NCBI RefSeq assembly: GCF_900129325.1
Contig: NZ_FQUP01000002.1
Location: forward strand, 388,668 to 452,667
Source of the DNA: Kaistia soli DSM 19436
GTDB taxonomy: Bacteria; Pseudomonadota; Alphaproteobacteria; Rhizobiales; Kaistiaceae
Length of the DNA stretch: 64,000 nt
Direction of reading: 5' to 3'
Below the pieces are notes generated by a model that was given only the letters and a program-made list of their open reading frames with translations, did no database searches and had not been told where the DNA came from. The translations under genes were made by a program, and so were the position numbers. Below are positions 1 to 64,000 of the stretch, piece after piece; positions within the stretch are counted from its first letter, which is position 1, and each line of letters begins with the position of its first letter.

Positions 1-49
1 GAAGCGACAATGCAAGGAGTGCACTGGACGTCAGAAGGATGCGTTTCAT
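1..49 (-). CDS. Secreted or envelope protein, N-terminus only (cut by window edge)
   Basis: An ATG on the minus strand at 49-47 opens a frame that reads MKRILLTSSALLALSL before leaving the window. Two basic residues followed by a hydrophobic, Ala/Leu-rich stretch is a typical Sec signal peptide start, so the product is probably exported or anchored in the envelope. Nothing of the mature protein is visible and no function can be given. It would be divergent from the NifU-like gene at 271, with about 220 bases of shared upstream DNA. No strong ribosome binding site is seen, so the call is tentative. Confidence 0.4.
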   Translation of the reverse strand, partial: MKRILLTSSALLALSL

Positions 50-270
50 AATCGGTAGCCCCGTGGTGATGAGGGAGCTTTCCGTTAGGCCCGGCCGATT
101 GCGTTTCGATGACAGCCTTTCGCTGCAACCTGCCGGCAACAGGCGCTTGAATCATGACTGTCAAAGTACGATTTCTACAGCGACGGGCGTGATTCCGCTT
201 GAAGCGGCCCCGCCGATCGCCCACAACACTCTTAGAAGAATTCCAATTAAGCTTGCGGCGAGGCCCCCCG

Positions 271-843
271 ATGTTCATACAGACCGAAGCGACTCCCAAT
301 CCAGCGACGCTGAAGTTTCTCCCCGGACGCCCTGTGCTCCCCGAGGGAACGGCGGAATTCCGCGATCCGGCCGAGGCCGGTCGTTCGCCGCTCGCCGAGC
401 GGCTGTTCTCGGTCAACGGCGTGTCCGGCGTGTTTCTCGGCCACGACTTCATCAGCGTGACCAAGGCGAATGGCGAGTGGCAGCATCTGAAGCCGGCGCT
501 GCTCGGTGCCATCATGGAGCATTTCATGGCCGGCGTTCCGGTCATGGTGCAGGCTGGTCCTGCCCAGGCGGCGGCTGGCGAGGCCGGCGCCGAGTTCTTC
601 GAGGAGGCTGACGGCGAGATCGTCGAGACCATCAAGGAGCTGATCGAGACGCGTGTTCGCCCGGCTGTGGCGCAGGATGGCGGCGACATCACCTTCCAGG
701 GCTTCCGCGACGGCATCGTCTATCTGAACATGCGCGGCTCCTGCTCCGGCTGCCCGTCCTCGACGGCGACGCTGAAGAACGGCATCCAGAACCTGCTGCG
801 CCACTTCATCCCGGAAGTGCGCGAAGTTCAGGCGGTCAACTGA
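271..843 (+). CDS. NifU-like Fe-S cluster scaffold/carrier protein (Nfu type)
   Basis: A 190-residue Nfu-family protein, expected to carry a bridging Fe-S cluster and pass it to client apoproteins in the cytosol. The first ~85 residues match the Nfu N-terminal domain (MFIQTEATPNP start, typical of alphaproteobacterial and mitochondrial NFU1-type proteins). The last ~80 residues are the NifU C-terminal domain with the cluster-binding pair C158-x-x-C161 inside GSCSGCPSS. The ATG at 271 is chosen because the family always starts with this sequence; the open frame continues upstream to 199 but those residues are not conserved. The gene stands alone and ends at a clear terminator. Confidence 0.95.
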   Translation: MFIQTEATPNPATLKFLPGRPVLPEGTAEFRDPAEAGRSPLAERLFSVNGVSGVFLGHDFISVTKANGEWQHLKPALLGAIMEHFMAGVPVMVQAGPAQAAAGEAGAEFFEEADGEIVETIKELIETRVRPAVAQDGGDITFQGFRDGIVYLNMRGSCSGCPSSTATLKNGIQNLLRHFIPEVREVQAVN

Positions 844-869
844 GCCCGCCACTGCTCCGAATGAAATGA

Positions 870-894
870 GAGCCCGCCTTTGGCGGGCTCTTTT
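870..894 (+). terminator. Rho-independent terminator of the NifU-like gene
   Basis: A 9-bp perfect stem (GAGCCCGCC, 870-878, with 882-890), a TTT loop and a TTTT run, 27 bases after the stop codon. The next gene is convergent. Confidence 0.9.
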
Positions 895-944
895 GTTTCA
901 GGATGGCGGTGTCGCCTGACGTTCAGGGACGGATCAAGCGCCGC

Positions 945-1931
945 CTACCAGCGCTGGTGTACGTGCGGCCGGATATCCTCGTCATAGATCGTCTTCAGAG
1001 CCGCCATGGTCGCAGCGTCGAGAGGCGCCAGCGTTGCGGCCTCGGCATTGGCGCGGGCCTGTGCCTCGTTCTTGGCGCCGGGGATGGCGACCGTTACCGC
1101 GTCGAACATCAGGATCCACTTCAGCGCGAACTTGGCCATCGTTGTGTCGCCCCCGACCAGCGGCCGAATGCGTTCGACCGCCGCGAGACCCGCTTCATAA
1201 GGAACGCCCGAGAAAGTCTCGCCGACATCGAAGGCCTCGCCATGGCGGTTGAACTGGCGATGGTCGGAACCGTCGAAATGCGTGTCCGCCTTCATCTTGC
1301 CGGTGAGCAGGCCGCTCGCGAGCGGCACGCGGGCGATGATCGCAGTCTCGCTTTCCAGCGCGCGCTGGAAGAGCCGCTCGATCGGGCGCTGGCGGAAGAT
1401 GTTGAAGACGATCTGGATGGAGACGACGCCGGGATATTCGAGTGCCTTCAGCCCTTCCTCGACCCGCTCGACGCTGACGCCGTAATTCGCGATCTTTCCG
1501 GCCGCGACGAAGTCGTCGAGCGCAGCAAAAACCTCGGGGCGGTAATAGACATCGGTCGGCGGGCAATGAAGCTGGACGAGATCGAGCGTCTCCATTTCCA
1601 GATAGTCGCGGCTGCGATCGATGAAGCCTTCAAGTGCCTCGGCGGTATAGCCGGCGGCGACATGCGGCTGCAGCCGGCGGCCGGCCTTGGTGGCGACGAA
1701 CGGCCGCGCGCCGCCGCGTTCGCGCAGGACGCGCGCAATCAGCTTTTCTGACCGGCCGTCGCCGTAGACATCGGCGGTGTCGATGAAGGTCACGCCCGCG
1801 TCGAGGGCGGTGTTGAGCGCGGCGATCGCATCGCTCTCGTCGACATGGCCCCAACTGGCGCCGATGGCCCAGGCGCCGAAGCCGATCTCGCTGACCTGTC
1901 GGCCGGTTCGTCCGAATGTCCGCGCGCGCAT
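945..1931 (-). CDS. Aldo/keto reductase
   Basis: A 328-residue NAD(P)H-dependent oxidoreductase of the aldo/keto reductase superfamily, a cytosolic TIM barrel that reduces aldehydes or ketones. The catalytic tetrad is present: D51 and Y56 in DTADVYG, K82 in ATKAG and H122 in QLHCPP. The C-terminal part contains the usual NADP-binding region ending in PGAKNEAQ. The physiological substrate cannot be read from the sequence. The gene is convergent with the NifU-like gene and lies 84 bases downstream of the adenine deaminase stop on the same strand, so it could be co-transcribed with that cluster, but the gap is large enough for its own promoter. Confidence 0.92.
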   Translation of the reverse strand: MRARTFGRTGRQVSEIGFGAWAIGASWGHVDESDAIAALNTALDAGVTFIDTADVYGDGRSEKLIARVLRERGGARPFVATKAGRRLQPHVAAGYTAEALEGFIDRSRDYLEMETLDLVQLHCPPTDVYYRPEVFAALDDFVAAGKIANYGVSVERVEEGLKALEYPGVVSIQIVFNIFRQRPIERLFQRALESETAIIARVPLASGLLTGKMKADTHFDGSDHRQFNRHGEAFDVGETFSGVPYEAGLAAVERIRPLVGGDTTMAKFALKWILMFDAVTVAIPGAKNEAQARANAEAATLAPLDAATMAALKTIYDEDIRPHVHQRW

Positions 1932-2015
1932 GTCTCAACCTCCAAACTGTCTGTCGCGGAGGTTATCGGTCTCCGGCCGCCTCCTGACAAGGGCGGGCCG
2001 GCGGCGAATGCGCGG

Positions 2016-3815
2016 TCAGTCCGGCTCGAACAGGGGCACGAGCGCCATGGCGGGCACGGTGACGAGGCCGCGATCGGTGATGCGAATCTCGGGGATGACC
2101 GAGAGCGGGATGAGATTGAATCCCATGAACGGTATCGAGCAGCCGGCCTCGGCCCAGGCGGCTTTCAGCGCCCGCAATTCCTCGGCGACCTCCGGCACGC
2201 GCTTGTCGGACAGAAGCCCGGCGATAGGCAGCGCGATATGCGCCTTGACGACGCCGTCGGCGACGACGGCAATGCCGCCTTCCGTCTCGGCGACCGCAGC
2301 GAGCGCGAGGCGCATATCGGCCTCGTTGGTACCGGCGATGATGATGTTGTGCGCATCATGCCCGACACTCGAGGCCACAGCGCCGCGCTTGAGGCTGAAG
2401 CGTGACAAGACGCCGTGGCCGACATTGCCATCGCTCTTGCCATGCCGCTCGACGACGCTGACGAAGCAGAGGCCGTGCCGATCGAACAGTGTCGACCAGT
2501 CATTGGCCGGCTCGATCGCAATCCGGTCATGCGTCAGCGTGATGCCGGGCAGCTCGGTGCGGATGGCGTTGAGGATCCCGGGACCCGCCGGAAGATCAGG
2601 CGTCAGCTTGAGCGCGGCGGGAAGATGGACCGTGTGATAGGCCGCGTCCGGATAGCGATAGCGATCGGAAAGCGCGGCATCGAGCAGTGGCGTTATGCGA
2701 CGCCCGTCGACGACAAGCGCACCGCCATACCAGGTCGATTGCGGCTCCAGCTCATCGTTCATCAGGACAAGATCGGCCCGCCGGCCACCCCCAAGTCCGC
2801 CTATTTCTCCGTCCTGCCCGAAACGCGTCGCGCCATGCAGCGAGCCCATTGCCCAGGCGGTCTCGGGTTTCACGCCGGCGCGCACGGCCTCGCGCACGAC
2901 GAAGTCCAGCCCGAAATCGGCGAGGTCGTCAGCGTCGCGATCATCGGTACAGACGGCAATGCGCTTGGTCGAGGCACCAAGTTCCGTCACGGTCTTGATC
3001 GCCTCGGGCAACGAATGCCAGGCGGTGGTCGGCGGCCCACCGCGCAGGAAGATCCAGATGCCGGCTTCCAGAAGGTCGTCGGCAATGTCACGGTCGATCG
3101 CCTCATGCGTGTCCGTGATGCCGCTCGCCGCATAAGCGGCGACGAAGTCGCGGCCATAGACATGGCCCGAGACGGGACGGCCGCGCTGGAGCGCCGCCTT
3201 GAGGATCGCATGGCTGCGCTCGTCGCCCATCGTGACCGGGACGAAATCCATCTTCTCGCCGAGCGCGACCGCCTCCGGCCAGCGATCGAACAGGCCGGCA
3301 ATTTTATCGGGCGTCAGGTCGCCGCCGGCCGTTTCCAGCTCGGGCGAAGTCGCGGGGACGGTCGAGGGCACGGTGAGGAAGATGGAGAGCGGCGCGGCGC
3401 GCGCGTCCTCCAGCATCGCCTCGATGCCGGCGACGTCCATGACATTGCCGATCTCGTGGCTGTCACAGAAGATCGTCGTCGTCCCGTTGAGCAGCGCCGC
3501 CTCGGCATAGGCCGACGCAGTCACCATCGCCGATTCGATATGGATATGCGGGTCGACAAGGCCCGGCCCAATGATGCCGCCACGCGCGTCATAGCGCACC
3601 GCGTCGCCCCGATAACTGCCGGAAGGCTTTACGGCGGCGATGCGGCCACCCGAAATCCAGATTTCCCGTTCCGGCAAAATGCGCTCGGAATAGGTCGAGA
3701 GCACGCGCGCTCCGGTGATGACGAGGTCGGGCGCCGCACGCGCAGAGGCGACGGCAGCAAGCTGGCGCGTCATGCCTGAAAGCGGCGCCACGGAAAATCG
3801 GGTCAGCCGCGTCAT
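2016..3815 (-). CDS. ade: Adenine deaminase (AdeC-type amidohydrolase)
   Basis: A 599-residue metal-dependent amidohydrolase of the bacterial adenine deaminase family, converting adenine to hypoxanthine plus ammonia in purine salvage or catabolism. The metal-binding HIHIES motif (H90, H92) follows the usual PGLVDP turn, FCDSHEIGN holds H120, and the C-terminal domain has the family's GHDAHNIII segment. Length fits the family (about 570-600). The ATG at 3815 is chosen: it has GAGGAGGG about 5 bases upstream and clears the neighbouring gene; the longer open frame to 3992 would overlap the GST gene. It is the last gene of a minus-strand set after the Rieske and GST-like genes (10-base gap), which suggests that cluster acts on purines. 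Confidence 0.92.
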
Positions 3816-3825
3816 CGCGCCCTCC

Positions 3826-4455
3826 TCAGTGATAATCCGGAATGCCCGGCATCGTGATAAAGCCCGGGATCGTGCGCATGCGTCGCATCCAGCGGCGGAG
3901 CGCGGGATATTCGTCATGGTCGATACCGAAATCGCGCGACAGCGCAATCGGTGGGAACAGCGCGATATCGGCGAGCGTCGGGCGGTCGCCAACGAACCAC
4001 GTCGCGCCGGAAAGATGCCGCGTGGTCATGTGATCTTCCATGACGCGAAAAGCGGCGCGGGCCTGTCGCTCGAGGGCCTCCGGATCGCCGGGCGCCTCCA
4101 GCATCGCCGTCAGCCGCGCCGCAGTCGCCGCGCCGAGCGGCCCCCGCACGAAGAACAACCAGCTCACTACCTGCCCGAATTGGGCGGCTTCTTCCGGGAG
4201 GAAGGCGCCGCCCGCGGGTTCGGAGCGGGCGAGATAGCAAAGGATCGCTTCCGCCTCGGCGAGCACGAGGTCGCCGTCGACGAGGATCGGCAGGCTGCCT
4301 CGCGGGTTGAGCGCCAGATAGGTCGGCGACCGCTGCTCATGGCCGGGATGCACATCGACAGCGATCTTCTCGGCTGTGATGCCGAGGATCGAAAGCAGCA
4401 GGCGCACGGTGTAGCAATCGGCGTCCAGCTCGTAATCATGCAGGGCGAGGCTCAT
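3826..4455 (-). CDS. Glutathione S-transferase-like protein (possible NdmE-like partner)
   Basis: A 209-residue protein with the GST fold: an N-terminal thioredoxin-like domain (to about residue 80, with [13 protein letters not shown] as the cis-Pro/GSH-binding region and [10 protein letters not shown]) and an all-helical C-terminal domain with the N-capping motif region [10 protein letters not shown]. GSTs use glutathione for conjugation or isomerisation, but in the caffeine-degrading NdmCDE complex a GST-like protein is a structural partner of a Rieske-type N-demethylase. Its ATG (4455-4453) overlaps the stop of the upstream Rieske gene as ATGA, so the two are translationally coupled and likely work together. 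Whether it is catalytic is unknown. Confidence 0.88.
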
Positions 4456-5111
4456 TCTGCAGCCTCCAACACGCTGTGGGGCGCGGCTTCGAAGCTGTTG
4501 CGCAGCGCCTCGCCGGCAGCGGAGACGGCAACCGCATCCCCCGGACCGGCCAGAACCAGATGCAATGCAGTCCGAGATGCGGTGAAGGGCTGCAGGAATA
4601 TGAGGACCGGCACGCCGGCGAGGGTTCCGGCATAGCTGCCATCGTCCTGTCTCGTGAAGCCTTTCGATAGCTCCGCAGCGACCGATCGCAGCGGGAGATC
4701 GACATAAAGGCTGCGAAGGGCGCGGCCGGACGGCACTGGCGCAGGCGGGGGCGGTGCCTCGGCGCCGAGGGCAGAGTGAACGAAAATAAGGCCGGCCGCC
4801 TCGGCGGCGTGATAGGTCGCGACCTTGATCGTCTCGGGCACGGCGAGATCCGGATGAGCCGGAATGGCGCGGCACTGGCCGGCGGTGTCATAGGCCCAGC
4901 CATGATAGAGGCAGGCGATGTGGTTGCCGCGCACGAAGCCGAAGGAAAGCCGCATGCCACGATGAGGGCAGCGGTCCTCCCAGACATGGCTGACCCCGGC
5001 GAGGTCGCGCCAGACGACCAGCTCCTGGTCGAACAGCCGTGTGCCGGCCGAGGTGCCGGGCTCGATATCGTCGGCGACCGCGACGGCGTACCAGCCTTCC
5101 GCAAGGCTCAT
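4452..5111 (-). CDS. Stand-alone Rieske [2Fe-2S] protein
   Basis: A 219-residue protein whose first ~110 residues are a Rieske domain like that of ring-hydroxylating oxygenases. The cluster ligands are C48-x-H50 (CPHRG) and C67-x-x-H70 (CLYHGW). The remaining ~110 residues contain neither the two-His-one-carboxylate iron site of an oxygenase nor any flavin, NAD or plant-type ferredoxin motif of a reductase, so the protein should act as an electron carrier. The ATG at 5111 is chosen because the Rieske fold begins there (MSLAEGWYAVAV); the frame continues upstream without conserved sequence. The gene is divergent from an oxygenase subunit at 5516 that lacks a Rieske centre, which makes it the obvious electron donor. 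Confidence 0.9.
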   Translation of the reverse strand: MSLAEGWYAVAVADDIEPGTSAGTRLFDQELVVWRDLAGVSHVWEDRCPHRGMRLSFGFVRGNHIACLYHGWAYDTAGQCRAIPAHPDLAVPETIKVATYHAAEAAGLIFVHSALGAEAPPPPAPVPSGRALRSLYVDLPLRSVAAELSKGFTRQDDGSYAGTLAGVPVLIFLQPFTASRTALHLVLAGPGDAVAVSAAGEALRNSFEAAPHSVLEAAE

Positions 5112-5148
5112 GATCAAAGTCCCCGATTGAACAAAGATGAGACCGACA

Positions 5149-5391
5149 TCAGCGGCCTTGCTCCAGGCGATAGGCCTCGCGGACAAGGCAATCGATCGGC
5201 CCGAGGCTGCACGCCATCTCGAACATGTCGACGAGCGCCGGCTCACCCTCCACCGCAACATCGACGCGGGTGGCGTCGATGCGTCTGGCATCAGCTGAGA
5301 TCGACAGGCGGCGGGCGCGATGGCGCATGAATTCGGCGAAGCTGTCGGGTTCGAAGTCGCCGAGAAACACCATCTCCACCCGCTCCCGCAT
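5149..5391 (-). CDS. Small acylphosphatase-like protein
   Basis: An 80-residue cytosolic protein. The pattern of FMRHRARRLSI followed by VDVAVEGEPALVDMFEMACSLGP resembles the acylphosphatase fold (beta-alpha-beta with a strand holding V-E-V-x-x-E-G). The usual VQGVGFR phosphate loop and the catalytic Asn segment are not recognisable, so it may be a non-catalytic relative that binds a ligand or a partner. It lies 37 bases upstream of the Rieske gene on the same strand and is probably the first gene of that transcript, reading toward the Rieske, GST-like and adenine deaminase genes. The fold assignment is by eye and moderate; the gene itself is supported by its place and spacing. Confidence 0.62.
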   Translation of the reverse strand: MRERVEMVFLGDFEPDSFAEFMRHRARRLSISADARRIDATRVDVAVEGEPALVDMFEMACSLGPIDCLVREAYRLEQGR

Positions 5392-5515
5392 ACGCCTTAT
5401 CCCGCCTGAACGTTCTCGCCGCGCCCATCCGGTCTTGCGCGTCAGCCCAACAATCAGGCATGTCTAGCGTCTGGGCAACGCGACATCAACACGCGGTGGA
5501 TCGGAGAACGGTGAC

Positions 5516-6385
5516 ATGGCAAGACCGGCGGAAAAGGCTTCGCTCGACAATTGGTATGTGATCGACGCGCTGGCCGACATCCCGGCCGAGCTGCGACCGA
5601 ACCGCCTGCTCGGGCGCGATCTTGTCGTGTTCCGGGACGGTGACGGCGTTCCGGTGGTGCGCGAGCGCCTTGCAGACGGCTCACTCGGGGCGCCGCTGCC
5701 AACCCGCGAGCGCTGGGGCTATCTCTGGACGACGCTGGGCGCGCCGCCGCGCGAACTCTTTGATATCCCCGAAGCCGATGAGCCGGACCGCCGCCATGTC
5801 GTCTGTGGCTCGGTCGCCGTGCGCGCTTCCGGCCTCCGGATCGTCGAGAATTTTCTCGATATGGCGCATTTTCCGTTCGTCCACACCGATATCCTCGGTG
5901 CCGAGCCGCATACGGAGGTGCACCACTACACGACCGAGATCCGCCGCGACGTGGACGAGGTCTGGGCGACCAATTGCGAGTTTTTCCAGCCGCAAGCGGC
6001 ACTCTCGGCGCAGGGCGGCATCATGACGCAATACATGTATCGCGTCGCCGCGCCGTTCCAGACGCTGCTCTACAAGACCTGCCCGGCGGCGGCGAACCGC
6101 TGGGACGTTATCTGCCTGTTCGTGCAGCCACTGGACCATGATCGCTGCCGCGCGCATCCGGTGATGTTCATCGTCGATGACGAGAGCACCCTCACCAGCA
6201 TGATCCATTTCCAGCAGCTGATTTTCCTGCAGGACCGCATCATCCTCGAGAACCAGCGGCCGCGCCTCTTGCCGCTGGAGCCGCGCGCCGAAATCCCGAC
6301 TCGCGCCGACATCTCCTCCGTCGCCTATCGGAGATGGCTGAAGGAGAAGGGCGTCACATTCGGAACCGCGGAGCGCGCGGCCTGA
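5516..6385 (+). CDS. Rieske-type oxygenase catalytic subunit lacking its own Rieske centre (NdmC-like)
   Basis: A 289-residue non-heme iron oxygenase alpha-subunit. Residues 105-285 form the catalytic domain: ENFLDMAHFPFVH (111-123) supplies the iron ligands H118 and H123 and the bridging D115, and D240 in LQDRIILENQ is the likely third ligand. The N-terminus begins like a Rieske domain (DNWYVIDA...RLLGRDLVVFR), but the part that should hold CxH and CxxH is gone: residue 48 runs through a short linker directly into RERWGYLW. The protein is therefore 60-70 residues short and cannot bind a Rieske cluster. This is the organisation described for the purine N-demethylase subunit NdmC, which borrows a Rieske centre from NdmD. 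The substrate is not known. ATG at 5516 gives the conserved start. Confidence 0.9.
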   Translation: MARPAEKASLDNWYVIDALADIPAELRPNRLLGRDLVVFRDGDGVPVVRERLADGSLGAPLPTRERWGYLWTTLGAPPRELFDIPEADEPDRRHVVCGSVAVRASGLRIVENFLDMAHFPFVHTDILGAEPHTEVHHYTTEIRRDVDEVWATNCEFFQPQAALSAQGGIMTQYMYRVAAPFQTLLYKTCPAAANRWDVICLFVQPLDHDRCRAHPVMFIVDDESTLTSMIHFQQLIFLQDRIILENQRPRLLPLEPRAEIPTRADISSVAYRRWLKEKGVTFGTAERAA

Positions 6386-6403
6386 GCGATCGAAGGTTTT
6401 GCC

Positions 6404-6865
6404 TCAAGGCTCGATCTCGATCACGCATTCGATCTCGACCGTCATGTTGCCCGGCAGGGTCGACATGCCGACAGAGGAGCGAGCATGGCGCCCCTTTTCG
6501 CCGAAGACCTGCAGGAAGAGGTCGGAACAGCCATTGATGACGCCGGGCGTATCGCCGAACTCTGGCACGCAGTTGACCATGCCGAGCACCTTGCCGATGC
6601 GCTTGACGCGGTCGAGATCGCCGAGCGTCTCCTTCATCACGGCAATCAGATAGAGCCCCGTGAGCCGCGCGCGGTCGTAACCCTCAGCGACGGAGACGCC
6701 GTCGCCGAGCTTGCCAAGGGCATTCTCTCCTGTGGGCAGCAATGGCCCCTGCCCGCCGAGAAACAGCAATCCGCCCATCTGCACGGCGGGAATATAGGTT
6801 CCAACGGGCGTTGGAACCTTCGGCAGGGTGATGCCGAGGTCTTCGAGGCGTTTTTCGATCAGCAT
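6404..6865 (-). CDS. RidA/YjgF-family protein
   Basis: A 153-residue member of the RidA (YER057c/UK114) family, trimeric cytosolic proteins of which some hydrolyse reactive enamine/imine intermediates and others act in specific catabolic pathways. The C-terminal RHARSSVGMSTLPGNMTVEI holds the family Arg and the V-E-hydrophobic strand. The start is placed at the ATG at 6865 (MLIEKRLEDLGITLP), which matches the usual beginning of this subgroup; two upstream starts (6889, 6922) would add poorly conserved residues. It is convergent with the oxygenase gene (18-base gap) and divergent from the GntR gene, which suggests it belongs to the same regulated cluster and may deal with deamination products. 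Confidence 0.9.
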   Translation of the reverse strand: MLIEKRLEDLGITLPKVPTPVGTYIPAVQMGGLLFLGGQGPLLPTGENALGKLGDGVSVAEGYDRARLTGLYLIAVMKETLGDLDRVKRIGKVLGMVNCVPEFGDTPGVINGCSDLFLQVFGEKGRHARSSVGMSTLPGNMTVEIECVIEIEP

Positions 6866-7023
6866 GGAGGTCGTTCCAGAGCGGGTCATCGGCCCGGGTC
6901 CGGGCGCGTCGGCGGTCAGCAAAGCGGCTCGGCGTTAAGAAAGCGCCAAGGCCGCGCACCGAGCCCCAGCTTGCGCACCGTTCGCCGCCATTGTAAGGCC
7001 GGACGGCGGGAACGGACGAGACT

Positions 7024-7755
7024 ATGGCTGAAGCGGTGACCGAGGATGCGGCGCGGACGGCGAAACCGGAAACGGGGCGCGGTTTCGGCGTGCAGTTCAT
7101 CTATGACGCCCTGAAGCGCGACATTCTTGAGATGCGCCTGCCGCCGGGTTCAGGCCTTGACGAGACACGGCTCTCCGAACGCTTTTCGATGTCGCGCACG
7201 CCTGTCCGAGAGGCGCTGGTCCGGCTGGTGGCGGAAGGGCTCGCGACGACGCTCCCCAATCGCAACACCATCGTCTCTTCGATCGACTTCGCCAATCTGC
7301 CGGTCTATTTCGACGCGCTGACGCTGATGTACCGCGTCACGACGCGGCTCGCGGCACTGAAGCGGACCGAGGCCGACATTGCACGGCTGAAGGCGGAGCA
7401 GGTCAAGTTCGCGGCAGCGGTGCGCGCGGCCGACGCCCTCGCGATGATCGGCACCAACCGCGACTTCCATGTCATCATCGCTGAAGCCGGGCGCAATCGC
7501 TACTACACCGAGCTCTTCACGCGCCTGCTCGACGAAGGCAGGCGCATCCTGCGCGTCTATTATTCATCCTTCGATGATCACCTGCCCGATCCCTATGTCG
7601 CCGAGCACGACCTGATGATCGCTGCGATCGAGAACCGCGATGCCGACGAAGCCGAGCGGCTCGGCGGGCGCCATGCCCGCCAGATCATCGCGCAGCTCCA
7701 GGCTTTCCTCGCCTCGGGCGCCGGCGCGGCGATCGCGCTCGGCGGCGAGAATTGA
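7024..7755 (+). CDS. GntR-family regulator with FCD domain (FadR subfamily)
   Basis: A 243-residue transcription factor. Residues ~25-95 form the winged helix (YDALKRDILEMRLPPGSGLDETRLSERFSMSRTPVREAL..., the classic GntR helix-turn-helix), and residues ~105-235 form an all-helical FCD ligand-binding domain in which D/H residues such as those in NRDFHVIIAEAG and the late GGRHARQ commonly bind a metal. FCD regulators usually sense small organic acids or related metabolites and repress neighbouring catabolic genes. It is divergent from the RidA-family gene and is the natural candidate to control the adenine deaminase-oxygenase cluster. No clear FadR-type palindrome was seen in the 158-base divergent region. 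Confidence 0.92.
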   Translation: MAEAVTEDAARTAKPETGRGFGVQFIYDALKRDILEMRLPPGSGLDETRLSERFSMSRTPVREALVRLVAEGLATTLPNRNTIVSSIDFANLPVYFDALTLMYRVTTRLAALKRTEADIARLKAEQVKFAAAVRAADALAMIGTNRDFHVIIAEAGRNRYYTELFTRLLDEGRRILRVYYSSFDDHLPDPYVAEHDLMIAAIENRDADEAERLGGRHARQIIAQLQAFLASGAGAAIALGGEN

Positions 7756-7767
7756 GGCGGGGTCGGA

Positions 7768-9228
7768 CTAGCCGCCCGCCGCCGACAGGAACTTCTGATA
7801 GACGAAGCCGCGCTTGTCGCCGGCGACGACTTCGCACCAGCCCTTGCAAGAAACGATCTGGACAGCCGTGCCCTGGCCGAGCACGGCGATCACCGGCGCG
7901 CCGTTGTCAGGATTGGTCCGGAGCTTGACGCCGCTGGCAATGCGGCCGGCACCCGGCTTGACCGAACCGGCGCTCACGCCACCAACAGACGCAGGCTTCG
8001 GCGTGGCGACGGTTTCGGAGGGCGTCGGAGCGGCAGGCGCAGGATCCATGGCGGCTAGATCAGCGACCGGCGTTTCGCTCGGCGTCTCGCCGGACGGAAG
8101 CGGCGCGGTCGGCGAGAGAGACGGCGTCACCTGCATGACCGTCGGCTGCGTCATTTCGGCGGGAACCGTATGCTGCGCGGTGTTGTCGACGGCAGCGCGG
8201 GCCGGTGCTTCTACCTCCGGCGTGGCCGCCATCGGCTGCGTCTCAATCTTGGCAATCGTCGTCGGTGCGGATCCGGTGTCAGTCGCAGCGGGTTTGTCGT
8301 CGACCTTGGCCGGCTCTGCTGCGGCGACGGCGGCGGCGGGCGCCGCTGTCGCGGGAGCCGCTGTGGCCTCGGAGGGCGCAGTATCGTTGCGCGCCGTCAG
8401 CGCCCGGATCGTCATCCCAGCGCCCACGGTCGCAAGGAGGATCAGCAGCGAAACGGCGATCACCGGTTTCACATAGGCGCGCCGGGCGCCGGGCATGGGA
8501 AGGCGCAGCGCCGGGACCGGCTCGGACTTGCTGGCGATGCGCGACGCCGCAGCAGGGCTCGCGGCCGCCTTGCGAGCCCGCGGCAGGGGCGAATTGAGGC
8601 GGTCTTCGCGGCCGCCGGGACGCGGCGAGTTCGGATTGCGCTTCGGCATTGGTGCTTCGGTAGCCGGGGAGCGCGCAACAGCGCTTCCCGCGACGGGGAC
8701 ATATGCAATGGGCTCGCTGCCGATATCGTCTTCGTTGAAGCTGCCGCGCGGAAAATCCGGGTGGTCGAGATCAGGCTCGGGGACGGCGGGCGCCGCCCGG
8801 CGTGCGTCCCGGTCGCTCTGGCGGATGCTCGCAAGAAGGCGGTCGAGCGCTTCCTGATCAGGCTCGGAGGCCTCGGGCGGCAGGGCGGCCGCCGGTGGAG
8901 GGCTGGCTGCCGGCGCTTGAGGTGCTGGTTCCGTGGGCGTCCGCGCGACCTCGTCGAAGAGTGCCACCATCGACTGCAGATCGCTCATCAGCGCGGCTTC
9001 AAGCTCGCCGCCGAGATCGGGCGCAGCTTCGGATGCTTGGGCGGCGGGCTGAGACGGTTCAAAGCCAGGAAAGGCCACCAGCTTATCGCGAGCGCCGTCT
9101 GCGGAACGTGGCCTCAGGCGTGCGGCGGCGGCATTGCGCACGGCCGCTTCAAATCCGGCGGCGCCGGTATCGGCGCTCGCCGAGCGCAGCGGAACTCGCA
9201 GTGCTGCCGATTTTCCAGGTGGTGTCAT
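7768..9228 (-). CDS. Membrane-anchored protein with C-terminal bacterial SH3 domain
   Basis: A 486-residue protein with three parts. Residues 1-250 are low-complexity and rich in Pro, Ala, Glu and Asp, probably disordered and cytoplasmic. One transmembrane helix lies at about 253-275 (VIAVSLLILLATVGAG). A long Ala/Thr/Pro-rich linker follows, and residues ~425-486 form a bacterial SH3 domain (GVKLRTNPDNGAPVIAVLGQGTAV...GWCEVV...GFVYQKFL). SH3 domains of this type often bind peptidoglycan, so the C-terminus is expected in the periplasm. The gene is convergent with the GntR gene (12-base gap). Its role is unknown; envelope sensing or anchoring is an inference only. Confidence 0.85.
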   Translation of the reverse strand: MTPPGKSAALRVPLRSASADTGAAGFEAAVRNAAAARLRPRSADGARDKLVAFPGFEPSQPAAQASEAAPDLGGELEAALMSDLQSMVALFDEVARTPTEPAPQAPAASPPPAAALPPEASEPDQEALDRLLASIRQSDRDARRAAPAVPEPDLDHPDFPRGSFNEDDIGSEPIAYVPVAGSAVARSPATEAPMPKRNPNSPRPGGREDRLNSPLPRARKAAASPAAASRIASKSEPVPALRLPMPGARRAYVKPVIAVSLLILLATVGAGMTIRALTARNDTAPSEATAAPATAAPAAAVAAAEPAKVDDKPAATDTGSAPTTIAKIETQPMAATPEVEAPARAAVDNTAQHTVPAEMTQPTVMQVTPSLSPTAPLPSGETPSETPVADLAAMDPAPAAPTPSETVATPKPASVGGVSAGSVKPGAGRIASGVKLRTNPDNGAPVIAVLGQGTAVQIVSCKGWCEVVAGDKRGFVYQKFLSAAGG

Positions 9229-9543
9229 TCCAGAATCCTTCGAATGATGCCGAGCCCACAGATATCGAACCGCTTACCCACCAGTCGGCTCGCGCCGTAG
9301 CCCTGCATTCTGCACGGCGCCGGCTGCAGCCAGGACGGTCGGTGCGAAGACCATCATGGCTAAAATTTTATTAAACCGCGCTTGATCTCAAGACCCGCGG
9401 CGTCTTTCTCGGTCCGGCCAGCATGCTGGTTGCACGGCCGGGCAGAAGTCGTGATCGCTAATTGAGGCGAGACTTAGGGCATTGTCGAGCGGCTTCGCCG
9501 CAGACGGCGCGCAAAGACCATCAGGAAATGCCTCGGGGCGGGC
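9229..9543. other. Gene-free stretch upstream of the SH3-domain gene
   Basis: No supported gene in these 315 bases. An unusually AT-rich patch lies at 9359-9377, including the perfect palindrome TAAAATTTTA (9361-9370). Read on the minus strand it offers a weak promoter for the SH3-domain gene (TTGAGA at 9391-9386 and TAAAAT at 9370-9365), but the 15-base spacing is short. No terminator is visible after the iron permease gene. Confidence 0.4.
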
Positions 9544-11157
9544 TCAGCTACGCTGTGGCGCCTGCCGGACCCGGTGACTGCGCGGGTCGAGCGTTCTCAG
9601 CGTGAAGACATAGACCGGGACGCCAGAGATCACGACCAGCGCCGCGGCGAAGGGCGCCGCCGCGGCATAGGCGCCATCGCTCGTCAGCGACCAGACCTCG
9701 GTGGCGAGCGTCGCGACGCCGGTAGGCGCAAGGATCAACGTGGCGGTCAGTTCGCGCATCAGTTCGAGCGCGACGAGGGCGAGGCCGGCGCCGAAGCCGG
9801 GCGCAAGCGCCGGCAGCGTCACGGAGACGAAGGCGGCGAAGGCGCCGCGGCCGAGCGTGCGGGCGACATCCTCCATTTCCGGCGAGACCAGCTCGGCCGA
9901 GGCGCGCAGCGCCGATTGAGCGAGCGGCATGAAGAGGATGGCATAGGCGGCGAAGAGCACCGCTCGCGTCTGGTAGACCGCCGGCAGCAGGCGGATCGAC
10001 GCATAGACGAGCGCGAGCGCCACCACGAGCCCGGGCAATCCGTGCACCACATAGGGAAGGCGCTCGGCGAGGCGCGCGAGGCGCCCGCCGCCGCGAAGCG
10101 CCACCAGCACGAGCGGCAGCGCCACCAGCGTGGTGACGAAGGTGCCGGGGATGGCGAGAGACAGCGATCCCCACAGCGCCGGACCGATCGCCTCTAACCC
10201 GCGCCCGGCGGACACGCCGCGCAGCAGCCAATAGCCGAGCCGGCCGAACGGCACACCGAGCGAGATCACCGCAATGAGCGCGAAGAAGGCAATCGCCGGC
10301 AGCGTCCAGCTTCCAAGCTTTGCCAGACGTCGGCCGCGCACCGCGCTGCGGCCGACCTTGTCGCGGCGTTGGCTGCCGCGCAGATAGATCTCGCCAAAGG
10401 CCACCGGCAGGCAGAACAGCATCAGCATCGCCGAGAGGACAGCAGCGCTGGCATTGTCGAATTGCAGTTCATATTGCTGGAAGATCGCCGTCGTCAGCGT
10501 CTGCACGCGCAGAAGCGACAGCGCACCGAACTCCGACAGCATATGCGCCGCAACCAGCAGCGCGCCGCCGCCGGCCGCTGGCAAAGCCCGCGGCACGATC
10601 ACCTTGAGGAAGGTGGCCCGGGGACCCTGCCCGAGCGAACGGGACACTTCCTCGGGCCCCGGATCCATGCTGCGCAGCGCCGCCGCGACGGGCAGGAAGA
10701 CGAGGGGAAAACTCTCCATCGAGAGGATCAGGATAGCGCCGGGAAGGCCCTGGAAGGCTGGACCGATCGACTTCCAGGCGAAGCTCGCGACGAAGGCCGG
10801 CATGGCGAGCGGCAGGCAGAAGAGGATGCGCCAAAGCGCCCGTCCGGGCAGGTCGGAGCGCTCGGTGCACCAAGCGCCGGCAAAGCCGATCAGGAGAGCG
10901 AGAATGGTCACCGAGAAGGTGAGCACGCTCGTGTTCCAGAACAGCATCAGCGTGCGCTGGCGGAAAAGCTCCTCGGCGATGCCAGCCCAGCCCGCATCGA
11001 CAGAGCGGATCAGCACATAGATGATTGGGAGCGCGATCAGCGCTGTCGGCACAAGCGCGGCGAGGACAAGAAAGGGCGGCAACGTACGCCGCCTGCGGCC
11101 GCGGCGGGGACGCGGCGAGGCGATGACGCCGGCCAGATCGCCGAAGCTCTCGCTCAA
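9544..11157 (-). CDS. Ferric-iron ABC transporter permease (FbpB type)
   Basis: A 537-residue inner-membrane protein made of two fused permease halves, as in the FbpB/SfuB/HitB family of ferric-iron importers. Each half has about six transmembrane helices and an EAA-type loop that contacts the ATPase: PEEVSRSLGQGPRATFLKVIVPRALP in the first half and a matching segment with MEDVARTLGRGAF in the second. Its ATG (11157-11155) overlaps the stop of the upstream fbpA-like gene as ATGA, so both are made together. An FbpC-type ATPase gene, normally third in this operon, is not present downstream (the next gene is the SH3-domain protein) and must be elsewhere. Confidence 0.93.
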   Translation of the reverse strand: MSESFGDLAGVIASPRPRRGRRRRTLPPFLVLAALVPTALIALPIIYVLIRSVDAGWAGIAEELFRQRTLMLFWNTSVLTFSVTILALLIGFAGAWCTERSDLPGRALWRILFCLPLAMPAFVASFAWKSIGPAFQGLPGAILILSMESFPLVFLPVAAALRSMDPGPEEVSRSLGQGPRATFLKVIVPRALPAAGGGALLVAAHMLSEFGALSLLRVQTLTTAIFQQYELQFDNASAAVLSAMLMLFCLPVAFGEIYLRGSQRRDKVGRSAVRGRRLAKLGSWTLPAIAFFALIAVISLGVPFGRLGYWLLRGVSAGRGLEAIGPALWGSLSLAIPGTFVTTLVALPLVLVALRGGGRLARLAERLPYVVHGLPGLVVALALVYASIRLLPAVYQTRAVLFAAYAILFMPLAQSALRASAELVSPEMEDVARTLGRGAFAAFVSVTLPALAPGFGAGLALVALELMRELTATLILAPTGVATLATEVWSLTSDGAYAAAAPFAAALVVISGVPVYVFTLRTLDPRSHRVRQAPQRS

Positions 11158-12194
11158 GCCAGTTCCGCCTCACGCAGCAATTCGAGTGCCGCACCGGCAT
11201 CGCCGAGCTGGTTCGGCGTCACGGGAGCGGGATCGAGCGTCTCGAAGGGTGTCAGCGGAAAAGGCGAGACGACGCCGGGCCGCAGCGGATATTCCGCGAT
11301 CGCGCCGACGATGGCCGCCTGGCCCTCGGCGCTGACCATGTAGGCGACGAAGCGCTGGGCAGCTTCCGCGTTCTTCGCCGATTTGAGGACGCCGGCGCCG
11401 GAAACGGTGATCAGCGTGCCGGGATCGCCATGGCCGATATTGTAGATCGCGGACTGGACATCCTCGGCTCCGATCTCGCGGGCGAGCGCATGCCAATAGT
11501 AGTTGTTGGACAGCGCGATGGGGATGTCGCCGCCTTCGACCGCTTCGACCGCCGCGGAATCGGAATTATAGACCCGGCCATACTGCTTGAGGCCCTTCAG
11601 CCAGGCGAGCGCGGCCTCCCGGCCTCGGAGGATCATGACCGCCATGATCTGCTGCTGGAAGGCGCCGCTCGCCGGCGCGAAGGCGACCTTGTCGGCATAG
11701 GCTTCGCTTGCGAAATCGAGCACGGATGGCGGCAGTGTCTTCGGATCGACGGCCGCCTTGTTGTAGACGACGACGCGGCAGCGCGCGGTGGCGCCGATCC
11801 AGGTGCCGTCCTTGGCGGAATAATTGGCGGGGACCGACGCCAGCGTGTCGCTCTTCAGCGGCGCCAGGAGACCCTTCTCAGACAGGGCGAACAGCGAGGG
11901 GCTTTCCTCCGACCAGAAGAGATCGGCCGGGGAATGGTCTCCCTCCTCGATCAACTGGCTGGCAAGCTGCGCGCTCGATCCGTGGCGGACGGAAACATCG
12001 ATCCCGGTCGCTGCCGTGAAGGCGGCGATGAGCGCCTCGACGGGCGGCCGGTGCTGTCCGTTATAGACCGCGAGCGTGGCGCCTTCCGCCCGGGCTGGGC
12101 GAGCCGCGCCGGCAACAAGCGCGGGACTGCCGATCAGGGCGGCGCCACCAAGAACGGCTCGCCGAAGGAACGCGCGGCGCGAAACGGGATACAT
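11154..12194 (-). CDS. Ferric-iron ABC transporter substrate-binding protein (FbpA type), Tat signal
   Basis: A 346-residue periplasmic iron-binding protein. The N-terminus carries a twin-arginine signal (SRRAFLRR, residues 5-12, followed by a hydrophobic stretch and A-x-A near residue 36), so it is likely exported folded through Tat. The adjacent tyrosines Y232 and Y233 in SNNYYWHALA correspond to the paired tyrosines that bind Fe(III) in FbpA. The first residues of the mature part (LAVYNGQHRPPVEALIAAF) are typical of this binding-protein cluster. It forms a two-gene operon with the permease. A perfect inverted repeat lies 4 bases before the start codon and probably regulates it. Confidence 0.93.
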   Translation of the reverse strand: MYPVSRRAFLRRAVLGGAALIGSPALVAGAARPARAEGATLAVYNGQHRPPVEALIAAFTAATGIDVSVRHGSSAQLASQLIEEGDHSPADLFWSEESPSLFALSEKGLLAPLKSDTLASVPANYSAKDGTWIGATARCRVVVYNKAAVDPKTLPPSVLDFASEAYADKVAFAPASGAFQQQIMAVMILRGREAALAWLKGLKQYGRVYNSDSAAVEAVEGGDIPIALSNNYYWHALAREIGAEDVQSAIYNIGHGDPGTLITVSGAGVLKSAKNAEAAQRFVAYMVSAEGQAAIVGAIAEYPLRPGVVSPFPLTPFETLDPAPVTPNQLGDAGAALELLREAELA

Positions 12195-12197
12195 TAG

Positions 12198-12214
12198 AAT
12201 AACTCTATGTTATT
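12198..12214. promoter_or_regulatory. Candidate operator at the fbpA start (iron-responsive?)
   Basis: AATAAC-TCTAT-GTTATT is a perfect 6+6 inverted repeat, 4-20 bases upstream of the fbpA-like ATG. A repressor here would block the ribosome binding site/promoter region. The half CTATGTTATT also occurs in front of the hugZ-like gene (at 52844-52853). The regulator cannot be named; a Fur-superfamily or Rrf2-type iron regulator is an inference from the target genes. Confidence 0.5.
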
Positions 12215-12274
12215 GCACGCAATTCGGCCTGACGAACACCCGTATTCCCAAGCTGTCAAGCGACCGGATCAACT

Positions 12275-14740
12275 TCAGGCGCGAATCTTTTCGCCCTTCG
12301 GGTCATAGAGCGGATCGAGATGAGCGGTCGCGGCAACGCGCTCTCCGGCGACTTCGAGCTCGTAACGACCGGAGAGCACGAAGTCGCGATCGACGCCTTC
12401 GGGGCGGCGCACATAGCCATAGCCGACGGGCTTGCCGATCGTGTAGCCGAAGCCGCCGCTGGCCAGCCAGCCGACGCGGACACCGTCGCGATAGATCGTC
12501 TCGCGGCCGAGCAGGACGATGTCGGGATCCTCGGTGGTGAAGGCGGCGAGGAGGCGGGGCAATGGCTTCCTGGCCTGAGCCTCTATCGCGGGGCGACCGC
12601 GGAAATCGATCGGCTTCTTCAGTTTCACGAAGGCACCGAGCCCGGCGACCAGCGGCGAATGGTCAGGCCCAATCTCCGCGCCCCAGGCACGGTAGCCCTT
12701 TTCGAGCCGCAACGATTCGATCGCCCGGTAGCCGGCGAGCGCAAGACCGTGCGGCACACCGGCGGCGGTCAGCGCGTCGAACAGCGTCAGCGCGAACTCG
12801 GTCGGCACATGCAGTTCCCAGCCGAGCTCGCCGACGTAAGTGACGCGGAGTGCCAGGACGGGGCAGCCGCCGGCTGAAATCCAGCGGGCGCGGCCGAACG
12901 GGAAGGCGGCACAGGAGAGGTCGTCACGGCTGATCGTGGTGAGGATCTCGCGCGCCTTCGGTCCCATGAGGACGAGCGTCGCATAGGCCGAGGTGACGTC
13001 GGAGAGTCGCGCATCCATGCCGGAGGGAATGCCGCGCGCAATCCAGTGGAAGTCATGCGTCGCGAAGCCCGTGCCCGTGACGATGTAGTAGCGATCTTCA
13101 GCAAGGCGGGAGACGGTCAGGTCGCATTCGATGCCGCCGGCATCGTTCAGCATCTGCGTATAGACGAGATGCCCGACGGGCTTGGCGACGTCGTTGGCCG
13201 CGATATAGGAGAGCGCACTTTCGGCGTCTCGGCCGGAAAGCTCGAACTTGGCGAAGGACGTCTGGTCGAACAGCACCGCCGCCTCGCGTGCCGACCGGTG
13301 CTCGCGCCCGACCGCCGCGAACCAGTTTGGCCTTTCATAGCTGTAGCGGTCGCGCGGCTCCTCGCCGAGGCCGGCATCGGCGAACCAATTGGCGCGCTCG
13401 AAGCCGAGCTTTTCACCGAACACGGCGCCGGCAGCCTTCAGCCGGTCATAGAGCGGCGAACGGCGTAGCGGCCGGCCCGCCTCGGTCTCCTCGAACGGCC
13501 AGGCCATTGTGTAGTGCCGGGCATAGGCTTCCAGCGTGCGAGCGCGGATGAAGCCTAGATCGCGGTGATTGCGGCCGAAGCGGCGGATATCGACGGGCCA
13601 GAGATCGAAGGGCGGCGCGCCCTCCGCGACCCATTCGGCCAGTGCCATGCCGGCGCCGCCGCCCGATGCGATGCCGAAGGCGTTGAAGCCGGCACCGACG
13701 AAGATGTTCTTCACCTCCGGGGCCTCGCCGAGGATGAAATTGCCATCCGGCGTAAAGCTCTCGGGGCCATTGATGAACTGGCGGATGCCTGCTTCGGCCA
13801 GCGCCGGAACGCGTCCAAGCGCCTCGCCCATGATCGGCTCGAAATGATCGAGATCGTTTTCGAGCAGCTGGAATGCGAAGTCGGCCGGCGGCGGGTCTAC
13901 ATCCCACAGCTTCGGGTTCGGCTCATAGCCGCCCATGACGAGGCCGCCAACTTCTTCCTTCCAGTAGGTCAGGCGATCGGGGTCGCGCAGTGTCGGCAGA
14001 TCCGAGGTGACGCCGGGGATCGGCTCGGTGATGAGATATTGGTGCTGTACCGAGACGAGCGGAATGTTCACGCCGGCGAGGCGGCCGAGTTCGCGCGACC
14101 ATTGCCCGGCGCAGATGACAAGCTTGTCGCAGTCGATGCGGCCCTGGTTGGTCTCGATGCCGGTAACGGCACCGTCCTCGACCTTGATGCCGGTGACGCT
14201 GACGCCCTCGCGGATGGTGACGCCTTTCATCCGTGCGCCCTTGGCCAGCGCCGCGGTGATGTCGGAGGGCGAGGCTTGTCCGTCTGTCGGCAGGAAGGCA
14301 GCGCCGACGACGTCGTCGACCTGCATCAGCGGCCAGAGATCCTGCGCCTCCTTTGGCGAGAGCAGTGCCATTTCGAGCCCGAAGGACCGCGCAGTCGTCG
14401 CCTGGCGCTTCACCTCGGTCCAACGCGCCGCGTTGCAGGCAAGCCGCAGGCCGCCGTTGCGCTTCCAGCCGGTCGCCTGTCCCGTCTCGGCCTCGAGCCG
14501 GTCATAGAGGGCGACCGAATAGCCAAGCAACTGCGTGATATTGGCCGAGGTGCGGAGCTGGCCGACGAGCCCGGCCGCATGCCAGGTCGAACCAGAGGTC
14601 AGCCGCCCTCGCTCAATCAGCAGCACGTCGGTCAGCCCCATCGCGCCGAGATGGTAAGCGACCGAGGCACCGACGATGCCGCCGCCGATGATGATGATCT
14701 TGGCCGAGGCGGGAAGGTCGCCCTGCGCGAGGTGCTGCAT
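12275..14740 (-). CDS. FAD-dependent dimethylglycine/sarcosine dehydrogenase-like protein with GcvT domain
   Basis: An 821-residue flavoenzyme fusion of the dimethylglycine dehydrogenase/sarcosine dehydrogenase family. Residues ~12-370 are a DAO-type FAD domain with the nucleotide motif GGGIVG (19-24) and the STWHAAGL segment whose His (H54) is the covalent FAD attachment site in family members. The remainder is the FAO/GcvT half, which binds tetrahydrofolate and captures the one-carbon unit released by oxidative N-demethylation. The start at 14740 (AGGA box 7 bases upstream) is used; the open frame to 14890 overlaps the neighbouring kinase gene. It is 32 bases downstream of that kinase, so one transcript is likely. 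The exact N-methyl amine substrate is unproven. Confidence 0.92.
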   Translation of the reverse strand: MQHLAQGDLPASAKIIIIGGGIVGASVAYHLGAMGLTDVLLIERGRLTSGSTWHAAGLVGQLRTSANITQLLGYSVALYDRLEAETGQATGWKRNGGLRLACNAARWTEVKRQATTARSFGLEMALLSPKEAQDLWPLMQVDDVVGAAFLPTDGQASPSDITAALAKGARMKGVTIREGVSVTGIKVEDGAVTGIETNQGRIDCDKLVICAGQWSRELGRLAGVNIPLVSVQHQYLITEPIPGVTSDLPTLRDPDRLTYWKEEVGGLVMGGYEPNPKLWDVDPPPADFAFQLLENDLDHFEPIMGEALGRVPALAEAGIRQFINGPESFTPDGNFILGEAPEVKNIFVGAGFNAFGIASGGGAGMALAEWVAEGAPPFDLWPVDIRRFGRNHRDLGFIRARTLEAYARHYTMAWPFEETEAGRPLRRSPLYDRLKAAGAVFGEKLGFERANWFADAGLGEEPRDRYSYERPNWFAAVGREHRSAREAAVLFDQTSFAKFELSGRDAESALSYIAANDVAKPVGHLVYTQMLNDAGGIECDLTVSRLAEDRYYIVTGTGFATHDFHWIARGIPSGMDARLSDVTSAYATLVLMGPKAREILTTISRDDLSCAAFPFGRARWISAGGCPVLALRVTYVGELGWELHVPTEFALTLFDALTAAGVPHGLALAGYRAIESLRLEKGYRAWGAEIGPDHSPLVAGLGAFVKLKKPIDFRGRPAIEAQARKPLPRLLAAFTTEDPDIVLLGRETIYRDGVRVGWLASGGFGYTIGKPVGYGYVRRPEGVDRDFVLSGRYELEVAGERVAATAHLDPLYDPKGEKIRA

Positions 14741-14772
14741 GGTGATGTCCTGGATGGTGAGACCCTGGCGCC

Positions 14773-15663
14773 TCAGCGCGGCTGCGCGTCGAAGGCGGCG
14801 AGCGCCGCCTCGAAGCGGCGGTGATTTTCGGCCGTGTAGGGTTCGTAGTCGATCGGCAGGCTGCTGTGGATCTCCGAGACCATGCTCCACATTGTCTCGC
14901 GCAGCAGCGAGGCGGCCTGCATGGCCAGCGCCTTGCGGCGCAGGGTGTTATCGAGCGGCCGCTGGAAATAGAGCTCCAAGAGCGTTTCGGTCTCGGCCGG
15001 GCCGAGCAGGTTGTTCGAGGCGAGGCCGCCGAGATCGAACAACGGTGAATTGAAGCCAGCATAGTCCCAGTCGACCAGCCAGAGCCTTGTGCCGTCATCG
15101 ATGAAGTTGGCAGCGAGCAGGTCGTTGTGGCCGAAGACCAGTTCGATCGGGCCGACCGCGGTCTCCAGCCGGTCGGCGGCGTCAAGCAAGCGCACCAGCA
15201 TCGGCAGATAGTGGCTCTCGCCCTCCTCGAGCGTGTGGGTGTAGTCGCGGATCACCTGGAACGGCCAGAACATCGGCGCAGGGCCGCGGAAATAGCGCGG
15301 TATGTCGCGATGGGCGTGGCGGATCAGCTGAACGAGGCGCGAGAGGTTGCGCGGGTTCTGGATGTCGGCGGCCGTCAGCGTCTGCCCCTCGATGTAATCG
15401 AGGACCATCGCGCCTGGCTCGGCATGGACGACGATTGGCGAGATGCCCGCAGCGGCTGCCGCCCGGCTCGCCGCGAGTTCGATCGCCCTGACGATGCCGT
15501 GCACGGCCATGTCGCCGCCGATGCGCACGACATAGGTGCGTCCGCGATCCTTGACGACGAAATTGGTGTTGGTGAGTCCGCCCGGCAGAGGAACTGGATC
15601 GACCTTGCCAGCCCAACAGGATAGCGAGGCCGCGATGTCCAGCGGATCGCGCGAATGAGGCAT
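14773..15663 (-). CDS. Choline/ethanolamine kinase-like phosphotransferase
   Basis: A 296-residue protein of the aminoglycoside phosphotransferase/choline kinase superfamily. The catalytic loop is FGHNDLLAANF and the metal-binding loop is LVDWDYAG; the N-terminal lobe has PGGLTNTNFVV and the ATP-site Lys/Arg region YVVRIGG. It should transfer phosphate from ATP to a small amino alcohol or sugar. The start at 15663 has GGGGAG about 10 bases upstream; an alternative ATG at 15711 would add 16 residues. It is followed by the dimethylglycine dehydrogenase-like gene, which suggests choline- or glycine-betaine-related metabolism, but no substrate can be assigned from sequence. Confidence 0.88.
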   Translation of the reverse strand: MPHSRDPLDIAASLSCWAGKVDPVPLPGGLTNTNFVVKDRGRTYVVRIGGDMAVHGIVRAIELAASRAAAAAGISPIVVHAEPGAMVLDYIEGQTLTAADIQNPRNLSRLVQLIRHAHRDIPRYFRGPAPMFWPFQVIRDYTHTLEEGESHYLPMLVRLLDAADRLETAVGPIELVFGHNDLLAANFIDDGTRLWLVDWDYAGFNSPLFDLGGLASNNLLGPAETETLLELYFQRPLDNTLRRKALAMQAASLLRETMWSMVSEIHSSLPIDYEPYTAENHRRFEAALAAFDAQPR

Positions 15664-15768
15664 GGGCAGGACGCTCCCCGGAACGGCTGGGACAGGCCTG
15701 ATGCCCGTCATATCCAGTCAATCCGCTGCCGATGTCCGATGCAAGGGGAGGCGAGAGTGACGACGGAG

Positions 15769-15807
15769 CGGAGAGGGGGTGCCGGGGGTCAACAGTCCCC
15801 CTCTCCG
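15769..15807. repeat. Strong 11-bp hairpin in a 363-base gene-free stretch
   Basis: CGGAGAGGGGG (15769-15779) pairs perfectly with 15797-15807 around a 17-base loop. It sits in the gene-free region 15664-16026, downstream of the glutamine amidotransferase gene on the minus strand. It has no T-run on either side, so it is either a factor-assisted terminator or a REP-like palindrome. Nothing else is seen in the region; the short frames there only shadow the neighbouring gene. Confidence 0.55.
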
Positions 15808-16026
15808 TCCGGGTCTTAGCTGATTACGCAAAACCTGAAGATCAGCCTGCGATCTCTGTCGCAAGCGGCTTGCCAGCCAGCGATAGGCCATAACATCACA
15901 AGATATGGTTCAAATTGTGCCGATCTCGCCAAGATATCGTTAGGCTTAACGACTCGTTCACGTCTGGCGCATCGCATTTTGCAAGCGGAGTCGCAGTTTG
16001 CGAGACTTGGCCCGGCTTGTAGCCGC

Positions 16027-16731
16027 CTAGGCTGGGACGGCGCGAGGGAGATCGAGCCACATTCCGAGGAAGCGGTCGAGAAAGGCCGAGCTTTCGGCGT
16101 CGTAGAGCGCCCGCCCCTCGAGATGTGCGCCACGGTCCTGCGCGCCCGGAAGGGTGAAGCGCTCGGCGCCGCGCACCGTCCAGCGGTGCATCATCATCAG
16201 CGTCAGCTCGATATGGAACTGGAAGCCGAAGGCGGCCGGCCCATAGCGGAAAGCCTGGTTGGCGAAGAGCTCGCCCGAGGCGAGCAGCGAAGCACCGGCT
16301 GGCAATTCGAAGCCTTCGCCATGCCACTGATAGACTTGGCTCGGCCAGGGCAGCAGCGCATCCCCGTCCGGCGTCGCCTTCAGCGGATAATATCCGATCT
16401 CGACGAGGCCATCCGCCCGGCGGCCGACATCCGCGCCGAGTTGCTTCGCCAGCATCTGCGCGCCGAGGCAGATGCCGAGCAGCGGCGCGCCCTCCGCCAG
16501 TGGCACGGACAGCCAGTCGATTTCGCGGCGGACATAATCTTCGTCGTCATTGGCACTCATCGGGCCGCCAAAGACGATCGCGCCAGCGTGATCCGCCAGC
16601 GTCGTCGGCAATGGATCGCCGAAGCGTGGACGGCGGATGTCGAGCGAGAGGCCGCGCTCCTTGAGGCGGAGACCGACGCGGCCAGGGGTTGAATGTTCCT
16701 GGTGGAGGACGATCAGGACCGGTGGCTTCAT
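16027..16731 (-). CDS. Class I glutamine amidotransferase (GMP synthase-like domain)
   Basis: A 234-residue cytosolic protein with a stand-alone class I glutaminase domain. The catalytic triad is visible: nucleophile C88 in GICLGAQ, H173 and E175 in FQFHIE. The oxyanion region FGGPMSAND is also typical. Proteins of this kind are annotated as GMP synthase-like or gamma-glutamyl hydrolase-like and act on gamma-glutamyl bonds or feed ammonia to a partner. No synthetase partner is adjacent, so a specific pathway cannot be named. The gene stands alone, with 110 bases to the TerB-like gene and a gene-free stretch downstream. Confidence 0.9.
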   Translation of the reverse strand: MKPPVLIVLHQEHSTPGRVGLRLKERGLSLDIRRPRFGDPLPTTLADHAGAIVFGGPMSANDDEDYVRREIDWLSVPLAEGAPLLGICLGAQMLAKQLGADVGRRADGLVEIGYYPLKATPDGDALLPWPSQVYQWHGEGFELPAGASLLASGELFANQAFRYGPAAFGFQFHIELTLMMMHRWTVRGAERFTLPGAQDRGAHLEGRALYDAESSAFLDRFLGMWLDLPRAVPA

Positions 16732-16842
16732 GAGCGCCGACAGACCTCCCTCGGAGCATGCAACTTCAGGAAAAGGCTAACCGCTGCCGCACAGCGCCGC
16801 CAGCACAGTTTCCCGTCAAATCGCCGACTTTCGCAGCGCCGC

Positions 16843-17313
16843 TCAGCCGGCCGTGCGTGCAGACTGCTCGCGCACCGTGCGTTTCAGCCGAAGCCGCGCC
16901 TCGCTTGACACGCCGAGCAGCTCGGCGACGCGCCAGATCGTGTTGTCCTCGAACTCGTGCAGCGTGCCGTCCTGGAAGACGAGATCCCACATCATCGCGA
17001 TGATCGCCTCGCGGTCCTTCTCGTCGAGGCGTTCCTTCAGGACATGCGTGAAGCGGAAGAGATCGACGGCCTCCTGGTCGGCGAGTTCCGCCTCATGCAT
17101 CAGCGTCTCCGTTGACGTCTCGTCGAGACCGTAGCGCTGCTGGAGCAGATCATGCAGTCGCTGCCGCTCGGTCACCGCAACCGTGCCGTCGATGGCGATG
17201 ACGTGAAACAGCAGCGCCGCCGAGGCGAGCCGGTGATCGTCGGGACTGAATTGACGGCGCTCGCCATCATCGCCCGTCAATTCGGCGAGGAAGCTGCGAA
17301 GGGCATTCAGCAT
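16843..17313 (-). CDS. TerB-family (tellurite resistance-like) protein
   Basis: A 156-residue all-helical protein of the TerB-like family. It contains the two acidic helix-loop segments typical of the fold: FHVIAIDGTVAVTERQRL (first) and MMWDLVFQDGTLHEFEDN (second), with conserved Asp/Glu residues proposed to bind metal. The ATG at 17313 is chosen because AGGAGA lies 5 bases upstream and the family starts near MLNALRSF; the longer frame (to 17514) runs into non-conserved Arg-rich sequence. Such solo TerB proteins are common in alphaproteobacteria and have no firm function; the tellurite name is historical. Confidence 0.88.
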   Translation of the reverse strand: MLNALRSFLAELTGDDGERRQFSPDDHRLASAALLFHVIAIDGTVAVTERQRLHDLLQQRYGLDETSTETLMHEAELADQEAVDLFRFTHVLKERLDEKDREAIIAMMWDLVFQDGTLHEFEDNTIWRVAELLGVSSEARLRLKRTVREQSARTAG

Positions 17314-17692
17314 CGGATCTCCTGGCGGATCGTCGTGGAGTGGTTTGCCTTGCCGGCGCGCCCGCTGCTCGCGAAGCTTGGCGACGCGAAAAAGGGGCCT
17401 CACAAAAACAAACCGCCGGCTTGAGGACCGGCGGCGATCAGAAAACTGCTTGTAGAAATGGGGCTCGGAACAACGACATCCGAGCTCATGAATGGCGATA
17501 GAATCAGGTCTCAAATAACCATTTGCGAACTACCGAAGGCCTCGCGGCGATCGAGTGGCACGCATTATTAAAACAACGCTAGCGAAATCGTCGCTGCGCC
17601 GCAAGGCTGTCGCAACAGAGCCGGCGCGCTGCGAGCCAAAAAGAAAACCGGCGCAATCGCTCGCGCCAGTTCGTTTTATCGAGGCGTCGGAA
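17314..17692. other. Gene-free stretch between the TerB-like and IF-1 genes
   Basis: No supported gene in 379 bases. It holds the terminator at 17402-17434 and about 260 bases between that and the IF-1 stop codon, with no open frame that looks coding. The terminator is far from the stop, so the cold-shock transcript may have a long 3-prime untranslated part, or a small RNA could start inside; neither can be shown from sequence. Confidence 0.5.
17402..17434 (-). terminator. Rho-independent terminator (minus strand)
   Basis: Stem CCGCCGG (17428-17434 read on the minus strand with 17413-17419), 8-base loop, then TTTGTTTTTG on the minus strand. It would end transcripts coming from the helicase-cspA-IF-1 set. 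Confidence 0.75.
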
Positions 17693-17974
17693 TCAGCGTC
17701 GCCGCGCCGCACCGCCACGGAAGGGTGTCTTGGACGATGGTGGAGCCATCGAGTCACCCTTATGCCGGAAGACCAGCCGTGCACGATCGAGATCGTAAGG
17801 CGTCATCTCGACCGTTACGCGGTCGCCCGCCAGGGTCTTGATACGATTCTTCTTCATCCGGCCCGCCGTATAGGCGACGACGACATGCCCGTTCTCGAGT
17901 TCCACGCGGAACTTGGCGTCGGGCAGAACCTCGACCACCATACCCTCGAATTCGAGCGCTTCTTCCTTCGCCAT
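17693..17974 (-). CDS. infA: Translation initiation factor IF-1 paralogue with C-terminal extension
   Basis: A 93-residue OB-fold protein. Residues 1-71 align with IF-1 ([11 protein letters not shown] start, [22 protein letters not shown]), the small factor that binds the ribosomal A site with IF-2 and IF-3. Standard IF-1 is 72 residues; here about 22 extra residues follow (SMAPPSSK...GGAARRR), ending in a basic tail that could add RNA contacts. It lies 8 bases after cspA and behind a DEAD-box helicase, so it is probably a cold-shock-linked second copy; a standard infA may exist outside the window. Gene and family are certain, the specialised role is inferred. Confidence 0.92.
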
Positions 17975-17982
17975 GGGATTCC

Positions 17983-18189
17983 TCAGGAGACCTTCAGATT
18001 GGTCGCCGAGGTCTTGCCACGACGATCGGTCTCGAGCTCGTAAGAGATCTTGGCGCCGTCGCGAAGCGTCGACAGACCAGCGCGCTCAACGGCGCTGATG
18101 TGAACGAACACGTCCTGACCACCCTGATCGGGCTGGATGAATCCATAGCCCTTCGTCGCATTGAACCACTTCACAGTACCCGTCGCCAT
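17983..18189 (-). CDS. Cold-shock protein (CspA family)
   Basis: A 68-residue single cold-shock domain. Both RNA-binding motifs are present: KGYGFI (RNP1) and VFVHIS (RNP2). Csp proteins bind single-stranded RNA and DNA and act as RNA chaperones, often induced by cold. A good ribosome binding site (GAAGGAGA) lies 5 bases before the ATG. The gene sits between the DEAD-box helicase (51 bases upstream) and the IF-1 paralogue (8 bases downstream), which together would handle structured mRNA and translation initiation at low temperature. Confidence 0.95.
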
Positions 18190-18240
18190 GGAAATCTCCT
18201 TCAGTCTGGCGGTAGAACTTTGCTAACGACGCTTCCGTCG

Positions 18241-19509
<1,269 letters not shown>

Positions 19510-19775
19510 GAAAAAGGCCTAACTTCGCGGATGCTTTTCGCATCCATCTGGTGTCTTAACCCACGCGCGAAGGGGCCAGAGGACTGGGTCGTGCCCGCAC
19601 CTGGCGGGTGGAACCACGGGAAATTTCCACATGGCACAGCGCGATCACGATGATCGTCAAGCGCTATATGCCGACTCGGTGCCGAAAATGCAACCGAAAT
19701 CTCGGAGGACACCTGCATTCGGCAGCAAGCGCCCCCGCCCATCCGATGGCCGGCAATTGCGTTCGCTGGGCTTCC

Positions 19776-20777
19776 ATGCAAACTCCGCCTTCCGCGAACG
19801 CCCCGACCCGCCCCATGCCCCCTTCCCAGAACGCTCCAGCCTCTCCCGGCACCCCGCGCCGGCTGTCAGGACCGATTCTCGGCATCCTCCTGATGATGCT
19901 GGGAATCTTCCTGTTTTCCGTCAATGACGCGCTCGGCAAGTGGCTGGTCGGAACCTATTCGGTCAGCATGGTGCTGCTGTTCCGCTCCATTGCTGCTCTG
20001 GTGCTGCTGGCGCCGTTTATCCACCGCGACGGCGGATTTGCCGGGCTGCTGGCAGCGCCGAAGCCGTTGCTGCAATTGACGCGTGTCATGCTCGCGACCA
20101 TCGAGGTCGGCTGCTTTTACTGGGCGGTTCGGTCGCTGCCGCTCGCGGATGTGATGACCTATTATCTCGCCGGCCCGATCTATGTCGCGGCGCTCTCCGC
20201 CACGGTGTTAAAGGAGCGCATCGACCGGCAGCGCTGGATCGCCATCCTTATCGGGTTCATCGGCGTCGTCTTCGTGCTCAAGCCGTCGGCCGCGAGCCTG
20301 ACGCCGCCGGCGCTGGTGGCCATCGCCGGCTCGATGATCTTTTCGGTGCTGATGATCGTCACGCGCCAGCTGCGCGGGACCAAGGACAGCACGCTGCTCG
20401 CCTTTTCGACCACGGCGGCCATGACGGCCGGCGCCGTGACGGCGCCGTTCGCATGGGTCATGCCCGGGCTGCGCGACTTCGCACTGCTCTCGTTGGTGGG
20501 AATCGTGGCGCTGGTCGCAAGTCTCTGTGTCAACCGTTCGCTGAAGCTCGCCCCGGCTTCTGTCGTCGTGCCCTACCAGTACACGATGATCCTGTGGGCG
20601 GTTCTGTTCGGCTGGCTGTTCTTTGGCGACGGCCTCAAATGGAATGTCATCGTGGGCGCCGCCATCATCGTTGCCTCTGGCCTCTTCATCTTCCTGCGCG
20701 AACAGCGCGACGCTCGGGCAAAGCCGGGCGAGACGGTGGCCGAGGAAGTCGGGCAGACCATGTCCGCCCAGCCCTGA
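19776..20777 (+). CDS. DMT-superfamily (EamA) transporter
   Basis: A 333-residue inner-membrane protein with ten predicted hydrophobic helices arranged as two EamA repeats (first repeat from about residue 30, second from about 175). Members of this drug/metabolite transporter family export amino acids, nucleobases or other metabolites; the substrate cannot be told. The N-terminal ~28 residues are Pro/Ala-rich and lie in the cytoplasm. The start is uncertain: ATG at 19776 is used, with another ATG at 19815, and neither has a good ribosome binding site. It is divergent from the helicase and convergent with the small membrane protein at 20784. Confidence 0.88.
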   Translation: MQTPPSANAPTRPMPPSQNAPASPGTPRRLSGPILGILLMMLGIFLFSVNDALGKWLVGTYSVSMVLLFRSIAALVLLAPFIHRDGGFAGLLAAPKPLLQLTRVMLATIEVGCFYWAVRSLPLADVMTYYLAGPIYVAALSATVLKERIDRQRWIAILIGFIGVVFVLKPSAASLTPPALVAIAGSMIFSVLMIVTRQLRGTKDSTLLAFSTTAAMTAGAVTAPFAWVMPGLRDFALLSLVGIVALVASLCVNRSLKLAPASVVVPYQYTMILWAVLFGWLFFGDGLKWNVIVGAAIIVASGLFIFLREQRDARAKPGETVAEEVGQTMSAQP

Positions 20778-20783
20778 ACTCCA

Positions 20784-20945
20784 TCAGACGAAGACGAAAT
20801 AGATGATCGCGAACGCGACGATGACGCCGACTAGGCCGATCGCCAGCATGTAGCGAAGCGTATGCGGCGCGACGGCCTGCCTTGCATCGTCCGTCGACTT
20901 GCGCGGCGCGTTGCGGATTTCTTCGGGTTCGTTGCGGATTGCCAT
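20784..20945 (-). CDS. Small single-pass membrane protein (53 aa)
   Basis: Starts MAIRNEPEEIRNAPRKS, with a charged cytoplasmic N-terminus and one hydrophobic helix at residues ~32-53 (YMLAIGLVGVIVAFAIIYF) reaching the C-terminus. A near-perfect ribosome binding site (AAAGGAGA) lies 6 bases before the ATG at 20945, which supports real translation although the gene is very short. It is 46 bases downstream of another small membrane protein on the same strand. I do not recognise the family. Confidence 0.75.
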   Translation of the reverse strand: MAIRNEPEEIRNAPRKSTDDARQAVAPHTLRYMLAIGLVGVIVAFAIIYFVFV

Positions 20946-20991
20946 GCGTGATCTCCTTTCGAAGACAACGCATGGGCGGCGCAAAGTTCCC

Positions 20992-21336
20992 TTAAGTGCG
21001 CGGACGACCCTCTTCACGCGTCTCCACGACGCGGTAATCGGTCTCGATCGTCACCGTCCCGGTCGGCGCCGGTCGGCGCGGCTCGCCATCGGGGGCGCCG
21101 GTCGGCGGAGGGGTTCCCATGCTGCGGCTTGCCTGGCGGAAGAGGGCGCGCAGCAGGGGCCGACGGAAGAGATAAGCGACGAAGCCGAGCGGGATCAGCA
21201 CCAGCGCCAGACCGAGGGACAAAATGACGGCGGCGACGAGAACGGCACCGCCGGCAAGCGCCAGAAGAGCCAGCTTGAGCTTGTCCTGCCAGCTCGCGCT
21301 GCGACCGCCGATCATGAACACCCTGTAGCTCTGCAT
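20992..21336 (-). CDS. Small two-helix membrane protein of unknown function
   Basis: A 114-residue protein. Residues ~17-50 form a long hydrophobic hairpin (LALLALAGGAVLVAAVILSLGLALVLIP...) followed by RRPLLRALFRQ, then a Pro-rich linker and a C-terminal TVTIETDYRVVE segment that looks like a short beta-strand region. The ATG at 21336 has GGGAGACG just upstream; the ATG at 21354 is less likely. Gene order suggests co-transcription with the 53-residue membrane protein. I do not recognise the family and cannot give a function. Confidence 0.78.
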   Translation of the reverse strand: MQSYRVFMIGGRSASWQDKLKLALLALAGGAVLVAAVILSLGLALVLIPLGFVAYLFRRPLLRALFRQASRSMGTPPPTGAPDGEPRRPAPTGTVTIETDYRVVETREEGRPRT

Positions 21337-21464
21337 CGTCTCCCGCCTTTCCATACGGCAGAAGATGTGGCCATTCGGCCCCGCCGATGCAAGCCGGCTT
21401 CGTGCGTAACCGCAGGGCGCGCCGACCGGGAGTTCCAGGTGATCCCGCGCGATGAGCTTTGGAA

Positions 21465-21491
21465 ACGAAAAAGCCGCCCCGAGGGCGGCTT
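21465..21491 (-). terminator. Terminator of the tRNA-Ala gene
   Basis: On the minus strand, AAGCCGCCC-TCG-GGGCGGCTT (stem 21471-21479 with 21483-21491) followed by a T-run (21470-21466). It is 24 bases past the 3-prime end of the tRNA. Confidence 0.85.
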
Positions 21492-21514
21492 GTCGCGTCG
21501 TTTCGCGGAAGTGG

Positions 21515-21587
<73 letters not shown>

Positions 21588-21627
21588 GCCTTTTCCTGCG
21601 GAGAGGTTGGGGCCCCTCCGGCGCGGC

Positions 21628-21655
21628 GCGATACTTAGGCCGCGTTCATTTTCAA
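21628..21655 (-). promoter_or_regulatory. Possible promoter of tRNA-Ala
   Basis: On the minus strand TTGAAA (21655-21650), 16-base spacer, TATCGC (21633-21628), about 41 bases before the tRNA. An overlapping alternative is TTGATT with TAAGTA at 17-base spacing. The -10 match is weak. Confidence 0.35.
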
Positions 21656-21711
21656 ATCAAGCCACAATCGACATACCCACAGGGGAGCGTGGCGACGGGG
21701 CTTTTTGCCGA

Positions 21712-22101
21712 CTACGGCTCCTCGTCGTCGACGCCGCCGATGATGTCGGCCACGTCGTCGCCTTCCTCTTCTTCCTCCTCGATGAAGACATCGCCTTCGT
21801 CGTCTTCGATCACGACGTCGTCGTCATCGGTTTCGGCCTCGACGGCGCCGGCATCGGCTGTTTCCGAATCGGCTTCCTCGAGGCTGATGAACTCGGCGGT
21901 GTCGGCAACCTCCTCCTCCGCCTCGTCCTCCTCGACGGCGCGCGCCGCGACCGGCCGTGCCTTGGCGGGGCCGCTCTCGAAATAGGACCGCGGATAGGAC
22001 TGGCCCGTGAAGGGCGATACAATCGGATCCTTGTTCAGGTCGTAGAACTTCTTCCCGGTTTCGGGGTCGACACGTTTGGTGCCGAGTTCCGCTTTCGCCA
22101 C
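21712..22101 (-). CDS. TIGR02300-family protein with acidic tail
   Basis: A 129-residue protein of the alphaproteobacterial TIGR02300 family (function unknown). The conserved part is the first ~45 residues: AKAELGTKRVDPETGKKFYDLNKDPIVSPFTG. In more distant members this region resembles a zinc ribbon with Cys pairs; here those positions hold Asp/Glu/Thr and Ser/Thr, so it should not bind zinc. Residues ~60-129 are extremely acidic (runs of Asp/Glu), giving a disordered tail. The start is taken as GTG at 22101 because the family begins with AKxELGTKR and GAGG lies 8 bases upstream; an ATG at 22161 would add unconserved residues. Confidence 0.82.
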   Translation of the reverse strand: MAKAELGTKRVDPETGKKFYDLNKDPIVSPFTGQSYPRSYFESGPAKARPVAARAVEEDEAEEEVADTAEFISLEEADSETADAGAVEAETDDDDVVIEDDEGDVFIEEEEEEGDDVADIIGGVDDEEP

Positions 22102-22300
22102 GTCGTGCCTCGCTGGTTCATGGAGCGCGGCCCCCATAATGCTTTGTCCGGGCGCTGTCAAAACGAAATCACCTGGGCAAGGCGCGAAACCCGTCGCCGG
22201 AGGCGGCGAAGGGCAGGTGGCGGGCCGTCGGGACCCATGCTATCCGACCTCAGGCAAAGATCCCAACCGGCGCACCCGCGCCAGGCCAGAGGAGCCGATC

Positions 22301-23659
22301 ATGTCGACAGCCGCCGGCGCGACCGCCGGGCCGCTCAAGGCCTTCGCCTCCGGCCCGCTGACGGGCCGTGTCCGCATGCCCGCCGATGCCTCGATTTCAC
22401 ATCGCGCCCTGATATTGGGGGCGCTCGCGATCGGCGAGACGGTGATCGAGGGCCTTATCGGCCGCGAGGACATCGCGGCGAGCGTGCGTGCCATGCAGGC
22501 CTTCGGGGCCACCGTAGCGGTCGATCCAGCCGGGACAATCCGCGTCAAGGGCGTCGGCGTCGGGGGCTTTCTCGAGCCTGAGGACGTGGTTGAATGCGGC
22601 CATTCCGGCACGACGGTCCGCCTTGCGATCGGACTGGTCGCGAGCCAGGCGATTGCGGCCACCTTCAGTGCCGGTGCCACGCTCCGCGCGCGCCCCATGG
22701 GGCGCGTATTGGAGCCGCTTCGGCGGATGGGCGCGCAGGTTGTCGCCCGCTCGCGCGATCGGCTGCCCCTCACGATCCGGGGCGCCGATGTTGCCCTGCC
22801 GATCGATTATCGCCTTCCGGCGGGTTCGGCGGAGGCCAAGTCGGCGGTGCTCTTCGCCGCGCTCAATACGGCCGGCGTCACCAGCATCATCGAGCCCGTG
22901 GCCACCCGCGATCACAGCGAGCGCATGCTGGCCGCATTTGGGGCGGCGCTCGAAATCGACCGCGATGGCGAGGGAGCCCGTGTCATCCGTGTCGAAGGCC
23001 GGCGGGATCTGAAGCCGCAGCGCCTTGTCGTTCCAGGCGACCCCGGCGCGGCTGCGTTTGTCATCGTCGCGGCGCTCGTCATCGAGGGTTCGGATGTCAC
23101 GATCGAGGGCGTCCTCGTCAATCCGTTGCGGATCGGCCTGATCGAGACGCTCGTCGAGATGGGTGGCGACATCGCGTTCGACAATCATCGCATGGTGGCC
23201 GGCGAACCGGTTGCTGATCTCCGTGTCCACGCCAGCCGCCTCAAGGGGATCGTCGTGCCCCCGGCCCGTGCCGCGGCGATGATCGATGACTATCCGGTGC
23301 TCGCGGTCGCCGCGGCCTTTGCGGAAGGCAAGACGGTGATGGACGGGCTCGGCGAATTGCGACAGCAGGACACGGACCGCCTCTCGGCCCTCGCCGCGGC
23401 GCTCGCGGCCAATGGCGTCGAGCATGAGGAAGGCCCGGAATCGCTGACCGTCACCGGCAGCCTCAGGCCGGCCGGTGGTGGCCGCGTCGCGGCCGGTGCC
23501 GACCCGCGCATCGCCCTGAGCGCGCTCGTGCTCGGCCTCGGCGCCGCGAACGGTGTCCTGGTCGAAGACGCGCGCACCATCGCGATGCCGTTCCCCGGCT
23601 TCGCGGCGCTGATGGGCGGGCTCGGCGCCCTTTTCGAAACTCCGGAGCCTGCAGCCTGA
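22301..23659 (+). CDS. aroA: EPSP synthase (AroA) family protein with altered active site
   Basis: A 452-residue protein of the 3-phosphoshikimate 1-carboxyvinyltransferase family, at the usual aroA-cmk-rpsA position. Fold features of class II EPSP synthases are present: SISHR (31-35), RPMGRVL (131-137), RDHSE (203-207), the PGDP turn and DDYPVLAVAAAFAEG (329-343). However, residues central to catalysis differ from the family: PGDKS is PADAS (Lys replaced by Ala30), GNSGT is GHSGT (His101), SAQ is SAE (Glu178), R-x-K-E-(S/T)-D-R is RQQDTDR (Gln356, Asp357) and DHR is DPR (Pro402). It may be non-catalytic or changed in function, with a second aroA elsewhere. ATG at 22301 follows AGAGGAG; the stop overlaps the cmk start (TGATG). 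Confidence 0.88.
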   Translation: MSTAAGATAGPLKAFASGPLTGRVRMPADASISHRALILGALAIGETVIEGLIGREDIAASVRAMQAFGATVAVDPAGTIRVKGVGVGGFLEPEDVVECGHSGTTVRLAIGLVASQAIAATFSAGATLRARPMGRVLEPLRRMGAQVVARSRDRLPLTIRGADVALPIDYRLPAGSAEAKSAVLFAALNTAGVTSIIEPVATRDHSERMLAAFGAALEIDRDGEGARVIRVEGRRDLKPQRLVVPGDPGAAAFVIVAALVIEGSDVTIEGVLVNPLRIGLIETLVEMGGDIAFDNHRMVAGEPVADLRVHASRLKGIVVPPARAAAMIDDYPVLAVAAAFAEGKTVMDGLGELRQQDTDRLSALAAALAANGVEHEEGPESLTVTGSLRPAGGGRVAAGADPRIALSALVLGLGAANGVLVEDARTIAMPFPGFAALMGGLGALFETPEPAA

Positions 23660-24282
23660 TGATCATCGCCATTGACGGGCCGGCCGGCGCCGGCAAGGGC
23701 ACGCTGGCGCTGCGGCTCGCCGCGCATTATGGCCTGCCATACCTCGACACCGGCCTGCTCTACCGTGCCGTCGGCCGCCTGATGGCTGAGCGCGGCCTTG
23801 ATCTCGACGATTCCGTGGCCGCCGGGGCTGTCGCCGAGGCGCTCGATCCCTCGCATATTGTCGATGGCGATCTGCGCGGCCGCGAAGCCGGCGAACTCGC
23901 CTCGCGCGTCGCCGTTCATCCCGAGGTGCGGGCCGCGCTCATCGCTTTCCAACGCGATTTTGCCCGTCGACCGCCGGGGGCTGTCCTCGATGGCCGCGAT
24001 ATCGGCACGGCGATCTGTCCCGATGCCGAGGTCAAGCTCTTCGTCACCGCGTCGCCCGAGGTGCGGGCCCGTCGGCGCACCGACGAGTTGAACGCCAAGG
24101 GCCGCCACGTCGACTATGAGCGCATTCTCGAGGAGATTCGCGAGCGCGACGAGCGCGATGCCGGACGCGCCTCGGCGCCGCTGCGGCAAGCCGAGGACGC
24201 GGTGCGGATCGATACCAGCGCCCTCGATATCGACGGCGTCTTCGACCTGGCGCGGGCGGTCATCGATGCCAAGCGCGGCTGA
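23659..24282 (+). CDS. cmk: Cytidylate kinase
   Basis: A 207-residue nucleoside monophosphate kinase that phosphorylates CMP and dCMP with ATP in the cytosol. The P-loop GPAGAGKGT (7-15), the NMP-binding DTGLLYRA segment, LDGRDIGT and the lid RRRTDELNAKGR are all typical of bacterial Cmk. Length is normal (about 210-230). The start codon overlaps the stop of the AroA-like gene, so translation is coupled. This pairing upstream of rpsA is conserved across many proteobacteria. Confidence 0.96.
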   Translation: MIIAIDGPAGAGKGTLALRLAAHYGLPYLDTGLLYRAVGRLMAERGLDLDDSVAAGAVAEALDPSHIVDGDLRGREAGELASRVAVHPEVRAALIAFQRDFARRPPGAVLDGRDIGTAICPDAEVKLFVTASPEVRARRRTDELNAKGRHVDYERILEEIRERDERDAGRASAPLRQAEDAVRIDTSALDIDGVFDLARAVIDAKRG

Positions 24283-24330
24283 CTAAGGCTGAAAAGGCGG
24301 CGAAACGCCACGAAAACTGCCATTTGTGGC

Positions 24331-24359
24331 TTGCCGGCTGGCGGCCAGCATTATATAGA
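24331..24359 (+). promoter_or_regulatory. Probable rpsA promoter
   Basis: TTGCCG (24331-24336), 17-base spacer, TATAGA (24354-24359), within the 267-base gap between cmk and rpsA. It leaves a leader of about 185 bases, long enough for S1 autoregulation of its own mRNA; the leader contains short GC-rich repeats but no recognised riboswitch. Confidence 0.5.
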
Positions 24360-24549
24360 GCGCGGGTTCCACGCGACAGGCAGGCAAGGGTCGCCGCCCG
24401 CCCGTGGTCCGAAACCATCGAGTTCCAGTCCGGAAGCGTCGGTCCGCCCTTAAAGAAGGGCAGCCCCGGTCCCTACCGCGGGCAGGTCCGGAATTCGATC
24501 CCGAAACACGAACCGCCGGCGCATGCCAGATATGGCACCAGGAGTTTTC

Positions 24550-26247
24550 ATGGCTGTTACCAATCCGTCCCGCGAAGATTTCGCCACCCTGCTCGAGGAA
24601 TCGTTCCAGAACGAGGACCTCTTCGAGGGCAGCGTCGTCAAGGGAACCGTCGTCGCGATCGAGAAGGATCTCGCGGTCATCGACGTCGGGCTGAAGACCG
24701 AGGGCCGCGTTGCTCTCAAGGAATTTGCGGGCCCCGGCCGCGACCAGCCGATCAAGGTCGGTGACGTTGTCGAGGTCTATCTCGAGCGCGTCGAAAACGC
24801 CCTCGGCGAAGCCGTTCTCTCGCGCGACAAGGCGCGCCGCGAGGAGAGCTGGGTCCGCCTCGAGGAGCAGTTCAACAAGAACGAGAAGGTCACGGGCGTC
24901 ATCTTCAACCAGGTCAAGGGTGGCTTCACCGTCGATCTGGACGGCGCCGTCGCCTTCCTGCCGCGCAGCCAGGTGGACATCCGCCCGGTTCGCGACGTCG
25001 GCCCGCTGATGCATACCCCGCAGCCGTTCCAGATCCTCAAGATGGACAAGCGCCGCGGCAACATCGTCGTGTCGCGCCGCACCGTTCTCGAGGAAACCCG
25101 CGCCGAGCAGCGTTCGGAGCTGGTGCAGAGCCTCGAGGAAGGCCAGATCATCGAGGGCGTCGTCAAGAACATCACCGATTACGGTGCGTTCGTCGACCTC
25201 GGCGGTATCGACGGCCTGCTGCATGTCACCGACATCGCATGGCGCCGGATCAACCACCCGACCGAAGTGCTCTCGATCGGCCAGACCGTCCGCGTGCAGA
25301 TCATCCGCGTCAATCACGAGACGCACCGCATCTCGCTCGGCATGAAGCAGCTCGAGGCCGATCCGTGGTCGGGCATCGAGGCGAAGTATCCGGTCAACGC
25401 CAAGTTCTCGGGCCGCGTCACGAACATCACCGACTACGGTGCGTTCGTCGAGCTGGAGCCGGGCATCGAAGGCCTGATCCACGTCTCCGAGATGTCCTGG
25501 ACGAAGAAGAACGTCCATCCGGGCAAGATCGTCTCGACCTCGCAGGAAGTCGAAGTCGTCATCCTCGAGGTGGATCCGGTCAAGCGCCGTATCTCGCTCG
25601 GCCTGAAGCAGACCCTCGCCAATCCGTGGGAGAGCTTCCAGGACAAGTATCCGATCGGTTCGATCGTCGAGGGCGAGGTCAAGAACAAGACCGAGTTCGG
25701 CCTGTTCATTGGGCTCGACGGCGATGTGGATGGCATGGTCCATCTTTCGGATCTCGACTGGAACCGTCCGGGCGAGCAGGTCATCGACGAGTACAATCGC
25801 GGTGACATCGTCAAGGCGCAGGTGCTCGACGTCGATATCGACAAGGAGCGCATCTCGCTCGGCATCAAGCAGGTTGGCGGCGATCCGTTCGTCGAAGCCT
25901 CCGGCGAACTGCGCAAGGGCGCCGTGGTCACCTGCGAGATCCTCGCGGTCAACGAGGGCGGCCTCGAAGTCCGCATCGCCGACAGCGACCTGACGACCTT
26001 CATCCGTCGCGCCGATCTCTCGCGCGATCGGTCGGAGCAGCGTCCGGAGCGGTTTGCCGCTGGCGAAAAGGTTGATGCTCGCATCACCAATTTCGACAAG
26101 AAGGCTCGCAAGGTCTCCGTCTCGATCAAGGCGCTTGAAATCGCCGAAGAGAAGGAAGCCGTGGCCCAGTTCGGCTCGTCCGACTCGGGCGCTTCGCTCG
26201 GCGACATTCTCGGTGCGGCTCTCAAGGCCCGCCAGACCGACGAGTAA
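24550..26247 (+). CDS. rpsA: 30S ribosomal protein S1
   Basis: A 565-residue protein built of six S1/OB repeats (starting about residues 30, 115, 200, 287, 375 and 462). It binds mRNA on the 30S subunit and helps initiate translation of messages with weak or structured leaders. Repeats three and four are nearly standard, with the paired signature ITDYGAFV(D/E)L and GLLHVTDIAW / GLIHVSEMSW. Start ATG at 24550 has AGGAG 6 bases upstream (an earlier ATG at 24523 lacks one). Length is normal for alphaproteobacterial S1. It ends at a strong terminator. Confidence 0.97.
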   Translation: MAVTNPSREDFATLLEESFQNEDLFEGSVVKGTVVAIEKDLAVIDVGLKTEGRVALKEFAGPGRDQPIKVGDVVEVYLERVENALGEAVLSRDKARREESWVRLEEQFNKNEKVTGVIFNQVKGGFTVDLDGAVAFLPRSQVDIRPVRDVGPLMHTPQPFQILKMDKRRGNIVVSRRTVLEETRAEQRSELVQSLEEGQIIEGVVKNITDYGAFVDLGGIDGLLHVTDIAWRRINHPTEVLSIGQTVRVQIIRVNHETHRISLGMKQLEADPWSGIEAKYPVNAKFSGRVTNITDYGAFVELEPGIEGLIHVSEMSWTKKNVHPGKIVSTSQEVEVVILEVDPVKRRISLGLKQTLANPWESFQDKYPIGSIVEGEVKNKTEFGLFIGLDGDVDGMVHLSDLDWNRPGEQVIDEYNRGDIVKAQVLDVDIDKERISLGIKQVGGDPFVEASGELRKGAVVTCEILAVNEGGLEVRIADSDLTTFIRRADLSRDRSEQRPERFAAGEKVDARITNFDKKARKVSVSIKALEIAEEKEAVAQFGSSDSGASLGDILGAALKARQTDE

Positions 26248-26268
26248 GCGTCCAGCTCAGCGACAAGG

Positions 26269-26304
26269 AAACGCCCCGGCCATCGGCCGGGGCGTTTTCG
26301 TTTT
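26269..26304 (+). terminator. rpsA terminator
   Basis: A 13-bp perfect stem AAACGCCCCGGCC (26269-26281) with 26285-26297, three-base loop, then TCGTTTT. It lies 21 bases after the rpsA stop. Confidence 0.92.
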
Positions 26305-26424
26305 GGGGTGAAGCCGAGAAAATCGAAGCGTTGCAAAGCCTTGCAGGGGCGAGGGCGTTTGCGTCCGGTCGCCAAAGCCGCTAACTCATCTCCCGGGGAT
26401 CCGGTAACGGCGAGGGAAGATGCG

Positions 26425-27423
26425 ATGGCTCTCACGGCGGACGATATCATTGAGCGGCGACGCCTCAGGCGTAAGCTGATCTTCTGGCGCGTCCTGGGCG
26501 TGGTGGCTTTCCTGGTCGCCGTCGCGGTTGCCGGCGTGCTCGCCGTCGGTCCGGACCGGATCGGGGCCCGCTCGTCGCCGCACGTGGCGCGCATCTCGAT
26601 CGACGGCTTCATTTCCGACGACCGGGCCGAGCTTGAGCTCATCGATCGGCTCGCCAAGAGCGATGCCGTGCGCGCGGTGATCGTCTCGATCGATTCGGGC
26701 GGCGGCGCCACGGTCGGCGGCGAATCGCTCTACGACGCGCTCCGGCAGCTTTCGGCCAAGAAGCCGACAGTGGCCTCCATCAAGACGCTCGGCGCGTCGG
26801 CGGCCTATATGACGGCGATCGCGACCGATCAGATCTTTGCCTACCGCACCTCGATCACCGGCTCGATCGGCGTGCTCTTCCAGTCGCCGGAGGTCAGCGA
26901 GGCCATGGCCAAGCTCGGCATCAAGCTGACCGAAGTGAAATCCTCGCCGCTCAAGGCCGCGCCCTCGCCCTTCACGCCGCCCTCCCCGGAATCGCTCGAG
27001 GTGGTCAAGAGCCTCATCGACGACAGCTACAACTGGTTCGTCGACATCGTCGCCGAGCGACGCCGCCTCGACCGGCCGACGGCGCTGAAGCTCGCCGACG
27101 GCCGTGTCTATTCCGGCCAGCAGGCGAAAGCGGCTGGCCTTATCGACGGCATCGGCGGCGAAGGCGAGGCGCGCGACTGGCTATCCAAGGAAAAGGGCAT
27201 CGATCCGGCGCTCTCCGTCATCGAATGGAAGAAGGAAGAGCCCTCGCGCGGTATTTCCTTCGCCGATGTCGCCGTTCGCCTCGTGGCGCGGCAGCTCGGA
27301 TTCGCGCCCGACGCGCTCGATGCCGGCGGAATCGCGCCTTGGTTGCCCCGGCTTAATCTTGACGGTCTGCTTTCCGTTTGGCAGGCTCCCCAGGAGTTCA
27401 ACGCTGGGGGGTCGGCGCGATGA
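26425..27423 (+). CDS. sppA: Signal peptide peptidase SppA (S49 family)
   Basis: A 332-residue membrane-bound serine peptidase that degrades cleaved signal peptides. Residues ~20-42 form the N-terminal membrane anchor ([19 protein letters not shown]). The periplasmic domain has SIDSGGG (88-94) and the nucleophile S125 in [11 protein letters not shown]; the general-base Lys is in the TEVKSSPLK segment (K172 or K177). This is the short 36-kDa-type form common in alphaproteobacteria. ATG at 26425 has GAGGGAAG upstream. Its stop overlaps the ihfB start (ATGA). Confidence 0.93.
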
Positions 27424-27704
27424 TCAAATCAGAGCTGGTCCAGCGGATTGCCGAGCAAAATCCTCACCTCTATCAGCGTGACGTCGAGCACATCGTCAAC
27501 TCGATCCTCGACGAGATCGTCGATGCGCTGGCGCGGGGCGACCGGGTCGAGCTGCGCGGCTTCGGCGCCTTCTCGGTCAAGAACCGCCCCGCCAGGCAGG
27601 GTCGCAACCCGCGCACCGGCACCAAGGTCGATGTCACTGAAAAGTTTGTGCCTTTCTTCAAGACTGGCAAGGAGATGCGTGAGCGTCTCAACGACAGCGA
27701 CTGA
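27420..27704 (+). CDS. ihfB: Integration host factor subunit beta
   Basis: A 94-residue HU/IHF-family DNA-bending protein that pairs with IhfA. The family signature [21 protein letters not shown] (about residues 46-66) contains the beta-arm with the Pro that intercalates into the minor groove. [11 protein letters not shown] is the classic IhfB start. The ATG overlaps the sppA stop, so the two are coupled. IHF works in recombination, replication and regulation with sigma-54. Confidence 0.96.
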
Positions 27705-27722
27705 CAGAGGCAGGGACACCGC

Positions 27723-28070
27723 ATGAAGCGCGTGATCGCGATCATCATTCTCGTTCCGCTGGCGGTGCTTCTCGTCGCGCTGGCCGTTGCCAACCGCCAC
27801 GGCGTCGTGCTGTCGCTTGATCCCTTTAATGGCGATGCGCCGGCTGCCGCGATCACGCTGCCGCTTTACTTCGTCGTCTTCGCCGCGATGGCGTTCGGCG
27901 TTCTGCTGGGCGGCGTCGGCACCTGGCTCGGCCAGGGCCACTGGCGCCGACAGGCGCGTCGGCTGAAGCGCGAGGCGAGCGGCCCGCGCCGCGAGAAGGA
28001 TGGCTACCGAACCGTCGCCGTTACAGGTCCGACCGCCGGACTGCCTGCCCTGCGCCGCGACGCAGCCTGA
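27723..28070 (+). CDS. LapA-domain (DUF1049) membrane protein
   Basis: A 115-residue inner-membrane protein with two hydrophobic helices (about residues 4-22 and 43-66), followed by a basic cytoplasmic tail beginning GHWRRQARRLKRE. This matches the LapA domain family; related proteins help assemble lipopolysaccharide together with LapB in gammaproteobacteria, but a role in this lineage is unproven. It follows ihfB by 18 bases and precedes the ornithine cyclodeaminase-like gene by one base, so it lies inside an operon. Confidence 0.88.
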   Translation: MKRVIAIIILVPLAVLLVALAVANRHGVVLSLDPFNGDAPAAAITLPLYFVVFAAMAFGVLLGGVGTWLGQGHWRRQARRLKREASGPRREKDGYRTVAVTGPTAGLPALRRDAA

Positions 28071-28071
28071 C

Positions 28072-29022
28072 ATGCGCCTTATCGACGGCGCGGCGCTTGA
28101 TGCCGTGCTCTCGCGGCAGGAGCTGGTCGAGACGCTTCGTGAAGCCTTTCGTGCCGATATCACGGTGCCGCCGCGCCAGCATCACGCGCTCGATTCGTCC
28201 GGCGACGCTGCATCGCTGTTGCTGATGCCGGCCTGGTCGGGCCCGTCAGCAGCTGGATTCGGCCATGTCGGCGTCAAGATCGTCACTGTATTCCCCGGCA
28301 ACGCCGCCAAGGGCCTCGCGACGGTAGCGGGTGTCTATCTGCTGCTCTCAGGCGAGACCGGCGTACCGCTCGCAATGATCGATGGCACTGCGCTGACGCT
28401 CTGGCGCACAGCGGCGGCCTCTGCGCTTGCCGCCTCTTATCTTGCCCGACCTGATGCCGCGCATCTCCTGATGATCGGGGCCGGCGCGCTGGCGCCACAT
28501 CTTGTTGCCGCCCATGCCGCCATGCGGCCGATCACCCGCGTGACGCTCTGGAACCGGGACAGGGCCCGCGCCGACCATCTGGCGACGCGGCTCGCCGATG
28601 GCGGCTTCGACGTCCGTGTCGCGACCGATCTGGTCCGCGCCCTGCCTGAGGCAGACATCATCTCCTGTGCGACCTTGTCGAGCGAGCCGCTGGTGCGTGG
28701 CGACCTCGTCAAAAGTGGCGCCCATCTCGATCTCGTCGGCGGCTTCACGCCGTCGATGCGCGAAGCCGATGACGCGACCATCCGACGTTCGCGCATCTAC
28801 GTCGATGGACCCGGCGCGATCGTCGAGGCGGGCGATATCGCGGTGCCCCTCGCAGCCGGAGTGCTCGCGGCCGCCGATATCGCGGGTGATCTCGCGGGGC
28901 TCTGCGGCGGCACCGCGTCCGGACGGCAGGCGGCGGACGAGGTGACGCTGTTCAAATCGGTGGGGATCGCGCTCGAGGATATTGCCGCCGCGTCACTGGT
29001 CTGGCGCAAGCACGGCAGCTGA
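28072..29022 (+). CDS. Ornithine cyclodeaminase / mu-crystallin family protein
   Basis: A 316-residue NAD(P)-binding protein. The N-terminal part has KIVTVFPGNAAKGLATVAGVYLL, the ligand-binding signature of the family, and a Rossmann domain follows with LLMIGAGALAPHLV (about residues 137-150). Members deaminate ornithine to proline, reduce cyclic ketimines or dehydrogenate alanine and similar substrates; the specific reaction cannot be told. ATG at 28072 lies one base after the LapA-domain stop. It is an uncommon insert between the ihfB/lapA pair and trpF. Confidence 0.9.
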   Translation: MRLIDGAALDAVLSRQELVETLREAFRADITVPPRQHHALDSSGDAASLLLMPAWSGPSAAGFGHVGVKIVTVFPGNAAKGLATVAGVYLLLSGETGVPLAMIDGTALTLWRTAAASALAASYLARPDAAHLLMIGAGALAPHLVAAHAAMRPITRVTLWNRDRARADHLATRLADGGFDVRVATDLVRALPEADIISCATLSSEPLVRGDLVKSGAHLDLVGGFTPSMREADDATIRRSRIYVDGPGAIVEAGDIAVPLAAGVLAAADIAGDLAGLCGGTASGRQAADEVTLFKSVGIALEDIAAASLVWRKHGS

Positions 29023-29081
29023 CAAGGCGCGCATTGCAGCGGTTGGACTCCGGCCGCCTTTCATGGCAAAGCTCACCGCAC

Positions 29082-29795
29082 ATGACCGAACGAACGACAT
29101 TGGCAACCGGACGCAGTCCCGTCCTCGTGAAGATCTGCGGCCTTTCAACCGCGGAGACGCTTGAGGCTGCGCTCGATGCCGGCGCTGACATGATCGGCCT
29201 CAACTTCTTTCCGAAAAGCCCGCGCTCCGTTTCGATCGAAACCGGCGCGGCTCTGGCGGCCCAGGTGCGCGGCCGGGCCGAGATCGTCGCGCTCACCGTC
29301 GACATGGACGATGCCGGCCTCGCCGCCATCGTCGAGGCCGTGCGGCCCGACTGGCTGCAACTGCATGGTCATGAGGATCCCGACCGGGTCGCTGCTTTGC
29401 AGCGTCAGTTCGGCCTCGGCGTCCTGAAGGCGATCGGTATCCGGACAGCTGACGATCTTGCCGAGGTCACACGGCATGCGGGCATTGCCGATCACCTTTT
29501 GATCGACGCGAAGCCGCCTGCCGGCGCGGTGCTTCCGGGCGGCAATGGCGTGCCGTTCGATTGGGCTTTGCTGGATGGCATCGAGCCAGGCCTGCCCTAT
29601 ATGCTCTCCGGCGGGCTCAATCCGGGCAATGTGGCCGAGGCCATCGCGCGCACCGGCGCGCGCGGGATCGACGTCTCCTCGGGTGTCGAGGCGGCGCCCG
29701 GCATTAAGGATGCGGCGCTGATCCGGGCCTTCATTGCTGCGGTGCGCGGCGGATCAGAGAACGAGGATGGCCGGTCCGTTCCGGCGAGAGGATAG
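29082..29795 (+). CDS. trpF: Phosphoribosylanthranilate isomerase
   Basis: A 237-residue TIM-barrel enzyme of tryptophan synthesis, converting N-(5-phosphoribosyl)anthranilate to the ribulose form (CdRP). VKICGLS holds the catalytic Cys (17-20 region), and HLLIDAKPP contains the catalytic Asp; the phosphate loops [10 protein letters not shown] and GIDVSSGVE are present near the C-terminus. The gene is monofunctional, not fused to trpC. Only 4 bases separate its stop from the trpB start, so trpF, trpB and trpA form an operon. Confidence 0.96.
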
Positions 29796-29799
29796 TGAC

Positions 29800-31023
29800 G
29801 TGACCGCTCCGATACTGCCCAATTCCTTCACCACCGGCCCGGACGAGCGCGGCCATTTCGGCATCTATGGCGGCCGTTATGTTGCCGAGACGCTGATGCC
29901 GCTGATCCTCGAACTGCAGGAGGCCTATGAGGCGGCGAAGGCCGATCCGGCTTTCGCGGCCGAGCTGTCCAACCTCTCGAACCACTATGCCGGCCGGCCG
30001 TCAAAGCTCTATTTCGCGGAAGGGCTGACGCGCCATCTCGGCGGCGCGCGCATCTTCTTCAAGCGCGAGGACCTCAACCACACCGGCAGCCACAAGATCA
30101 ACAACTGCCTCGGCCAGATCCTGCTCGCCCGCCGCATGGGCAAGACCCGCATCATCGCCGAGACAGGCGCCGGCCAGCACGGCGTCGCTTCCGCGACGGT
30201 CTCTGCCCGCTTCGGCTTCCCCTGCGTCGTCTATATGGGCGCTACCGATGTCGAGCGGCAGAAGCCGAATGTCTTTCGTATGAAACTGCTCGGCGCCGAG
30301 GTGAAGCCGGTCACCGCCGGCAACGCGACCCTCAAGGACGCAATGAACGAGGCGCTGCGCGACTGGGTGACCAATGTCGAGGACACCTATTATATGATCG
30401 GAACCGCGGCCGGACCGCATCCCTATCCGGAGATGGTGCGCGACTTCCAGTCGGTGATAGGCACCGAGGCCCGCGCCCAGATGCTGGAGCAGCAAGGTCG
30501 CCTGCCCGACATGATCATCGCCGCCGTCGGCGGCGGTTCGAATGCAATCGGCATGTTCCATCCGTTTCTGGATGACAAGGATGTCGAGATCGTCGGCGTC
30601 GAAGCCGGCGGGCACGGGATCGACGTCGAGAACGGTCATGCCGCCTCGATGACCGGCGGACGTCCGGGCGTGCTGCATGGCAATCGCACCTATCTGCTGC
30701 AGGATGCCGACGGCCAGATCCTCGAAGGCCATTCGGTTTCGGCCGGTCTCGATTATCCTGGTGTCGGTCCCGAGCATAGCTGGCTGCGCGATACCGGCCG
30801 CGTCAGCTATGTGCCGATCCTCGACAATGAGGCGCTCGATGCCTTCCAGGTCTGCACGCGCACCGAAGGCATCATACCGGCACTCGAATCCGCCCACGCC
30901 ATTGCCGAGGCGATCAAGCGTGCGCCGAAGATGAGCCCCGACAAGACGATCATCGTCAACCTCTCGGGCCGCGGCGACAAGGACATCCACACCGTCGGCA
31001 AGCTGACGGGCATCGATATCTGA
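29800..31023 (+). CDS. trpB: Tryptophan synthase beta chain
   Basis: A 407-residue PLP enzyme that joins indole and serine to give tryptophan. The PLP lysine lies in the [10 protein letters not shown] motif, the catalytic Glu in AETGAGQHG, and the phosphate-binding glycine loop is GGGSNAIG. The start is GTG at 29800: it has GAGAGGA upstream and gives the normal length; an earlier start at 29734 would overlap trpF. It forms the alpha2-beta2 complex with the product of trpA, 67 bases downstream. Confidence 0.97.
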
Positions 31024-31090
31024 CCGACTGCGCCTAACCTTGCCGGCGCATGGCGAGTTGCGACGACCCCATCGAATCGAGATTGAACGC

Positions 31091-31933
31091 ATGACCGAGA
31101 CCCGTATCGATCGACGCTTCGCGGCGGTGAAGGCCGAGGGGCGGCCTGCCTTCGTGACTTTCCTGACCGCCGGCGACCCGGACCCGGCGACCACGCTGGC
31201 GCTGCTGGCGGCCCTGCCGAAAGCGGGCGCGGACGTCATCGAGCTTGGTATGCCCTTCTCCGATCCGATGGCCGATGGCCCGGCGGTCCAGGCGGCCGGG
31301 CTGCGCGCTTTGAAGGGCGGCATGACGCTCAACAAGACGCTCGATCTCGTTCGCGAATTCCGCAAGACCGATGACGTCACGCCGATCGTCCTGATGGGCT
31401 ACTACAATCCGATCTATTCGCATGGCTCGGAAGCGTTCGTGGTCGATGCCAAGGCCGCCGGCGTCGATGGCCTGATCATCGTCGACCTGCCGCCGGAAGC
31501 TGATGACGAACTTTGCCTGCCGGCATTGAAGGCGGGTCTCAACTTCATCCGCCTCGCGACGCCGACCACTGACGACAAGCGCCTGCCGACTGTGCTGACC
31601 AATACGTCCGGCTTCGTCTACTACGTCTCGATCAACGGCATCACCGGTTCGGCCGCGCCGGACGCCAGCCGCGTCGCGGAAGCGGTTGATCGCATCAAGC
31701 GTCACACGCCGCTGCCGGTGGCCGTCGGCTTTGGCGTGCGCACGGCGGAGCAGGCCGCTGCCATCGGCGCCAACGCAGATGGTGTGGTCGTCGGATCGGC
31801 GATCGTGCAGGCGGTCGCCAATTCGCTCGATGCCGAAGGCCGTGCAACGGCCGCCACGGTTCCCGCGGTCGAGGCGCTGGTATCGACACTCGCGCGCGGT
31901 GTTCGCGCCGCGCGGCGGCCGGTCGCGGCCTGA
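31091..31933 (+). CDS. trpA: Tryptophan synthase alpha chain
   Basis: A 280-residue TIM-barrel enzyme that releases indole from indole-3-glycerol phosphate. The catalytic residues are in [14 protein letters not shown] (the Glu and Asp), and the phosphate-binding loop is [13 protein letters not shown] at 31091 gives the usual [10 protein letters not shown] start. It is followed by accD after 11 bases, the gene order seen in many proteobacteria (trpFBA-accD-folC). Confidence 0.97.
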
Positions 31934-31944
31934 CAGGAGACACT

Positions 31945-32838
31945 ATGAGCTGGATCAACGACGTCGTTCGCCCGAAGATCAAGAGCCTCCTCAACAAGCG
32001 TGAGGTGCCCGAGAATCTCTGGATCAAGGATCCGGAATCGGGTGAGCTGGTCTTCCTTCGCGATCTCGAGGCCAATCATTATGTGGTGCCGAATTCCGGC
32101 TACCACATGCGAATGTCCGCGCCGAAGCGGCTCGCGCATTTCTTCGATGCCGGCCGCTACGAGACCATCCCGCTGCCCGAGGTCGCGATCGATCCGCTGA
32201 AGTTCCGCGACGAGCGTCGCTACACGGATCGCCTGAAGGACGCCCGCACCAAGACCGGGCTGCAGGATGCCGTGTTGGTCGGTGCCGGCTTCGTCGAGGG
32301 CGTGCCACTGGTGGCAGCGGTACAGGATTTCGATTTCATGGGCGGCTCGCTCGGCATGGCCGCCGGCGAAGCGGTGATTGCGGGCATGGAAGCGGCGCTG
32401 CAGCGCCAGCAGCCCTTCGTGATGTTCGCGGCCTCGGGCGGCGCACGCATGCAGGAAGGCATCCTCTCTCTCATGCAGTTGCCGCGGACGACGGCCGGGG
32501 TCATCGCGCTGCGCGAGGCGAAGCTGCCCTATATCGTCGTGTTGACCAACCCGACCACCGGCGGCGTCACGGCGTCCTATGCCATGCTGGGCGACATCCA
32601 GATCGCCGAACCCGGCGCGCTGATCGGCTTCGCCGGTCCGCGGGTGATCGAGCAGACCATCCGCGAGAAGCTGCCCGAGGGTTTCCAGCGCTCCGAATAC
32701 CTGCACGCCCATGGCATGGTCGACATGGTGGTTCCGCGCCATGAACTGCGCCCGACCATTGCAAGGCTCTGTGCACTCCTCGGCCCCAAGGCAGAAGCCG
32801 CGCCAGAATCGCAGCGCGCCATCTCCGTGGTCGCATAG
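31945..32838 (+). CDS. accD: Acetyl-CoA carboxylase carboxyltransferase subunit beta
   Basis: A 297-residue subunit that, with AccA, moves the carboxyl group from biotin to acetyl-CoA in the first step of fatty acid synthesis. The crotonase-like core is intact ([40 protein letters not shown]). The N-terminal zinc ribbon is not: where many AccD proteins have two CxxC pairs, this one reads KDPESGE (about 28-34) and VPNSGYH (about 48-54), with no cysteine. The domain can still fold but cannot hold zinc. Loss of these cysteines is known in Hyphomicrobiales relatives. Confidence 0.95.
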
Positions 32839-32945
32839 TCGAGACTGGCGCGTCCGCGCGCCAGCCGCTATCCACGCATCTGATCCTGTCTTCAGCGAGG
32901 GCCGCGGCGACGCGGCCTTCGCGCGTTCGCCTGAAGGTTCCCGTC

Positions 32946-34265
32946 ATGGACGACAGCTCGGCAATCCTGCAGCGCCTGTTCCTTCTCCATCCCAAGGAGA
33001 TCGACCTTTCGCTCGATCGCCTGTTGCCGCTGCTCGAAAAGCTCGGCCATCCCGAGCGAAAGCTCGGCCCCGTGTTCCATATCGCGGGAACCAACGGCAA
33101 GGGATCGACGACAGCCTTCCTACGCGCCATGCTGGAGGCCAGCGGCCGCACCGTGCACGTCTACACGTCGCCGCATCTGGTGACCTTCCATGAGCGCATC
33201 CGCATCGGCCGCCCGGGCGGCGGGGCCTATGTCTCCGAGGCCGAACTCGTCGAGACGCTGACGGCGATCGAGCGGCTCAATGACGGTGCGCCGATCACGC
33301 ATTTCGAGATCACAACCGCAGCGGCGCTCGTCCTGTTCGCCACCCATCCGGCCGACGTGACATTGCTTGAAGTCGGCCTTGGCGGGCGCTTTGACGCGAC
33401 GAACGTCATCGACACGCCCGAAGTGTCCGTCATCACCTCGATCTCGATGGATCACGAGAAGTTCTTCGGCGATTCGCTCGACCGGATCGCCTGGGAGAAG
33501 GCCGGCATCATCAAGCGCGGCCGCCCCGTGGTATCGGCGCCGCAAGTTCCAGAGGTGATGGCCGTCATCGAGCACGAGGCCGCGCGCGGGCGGGCGCCGC
33601 TCTTTGTGGGAAATCGGGATTGGGTTGCCCATGCCGAACGCGGAAGGCTGGTCTTCCAGGATGAGGACGGCCTTCTCGATCTGCCGGCACCGCGCCTGCC
33701 GGGACGTCACCAGTTCATCAACGCCGGCAATGCGGTTGCCGCGCTGCGGCGATCGACGCTCGGCGTGCCGACATCCGCGATCGAGGCAGGGCTGCAGTCG
33801 GTCGACTGGCCGGCGCGCATGCAGCGCCTCGCAGCGGGCGCGCTGGTGGAAAAGGCGCCGCATGATGCCGAGATCTGGCTCGACGGCGGCCATAATCCCG
33901 GCGCCGGCGCCGTTATCGCCGAGGCGTTCGCCGATCTCGAGGAGCGGGTTCCGCGCCCGCTCTATCTGATCGCCGGCATGCTGCAGACCAAGGACCCGGT
34001 CGGCTTCTTCCGGCCGTTCGCCGGGCTTGCGGCGCATGTCTTCACGGTTCCGATCGCCAGTTCTGCTGTCGGCCGCGATCCGGGCGAACTCGCCGAGGCT
34101 GCGCGCGCGGCCGGTCTCGAAGCCGAGCCGCAGGCCGATGTCGCAACGGCGCTCGCCGTGCTCTCGCGTCTCTTGCCGCCCGGCACGACGCCGCGCATCC
34201 TGATCTGCGGCTCGCTCTATCTCGCGGGTGATGTTCTCCAGGCCAACGGTACGCCGCCGAAATAG
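32946..34265 (+). CDS. folC: Folylpolyglutamate synthase / dihydrofolate synthase
   Basis: A 439-residue Mur-ligase-fold enzyme adding glutamate to dihydropteroate and to folates. GTNGKGST (about 45-52) is the ATP-binding loop, TSPHL follows, and LEVGLGGRFDATNV and SISMDHEKFFG carry metal/ATP contacts. The C-terminal domain has the WLDGGHNPG motif. It lies at the end of the trpFBA-accD run (107-base gap), and an acyltransferase gene follows after 18 bases. Confidence 0.95.
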   Translation: MDDSSAILQRLFLLHPKEIDLSLDRLLPLLEKLGHPERKLGPVFHIAGTNGKGSTTAFLRAMLEASGRTVHVYTSPHLVTFHERIRIGRPGGGAYVSEAELVETLTAIERLNDGAPITHFEITTAAALVLFATHPADVTLLEVGLGGRFDATNVIDTPEVSVITSISMDHEKFFGDSLDRIAWEKAGIIKRGRPVVSAPQVPEVMAVIEHEAARGRAPLFVGNRDWVAHAERGRLVFQDEDGLLDLPAPRLPGRHQFINAGNAVAALRRSTLGVPTSAIEAGLQSVDWPARMQRLAAGALVEKAPHDAEIWLDGGHNPGAGAVIAEAFADLEERVPRPLYLIAGMLQTKDPVGFFRPFAGLAAHVFTVPIASSAVGRDPGELAEAARAAGLEAEPQADVATALAVLSRLLPPGTTPRILICGSLYLAGDVLQANGTPPK

Positions 34266-34283
34266 GCCAGCGACGAGGCGCAC

Positions 34284-35276
34284 ATGCCGGACGAGCGACG
34301 TCGAAACATCGCATCCCTCGATCTCGTTCGCGCCGCTTCGATGGCCTACCTCGTCGGCTTCTGGCACCTGATGAACTATGTCGATGGCTATCCGGGCTAC
34401 CAGAACGAGGTCACGACGCGCTTCACCGTGATCGTGCTCGCGACCTTCACGATGCTGTCCGGCTATCTGCTCGGACGACGGCCGCTCGAACCGTCGCTGG
34501 CTGCCATCGGCGCCTTCTATCGCCGGCGCTTCTTGCGTGTCTATCCGCCGCTGGTCGTGGCACTGATCGTCTTCGGGGCGCTCGGCATCGCCGGCTGGAC
34601 GGTCGTCCTCAAGAGCGTCGTCCTGGTCAGCCTGTTCTCCGGGCCCTCGGTCTGGACGATCTGGTATGTCTGCATGATCGCGCTGTTCTACCTCGTCGCG
34701 CCGATCCTGCTTGTCGATCGGCCAATGACACTGTTTGGCAAGCGTCTCGCGGCCTGGCTCTGGGGCGGCGTGCTGATCTGGCTGGGCCTGCTCGCAGTCG
34801 ATGCGAGCGGCTGGCTGGCGATGGAACCACGGCTCGCGCTCTATTTCCCCTGCTTCATCGCCGGGATCGGACTCGCGCGTCTAGCGTACGACGTCGGCGT
34901 CACGGCCCTCGTAACTGCCGCCCTGCTGGCTTCCGTCGGTGTGGCGCTGACCTCCGGGCTGCCGCTGCCCGCAATCGAGATGTCGCTTCGTTCGGCCCCG
35001 ATGGCGGTGTTCGGCGGCGCCTTCGTCATGCTGGCGGCTGTGCTGCTCCAGCACCGGATTCCGTCCCATCCGGCCGTCGCGGTCCTCGGCTATGCCGCCT
35101 TCTTCATGTATCTCGCACACCGGCCGGTCTATGTCGTCGCCACCGGGCTTTTTCCGCTTTCGGCGCCCGCGGCGCAGCTCGCCTTCATGCTGCTGGTCGC
35201 ACTGCCTTGTGTCATCGCCATCAGCTGGTTGCTCCAAAGCCTCTACGATGCGGCGCTGAAGCGGCTCGGCTCGTGA
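34284..35276 (+). CDS. Acyltransferase family 3 (OafA/YrhL-like) membrane protein
   Basis: A 330-residue integral membrane protein with about ten hydrophobic helices, starting NIASLDLVRAASMAYLVGFWH, the usual opening of acyltransferase-3 proteins in which a His near residue 27 and an Arg pair (RRRFLRVYPPL, about 75-85) form the acyl-transfer site. Such enzymes O-acetylate surface polysaccharides, LPS or antibiotics. There is no periplasmic SGNH domain. The acceptor is unknown, and no polysaccharide gene is adjacent. Confidence 0.88.
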   Translation: MPDERRRNIASLDLVRAASMAYLVGFWHLMNYVDGYPGYQNEVTTRFTVIVLATFTMLSGYLLGRRPLEPSLAAIGAFYRRRFLRVYPPLVVALIVFGALGIAGWTVVLKSVVLVSLFSGPSVWTIWYVCMIALFYLVAPILLVDRPMTLFGKRLAAWLWGGVLIWLGLLAVDASGWLAMEPRLALYFPCFIAGIGLARLAYDVGVTALVTAALLASVGVALTSGLPLPAIEMSLRSAPMAVFGGAFVMLAAVLLQHRIPSHPAVAVLGYAAFFMYLAHRPVYVVATGLFPLSAPAAQLAFMLLVALPCVIAISWLLQSLYDAALKRLGS

Positions 35277-35285
35277 CAGCGGAAC

Positions 35286-35311
35286 GGAAAACGGGGCCCG
35301 AAGGCCCCGTT
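35286..35311 (-). terminator. trxA terminator
   Basis: On the minus strand AACGGGGCC-TTCG-GGCCCCGTT (35311-35290) followed by TTTCC, a 9-bp stem with a stable TTCG loop, 22 bases past the trxA stop. It also separates trxA from the convergent acyltransferase gene. Confidence 0.85.
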
Positions 35312-35332
35312 CGAAAGCAGTATTGAAAGCGC

Positions 35333-35653
35333 TCAGATCGCGTTCTTGATCCAGTCGGCCAGCCGGTTCTTCGGCGCGGCGCCAACCTGGATCGAGGTCG
35401 GCTCGCCGTCCTTGAACAGGATCAGCGTCGGGATCGAGCGGACGCCGTATCGGACGGCGATGTTCGGATTCTCGTCGATATTGAGCTTGGCGATCGTCAC
35501 CTTGCCGCCCATCTCGGTCTGAATCTCTTCGAGAGCCGGCGCGATCATGCGGCACGGACCGCACCACTCGGCCCAGAAATCGACGACGACCGGGCCCGTG
35601 GCGCCCAGAACGTCGGTGTCGAAGGAACTGTCAGTCACTTTGGCGGTCGCCAT
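35333..35653 (-). CDS. trxA: Thioredoxin
   Basis: A 106-residue thioredoxin with the redox motif WCGPC (about residues 30-34), the cis-Pro in IPTLILF, and the buried Asp in VVVDFWAEW. It reduces disulfides of cytosolic proteins using electrons from thioredoxin reductase. It lies downstream of addA on the same strand (75-base gap), a common alphaproteobacterial order. Confidence 0.97.
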
Positions 35654-35728
35654 GAGAGCCTCGCGCGGATTGAGGGGGAGTTGATCCGAAGGTAGGGAGC
35701 GGGGGTCGGCGGGTCAAGCCTTGGTATG

Positions 35729-38700
35729 TCACGACCCGGTGATACGCGAGATATGCTCGTCCATGAGCTCGGCTGGCACCACAATGAGCCGCGGCGCTTC
35801 GGTGAAGACCAGCACCGCTTCGACCCGCCTGCCGGGATAGAGGCGGGCGATAACGGCCCGATAGAGCGCGAGCTGCGCGACATGAGCGTCGGCGACGCCG
35901 GTAATATCGACCGGCGGCGTGGCATTGGTCTTGAAATCGGCAATGACGATGCGCCCCGGCTCGGCGACCAGCCGATCGATGCGGCCTGAGATGGCGAGCC
36001 CGCCTTTCACCGTCATCAGCGTGCCCGCGATCGCCACTTCCGCCCGGCTTCCCGGCCCGAAAAGTGGCGCGAAGTCCGGCGCATCGATCATCGCGGCAAG
36101 GTCGGCCGCCAGTGCGCCGCGTTCCGCCTCTCCCCATCCGCCGGCCGCGGCGTCGAGATAGGCGCGTGCCACGTCACGTCGCGCCCCCGCTGGATGCTCG
36201 GGAAGCGCCTGCAGCAGGCGATGGACGATCACGCCACGCGCAAGAGCCTGTTCCGCGGCGGCGGCTCCCGCGCCGGACAGAGCGGCGGCGGGCGCATCCG
36301 ACGGCTGGATCCGTTCTGCGACGAGGGGCGGTGCCGGCGGAGGCGAAGCGAGAAAGTCCGGCAGCGCTGCCGCCGAGCGCGTCGGGGCAACCGCGACCTC
36401 CGCCGCCGGCGTCGTGGCGATCTCCCACTCGCGGCGCCATTCGAGGCTGTCGAATGTCTCGGTGCCCAGCGTCACCGGCACGAGGCGCGCGCCGGGTTCA
36501 AGCGCAGCGAGGGCGAGGTCCTGCCAGAGCGGATCGCTGCCGGAGCGTGCTTTGCGCGTGCCGCATATGATGAGGCGGTCGCGCGCGCGCGTCATCGCGA
36601 CATAGAGCAAGCGTCGATATTCCTCGCCCGCCTTGTCGCGCAGCCTTTCCAGCGCGGTGTCGATGCGCTGCGGCCGCCGCGCGCCCGGTGGGACATAGGC
36701 GAGCGGCGCCCCGCCGGCATCGTCGGGGTCGTCGGCGAGCGCCACGATCTTGGGATCATGACTCGCATGCACCGCTGCCGAGCCGGTATCGACCAGGAAG
36801 ACGATCTCGGCCTCCAGTCCCTTGGCGCCGTGCACGGTCATGACGCGGATCTCGTCGCGGCCGACATCGGCATCGCGCTTGATCTCCGTTGCTGCTTCTC
36901 GCATCCAGGCTGTGAAGCCCTGCAGCGAGGGAGTCTCGCTCTGCTCGTAAGCGAGTGCCCTTGCCAGGAATTCGTCGAGAACTTCGTCGGCCTCCACCCC
37001 AAGCCGCTGCAACAGGCGTTTGCGGCCCCCGTCCGGGCCGAGGATGCGCGCGAAGAAGGCGTGCGGCCCCATGAAGTCGGCCCGGCCACGCCAGGCGTCG
37101 AGCAGCGCCGCCGCGCCGCGTGCGGCGGCCAGGGGCGCATGATGCACCGCCTGCCACAGCGATCCCGGCCGCCCATGTGCCACCGCGAACAACTCGTCCT
37201 CGGAAACACCGACCAGGGGGCTCTTGAGCAGCGCAGCGAGGGCGAGGTCATCGTCCGGCTGCAGCACGGTCTCGGCCAGCGCGACGAGGTCCATGACGGC
37301 GATATGGCCGCCAAGCTTCAGGCGGTCGGCGCCGGCGACCGGCAGGCCGGCGGTCTTCAGCGCCCGGTTGATCGCATCGGTCTGGGGCCCGCGCTTGCGG
37401 GTGAGAATCAGGATGCCGCCCGGCCGGATCGGCGCCCCGGTCGCCTCGATGCGTTCTCCCCGGTCGATCCAGTCGCGGATCGTGAGCGCGATGCGGTCGG
37501 CGAGCCGGATCTCGGGGCTGCGCGTGTCGAGCCGATCGAGCGGCGTGTGCCAGTCTTCCGGCTCCTCGGCCGGCTCGGCGACGATCGGCGGCCACAGCGT
37601 CACGCGTCCGGCCTCGCCGCGCCTCGCCGCTTCATGGGCGGTCGCCTGCATTTCCCGGGTTAGGCCGCGATGGGCATCCGGTGCAGCGAAGACGGCGTCG
37701 ACCGCGGCGAGAACATCGCCCGTCGAGCGGAAGGAGAGGTTCAGCTCGAGCGCGCGGAATTCCGAGTCCGCCGCCCGTGCGGCACGGCGGAAGCGATCGC
37801 GCTGGCGGGCGAACCAGGCGGGAACCGCGCCTTGGAACGAATAGATCGACTGCTTCTCGTCGCCGACCGCGAAGAAGGTGCGCCCCTTGGCGCGCGCGCT
37901 TTCTCCGGCGAAGAACTCGTCGGCGAGTCCAGCGATGACCTGCCACTGCCGCGGGCTGGTGTCCTGCGCCTCGTCGACGAGAATATGGTCGAGACCGCGA
38001 TCGAGCTTGTAATGCACCCAGCTCGACGCGCCGGAGCGGGTCAGGAGATCGGCCGTCCGCACGACGAGATCCTGAAAATCGAGCGCGCCGCGCAGTTGCT
38101 TGCCGCGTTCGTAAGCTTCCAGGACGGCCGTGCCGAGGATCAGCAGCGCTTCCGTGGCGTCGAAGGCTCGTGCCGCCGCGATCCGGTCGAGGAGGTCTTC
38201 GATGCGCAGCCGCTCCGCTTCCAGCGTGCCCTCGAGCCCCGGCCAGCCGGTCAGGACGCTCTTGGGGGCGAGGCTCGACAGTGCCTTCACCTTGCCGGTG
38301 CCGGTCAGCATATAGGCGAGCCAAGCCCCGCTGCGCCCCGCATCCGTGGTGGCAGAGAGGAATGGCGCAAGCTGTTCGCCGGCCGCCTTGTGCTTCGGTC
38401 CGCTGGCGAGCAGCGCCTCGACGAGCCGCTTGATGGCCGCCAAGGGAAGCGGAAGCGCCGTCACGATCGCGGCGCCGAGGCTTTCCTCGGTGTCGTCGCC
38501 GGAGAGTCCGAGCGCGTCGCGCAGCGCGGCAAGGCCGTTGTCCAGCGAGCCATGGCCTTCGATCAGACCGACGAGCGAGTCGCGGCGGGCAATGATCTCG
38601 CCGAGCGCGGCCTCGATGCCCTGGTCGGAAGCGGCGTCGAGCAGCCGGGCGAAGGCGCGCCCGAGCCGGCCGTCCTCATCGGCGCTGGCACGGGCGAGCA

Positions 38701-39190
38701 CCTGGCGCTGCGCGCTCTCGATCAGGATGGCGGCCGCACGGTCGTCCAGCACCTCGAAGGCGCCTGCGACATTGGCCTCGAATGGGAACTGGTGCAGCAG
38801 CTTTTCGCAGAAGGCATGGATGGTCTGGATCTTCAGCCCGCCCGGCGTCTCCAGGGCGCGCGCGAACAGTCGCCGCGCGCGGATTCGCACGGCCTCGCTC
38901 GCAGGAACATCGTCGTAATCGGCCAGCGCCTTGTCGAGCGCCGCGTCGGGAAGCGTCGTCCATTCGGCAAGGATCGAGAAGACGCGCGCCGCCATCTCCG
39001 CTGCCGCCGCCTTGGTGAAGGTGAGGCAGAGAATCGCGCCGGGATCGGTTCCGGCGAGCAACAGACGGATGACGCGCCGCGCCAGGACGTAGGTCTTGCC
39101 CGATCCGGCATTGGCCGACACCCAGACCGACGCGGTCGGATCGGTGGCCTCGGCCTGTACGCGTCGGGTATTGGCATCGACCGTGATCAC
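35729..39190 (-). CDS. addA: Double-strand break repair helicase AddA
   Basis: A 1153-residue UvrD-like helicase-nuclease, the A subunit of the AddAB complex that resects double-strand breaks for RecA. Motif I is ANAGSGKT near residue 30; LCLTFTKAAAAEMA, DEAQDTSPRQW and VMTVHGAKGLE are further helicase motifs. The C-terminal RecB-type nuclease has IVIADFKTNATPP and a late QLALYR. The start is GTG at 39190 (VITVDANTRRVQ), which overlaps the addB stop as GTGA; the longer start at 39217 would overlap more of addB. Confidence 0.95.
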   Translation of the reverse strand: MITVDANTRRVQAEATDPTASVWVSANAGSGKTYVLARRVIRLLLAGTDPGAILCLTFTKAAAAEMAARVFSILAEWTTLPDAALDKALADYDDVPASEAVRIRARRLFARALETPGGLKIQTIHAFCEKLLHQFPFEANVAGAFEVLDDRAAAILIESAQRQVLARASADEDGRLGRAFARLLDAASDQGIEAALGEIIARRDSLVGLIEGHGSLDNGLAALRDALGLSGDDTEESLGAAIVTALPLPLAAIKRLVEALLASGPKHKAAGEQLAPFLSATTDAGRSGAWLAYMLTGTGKVKALSSLAPKSVLTGWPGLEGTLEAERLRIEDLLDRIAAARAFDATEALLILGTAVLEAYERGKQLRGALDFQDLVVRTADLLTRSGASSWVHYKLDRGLDHILVDEAQDTSPRQWQVIAGLADEFFAGESARAKGRTFFAVGDEKQSIYSFQGAVPAWFARQRDRFRRAARAADSEFRALELNLSFRSTGDVLAAVDAVFAAPDAHRGLTREMQATAHEAARRGEAGRVTLWPPIVAEPAEEPEDWHTPLDRLDTRSPEIRLADRIALTIRDWIDRGERIEATGAPIRPGGILILTRKRGPQTDAINRALKTAGLPVAGADRLKLGGHIAVMDLVALAETVLQPDDDLALAALLKSPLVGVSEDELFAVAHGRPGSLWQAVHHAPLAAARGAAALLDAWRGRADFMGPHAFFARILGPDGGRKRLLQRLGVEADEVLDEFLARALAYEQSETPSLQGFTAWMREAATEIKRDADVGRDEIRVMTVHGAKGLEAEIVFLVDTGSAAVHASHDPKIVALADDPDDAGGAPLAYVPPGARRPQRIDTALERLRDKAGEEYRRLLYVAMTRARDRLIICGTRKARSGSDPLWQDLALAALEPGARLVPVTLGTETFDSLEWRREWEIATTPAAEVAVAPTRSAAALPDFLASPPPAPPLVAERIQPSDAPAAALSGAGAAAAEQALARGVIVHRLLQALPEHPAGARRDVARAYLDAAAGGWGEAERGALAADLAAMIDAPDFAPLFGPGSRAEVAIAGTLMTVKGGLAISGRIDRLVAEPGRIVIADFKTNATPPVDITGVADAHVAQLALYRAVIARLYPGRRVEAVLVFTEAPRLIVVPAELMDEHISRITGS

Positions 39191-42100
39191 GCCTCGTCCC
39201 CCTCGCCGAGCGCCCATTCGGCGACGCGGGCCAGATGGTCATAGGGGCTGCCGAAGCGGTTTTCGAACATCGGCCGTGCCCGCGAGACATAGGCACGCTC
39301 CGGATCGGCATAGGCGGCGACGAGGGCTGCGAGCCGCGCCGCGGCATCATCGCCGAGCTCGTCGGCCGAACAATCGCGGACGGCTGAGGAGAAAGGTTCG
39401 CCCTTGCCGACGCGGCCGAGCCCGATCCAGCCGAGAACCGCGACCGAGGCACCGGCCGGAATGTCACCGAAGGCGCCGCGCCGGAGCATCGCCGCCTCCA
39501 GCGCGAGCTGCGGCGCGAGGCCCGTTGAAAGCTGTTTCGGCGAGGGCGGCGTCCCCGTCTTGAAGTCGAGGATCTCATAGCTGCCGTCGCTGCGGCGGTC
39601 GATGCGGTCGGCGCGGCCGGTCAGCATGAAGTCCGGCGTCACCACCATCCGGCCGTCGATTTCGGCGTGGCGGGCCTCGATTTCCGTCCGCGCCGCCTCC
39701 CAGCGTACATACCAGTCGGCAATAACGAGGAAGCGCGGCCACCAGAGCGCGTGCACGGCCGGGAACGCCCTGATATCGCGGAACACCTCGCGGCCGGCTT
39801 CCACCAGCGTGCCGAGCGCCGCCGCATCGAAAGGCGGCTGCCAGAGCGGCGCGAAGCGGCCGAGCGCCTCGTGGATCAGCGTGCCGCGCAGCGCGCTGTC
39901 GGGCACGACGTCGATCGGGTCGAGCGGTTCGAGCTTCAGAACGCGGCGGGCATAGATCGCATAGGGGTCTCGCACCAGCGTCTCGATCTCGGTGACCGAC
40001 AGGCGCTTCGGCCGCGCCGCGACCGGCGGCTTCGGTCGCGGCCTTGCGATCGGGGCAGGCACCGAACTCGCATCAAGCGCCCGGGCCCAGTCGAGATAAC
40101 GCTGGCCCCGGGCCGCAAGGGCCGCTGCCTTGGCCTTGCCGAGCCTTGCGGCGAGCCGCTGCAGCCAGCGCGCGGCGATCGTGGGTGCGCCGCCGCGTCG
40201 CTCGGCGCGGCTGATGATGACGCGAGGATTGCCGAGTGCGCTGGTGAAGTCATGCGCTGCCTGCCCGAGCCGGCGCTCCGGCGCCTCAAGTCCAAAGCCG
40301 GCGCGCATCGTGCGCGACAGCCAGGGATCTGTACGCGCCTCGGTCGGCCACACGCCCTCATCCAACCCGGCCAGGATCATGAGATCGGCAGATTGCAGCC
40401 GCGCTTCGAGCGTGCCCCAGATCACGATGCGCGGGTCGGTGCCGGGCCGGATCGATACCGCGACGCCGGCCATGGCTGCATCGAGAAAGGCCGGGAATTC
40501 CGGTCCGGTGACCGATAAATCGGCGGCGTCGCCGCTGGCGAGGCCGTCGAGCAGCGATCGCAGCGCCGTGCCGGCCTCATCAGGGGGAAAGGGAGCGGGT
40601 CCTTCGTAGTCGGTGGCAAGGACGTGACCGAGCGTCGTGGCAAGCAGGGTCGAGAGGGTCGCGACATCACTCTTCGCGCCCTCGGCGAGGAGCGCGGCGA
40701 GCGGATCGAGCACGGCGAGCAGCCTCTCGGCGAGGAATGTTGCGCCGTCCCAATCCGCTGGCTGGAGCCGCTTCACCGCCGGATGGAGCCGTTGCGACGT
40801 GTCGGCGGCATCGCGGCGCGCCTTTGCGAGGGCTGCGGGCAGGCCGCCAAGACCGCCGGCAACCAGCCGGCCGCGGAAGAGGGCGAGGTCGAGCACGCCG
40901 ATGGCGTCGCGGCAGGCGGTGCGTGCCATGCCGAAGGCGGCGAGCGGATGTTTGGCGAGCGCCAGCAGATCGATCGGCGCGCCGTCGGACCGCGCCGCTG
41001 CGGTGATGAGCCGCGCCAGCGTGCCCGGCGGCGTCAGGCGCAGCGGCCGGCCGGCCGAATCATCGACGCGGAGGTCGAAACGTTCGAGCTCGATCGCCAC
41101 GCGCGCCGCAATTGTCCTGTCAGGCGTCACAAGGGCGGCGGTCGCGCCTTCGGTCTCGACGGCCTCGCGCAGCGCCAGGGCGAGGGCCAAGGCCTCCTCC
41201 TGCTCGTTACGGGCGACGAGCAGGGTCAGTCCTTCGGTCGCTTCGGGTGGCACGGGCGCCGCATCCGCCCAGGCCTCGGTGGTCTCGGCGGGGCGCATGG
41301 CCTCGGAAACCAGCCTTGCGCGGGCGACGAGCGGCGGCGTGATGGCGCCGAGCGCGGCGACGTCCGCACGCGTGATCCCAGCCCGGCCGAGCCATTGCCT
41401 CAGCCCGTATTGTGGATGGCCCGGCGTCGATGCGATGCCCTCGCCGCCGCCGATCGCGGTCCAGGCCGCGTCGTCGAGAGCGGTGTCGAGGTCGGGCAGG
41501 ACGACGGCGCCGTTCGGCAGCCGGGCGATCGTCGCCAGCAGTTCGGCGGTCGCGGGGATCGAGCCGGTCGAGCCGGCTGCGATGACGAGACCTCGCGGAG
41601 GCTCGCTTGCAAGCCGCCGTGCCTCGTCGCGGATCAGCCTGTCCCGCCGCGTCGCCGGATCCGCCAGATGGCGTTCATCGAGAAGCGCTGGCCACGCCTC
41701 GCCGACGATCTTCAGGAAGTCGAGCGTGATCTGCCAGTAACGCGCGAGGTCATCCGGCACCAGCTTTTCGAGCGCTTCCCACGTACAGCCGGCGGTGGCG
41801 ACGTCGTCGACCAGACGGGCGAGATCGCCGGCGAGATGGAAGGCGTCGGCGGCCGAAGCCGGGATCAACACCGGCGCGCCCTCGGCGAGGCCGAGCCGGT
41901 CCGGCTTCAGCGCTTCGCCCCAGGCGCGGGTGAAGCGCGCGAGAATGAGCTGCCGGTCGAGCCGCGAGATAGCGGGCGGCAGAACGAGGCGTTCGGCGGG
42001 CTCCTCGATTGGCTCCAGCAGCAGGTCGTCCTCGTCGACATCGCCGATCGGCCGGATGCGCGGCAGGATTGCGGCATCGCTGCCAAGGCGGTCGACAAGG

Positions 42101-42282
42101 GCTGCGGCGAGCGCTCGCGCCGCGCGCCGTGTCGGAAGAAAGATGCGGATATCGGCGAGCGCCAGCGGATCGGCCGCTGGATCGGGTAACGCGCCGAGCC
42201 GGCCGGAAAGCAGCGCCTCGGCGAGGGTCGGCAGGAAGCGGGCGCCGGCAGGGATGGTAAAGACGCGCGGGGCCGCCGCCAT
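39187..42282 (-). CDS. addB: Double-strand break repair protein AddB
   Basis: A 1031-residue partner of AddA, of the alphaproteobacterial AddB type. The N-terminal part resembles an inactivated helicase (FLPTRRAARALAAAL near 50, used for structural and Chi-recognition roles in the family), and the C-terminal ~220 residues carry a PD-(D/E)xK nuclease with GRADRIDRR, EILDFKTGT and APQLALEAAML. Cysteines for an Fe-S cluster, present in Firmicutes AddB, are not arranged here. It is 17 bases downstream of the nucleotidyltransferase gene. Confidence 0.94.
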   Translation of the reverse strand: MAAAPRVFTIPAGARFLPTLAEALLSGRLGALPDPAADPLALADIRIFLPTRRAARALAAALVDRLGSDAAILPRIRPIGDVDEDDLLLEPIEEPAERLVLPPAISRLDRQLILARFTRAWGEALKPDRLGLAEGAPVLIPASAADAFHLAGDLARLVDDVATAGCTWEALEKLVPDDLARYWQITLDFLKIVGEAWPALLDERHLADPATRRDRLIRDEARRLASEPPRGLVIAAGSTGSIPATAELLATIARLPNGAVVLPDLDTALDDAAWTAIGGGEGIASTPGHPQYGLRQWLGRAGITRADVAALGAITPPLVARARLVSEAMRPAETTEAWADAAPVPPEATEGLTLLVARNEQEEALALALALREAVETEGATAALVTPDRTIAARVAIELERFDLRVDDSAGRPLRLTPPGTLARLITAAARSDGAPIDLLALAKHPLAAFGMARTACRDAIGVLDLALFRGRLVAGGLGGLPAALAKARRDAADTSQRLHPAVKRLQPADWDGATFLAERLLAVLDPLAALLAEGAKSDVATLSTLLATTLGHVLATDYEGPAPFPPDEAGTALRSLLDGLASGDAADLSVTGPEFPAFLDAAMAGVAVSIRPGTDPRIVIWGTLEARLQSADLMILAGLDEGVWPTEARTDPWLSRTMRAGFGLEAPERRLGQAAHDFTSALGNPRVIISRAERRGGAPTIAARWLQRLAARLGKAKAAALAARGQRYLDWARALDASSVPAPIARPRPKPPVAARPKRLSVTEIETLVRDPYAIYARRVLKLEPLDPIDVVPDSALRGTLIHEALGRFAPLWQPPFDAAALGTLVEAGREVFRDIRAFPAVHALWWPRFLVIADWYVRWEAARTEIEARHAEIDGRMVVTPDFMLTGRADRIDRRSDGSYEILDFKTGTPPSPKQLSTGLAPQLALEAAMLRRGAFGDIPAGASVAVLGWIGLGRVGKGEPFSSAVRDCSADELGDDAAARLAALVAAYADPERAYVSRARPMFENRFGSPYDHLARVAEWALGEGDEA

Positions 42283-42299
42283 CGCCGGGTCCAGTCTCC

Positions 42300-43046
42300 C
42301 TACGCGGCGCTCTCGGCGACCGAAAGCTCGGCCTCGCGAATCGATTCCGGCGTGCCGACATGCAGCCAGATGCCGTCCATGCGCACGCCGAACAGCCGTC
42401 CGCCGGCAATCGCGCGGTCGAAAAGCACGTTGAGGGAGAACGCGCCTTCCGGTGCGTTGTCGAACAACCGCGGCGAGAGGATAGCTGCGCCCGAATAGAC
42501 GAAGGGGGCGATCGTACGCTCCGGCCTGCGGGTCAGGCGGCCTTCCTTGTCCATCAGGAAGTCGCCCGGGCCGTGATAGCCGATCGAGGCGACGGTCGGA
42601 GCCAGCATCAGCAGCGCATCCATGGTGCTGTCGTCCCAGCCGGAAATCAGCCAGTCGAGATTGGGCCGCGGCCCCTCGATCCAGAAGCTGTCGGAATTCA
42701 TGACGAAGAACGGGTCAGGGCCGAGCAGCGGCAGCGCCTTGGCGACACCGCCTCCGGTTTCGAGCAGCGCGCCGCGTTCGTCAGACACCACGATTTTCGG
42801 GTTCTTGCGCTTCCTGACATGCGTTTCGAGCAGGTCGGCGAGATAGTGGACATTGACCACTACCTCCTCGACACCGGCACGGCTGAGCCGGTCGAGGGCG
42901 CGGTCGATCATCGGGCGGCCGGCGACTTCGATCAACGGCTTCGGCACCGTCGCGGTCACGGGGCGCATCCGCTTGCCGATACCGGCCGCGAGCACCATGC
43001 CCCGCCGGGGGCCGGCGGGCTTACGGAAGGGGATTGGATCGGTCAT
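42300..43046 (-). CDS. Nucleotidyltransferase, probable MurNAc-1-phosphate uridylyltransferase (MurU-like)
   Basis: A 248-residue enzyme with the sugar-nucleotidyltransferase fold: MVLAAGIGKRMRP (17-29) is the NTP-binding loop with KPL (PKPLIEVAGRPM), followed by NSDSFW for metal. In cell-wall recycling MurU makes UDP-MurNAc from MurNAc-1-phosphate supplied by the kinase AmgK. The next gene upstream encodes a TsaE-kinase fusion whose kinase half could be AmgK, which supports this role over other sugar substrates. ATG at 43046 is used; a TTG at 43067 is possible. Confidence 0.85.
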   Translation of the reverse strand: MTDPIPFRKPAGPRRGMVLAAGIGKRMRPVTATVPKPLIEVAGRPMIDRALDRLSRAGVEEVVVNVHYLADLLETHVRKRKNPKIVVSDERGALLETGGGVAKALPLLGPDPFFVMNSDSFWIEGPRPNLDWLISGWDDSTMDALLMLAPTVASIGYHGPGDFLMDKEGRLTRRPERTIAPFVYSGAAILSPRLFDNAPEGAFSLNVLFDRAIAGGRLFGVRMDGIWLHVGTPESIREAELSVAESAA

Positions 43047-43088
43047 CGATCGTTCTTCTTCTTGCAAGGGCTCCCGGATGGAGCCCGG

Positions 43089-44588
43089 TCATTCATCGAG
43101 CGGCAGGTGGCGATCATACCAGAGCGCGAGGTCGGACAGAACCTCATGCGCCAGATTGCGCCGGAGATAGGCCCTTACACGCGGAATGTGACGGAGATAT
43201 TGGGGCTTGCCGAAGGCGGTCGCGAGGCGCGCGAAGCCGCCAAGGACCTTGGTCGTGCGCTGGGCCCCCGAAATCGCATAGGCAACCGAGAAGGCGTCGC
43301 GGTCAAAGGGACCCGCAGCCTCGCGCGCGGCCACATAGGCGGCGACGACATCCGCTTCGAAAGCGGGCGAAAGCGTGATGCGGACGTCCTGCGCCAACGC
43401 AGCAACGTCATAGGCGGCGGCGCCGATCATCGCATCTTGGTGGTCGAGAACGCCGATCCGGCGAATGCCGTCGCGTTCCGGAAGCCACAGCAGGTTCGGC
43501 GAGTGATAGTCGCGCAGCAGCCAGCTCTGCTCGCTCGCCTGAAGGCGGGCATGCAGCGCGGTCCAGATCGCGGCATAGCTCTCTTCCGCCACTTCGGACA
43601 GAACAAGCCCGGCATATTCGCGCGCATACCAGCGCGGCATCAGGTCGACCTCGATGAGGAAGGCATCACGGTCGAAGGCCGGGATCTGGTAGCTGCCGCC
43701 GCCCGGCAGCGGCAGCACGTCCAGGCGCGGCACGGCATGCAGCGTTGCGAGCAGTTCGGCCGCGACACGCCAGCGCTTGGGATCGGGTTCCCCATCATGG
43801 ATGATGAAATCGTCGCCGAAGTCCTCGAGCAGCAGCAGGCCGCTCGGAATGTCGGTCGCGAGCAGCGCTGGCGCCGAAATGCCGGCCGCGCGGAGCCCTT
43901 CATTCATCGCAACGAAGGGCGCGACCGTAGTAGCCCGATGCGCGACTTCGTCATAGCTGCGGCCATCCCAGACCGGCGGGCCGGGCAGGCGATCGCGCGC
44001 GTCCATCAGCACGGCGCGAATGCCGTCTGCTCCGCCGATGCGCTCGTAGCTGCGGCCCGAGGCGTCGCCGGCGAGGTGTCGCCGCGTCGCGCCGGGAAAG
44101 CCCGCCTGGTCCAACCAGGAGCGGATGGCGATAGTGCGCGCCAGGCGATCGGCCCAGCCGGCGCCGCCGAAGAGATCGGCCCGGCGGCCTTCGCCCGCGA
44201 TGGCGAGGCGGATGATCAGCGCGTCCTCCGGCAGGCGGCCTGCGGCACGTTCGGGCCATTCGACGAGCACGGCCCCGGTCTCGATCGCTTCGTCGAAGCC
44301 GATCTCCTCCAGCTCATCGGGTTCGCTGATGCGATAGAGGTCGAAATGCGCGATGGCAACGCGGCCGGGATAGGTCTGGACCAGCGTGAAGGTCGGGCTC
44401 GGCACCTCCAGCGCCGCGTCGTCGGCGATCGCCCGGATCAGCGCGCGGGCGAGCGTCGTCTTGCCGGCGCCGAGATCGCCCTCGAGCGCGATGACATCGC
44501 CCGGCGCGAGCTTGGCGGCCAAGTCCTCAGCGAGGCGCATCGTTGCCGCTTCATCGGCGAGCGAGAGGCTGAGAAGCGGCGCGCTCAT
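43089..44588 (-). CDS. tsaE: Fusion of TsaE (t6A ATPase) and an AmgK-like sugar kinase
   Basis: A 499-residue two-domain protein. Residues 1-150 are TsaE, the ATPase needed for the tRNA t6A37 modification: Walker A GDLGAGKTT (37-45), PSPTFTLVQTY and HFDLYRI. Residues ~165-499 are an aminoglycoside-phosphotransferase-type kinase with catalytic D360 in LRDYHSPNLL and the metal Asp in VLDHQDA. The adjacent MurU-like gene suggests the kinase phosphorylates MurNAc or GlcNAc at the anomeric position (AmgK). The fusion occurs in other alphaproteobacteria. Its ATG overlaps the histidine kinase stop (ATGA). Confidence 0.92.
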   Translation of the reverse strand: MSAPLLSLSLADEAATMRLAEDLAAKLAPGDVIALEGDLGAGKTTLARALIRAIADDAALEVPSPTFTLVQTYPGRVAIAHFDLYRISEPDELEEIGFDEAIETGAVLVEWPERAAGRLPEDALIIRLAIAGEGRRADLFGGAGWADRLARTIAIRSWLDQAGFPGATRRHLAGDASGRSYERIGGADGIRAVLMDARDRLPGPPVWDGRSYDEVAHRATTVAPFVAMNEGLRAAGISAPALLATDIPSGLLLLEDFGDDFIIHDGEPDPKRWRVAAELLATLHAVPRLDVLPLPGGGSYQIPAFDRDAFLIEVDLMPRWYAREYAGLVLSEVAEESYAAIWTALHARLQASEQSWLLRDYHSPNLLWLPERDGIRRIGVLDHQDAMIGAAAYDVAALAQDVRITLSPAFEADVVAAYVAAREAAGPFDRDAFSVAYAISGAQRTTKVLGGFARLATAFGKPQYLRHIPRVRAYLRRNLAHEVLSDLALWYDRHLPLDE

Positions 44589-47077
44589 TCGGCGGCGACG
44601 TCGAGCGCCGTCGGACGCAGCGGCATGCGCACAGTGACGGCGGTGCCATGGCCGATCTCGGAGGCGATGGAGACCGTGCCGCCATGCAGCTCGACGAAGC
44701 TCTTGACGATCGCGAGGCCGAGGCCCGCGCCGCCGCGTGCCGCACCGGATGCCCGGCTCTCGAAACGCTCGAACACGGCGTTGATGAAGTCCGCCGAAAT
44801 ACCCGGACCCTCGTCGGCGACCACGAACTCGATCGCCTCGCTGCTGCGCCGCGCCGTCAGGCGGATCGTCGAGCCTGCCGTCGAGAAGCCGACCGCATTG
44901 GACAGGAGATTGTAGAGGATCTGGCGGATGCGCTTCTCGTCGCCGACGAAGGAGCCGAGATCGGGCGGCAACTGCGCCTCAAGCTTCAGCCGCGATTCGC
45001 GCAGCCGGTCGCGTACGCCTTCGGTGGCGGCGGCAACGGTCTCGGCGACATTCACCTCGCCGAGATCGAGCGTGATGATGCCCGCATCGACCGTGGCAAG
45101 GTCGAGAATGTCGTTGACGATCGCCAGCAGCGAACCGCTGGAGGAAAGGATATAGCCGGTATACTCGCGCTGCTTGTCGTTGAGCGGCCCGACCGCGACA
45201 TCCGCGAGCAGCTGCGTGAAGCCGATGATGTTGGTGAGCGGCGAGCGCAGCTCGTAGCTGACATGCTGGATGAAGGCGTTCTTCAGCCCGTCCGCCGCTT
45301 CCAGTGCTTCATTGCGATCGGTCAGCGCGCGCTCGACCTGCACGCTGTCGGTGACGTCGACGAAGGTGACCATGGTCTGGCCGTTCGGAAGCGGCACCGT
45401 CGCATAGTCGATGACGCGGCGATCGCGTCGTTCCATGCGGCCATGCGTCGGCGCGCGGCTGTCGCCGAGCCCCGCCACTTCCGCCGTGAAGCGGGCCCAT
45501 TCGTCCGGCGAGGCGCTGAGGGCACGGCAGGCGCGCGCGATCTCACCGACATGCGGCCGCCCCGCGAGGAGCTTCGGATCGAGCCGCCAGATCCGCGCGA
45601 AAGCCGGGTTGTCCAGGCGGAGACGACCGTCCGAGCCGAACACGGCGACGCCCTCAGCGAGATGGTCGAGCGTCTCGCCCTGCACCTGGATCAGCGCGTT
45701 GTAGCGGCTTTCGAGGTCGAGCCTGGCGGTGACGTTCTCGTAGATCCACGTCATGCCGCCCTGCGGATGCGGGTTGGCGATGACGCGCAGCGTCTGACCA
45801 TCCGGTAGATGCCACCAGAATTCGCGTGCATCGACCGACTGATAGGCGGCGAAGAGCTCCTTGCGCCAGCTCTTGAAGTCGACCTGTTCCGGCAACCGCC
45901 GTGCAGCGCGCATGCGGTCTAGGACGGCGCTCTCGTCCGGAAGCTGGTCGAGGAAGGCTGCGTCGAGGCCGAAGAGTTCGCGGAAGGCCGCGTTATAGGA
46001 GCGCAGGCGGCGATCCTGCCCAAAGACGGCAACGGCCGTCGCCAGCTGGTCCAGAGTGCGGGAATGGAACTCGACCAGCCGCTTCATCTGCGTCTGGACC
46101 GCTTCAAGCTCGGTGACGTCGGCGGCGATGCCGGCGCTGCCCGTCTCGGAGGCGACATCGATGATATCGAGCATACGCCGCTCGCCGGCCATCACGACCG
46201 GTAGGCGGCGGGTGAATGCGCTCCCCTCGGCATGGCTGCGGACGATGGCCTGCCGGCCTGCGGTATCGACCAGTTCGAGCCGCCGGCGGACGGCATCGGT
46301 GGCGTCCGTGGCCTCGACGGCGCGGACATAGGCCTGGTTGACCCATTCCAGCATCCCGTCGCGGTCGCGAATCCAGCAGGGCAGTGGTGCAGCCTCGATC
46401 AGCGCCCGCATCGCCGCGACGTCCTGCATCAGCCGGCGGTGGCGCGCATCGAGCTCGGCCAGCGCCAGACGATCGCCGGAAAGGTCACGGAACCGCGCAA
46501 CGGCGCGGCCGGCGGCCGTGCGGCCCGCAACCTCGACGAAATTGCCATTGGCCGTCTCGATCGCAATGGTGAACGTCTCGCCTTCGCCGCGCAGTCTTTC
46601 GAGCGCTAGGTCGAGCCGGCTGGCGCTCGCGCCGGTCAGCCAGGTGCCGAAGGCGAGGAAGGCAGCGCGGTCGTCCGGCGCGCCAGTGGTGCGCGGCAGG
46701 CGGCCCATGACAAGGGGTGGCTCCTCGGGCCCGCTCCAGGCGACGAGCCGTTGGTCGTCCGCATTGACGAGGGCCTCGGCACGGTCCGCGATGGCGCGCA
46801 GATCAGCGACGCGCCCGCGCAGGTCTGCATTGTCGGTGTCGGCCCGGTCGCGTGCCCTGAGCAGCACGGCGATCGCGACGAGCGAGAAGGTGAGGACGCC
46901 AAAAATGGCGCTGAAGCTGACGATACGATCGGGCGCCAGGAAATCGGCGGCAGCGGCCGGTCCGATCGAGAGGGCAAGGAGTGCGACGGGGGGAAGGGCG
47001 TGGCGGACGGCAGTGACGGGGACTCGCCCGGCTCGGCCGGCTCGAATCCATCCCGATATCCTGCGATGCCAAAGCAT
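44585..47077 (-). CDS. PAS-domain sensor histidine kinase (DivL-like candidate)
   Basis: An 830-residue membrane histidine kinase. Two hydrophobic helices lie near residues 27-44 and 53-74, with almost no periplasmic loop. Several PAS-type domains follow (for example around VFGQDRRLRSYNAAFRELFG and VFGSDGRLRLDNPAFARIW). The phosphoacceptor box is HVSYELRSPLTNIIGF with H605; the ATPase has NLLSNAVGFS, DEGPGI and GLGLAIV, so it looks catalytically complete. The overall plan and neighbours (tsaE downstream, ahcY upstream) resemble the cell-cycle kinase DivL, but unlike Caulobacter DivL the acceptor is His, not Tyr. No response regulator is adjacent. Confidence 0.9.
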   Translation of the reverse strand: MLWHRRISGWIRAGRAGRVPVTAVRHALPPVALLALSIGPAAAADFLAPDRIVSFSAIFGVLTFSLVAIAVLLRARDRADTDNADLRGRVADLRAIADRAEALVNADDQRLVAWSGPEEPPLVMGRLPRTTGAPDDRAAFLAFGTWLTGASASRLDLALERLRGEGETFTIAIETANGNFVEVAGRTAAGRAVARFRDLSGDRLALAELDARHRRLMQDVAAMRALIEAAPLPCWIRDRDGMLEWVNQAYVRAVEATDATDAVRRRLELVDTAGRQAIVRSHAEGSAFTRRLPVVMAGERRMLDIIDVASETGSAGIAADVTELEAVQTQMKRLVEFHSRTLDQLATAVAVFGQDRRLRSYNAAFRELFGLDAAFLDQLPDESAVLDRMRAARRLPEQVDFKSWRKELFAAYQSVDAREFWWHLPDGQTLRVIANPHPQGGMTWIYENVTARLDLESRYNALIQVQGETLDHLAEGVAVFGSDGRLRLDNPAFARIWRLDPKLLAGRPHVGEIARACRALSASPDEWARFTAEVAGLGDSRAPTHGRMERRDRRVIDYATVPLPNGQTMVTFVDVTDSVQVERALTDRNEALEAADGLKNAFIQHVSYELRSPLTNIIGFTQLLADVAVGPLNDKQREYTGYILSSSGSLLAIVNDILDLATVDAGIITLDLGEVNVAETVAAATEGVRDRLRESRLKLEAQLPPDLGSFVGDEKRIRQILYNLLSNAVGFSTAGSTIRLTARRSSEAIEFVVADEGPGISADFINAVFERFESRASGAARGGAGLGLAIVKSFVELHGGTVSIASEIGHGTAVTVRMPLRPTALDVAAE

Positions 47078-47209
47078 GTGGCAGGCCCTTCCGCCGTCAG
47101 AGAACTGGAATGACCCGCCTGCGACGCCGACCAACTCTTCCGGCAACGCGCTCGAATCACCCTCAATGTAACGGTTCGGGGAATCGCGAGGGAAGCCGCT
47201 GGCGACGAG

Positions 47210-47242
47210 AAAAGGGCCATGCGATCGAACATCGCATGGCCC
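47210..47242 (-). terminator. ahcY terminator
   Basis: A 12-bp perfect stem GGGCCATGCGAT (47214-47225 with 47231-47242), 5-base loop, then TTTT on the minus strand (47213-47210), 63 bases past the ahcY stop. The histidine kinase further on must use its own promoter in 47078-47209. Confidence 0.88.
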
Positions 47243-47304
47243 CGGAGTGTCAGCCAGACATGGTTAACCCGCGGTTAAGGCGATCCTGCCTTCGGGCACC
47301 TGTC

Positions 47305-48708
47305 TCAGTAGCGATAGTGTTCCGGCTTGAACGGGCCGTTTTCGGCGACGCCGATATAGGCCTGCTGCTTCTCATTGAGCTTGGAGAGCTTCACGCCGAT
47401 CTTGGCGAGGTGCAGCGCTGCGACCTTCTCGTCGAGATATTTCGGCAGCGTGTAGACCTTGTTCTCGTACTGGCCGGGCTTGGTCCAGAGTTCGATCTGC
47501 GCCAGCGTCTGATTGGTGAACGAGGCCGACATCACGAAGCTCGGATGTCCCATGGCGTTGCCAAGATTGACCAGGCGACCCTCCGACAGGAGGATGACGC
47601 GCTTGCCGTCCGGCAGCTCTATCTCGTCGACCTGCGGCTTGATGCTGTGCCACTTGTAGTTGCGCAGCGCCGCAACCTGAATCTCGCTGTCGAAGTGGCC
47701 GATATTGCAGACGATGGCCCGGTCCTTCATCGCGCGGACATGCTCGATGGTGATGACGTCGACATTGCCGGTCGCGGTGACGAAAATGTCGGCTTTCGGC
47801 GCGGCCTCTTCCATCGTGACGACTTCATAGCCTTCCATCGCCGCCTGCAGGGCGCAGATCGGATCGACTTCCGAAACCATCACGCGGCAGCCGGCCTGGC
47901 GCAGCGAAGCCGCCGAACCCTTGCCGACATCGCCGAAGCCGGCAACCATCGCGACCTTGCCCGACATCATGACGTCGGTGCCGCGGCGGATGCCATCGAC
48001 GAGCGACTCGCGGCAGCCATAGAGATTGTCGAATTTCGACTTGGTGACGGAGTCGTTCACATTGATGGCCGGGAAGAGCAGCGTGCCTTTCTTCTGCATC
48101 TCGTAGAGACGATGCACGCCGGTGGTGGTCTCCTCGGTGACGCCGCGGATCGAGGCGGCGACGGCCGTGTACCAGCCCGGCTTGTGCTTCAGGCGGCGCT
48201 TGATCGCGGCGAAGAAGACTTCTTCTTCCTCATTGCCGGGCGTCTCGAGGAAGGCCGTGTCGCCCTTCTCGGCGCGGAGGCCGAGATGCACCAGCGCCGT
48301 CGCGTCGCCACCATCGTCGAGGATCATGTTGGGCAGCCCGCCATCGGCCCATTCGAAGATCCGATGCGTGTAGTCCCAGTAGTCCTCGAGGCTCTCGCCC
48401 TTGATGGCGAAGACCGGCGTGCCGCCATCGGCGATGGCAGCGGCGGCGTGGTCCTGCGTCGAATAGATGTTGCATGAGGCCCAGCGCACATCGGCGCCGA
48501 GGGCCTTGAGCGTCTCGATCAAGACGCCGGTCTGGATCGTCATATGCAGCGAACCGGCGATGCGGGCGCCCTTCAGCGGCTGCGACGGACCATACTCCGC
48601 CCGTACGCTCATCAAGCCGGGCATCTCGACCTCGGCGATGTCGAGTTCCTTGCGACCCCAGTCGGCAAGGCCGATATCCTTGATCGCGTAATCGTGCTGT
48701 CCGGTCAT
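47305..48708 (-). CDS. ahcY: S-adenosylhomocysteine hydrolase
   Basis: A 467-residue NAD-dependent enzyme that splits S-adenosylhomocysteine to adenosine and homocysteine, keeping SAM-dependent methylation running. The NAD-binding GFGDVGKG, the substrate segment [13 protein letters not shown] and the C-terminal KPEHYRY ending are all standard. The ATG at 48708 has GGAG upstream; a start at 48771 would cross the promoter and lacks conservation. A promoter and a perfect 16-base palindrome lie just upstream and probably regulate it with the SAM cycle. Confidence 0.97.
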
Positions 48709-48742
48709 GGCGGATGATCTCCGTGAGAATGGCTGTGCCGCG

Positions 48743-48771
48743 CTTATAGCGGAGACAACATCTCGCGGCAA
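48743..48771 (-). promoter_or_regulatory. Probable ahcY promoter
   Basis: On the minus strand TTGCCG (48771-48766), 17-base spacer, TATAAG (48748-48743), 35 bases before the ahcY ATG. The ATAAAGATATCTTTAT palindrome sits 7 bases upstream of the -35 box. Confidence 0.62.
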
Positions 48772-48778
48772 TCAGGAT

Positions 48779-48794
48779 ATAAAGATATCTTTAT
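48779..48794. promoter_or_regulatory. Candidate operator of ahcY (perfect 16-base palindrome)
   Basis: ATAAAGATATCTTTAT reads identically on both strands. Palindromes of this AT-rich type before SAM-cycle genes have been linked to ArsR-family regulators (SahR/SamR group) in proteobacteria; that match is from memory and needs comparison. Its place just upstream of the -35 box would fit activation or repression. Confidence 0.6.
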
Positions 48795-48813
48795 GTGATG
48801 GCAGAGGCTGCGG

Positions 48814-49104
48814 TCACTCTTCTTCGCCGAAGCGATCGGCGACGAGGCGAGCGATGGCGTCCAGAGCGATCGCCGCGTCCGGTCCGTCGGCAGCCACCTG
48901 GATCGAAGAGCCGATGCCCGCGGCGAGCATCATCAATCCCATGATCGAGGTGCCGCCCACCGTGTTCTGGTCTTTGGACACCGTGATGGTGGCATCGAAG
49001 CTGTCGGCGAGCTGCACGAATTTCGCGGACGCGCGGGCATGCAGTCCTCGACGGTTCACGATCGCCAGTTCGCGGCAGAATTCGGCCTTTGTTTCCGTCG
49101 GCAT
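48814..49104 (-). CDS. HPr-family phosphocarrier protein (PTS-Ntr, NPr-like)
   Basis: A 96-residue HPr protein with the phosphorylation His (H22 in RRGLHARAS) and the regulatory Ser (S53 in GTSIMGLMML), which the HprK kinase encoded nearby would phosphorylate. No sugar permease genes are present, so it belongs to the nitrogen-type regulatory PTS. It follows the EIIA gene after 10 bases, and ahcY lies downstream behind its own promoter. Confidence 0.95.
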   Translation of the reverse strand: MPTETKAEFCRELAIVNRRGLHARASAKFVQLADSFDATITVSKDQNTVGGTSIMGLMMLAAGIGSSIQVAADGPDAAIALDAIARLVADRFGEEE

Positions 49105-49114
49105 GATCGAAGTC

Positions 49115-49516
49115 TCACTGCCCCGCCAGAACCTGGCTCGCGACATTGATATATTTGCGGCCGGCTTCCTGCGCACCCTGGATCGCGAGGGCGAGCGGCT
49201 TCTCGACGCGCACGCTGGCAAGCTTCACCAACATCGGCAGGTTGACGCCCGCGATGACCTCGATCCGCCCGGCTTCCATGACGGAAATCGCGAGATTCGA
49301 CGGTGTGCCGCCAAACATGTCGGTCAGCAGGATGACGCCGCTGCCGTCGTCGACGCTCTGCACGGCATCGACGATGTCCTGGCGGCGACGCTCCATATCG
49401 TCGTCCGGGCCGATCGCGATCGTCTCGATCTGGCTCTGGCGTCCGACGACATGTTCGAGAGCGGCGCGGAACTCTATGGCGAGTTGGCCGTGGGTGACGA
49501 GGACGAGCCCGATCAT
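49115..49516 (-). CDS. PTS EIIA component, mannose family (ManX-like)
   Basis: A 133-residue EIIA of the mannose family. The phosphorylatable His is H9 in VLVTHGQLA, and LLTDMFGGTPSN (about 66-77) is the second active-site loop. It accepts phosphate from HPr; with no EIIB/C genes it should act as a regulator, as in other alphaproteobacteria where this system communicates with ChvG-ChvI or other sensors. The start at 49516 gives the standard MIGLVLVTHG; the longer frame is unconserved. Confidence 0.94.
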   Translation of the reverse strand: MIGLVLVTHGQLAIEFRAALEHVVGRQSQIETIAIGPDDDMERRRQDIVDAVQSVDDGSGVILLTDMFGGTPSNLAISVMEAGRIEVIAGVNLPMLVKLASVRVEKPLALAIQGAQEAGRKYINVASQVLAGQ

Positions 49517-49675
49517 GCCCTTGGTTACCTGTTGTTCTTGTTGCCGGCCCGCGCGGCCGCCTAGTCTATGTATGACGAGGATATGCCCCGACCAGAGGCT
49601 CCCTCCCCGCGGGTCCGCATCTTGACCGAACGATTCCGCAACGCAAGAAAAAAGCTCACGGCTCCTTCCTGGCAT

Positions 49676-50137
49676 TCACGTTTCGTTGACCATGCCGAGG
49701 CCCCCAAGCAGCACCGCTCGCACGCGAATCCACCCCTCCGGATGGCCGGCAGGCAGCGTGAGCCGCGGCAGCATGACGTCTCCCAGCCATGCTGTCCGCT
49801 CGACCTCGGAAGGCAGGCGCGCGATGTCTTCGATCGGCTTGAGATCGACAACAAGCCCGATCTTCTGCGGCGCAACATAGGGCAGGTTGATAATGCCGTA
49901 GCCGCGCATCTCGATCCGCCCGGCGAGCGTTTCGGGCGGCGCCGCCGCAATGCCTCCGCCGATGCTCGTCAGGACGACGCGATCGTCCGCGACAAGACGG
50001 TTGCGCTCGGGACTGGCCATGATCAGCGCAAGCACGAGCGACGACTTGCCGCTCCCTGACGGGCCGCGCACGAGGACGCCGGTGCCGTCGACCAGCGCGG
50101 CGCTGGCATGAATGGTCGGCGGCGCCGCCGCTGTCAT
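49676..50137 (-). CDS. hprK: HPr kinase/phosphorylase, short alphaproteobacterial form
   Basis: A 153-residue P-loop kinase domain that phosphorylates HPr on serine. Walker A is GPSGSGKSS (25-33); VADDRV and RGYGIINLPYV follow as in HprK. The N-terminal domain of the ~310-residue Firmicutes enzyme is absent, as is usual in alphaproteobacteria. Its ATG overlaps the chvG stop (ATGA), tying PTS regulation to the two-component system. A 159-base gap separates it from EIIA. Confidence 0.95.
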   Translation of the reverse strand: MTAAAPPTIHASAALVDGTGVLVRGPSGSGKSSLVLALIMASPERNRLVADDRVVLTSIGGGIAAAPPETLAGRIEMRGYGIINLPYVAPQKIGLVVDLKPIEDIARLPSEVERTAWLGDVMLPRLTLPAGHPEGWIRVRAVLLGGLGMVNET

Positions 50138-51921
50138 CCGGACAACCCGGGCAGGCGGACGGTGAAGCGCGCCCCGAGCACGACCGGCTCTGCGTCTCGG
50201 TTCGCCTTGGGCTTCAAACGGTTCTCGGCCCAGATCCGGCCGCGATGGGCCTCGACGATCTGCTTCGAAATCGAGAGGCCAAGCCCGGAATTCTGGCCGA
50301 ACGCCTCCTGCTCCGGCCGGTCGGTGTAGAAGCGCTCGAAGATGCGCTCCATCTGCTCGGCCCGGATACCTGGTCCGTCGTCCTCGACGATGACATCGAC
50401 GGCGGGTCCGTTACGGCGGACCAGCACATGGACGACCCCGTCCTTCGGGCTGAAGGAGCGGGCGTTCTCGATGAGATTGGTGAACACCTGGCCGAGGCGG
50501 CTGTCATGACCGAGCACGACAAAGGCGTCATCCTGGTCGACCGTGGCGACATCGAGGACGATCGACGGCCCGTCAGGGGCCGCGATCTCACGCGAGATCG
50601 AAACAACCGCGTCGACGATCCGGGCGACGTCGATCGGCACCGCATCCTGCCGCGCCAATTCAGCATCGAGGCGCGAGGCGTCGGAGATGTCACTGATCAG
50701 CCGGTCGAGCCTGCGGACGTCATGCTGAATGATCTCCGTCAAGCGCGCCTTCGCCTTGGCCGTCTTGGCCAGCGGCAGCGTCTCGACGGCGCTGCGCAGC
50801 GAGGTCAGCGGGTTCTTGAGCTCATGGCTGACATCGGCAGCGAAGCTTTCGATCGCCTCGATGCGATTGTAGAGCGAGGCCGTCATGTCGCGCAGCGCCT
50901 GTGAGAGGTGGCCGATCTCGTCCCGGCGCGAGGAGAAGTCGGGGATCTGCGGCCGCGAGGTAACGCCGCGACGCACACGGTCGGCCGCGTCGGCAAGGCG
51001 GCGCAGCGGTGCCGCGATCGTGCCGGCGAGCAGGATCGACAGCACGACGACGACAGCGGCCGAGACCAGGAACACGCGGACGATCGCCATGCGCTCGGCA
51101 TGCACGATCTGGTCGATATCGCCGCCCTGGGTCGAAAGCAGCAGCACGCCGAGCACCGAACGATAGCGCTGGATCGGCACGGCGACCGAAACGATCAGTT
51201 CGCCGCGGTCGGTGATGCGCACGATCGAGGACGGGCTGCCATCGAGGGCCGTCGCGACCTCGGGATAGCCCTTGCCATTGAGGCCGCCGAGCTCGTGATA
51301 GATCGGCAGGTCGTCGCGCTGCAGATGGATCTTGACCCATTCCCAGATCCGGTCGAACAGCGCCGGTTCGTCGTCGGTTCCCGGCGGCAGGTCGAAGCGG
51401 AGAATCTGGCCGCGGGAATAGAGATGGCGCGAATCGAGCACCGGGATGCCATCGCGGTCATAGATGCGGGCCCGCGTGCGGGTCGGCGAGATGAGGCGGC
51501 GCAGAACGGGTGCGACCCGTTCTGGATTGATGGGGAAATCGAGGCCTTCGACTGAGTTGAGCCCGGGCGTCAGGCTTTCACCGGCCTGCAGTTCGAGCAG
51601 CTTGTCGGGATCGATGGTGAGATTGTTGGTCTCGACCGTGGCGGAGGCCGCGATGGCGCCCGCGATGATCTCGCCTTGCGTCAACAGGCTCTCGAGCCGC
51701 GCATCGATCAGTCCGGCCCGGAACTGGTTGAGATAAAGAATACCCGAGACGAGGACGATCAGCGCCGCGAGGTTGAGGATGACGATGCGGCGGGTGAGGC
51801 TGGAGAAGGCATGCGGCCCGATCGAGCGCACGAAGCGCGACGTCAGCCGGCGCCAGTGCCGGAGGCGGACCCGGCGCGGCGTGGCGCGCACCGGCGCCTG
51901 CTCCTCGATAATGACGGTCAT
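50134..51921 (-). CDS. chvG: Sensor histidine kinase ChvG (ExoS-type)
   Basis: A 595-residue inner-membrane sensor. Transmembrane helices lie at about 46-65 and 280-303, enclosing a ~215-residue periplasmic sensor domain; a HAMP domain follows, then the phosphoacceptor H366 in DVSHELKNPLTSL and an ATPase domain (NLIENARSFS, DDGPGI, GLGLSI). ChvG with ChvI controls envelope, acid and host-related responses in rhizobia, Agrobacterium and Brucella (as BvrS). It is 33 bases downstream of chvI and overlaps hprK. Confidence 0.96.
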   Translation of the reverse strand: MTVIIEEQAPVRATPRRVRLRHWRRLTSRFVRSIGPHAFSSLTRRIVILNLAALIVLVSGILYLNQFRAGLIDARLESLLTQGEIIAGAIAASATVETNNLTIDPDKLLELQAGESLTPGLNSVEGLDFPINPERVAPVLRRLISPTRTRARIYDRDGIPVLDSRHLYSRGQILRFDLPPGTDDEPALFDRIWEWVKIHLQRDDLPIYHELGGLNGKGYPEVATALDGSPSSIVRITDRGELIVSVAVPIQRYRSVLGVLLLSTQGGDIDQIVHAERMAIVRVFLVSAAVVVVLSILLAGTIAAPLRRLADAADRVRRGVTSRPQIPDFSSRRDEIGHLSQALRDMTASLYNRIEAIESFAADVSHELKNPLTSLRSAVETLPLAKTAKAKARLTEIIQHDVRRLDRLISDISDASRLDAELARQDAVPIDVARIVDAVVSISREIAAPDGPSIVLDVATVDQDDAFVVLGHDSRLGQVFTNLIENARSFSPKDGVVHVLVRRNGPAVDVIVEDDGPGIRAEQMERIFERFYTDRPEQEAFGQNSGLGLSISKQIVEAHRGRIWAENRLKPKANRDAEPVVLGARFTVRLPGLSG

Positions 51922-51954
51922 CTCTCCGTCCGAACCCGCGCGGCGACCGCCGCG

Positions 51955-52659
51955 TCAGGCCTCCTTGAAGCGATAGCCGACGCCATACAGCGTCTCGATC
52001 ATGTCGAAGCTGTCATCGGCCTGCTTGAACTTCTTGCGGAGCCGCTTGATGTGGCTGTCGATGGTGCGGTCGTCGACATAGACCTGATCGTCATAGGCCG
52101 CGTCCATCAGGGCATTGCGGCTCTTCACGACGCCGGGCCGCTGCGCCAGCGCATAGAGGATGAGGAATTCGGTCACGGTCAGCGTCACCGGCTGGCCGTT
52201 CCAGGTGCAGGTGTGCCGCTCCTGGTCCATCGACAGCGCGCCGCGATCGAGGTTGCGTGCCGCGTCGGGAACCTTGGCCGTCGCCGAAGCCTCGCGCGGC
52301 TGGAAGCGCCGCAGCACCGCCTTGACCCGCTCGACCAGGAGGCGCTGCGAGAACGGCTTCTTGATGAAGTCGTCGGCACCCATCTTGAGGCCGAAGAGTT
52401 CGTCGATCTCGTCGTCCTTCGAGGTCAGGAAGATCACCGGCAGATCGGTGCGCTGGCGCAGGCGGCGCAGGAGTTCCATCCCGTCCATGCGCGGCATCTT
52501 GATGTCGAGGATCGCGAGGTCCGGTGCCGACTGCTGAAATCCGTCCAGCGCCGAGGCGCCGTCCGTATAGGTCTGCACGCGGTAGCCTTCCGATTCGAGC
52601 GCAATCGACACGGAGGCCAGAATGTTGCGATCGTCATCGACGAGAGCAATCGTCGGCAT
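51955..52659 (-). CDS. chvI: Response regulator ChvI
   Basis: A 234-residue OmpR-family regulator. The receiver has the acidic pocket DDD (8-10), phosphorylation site D52 in [10 protein letters not shown] and the K of FIKKPF; the C-terminal winged helix ends [14 protein letters not shown]...VGYRFKEA. The ATG at 52659 is chosen because the receiver begins there. It leads the chvI-chvG-hprK set. pckA, near by on the other strand, is the gene usually found next to chvGI in rhizobia. Confidence 0.96.
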
Positions 52660-52836
52660 TGAGGGGCATCTCCCAGAGTTTGGCTCTGTTCCGTGGCGCT
52701 GGTTGCGCCCGTGCCGCGTGGCTTCGAGACCCCGCGCCTTCCGTCTTAAGGTCGCAGGATTACGCGGAAAATATGGCGTGCAGTCTAGCCGAGTTCCAGA
52801 GCCGGCGCCATCGTCACTGCGGGGAGACGACAATCA

Positions 52837-52850
52837 AACATGACTATGTT
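52837..52850. promoter_or_regulatory. Candidate operator upstream of the hugZ-like gene
   Basis: AACAT-GACT-ATGTT inverted repeat, 40-54 bases before the TTG start. The sequence CTATGTTATT beginning at 52844 is identical to part of the fbpA operator candidate at 12198-12214. Confidence 0.4.
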
Positions 52851-52890
52851 ATTCCGCTTTGCAGTCCAACTGCTGAAAGGGGAGCCCGTC

Positions 52891-53643
52891 TTGTCCGCCC
52901 ATCCGACCGCCGAACCGACCTTTGATCCCGTCGCCGCCGCCCGTGCCGTCCTGCATTCCGCGCGCACGGCCAGCCTTGCGACCCTCACGGGCGAAGGACA
53001 TCCGTTCGCCAGCCTCGTGACGTTCGCGACGCTGCCGGATCTCGCTCCTGTGCTGTGGCTGTCGGATCTCGCGGTGCACAGCCGCAATCTCGCGCGCGAG
53101 GCGCGGGCGTCGCTTCTGGTGGTCGCGCCGGGCGGTGAGGGTGGTGATCCACTGGCCGGTGCCCGCGTCACGCTGACCGGAACGGTTGCTCGTACCGAGG
53201 ATCCAGCCGCGGCCCGCCGTTTCGGCTGGGTTCATGGCAGCGCCGGCCGACCCGACTTCGCCGATTTTCATGCCTATCGGATGGAGGTCGCATCGGCCCA
53301 TCTGGTTGCCGGGTTCGGGCGCATCGTGACACTCACGGCCGACGATCTGCTGATCGATCTCGCTGATGCCGAGGGCCTGCTCTCCGGCGAGGCCATGGTG
53401 GTCGACCATATGAATGAAGATCATGGCGACGCCATCGGCCTCTACGCGACCGTGCTGCTCGGCCTCCCGCCCGCCGACTGGCGCCTTTCCGGCTGCGATC
53501 CCGACGGCGTCGATCTCGTCGCGGACGGGATCCGCGCGCGTCTGCCGTTCCCCGGCCGCGCGGCCACCGTCGCCGAGGCCGGCGGTCATTTGAAGAACTG
53601 GGCGAAGCTCGCGCGTGAACGCATGAGCGCGACGAAAAACTAG
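52891..53643 (+). CDS. HugZ-family (pyridoxamine oxidase-like, DUF2470) heme-related protein
   Basis: A 250-residue protein with a split-barrel flavin/heme-binding N-terminal domain (about 10-150; ASLATLTGEGHPFASLVTFATL) and a C-terminal DUF2470 domain (MVVDHMNEDHGDAIGLYA). This pair is found in HugZ-type heme-utilisation proteins and in related proteins of unknown function. The TTG at 52891 is preferred: AAGGGGAG lies 7 bases before it. The ATG at 52840 would put AT-rich, non-conserved codons at the N-terminus and overlap the candidate operator. It is divergent from chvI. Confidence 0.85.
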   Translation: MSAHPTAEPTFDPVAAARAVLHSARTASLATLTGEGHPFASLVTFATLPDLAPVLWLSDLAVHSRNLAREARASLLVVAPGGEGGDPLAGARVTLTGTVARTEDPAAARRFGWVHGSAGRPDFADFHAYRMEVASAHLVAGFGRIVTLTADDLLIDLADAEGLLSGEAMVVDHMNEDHGDAIGLYATVLLGLPPADWRLSGCDPDGVDLVADGIRARLPFPGRAATVAEAGGHLKNWAKLARERMSATKN

Positions 53644-53734
53644 GCATTTGCCCTGGCCAGAGGCTTTTGTTCGGCGCAATTATTTCTTCGGCAGTCTAAT
53701 TATCTGTAAAGCCGCATCCGCGTTACTTGGTCGC

Positions 53735-53773
53735 ATCGATGTAAATCGATTAGGGCAATCCAAAGCCCTTTGG
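53735..53773. promoter_or_regulatory. Inverted repeats in the pckA upstream region
   Basis: Two perfect inverted repeats, ATCGAT-GTAA-ATCGAT (53735-53750) and CCAAA-GCCC-TTTGG (53760-53773), lie about 145-185 bases before pckA in the 274-base gap after the hugZ-like gene. They are possible operator sites for carbon control of gluconeogenesis. No clear -10/-35 pair was found. Confidence 0.35.
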
Positions 53774-53917
53774 GACCGCAGCTTTTACTTGCTTGGCTGA
53801 GTAAAGCCGCCATAGGGTCGACCGTCGGCATATGTCCTGCCGGCGGATCGACGCTTCCGTTGCGTCTGAGCGAGTCTTGGTCGGGCTTCGCGCCCGCCAA
53901 CTGAGGAGATTGCCCCT

Positions 53918-55522
<1,605 letters not shown>

Positions 55523-55530
55523 GTCGTTGT

Positions 55531-55561
55531 GCGCGATGCGGCCATGGCTGTCGCATCGCGC
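55531..55561. terminator. Hairpin between convergent pckA and nitroreductase genes
   Basis: GCGCGATGCG (55531-55540) pairs with CGCATCGCGC (55552-55561), 11-base loop. There is no T-run, so termination would be weak or factor-dependent; the symmetric position between two stop codons suggests a bidirectional role. Confidence 0.5.
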
Positions 55562-55575
55562 CGTTGCGGCATCGG

Positions 55576-56676
55576 TCAGCCTTCGCCGACCACGGCCGCT
55601 ACCGGCCGACGCAGCGATCGCGGCATGTCGGGGCCATAGCCGATCCGAATGATCAGATCGGGGCGCTCGCTATCGGCGAGGCCGAGATCGGCTGCGAGCT
55701 CCCGCCGTATTTCGGGGACTTCGACTGCCTGGTTGACGAAGGACTGCTTCAGGCCGAGCGCGGTCGCCTGAAGCAGCAGGCGCTGGCAGGCCCGGCCTGC
55801 GTCAACCCAATGGGCGCGATCATCCTGCTCCGAGATGATGATGACCAGACACGGCGTCGTGGCGAGCTGCGCGCGATAACGTTCATTCTCGGACCCGGCG
55901 CTGACAACCCAATCGAACAGGAGATTGCCGAGCAGCGGTGGCAGGCTGGGGTTTCCGCTCGTCGCGGCGAAGAGCCCGTCGCCGGTTGCGATCGCCTGGC
56001 TGGGACTGAAGCGGAGCCAATGCTTCAGCTCGGCCCGAAAAGCCGTATCCGTCATCTGTATGGTGTTGCCGGCAATGATGCGGTCGGCAACGGCAGCGAT
56101 CTTGGCCGGTTCGCTCAACGTGATCAGGCGCACGCCGGGAATCGCCGCCGACTCCACGAGGCGCTGGATCACGTCGGGTGCGAGCGGCTTGCCGTCGAAA
56201 GGCGCTCGGGTCGACCTGCGCTGCGTAATGGCGGCGAACAGCGGCGACGCGGCTGGCGGCGCCGTGGCGAACTCGAACACGACGGTCCCGTCGCCGCCGT
56301 CCTCAAAGCGGAGCGTTCCCGGCAGGCCGTTGGCCGCCGCTGCGATGGCCAGCGTTTCGGCGGCGGCGCCGAGGCTCACGAAGAGATGGTGATCGTCCGG
56401 ATCGACGGCTGGCGTGCGCCGCTTGAAGTCGGGACTGATCGTGATGAGGCCATCGCCGAGCGTGAAGCGCCAAGGCTGCGTGTTGTGGCTGTTCGGCGCC
56501 AATGACGCGAGCCGTACGAGGTCGATCGCAGTGGCCGGCTGCGGAAGCGGCGCGCGCTCACGGAGCGCCAGCGCGTCATAGTCGGCCATGGAGCCGGTGC
56601 TCCGGAGAGCGAGCACGGAGCCGATACCGATTGCGGCAGCTGCGCTGCCGAGAGCCAGAACGTCCCGTCGTCTCAT
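55576..56676 (-). CDS. Nitroreductase-like (Acg family) FMN protein with Tat-type signal
   Basis: A 366-residue protein with two tandem nitroreductase-type halves, as in Acg-family proteins. The N-terminus MRRRDVLALGSAAAAIGIGSVLAL is a twin-arginine-like signal or anchor. LASLAPNSHNTQPWRF (about 54-69) is the FMN-binding start of the family, and RRSTRAPFDGKPL opens the second half. Acg proteins bind FMN, are linked to hypoxia or stress and may sequester flavin rather than reduce substrates. ATG at 56676 has GGAGCGA upstream. An FNR/FixK-like box lies 59 bases upstream. Confidence 0.87.
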   Translation of the reverse strand: MRRRDVLALGSAAAAIGIGSVLALRSTGSMADYDALALRERAPLPQPATAIDLVRLASLAPNSHNTQPWRFTLGDGLITISPDFKRRTPAVDPDDHHLFVSLGAAAETLAIAAAANGLPGTLRFEDGGDGTVVFEFATAPPAASPLFAAITQRRSTRAPFDGKPLAPDVIQRLVESAAIPGVRLITLSEPAKIAAVADRIIAGNTIQMTDTAFRAELKHWLRFSPSQAIATGDGLFAATSGNPSLPPLLGNLLFDWVVSAGSENERYRAQLATTPCLVIIISEQDDRAHWVDAGRACQRLLLQATALGLKQSFVNQAVEVPEIRRELAADLGLADSERPDLIIRIGYGPDMPRSLRRPVAAVVGEG

Positions 56677-56734
56677 TGCGTTCGCTCCATCAGTGCCGTG
56701 AGGCAAAAGCATAGGCGCGTCGCGGCGGGTGCGT

Positions 56735-56750
56735 CGTGATCGAGATCACG
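56735..56750. promoter_or_regulatory. Candidate FNR/FixK (or CRP) box of the nitroreductase gene
   Basis: CGTGATC-GA-GATCACG, 7-bp perfect arms. It contains TGAT-N4-ATCA (FNR/FixK core) and also GTGA-N6-TCAC (CRP core). A -10-like TATGCT lies at 56713-56708 on the minus strand; with a start near 56701 the box is centred at about -41.5, the usual class II activator position. Confidence 0.55.
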
Positions 56751-56758
56751 CCGACACG

Positions 56759-56788
56759 AAAAAGCCCGGCGATCGTTCGCCGGGCTTT
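56759..56788 (-). terminator. pnp terminator
   Basis: A 12-bp perfect stem AAAGCCCGGCGA (56761-56772 with 56777-56788), 4-base loop, then a T-run on the minus strand, 28 bases past the pnp stop. Confidence 0.92.
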
Positions 56789-56815
56789 CTTCGTTTGACG
56801 GGCTGAGCCGGCCGA

Positions 56816-58951
56816 TTACTCGGCGACGGGCTCGGCCTTCTCTTCCTTGATTTCCTGGCCGGTCGCCTGGTCGACGACCTTCATCGACAGGCGGACCTTG
56901 CCGCGCTCGTCGAAGCCCAGCAGCTTGACCCAGACCTTGTCGCCTTCCTTGACAACGTCCTGCGTCTTGGCGACGCGCTGGTTGGAAAGCTGCGAGATGT
57001 GGACGAGGCCGTCGCGGGCGCCGAAGAAGTTGACGAAGGCGCCGAAATCGACGGCCTTCACCACGGTGCCCTGATAGATCGCGTTCACTTCCGGCTCAGC
57101 GGCGATGCCCTTGATCCAGTTGAGCGCAGCGGTGATCGCCTTGGCGTCGGTCGAGGCGACCTTAACGGTGCCATCGTCCGAAATGTCGATCTTGGCGCCG
57201 GTCTTCTCGACGATCTCGCGGATCACCTTGCCGCCCGAACCGATCACTTCACGGATCTTGTCGGTCGGGATCTGGATCACTTCGATGCGCGGGGCATGCT
57301 CGCCGAGCGACGGACGGGCTGATGTCAGCGCCTTGGCCATCTCGTCGAGGATATGCGCGCGGCCGCCCTTGGCCTGGTCGAGGGCGACCTTCATGATCTC
57401 CTCGGTGATGCCGGCGATCTTGATGTCCATCTGCAGCGAGGTCACGCCTTCGGCGGTACCGGCCACCTTGAAGTCCATGTCGCCGAGATGATCCTCGTCA
57501 CCGAGAATGTCGGAGAGCACTGCGAAGCGCTCGCCCTCGAGGATGAGGCCCATGGCGATGCCCGCCACCGGACGCTTCAGCGGAACGCCGGCGTCCATCA
57601 GCGAAAGCGAGGTGCCGCACACGGTTGCCATCGACGAGGAACCGTTCGACTCGGTGATCTCCGAGACGACGCGGATCGTGTAGGGGAACTCGTGATGCTT
57701 CGGCAGGATCGGGCGCACGGCGCGCCAGGCGAGCTTGCCATGGCCGATTTCGCGGCGGCCGGGCGAACCCATGCGGCCTGTCTCGCCAACCGAATAGGGC
57801 GGGAAGTTGTAGTGCAGCAGGAAGGTTTCCTTGTAGGTGCCTTCCAGCGCGTCGATGAACTGCTCATCGTCGCCCGTGCCGAGCGTCGCGACCACGAGGG
57901 CCTGCGTCTCGCCGCGGGTGAACAGCGCCGAACCATGCGCGCGCGGCAGGATGCCGACCTGCGATTCGATCGGGCGGACCGTCTTCAGGTCGCGGCCGTC
58001 GATGCGGCTGCCGGTGTCGAGGATGTTCCAGCGGACGATCTTCGCCTGCAGTTCCTTGAAGACGGCGCCGATCTTCTCCTTGTCGAAGCGCGGCTCCTGC
58101 CCTTCCGGGAAGAAGTGGCCCATCACCTTCGCCTTGACGGCGTCGACGGCGGCGTAGCGGTCCTGCTTGACCGTGTTCTTGTAGGCGTCGCGCAGCTCGC
58201 CTTCGGCGATGCCGAGCATCTCGGTTTCGATGGCCGAGAGATCCGGCGCCTGGAAAGCGCGCGGCTCCTTGGCGGCCTTTTCGGCGAGCTGGATGATCGC
58301 GTCGATGACGGGCTGGAAGCCGGCATGGCCGAACATCACGGCGCCGAGCATCGTATCTTCCGAAAGCTCCTGCGCCTCGGACTCGACCATCAGCACGGCG
58401 TCGGTTGTGCCGGCGACGACGAGGTCGAGCTTGGAGTCAGCGGCCTGCTCGAGCAGCGGATTGAGCACGAAGGCGCCGTCGATCAGGCCGACGCGGGCAC
58501 CGCCGACTGGGCCGTAGAACGGCACGCCGGAAAGCGTCAGCGCCGCCGAGGCGGCAACCATCGCAACGATGTCGGGATCGTTCTCGAGGTCATGGCTGAG
58601 GACGGTGGCGACGACCTGCGTCTCGCAACGGAAGCCGTCGGCGAAGAGCGGGCGGATCGGACGGTCGATGAGACGCGAGGTCAGCGTCTCCTTCTCCGAC
58701 GGACGGCCTTCGCGCTTGAAGAAGCCGCCGGGAATCTTGCCGGCTGCGAAGGTCTTTTCCTGATAGTTCACCGTCAGGGGGAAGAAATCGATGCCGGGCT
58801 TCGGCTGTTTGGCGGCGACGACAGTCGCCAGCACGCTGGTCTCGCCATAGGTGGCGAGCACGGCGCCGTCGGCCTGGCGGGCAATCTTGCCGGTCTCGAG
58901 CACGAGCGGGCGTCCGGCCCATTCGATCTCGACACGTTGAATGTCGAACAT
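56816..58951 (-). CDS. pnp: Polyribonucleotide nucleotidyltransferase
   Basis: A 711-residue phosphorolytic 3-prime exoribonuclease, part of the RNA degradosome. Two RNase PH-like domains are present (the second containing [13 protein letters not shown] and the catalytic [15 protein letters not shown]), followed by a KH domain with the [12 protein letters not shown] motif (about 560-620) and an S1 domain near the end ([22 protein letters not shown]). [16 protein letters not shown] with AAAGGAA upstream fixes the start at 58951. It follows rpsO, the standard order. Confidence 0.97.
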
Positions 58952-59086
58952 GACAGTTCCTTTCCGCCGCGGATGCGTCGGAGGAGCCATGGACAAGACG
59001 GCGGGAGGCTCTCTACGCTGCGCACTGGGCGGCGAAAGCATCCGGCGATCCTGCCATGGCTCGGGCGTACAACCGCGAGCACATCA

Positions 59087-59111
59087 GCGCGGCGACCCCA
59101 TGCCGCCGCGC
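59087..59111. repeat. GC-rich hairpin between rpsO and pnp
   Basis: GCGCGGCG (59087-59094) pairs with 59104-59111, 9-base loop, in the 202-base rpsO-pnp gap. A hairpin at this place is where RNase III and PNPase control pnp mRNA in E. coli; the same use here is an inference. A TAAT-containing AT patch lies just beside it. Confidence 0.5.
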
Positions 59112-59153
59112 GCTATTATGCGTCTTCGGGGGCGGGCGCTCGGCCCGACCCGC

Positions 59154-59423
59154 TCAGCGACGCAGGCCGAGACGCTCGATCAGGCTCTTGTAGCGCTGCT
59201 CGTCGATCTTCTTGACATAGTCGAGAAGGCTGCGGCGCTGGCTCACCATCTTGAGCAGACCGCGCCGGGAGTGATTATCCTTGGCATGGCCCTTGAAATG
59301 CTCGGTCAGGTTGGCAATCCGCTCCGACAGAATGGCAACCTGGACTTCCGGCGAACCCGTATCATTCGGGACCGTCGCGTATTCACTGATCAGTTCCTGC
59401 TTGCGAGCAGCGGTGATCGACAT
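59154..59423 (-). CDS. rpsO: 30S ribosomal protein S15
   Basis: An 89-residue ribosomal protein of the usual length. The conserved helix-loop region [23 protein letters not shown] and [22 protein letters not shown] match S15, which binds 16S rRNA early in 30S assembly. AAGGAT lies just before the ATG at 59423. It lies upstream of pnp on the same strand. Confidence 0.97.
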
Positions 59424-59648
59424 CGGGGATCCTTTCGAGAGTGACTGGACCGGGCGACATGCCCGGCCGGATTGGCGCCGGCATGATCCGGAACCCTTGC
59501 CCGGTTGCGGTCGGCCTGTGCCGGGATGTCGTCCAGCACGGTCACCGCTCCATAGGGCTTTGCCCTGAGGGCCGTTCGGCCTTCAGGGCGCGGGCGACAT
59601 ATGCCCGAAGATCGCCGCCAAGACCAGCGGAAAGTTGCGCCGCGTCTG

Positions 59649-60110
59649 CTAGGCCGCCAGCGCCTTCTCGATCTCGGCTACCGTCATGCCCGTCAGGTCC
59701 TTGGCGATCTCCGCTCGAACAAGATGCGCGGTCTCCTTGGAAATCGCCTTGCGCAAAGTGCCGAGGACCAGCGGCGATGCGACGATGACCAGCGATGCCA
59801 GCGTGCCGGCCTTTGTGCCGGCATCGAGCCGCTCGGCGATCGAGGCGGCGAAGCGCTCCTTGCCGAGACGGTGCCAATCCGTCTGCTCCATGCCGCTCTG
59901 GGCGTTCGGCGAACCATTGGCGCCTGATGCACTGATGGCCCGGCCGGGCTGGTCGGTTCCCTGTTCGCGGGTCGGCGGGTTGTCGTTCTCGAGCACGGCC
60001 TCGACTTCGAGACGGTAATCATTGCTAAGGCTTCTATTGCGCAGGAACAGCGCCTTGGAGCCGTCAGCGACCAGGACAAGATGGGTCGGACGATGGGTCT
60101 TGGCGGTCAT
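59649..60110 (-). CDS. Host attachment family protein (Host_attach / baeRF-like)
   Basis: A 153-residue protein of the family first named for attachment to host cells. The start (THLVLVADGSKALFLRNR) and the late VIVASPLVLGTLRKAIS...EIAKDLTGM segment are typical; the fold is related to the bacterial eRF1-like (baeRF) group, so a translation-related role is possible. It sits between truB and rpsO, inside the otherwise conserved infB-rbfA-truB-rpsO-pnp run, with gaps of 51 and 225 bases. Its function is not established. Confidence 0.85.
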   Translation of the reverse strand: MTAKTHRPTHLVLVADGSKALFLRNRSLSNDYRLEVEAVLENDNPPTREQGTDQPGRAISASGANGSPNAQSGMEQTDWHRLGKERFAASIAERLDAGTKAGTLASLVIVASPLVLGTLRKAISKETAHLVRAEIAKDLTGMTVAEIEKALAA

Positions 60111-60161
60111 GTCGTTCTCCCTTGCTATAGAGGGAACGGCCTGCCTGCGGCCCGGTTCCGC

Positions 60162-61085
60162 CTATTCGCCGACGAAGACGCGCAGCGGCTGGAAGCTGCC
60201 CTGCTCGATTGAGCCGATCGCGATGAGTGTCCCGGCCTGTGTCGCGAACACGGTTTCACCTGCGAGTGGCGCGTCCCGGCCGCGCAGAATGAACGGCTGG
60301 CCGTTACGGAGCCGCGCCGCCTCGACCTCGCCGATCCGGATTTCGCGAAGGTCCGACAAGGCAGTCTCGACCGGGGCCAACATGGCGTCAGTCGCTTCAA
60401 GGCCGCCCTCCGCCTGTGCCTCGCGCAGCGCGTCGAGCTTCACCATCGAGGCCTCGTCGAAGGGGCCGACCAGCAAACGGCGGAGATTGGCAACATGGCC
60501 GCGCGTGCCGAGCAACCGTCCCATGTCGCGGGCCAGGGCCCGCACATAGGTGCCCTTGCCGCATTCGGCGGCGAAGACCGCGGTGTTGGCGTCGGGCATG
60601 TCGACGAGGTCGAGCCGGTGAACCTCGATCGGTCGCGGCTCCAGCGTCACTTCCTCGCCGTCACGGGCGAGATCATAGGCGCGCTCGCCGTCGATCTTGA
60701 TCGCGGAGAAGGCGGGCGGCACCTGCATGATCGTGCCGATAAACTGCGGCAGCACCGCTTCGATCGCGTCGCGCGACGGCCGGAGGTCGGACTGTGCGAC
60801 CACGGCACCCTCCGCATCATCCGTCGTCGTTTCCTCGCCCCAGCGTACGGTGAAGCCATAGATCTTGCGCCCGTCCATGACATAGGGGACGGTCTTCGTC
60901 GCCTCGCCGAGCGCGATCGGCAGAAGTCCTGTCGCGAGCGGATCGAGCGTACCGGCATGGCCGGCCTTCTGCGCACCGAAAATGCGCTTCACGACCGAGA
61001 CGGCCTGCGTCGAGGTCATGCCGAGCGGCTTGTCGAGGATCAGCCAGCCGGAAACCGGCCGGCCCTTCTTCTGGCGCTGGCCCAT
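60162..61085 (-). CDS. truB: tRNA pseudouridine(55) synthase
   Basis: A 307-residue enzyme that makes the T-loop pseudouridine in all tRNAs. The catalytic Asp is D48 in HAGTLDPLATGLL; KTVPYVMDGRKIYGF, YDLARDGEEV and CGKGTYVRALARDMG are family motifs, and a C-terminal PUA-like domain follows. It is 18 bases downstream of rbfA in the translation operon. Confidence 0.96.
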   Translation of the reverse strand: MGQRQKKGRPVSGWLILDKPLGMTSTQAVSVVKRIFGAQKAGHAGTLDPLATGLLPIALGEATKTVPYVMDGRKIYGFTVRWGEETTTDDAEGAVVAQSDLRPSRDAIEAVLPQFIGTIMQVPPAFSAIKIDGERAYDLARDGEEVTLEPRPIEVHRLDLVDMPDANTAVFAAECGKGTYVRALARDMGRLLGTRGHVANLRRLLVGPFDEASMVKLDALREAQAEGGLEATDAMLAPVETALSDLREIRIGEVEAARLRNGQPFILRGRDAPLAGETVFATQAGTLIAIGSIEQGSFQPLRVFVGE

Positions 61086-61103
61086 GGTGTCTTTCCTGTT
61101 GGC

Positions 61104-61553
61104 TTAGTCGCGCGCGTCGTCCGGACCGTCCTCGTCCGCATCGGGCGAGGGAGCGTCGATATCCTGCCGCACGATCGGATTTGAGCGCAGCAGGGCGTCG
61201 ATCTTGGAACCCTCCTCGAAGGAAGTATCGACGCGGAAGCGCAGGTCCGGCGCGAATTTCATATTGATGCGATGGGCGACTTCACCCCGCAGAAACTTGC
61301 GATGGCGATCGAGCGCGGCCACGACGCCCTCGGGATTCTGCCCGCCGAGCGGCATGACATAAGCCGTTGCGATCTTGAGATCGGGCGAGAGCCGCACTTC
61401 GGGAACGGTCACGACTACGCGTTCAAGATCGGGTTCGCGGAGGTCGCCGCGCGCCAGGATCTCCGAAAGCGCGTGGCGGACCAGTTCGCCGACGCGCAGC
61501 TGGCGCTGTCCGGGCGTTCCGATTTTCTTGCCGTTGGCAGCAGTCCTCGCCAT
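61104..61553 (-). CDS. rbfA: 30S ribosome-binding factor A
   Basis: A 149-residue KH-like protein needed for 16S rRNA maturation and cold adaptation. [31 protein letters not shown] and [17 protein letters not shown] are characteristic. The C-terminal ~20 residues are acidic ([14 protein letters not shown]), as in other alphaproteobacteria. It is separated from infB by 201 bases holding two hairpins. Confidence 0.95.
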
Positions 61554-61673
61554 GGGAATTCTCCTTCTCGATGCCGGAACGTCGACATCTGCCGGGTTCG
61601 GACCGGCTTCGTCTCAAATCGGATGATCGATGTGCCACGCGTCGCCCACGCCATGCGAAGGCAACTCTGGAGC

Positions 61674-61740
61674 CTTCCCGCGAGCGATCGCGGGGAAGAT
61701 GACGGCAGGCCTTCCCGCTCCGCGAGGGAGGGGAAGGCCT
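61674..61740. repeat. Two tandem GC-rich hairpins between infB and rbfA
   Basis: Hairpin one: CTTCCCGCGA (61674-61683) with TCGCGGGGAAG (one bulge). Hairpin two: AGGCCTTCCC (61707-61716) with GGGAAGGCCT (61731-61740). They share the CCTTCCCGC element. Without T-runs they are more likely mRNA stability or processing signals, or REP-like units, than terminators. Confidence 0.55.
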
Positions 61741-61754
61741 GATTGCCTGTCAGG

Positions 61755-64000
61755 TCAGAGCGACCGCTTGATCTCTTCCACGCGGTAGCACTCGATGACG
61801 TCGCCGGCGCGCATGTCTTCGTATTTCTCGAAGGCCATGCCGCATTCCTGGCCCGCCGGCACTTCCTTGACTTCGTCCTTGAAGCGCTTGAGCGTCGAGA
61901 GCTTGCCCTCGTGGATGACGACGTTCTCGCGGATGAGGCGAACATTCGCCCCGCGCTCGACCGTGCCGTCCGTGACGCGGCAGCCTGCGACCTTGCCGAC
62001 CTTGGTGATGTGGAAGATCTCGAGGATCTCCGCATTGCCAAGCATCGTCTCGCGCCGCTCGGGCGTGAGAAGGCCCGACATCGCCTGCTTCACGTCGTCG
62101 ACGAGATCGTAGATCACGTTGTAGTAGCGGATCTCGATGCCGTCGCGATCGGAGACGTCGCGCGCCTGCTTGTTGGCGCGGACATTGAAGCCGATGATCG
62201 CGGCGTTCGAGGCCGCGGCCAGCGTGACGTCGGACTCGGTGATGCCGCCGACGCCGGAATGGATGATCCGGGCCACGACTTCCGAGGTGCCGAGGGCATC
62301 CAGCGCGCCGATGATCGCCTCGACAGAGCCCTGCACGTCACCCTTGATGACGAGCGGGAACTCCTTGAGGCCGGCACTCTGGCGCTGGCTCATCATTTCG
62401 GCGAGCGAGCCGCGCGCCGTCGTCTGGCGGGCAACGGACTTCTCGCGCTTCTGACGGGCGCGGTAATCAGCGATCTCGCGGGCACGGGCCTCGCTCTCGA
62501 CCACGGCGAAGCGGTCGCCCGCCTCGGGTGCGGCCTGGAAGCCGAGAACCTCGACCGGCATCGAAGGCGGAGCCTCCGAAACCGTCTGGCCCTGATCGTT
62601 GATGAGCGCGCGCACACGTCCCCATTCGGAGCCGGCGACGACGATGTCGCCCGGATGCAGCGTGCCACCCTGGACGAGCACAGTCGCGACCGGGCCACGA
62701 CCGCGATCGAGCTTCGCCTCGATGACGACGCCGTCGGCGACGCGACGCGGGTCGGCCTTGAGATCGAGAACTTCCGACTGCAGCAGGATCGTCTCGAGGA
62801 GACGGTCGAGATTGGCGCCGGTCTTGGCCGAAACCTCGACGTCGAGCGTCTCGCCGCCCATCGATTCGACGAACACCTCGTGCTGGAGCAGCTCGGTGCG
62901 GACCCGCGTCGGATCGGCGTCGGGCTTATCCATCTTGTTGATGGCGACGATCACCGGAACCTTGGCGGCGCGGGCGTGATTGATGGCCTCGATCGTCTGC
63001 GGCATGACGCCGTCATCCGCCGCAACCACCAGAACGACGATATCCGTCGCACGGGCACCGCGCTGGCGCATCGCCGTGAAGGCGGCGTGGCCGGGCGTAT
63101 CGATGAACGTGATCTTCTGGCCGTTCTGCTCGACCTGATAGGCGCCGATATGCTGCGTGATGCCGCCCGACTCGCCTGAAACGACGTTGGTCTTGCGAAT
63201 CGCGTCGAGAAGCGACGTCTTGCCGTGGTCGACATGGCCCATGATCGTGACGACGGGCGGACGCGTGATCTGCTCGGCCTCGGCATCCTGCCGGTCGAAC
63301 AGGCCTTCCTCGACGTCGGACTCGGCAACACGGCGCACCGTGTGGCCCATGTCCTCGGCGATGAGCTGCGCCATGTCGGCGTCGATCACGTCGGTCGCCT
63401 TGAGGAGCTGCCCCTGCTTCATCAGGAACTTGATGACGTCGACAGCGCGCTCCGCCATGCGGTTGGCGAGATCGCCGATGCTGATCGTCTCGGGCAGGAT
63501 CACCTCACGCGAGATCTTCTCGCGCGGACCCTGCGCCATGAGGCGGGCACGCTCACGCTCACGGCGACGACGCACCGAGGCCAGCGAACGCTCGCGCTCG
63601 GAATCATCGAGCGCGTTCGACAGCGTCAGGCGGCCGCGCGGCTTCGCATCTTCCTTCTTGACCGGCTTCGGGTCGATCGTCTTGGGACGCTTGGCCGTCG
63701 ACGGACGCAGGCCGCCGGAGCGGTTGTCGTCCTCGTCGGCGCGCGCCGGGGCGCGGGCAGCGCCAGGCGCCGCCGTGCGGGCGGCCGGCTTCTCGGAAGC
63801 ACCAGGAGCGCGTTCGCCAGCGGGAACGGCCGGAGCGCGCGGCGCCTCGTCGCCAAGGCGGCGGCGAGCCGCTTCCTCCGCACGTTCCTTGACGGCCGCT
63901 TCGGCGGCACGGCGGATATCTTCCTCGGCCTGGCGCTTGGCCGCCTCTTCGCGTTCCTTGGCGAGACGGATCTCCTCCTCGGCACGGCGCTTGGCGTCCT
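61755..64000 (-). CDS. infB: Translation initiation factor IF-2 (5-prime end beyond the window)
   Basis: The C-terminal ~747 residues of IF-2, the GTPase that brings initiator tRNA to the 30S subunit. The G domain starts with [27 protein letters not shown] and NKMDKPDA follow, then domains II-IV ending [10 protein letters not shown]. The N-terminal region visible before it is long, Ala/Arg/Glu-rich and probably helical or disordered ([19 protein letters not shown] then [10 protein letters not shown]), typical of alphaproteobacterial IF-2. The frame is open to the window edge, so the start is not seen. It leads the infB-rbfA-truB set. Confidence 0.96.

Follow-up and report, generated by a model that had tools for sequence, protein, structure and literature searches.

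EPSP synthase, the enzyme that glyphosate targets, is central to aromatic biosynthesis. The closest precedent for the protein described here is a truncated EPSP synthase domain in Pseudomonas syringae: according to the accessible part of PMC1173090, the fusion protein TyrA-AroF of this organism keeps such a domain after a stand-alone EPSP synthase was gained, and its authors propose that what remains of it might evolve into a regulatory domain. The same portion of that paper gives aroF > cmk > rpsA as a stable order in alphaproteobacteria, aroF being its name for the EPSP synthase gene, and reports that Agrobacterium tumefaciens has a divergent EPSP synthase unlinked to cmk and rpsA. For the E. 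coli enzyme, Asp313, Glu341 and Lys22 are described as catalytically important in the excerpted text of PMC12256929, and an RPMXR motif is required for EPSP synthase activity according to the title of a cited reference. In the open-licence literature, judged by titles and the opening lines of abstracts, no report of a full-length EPSP synthase pseudoenzyme was found.

The window analyzed in this study is a stretch of 64,000 nucleotides from the genome of Kaistia soli DSM 19436, and P0001 denotes the class II (CP4-type) AroA-like protein that it encodes. The locus has the aroA-cmk-rpsA order that the accessible part of PMC1173090 reports for alphaproteobacteria (Table 1). The reading frame of P0001 contains no internal stop and its stop codon overlaps the start of cmk, both as the first-pass annotation of this DNA had described. 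A GGAG like the one inside the 3' end of the frame lies at a similar place in several congeners, but not in all of them. The scan for sigma-70-type promoters found no promoter, and the search for terminator-like sites returned one, at chance level. The cmk label is our assumption from position and sequence, made without a family search, and the divergent upstream gene is presumably TIGR02300.

Table 1. Features of the P0001 locus, in positions of the window.
Feature	Positions	Strand	Basis or remark
Divergent upstream gene	21712..22161	-	Adjoins the class II copy in 11/11 loci checked
Shine-Dalgarno-like AGGAG, 6 nt 5' of the P0001 ATG (22301)	22290..22294	+	From sequence; putative function
P0001, class II (CP4-type) AroA-like protein, 452 aa, open frame	22301..23659	+	Without six of sixteen scored active-site residues
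Ala30 codon (CP4 K28)	22388..22390	+	Alignment with CP4 EPSP synthase
His101 codon (CP4 N98)	22601..22603	+	Alignment with CP4 EPSP synthase
Glu178 codon (CP4 Q175)	22832..22834	+	Alignment with CP4 EPSP synthase
Gln356-Asp357 codons (CP4 K353-E354)	23366..23371	+	Alignment with CP4 EPSP synthase
Pro402 codon (CP4 H404)	23504..23506	+	Alignment with CP4 EPSP synthase
GGAG within the 3' end of the P0001 frame, 11 nt 5' of the cmk ATG	23644..23647	+	Possible cmk ribosome-binding site; from sequence
TGATG, P0001 stop (TGA 23657-23659) overlapping the cmk ATG (23659)	23657..23661	+	Sequence
cmk (cytidylate kinase), 207 aa	23659..24282	+	Presumed from position and sequence
rpsA (30S ribosomal protein S1)	24523..26247	+	Named in annotated records

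By descent and predicted fold, P0001 classes as a class II EPSP synthase. It scored 335.7 bits against the NCBIfam aroA equivalog TIGR01356 (cut-off 287.25), and its best solved relative was the CP4 EPSP synthase (PDB 2gg4/2gg6/2ggd; 1.8e-129), with homology over the full length and 52% identity in the structure alignment. The predicted model (pLDDT 89.5, pTM 0.88, from an alignment of 29 sequences) has the two-domain EPSP synthase fold, and CP4 entries were its best Foldseek matches, with a TM of 0.91 to the unliganded 2gg4; since that alignment included intact relatives, the model indicates compatibility with the fold rather than proof of it. Unlike the CP4 enzyme, P0001 is missing active-site residues, and its genome has a class I enzyme elsewhere. 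The profile score does not test catalysis, because the copies from genomes G007 (353.2 bits) and G377 (338.1 bits) also pass despite losing 6/16 and 8/16 of the scored residues; more degraded copies (G005, G013, G349 and G187) fall below the cut-off.

The sixteen scored residues are a set that we presume, from general knowledge of EPSP synthases, to represent the active site. In CP4 numbering, the changes in P0001 are K28A, N98H, Q175E, K353Q, E354D and H404P, and all the altered sites listed in the first-pass annotation (Ala30, His101, Glu178, Gln356-Asp357 and Pro402) lie where it had placed them and align with these positions. Its statement that the core catalytic residues have been lost holds for these six, but E354D is a conservative change and the other ten residues are kept (S29, R33, T101, R104, R128, S173, R200, D326, R357 and R405 in CP4 numbering; among them R131, which is CP4 R128, and D329, R360 and R403 in that of P0001). 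By comparison, fourteen of the sixteen are lost in congeners G005 and G013. The sequence RPMGR at residues 131-135 means that the RPMXR motif is present. Ala30 occupies what we take to be the position of K22 in E. coli, and, with an assumed matching of E. coli to CP4 residue numbers, the Lys22 equivalent is lost, the Glu341 equivalent is Asp and the Asp313 equivalent is kept. Because ten of the sixteen residues and the RPMGR motif remain, weak residual activity of P0001 is possible.

Three PF00275 genes were identified in the genome, encoding MurA, a class I AroA and P0001. The class I gene, at C4:1915162-1916448, has intact PGSKS, GNAGT, SSQY, RVKECDR and DHR motifs, and 3nvs (V. cholerae) and 7tm4 (K. 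pneumoniae) are among the best solved relatives of its product; the same motifs, with RVKE(C/T)DR in the fourth place, are intact in 30/30 class I rows. A true aroA had been expected outside the window, and at the sequence level the genome search recovered one, so P0001 is not the only AroA of this organism. The accompanying assumption that the cell still makes chorismate agrees with the presence of a chorismate synthase gene, found in 14/14 genomes of the genus including this one. The class I AroA is 75% identical to the product of a Neorhizobium lilium gene (L090), which fits a spread of the class I gene within this order. Gene labels given by eye place it next to folE and hisI, and by the same labels it lies between these genes in 7/14 genomes of the genus; in the 5.7-7 kb retrieved around the other seven (loci L094, L095, L099 and L102-L105), neither folE nor a full hisI was matched. 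As these neighbours were matched in only half of the genomes, the position of the gene has apparently changed within the genus. A third PF00275 match in G007 (L229:1577-2872) was considered as an extra aroA and rejected, as it is MurA-like and sits in a polysaccharide-type cluster by labels given by eye. Its neighbours, also named by eye from the open reading frames, are epimerase, flippase-like and acetyltransferase-like genes.

The genus was represented by 14 genomes, with the source of P0001 as G000. Class I AroA was found in 14/14 of them versus 0/14 sampled genomes from other genera of the family, and the 13 rows from the genus group as one clade in the class I tree of 30 rows, with a support of 92/91, just under the support mark of the tool. 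A class II copy lies 5' of cmk in 13/14 genomes, with an open frame and a stop codon overlapping the cmk start in 13/13. These copies differ widely in their active sites: all sixteen residues are kept in three (G003, G004 and G008), one or two are changed in six (Q175R as the only scored change in G001, G009 and G012; E354A and H404P in G002, G010 and G011), and four are heavily altered, with six residues lost in each of G000 and G007 and fourteen in each of G005 and G013. None is frame-broken. The altered copies form three separate groups in the class II tree; of these, the Q175R group and a group of G000, G007, G005 and G013 are also supported by the trees of class I and cmk, which place G002, G010 and G011 as a grade. 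Because 3/13 copies within the genus and 14/14 sampled copies from other genera of the family are intact, the sequences indicate that residue loss is derived within the genus. The remaining genome, G006, is fragmented into 720 contigs, and no class II copy was found in it. It carries, beside rpsA, a chimeric frame (L236:3361-4320) in which the C-terminal end of cmk is fused to an unrelated enzyme and which is probably a misassembly; with such fragmentation, and with the cmk end inside a chimeric frame, G006 is uninformative on class II.

The nearest congener of P0001 is the G007 copy, at 83% identity. Both proteins carry Q175E and H404P, and site N98 is D in G007 and H in P0001. The changes in P0001 do not resemble chance or sequencing noise, because G007 shares Q175E and H404P and the pair is under strong purifying selection. 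Sequencing error or misassembly as their source was rejected, given that congeners share several of the changes and that the substitutions have the codon pattern of a selected gene. Thus, where the first-pass annotation had allowed that relatives might show the residues and this copy contain errors, the former applies to some relatives and the latter does not apply. Transfer of an already altered gene is not favoured as the origin of the G005/G013 copy, which, like that of G000/G007, has Q175E and T192S and has lost N98 and H404.

A class I AroA of this type was detected at E <= 1e-40 in 49/397 sampled genomes of the order. Of these, 36 lie outside the genus, and among the 36 a class II match was obtained in 11 and none was found in 25. 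Amongst the eleven, the copies of G391 and G369 are intact, and those of G377, G316, G382, G349 and G187 are altered. The copy of G269, from another family, is altered and frame-broken and is the only one separated from cmk. In family f49, G204, G137 and G162 (L192-L194) contain only the N-terminal half of the protein, 266-276 aa as extracted and 22-30 nt 5' of cmk, whereas the full-length copy is intact in the two genomes of this family without class I (G075 and G108). Of 75 genomes of genus g14 in family f6, 32 gave a class II match and 43 gave none, a few of the latter being incomplete assemblies; this set overlaps the 25/36 above. Not one of the 31 scored f6 copies has all sixteen residues, 14 having one to three changes and 17 six or more. 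A seemingly broken f6 copy (G444) was dropped as a sequencing error, as the rpsA of this genome is also split across frames.

Counting as altered any copy with at least one of the sixteen residues changed or half of the protein missing, alteration was found in 45/50 scored genomes with class I (10/13 in the genus, 31/31 in f6, 1/3 in f23 and 3/3 in f49) versus 0/21 without class I, with absence set at E <= 1e-20 (Fisher 1.2e-13, a value that ignores kinship). All sixteen residues are kept in each of these 21. In the 45/50 count, G391 and G369 were scored from motifs and the three f49 copies from length, and G006, G269, G444 and genomes with no class II match were left out. Alteration beside class I occurs in the family of this organism and in three other families of the order. 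Additionally, 13 g14 genomes (L205, L208, L211-L216, L218 and L220-L223) share a uniform class II variant with PGDKAISHR in 11/13, PSEQ/PSDQ or close to it, L-R-x-Q-E-C-D-R and a kept DHR, and with R200 changed in 10/13. With residues assigned to substrate sides as we presume them to lie, the PEP side is kept and the S3P side altered, and omega is 0.05-0.13 in four pairs; this variant may transfer an enolpyruvyl group to another acceptor.

What the altered copies retain was assessed in 22 heavily altered copies from three families, at sites whose conservation among 25 intact copies is at least 95%. Retention was 88% for Gly, 72% for hydrophobic residues, 65% for Pro and 51% for polar or charged residues. 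It was low at Q175 (0%), K353 and S124 (5% each), K28, N98 and E349 (9% each), H404 (14%) and E354 (18%), and reached 100% at D27, D244, R274, E299, D303 and T342. In the four heavily altered copies of the genus, hydrophobic columns remain 93-99% hydrophobic or Gly. Selection thus looks to have preserved a protein apparently able to fold, and not its chemistry. In this, P0001 appears to share what characterizes pseudoenzymes in general, namely a conserved fold, lost catalytic residues and purifying selection on the sequence. The substrate site varies among the altered copies, and their sequences do not reveal a binding role common to them.

Selection was estimated as pairwise maximum-likelihood omega under the F3x4 / F1x4 codon models. 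For G000-G007, omega was 0.082 / 0.145 (2dlnL versus omega=1 of 245.6 / 165.7), in line with the earlier proposal that the frame is kept by selection, and for G005-G013, with 14/16 residues lost, it was 0.120 / 0.218 (2dlnL 165.7 / 99.3). Comparison values were 0.044-0.140 for two intact class II pairs and 0.013-0.161 for class I pairs; with NG86, the altered pairs gave 0.185 and 0.298 versus 0.199 and 0.209 for intact pairs. Altered f6 pairs ranged over 0.08-0.41 and the f49 half proteins over 0.19-0.32. Two F3x4 fits were left out, cmk G001-G009 (negative 2dlnL) and G187-G441 (hit the bound). By these estimates, constraint on the altered copies matches that on working copies or is weaker by a factor of up to about three, and is far from neutral; it is present on both halves of the protein. 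Neither a broken frame nor a neutral pattern, the marks of a pseudogene, was found for P0001. The open frame alone was rejected as evidence of selection: simulated neutral drift in these GC-rich genes introduced no more than 1.5-2.8 stops per focal branch, which leaves omega to carry the argument. The simulated probability of no stop was 0.07-0.23 per branch, with a product of 1.5e-8 over eight focal branches.

The two heavily altered pairs differ in how far the active site has settled. In G005-G013, 32/39 replaced invariant polar sites have the same new residue in both copies, about the share of the whole protein (365/451), and constraint therefore appears to act after residue loss; conservation at the replaced positions does not exceed that of the rest, and gives no sign of a newly shaped active site in this pair. 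In G000-G007, change is fastest at polar sites that used to be invariant (28% different versus 17% at variable sites), which suggests that the active site is still changing there, and only 7/25 changed invariant polar sites have the same new residue. The class II stem of G005/G013 carries 1.18 changes per column, a length made uncertain by the unusual composition of the G005 row, and its tips 0.13-0.14. The comparable cmk stem is 0.084, or 0.157 with the branch shared with G000/G007 added, the class II tree leaving this fork open, and the cmk tips are 0.05. On this stem, change in the class II protein exceeded that in cmk by a factor of about 8 to 14, and ordinary constraint followed.

What has to be explained is a second AroA with intact motifs, the loss of catalytic residues with fold residues kept, purifying selection after that loss, its recurrence in four families and the overlap with cmk. 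We consider it probable that the class II EPSP synthase was displaced by the class I enzyme, became redundant and was kept as a folded, translated but non-catalytic protein overlapping cmk, which makes pseudoenzyme, one of the options put forward in the first-pass annotation, the best reading of the sequences. A class I EPSP synthase would have been acquired before the genus radiated and would supply EPSP; the native class II enzyme would then have become redundant, its catalytic residues would have been lost independently in several lineages of the genus, and the protein would have been retained as a folded first cistron ahead of cmk. P0001 would be catalytically dead or nearly so and the class I AroA the working enzyme of the cell; selection would see folded P0001 made together with CMK, and its present role may be that of a binding or regulatory partner or of a fold-dependent leader. 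Against the pseudoenzyme reading, class II is dispensable in at least some relatives (no match in the 43/75 f6 genomes) and the f49 copies are reduced to the N-terminal half. A broader version is possible but doubtful: after displacement by class I, class II EPSP synthases of the order would repeatedly have been remade as a new protein that lacks catalysis and is linked to the expression of cmk. The burst on the G005/G013 stem, with ordinary constraint after it, is what a change of function would lead one to expect. The same burst followed by slow tips is unexpected if the frame has had the constant role of a leader only, kept for translational coupling so that ribosomes ending at its stop start cmk, with a product that need only fold harmlessly. 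Such coupling agrees with the overlap in all class II copies of the genus, with an altered copy (G377) that overlaps a different downstream gene via ATGA, and with the broken state of the sole copy apart from cmk (G269). Additionally, 25/25 heavily altered or truncated copies end <=30 nt from the next start versus 9/14 mildly altered f6 copies (Fisher 0.003), a contrast that weakens to 15/20 once the six mildly altered focal copies, all overlapping, are added (Fisher 0.013), both values ignoring kinship. However, a leader alone does not call for amino-acid constraint on both protein halves, some intact relatives are also closely spaced to cmk, and cmk manages without any leader in the f6 genomes with no class II match. 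Moreover, a shortened frame was found in only one lineage (f49), even though in-frame shortening would preserve coupling. We regard this explanation as rather unlikely.

Slow decay of a redundant enzyme with residual activity, under relaxed selection, without a new role and heading to the loss seen in many relatives, would account for the graded states within the genus and for the class I genomes, in f6 and elsewhere outside the genus, where no class II match was found. It is nevertheless improbable, as omega stays well below 1 after residue loss even in the pair with 14/16 residues gone, no copy is frame-broken among the 13 of the genus and the 31 scored in f6 (the one broken copy, in G269, belongs to another family), and frames would rarely have stayed open on all eight focal branches under simulated drift. 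The first-pass annotation had also offered a transferase with new chemistry, in which P0001 would still act as a transferase of enolpyruvate or some other group, but with a different acceptor. The retention of R131, D329, R360 and R403 speaks for this, as does the uniform f6 variant with its altered S3P side and low omega, but K28, Q175, K353 and H404 are gone, residues of both substrate sites are among those lost here, the sister pair G005/G013 has replaced most of the scored set, and the substitutions of G000 and G007 differ from each other; we give it very little credence. The chance that P0001 remains a functional EPSP synthase, only with unusual residues, is slighter still. It could point to a score above the aroA cut-off, the conservative E354D and the ten kept residues, but K28A and Q175E are joined by the loss of K353 and H404, the 21 scored copies without class I alongside them keep all sixteen residues, and the score is passed by copies with as many or more losses.

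The pseudoenzyme reading resembles the P. syringae case, as far as the accessible part of PMC1173090 describes it, in that a native EPSP synthase was damaged, its remnant kept and a separate EPSP synthase acquired. It differs in that the P. syringae remnant, a domain within a fusion protein, has a deletion of about 200 residues, whereas P0001 is free-standing and full-length with point losses, the alteration recurs in four families, and selection was measured. For annotation there is a practical risk, since P0001 passes the aroA cut-off and could be mistaken for the EPSP synthase of the organism, for example when its glyphosate class is predicted; the class I copy is likely the working enzyme relevant to such a prediction. 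Altogether, the class II copies form a graded natural series, from intact through one residue lost and many lost to half a protein, of what may be an enzyme losing its chemistry while still selected as a protein, and this series lets one ask how pseudoenzymes arise.
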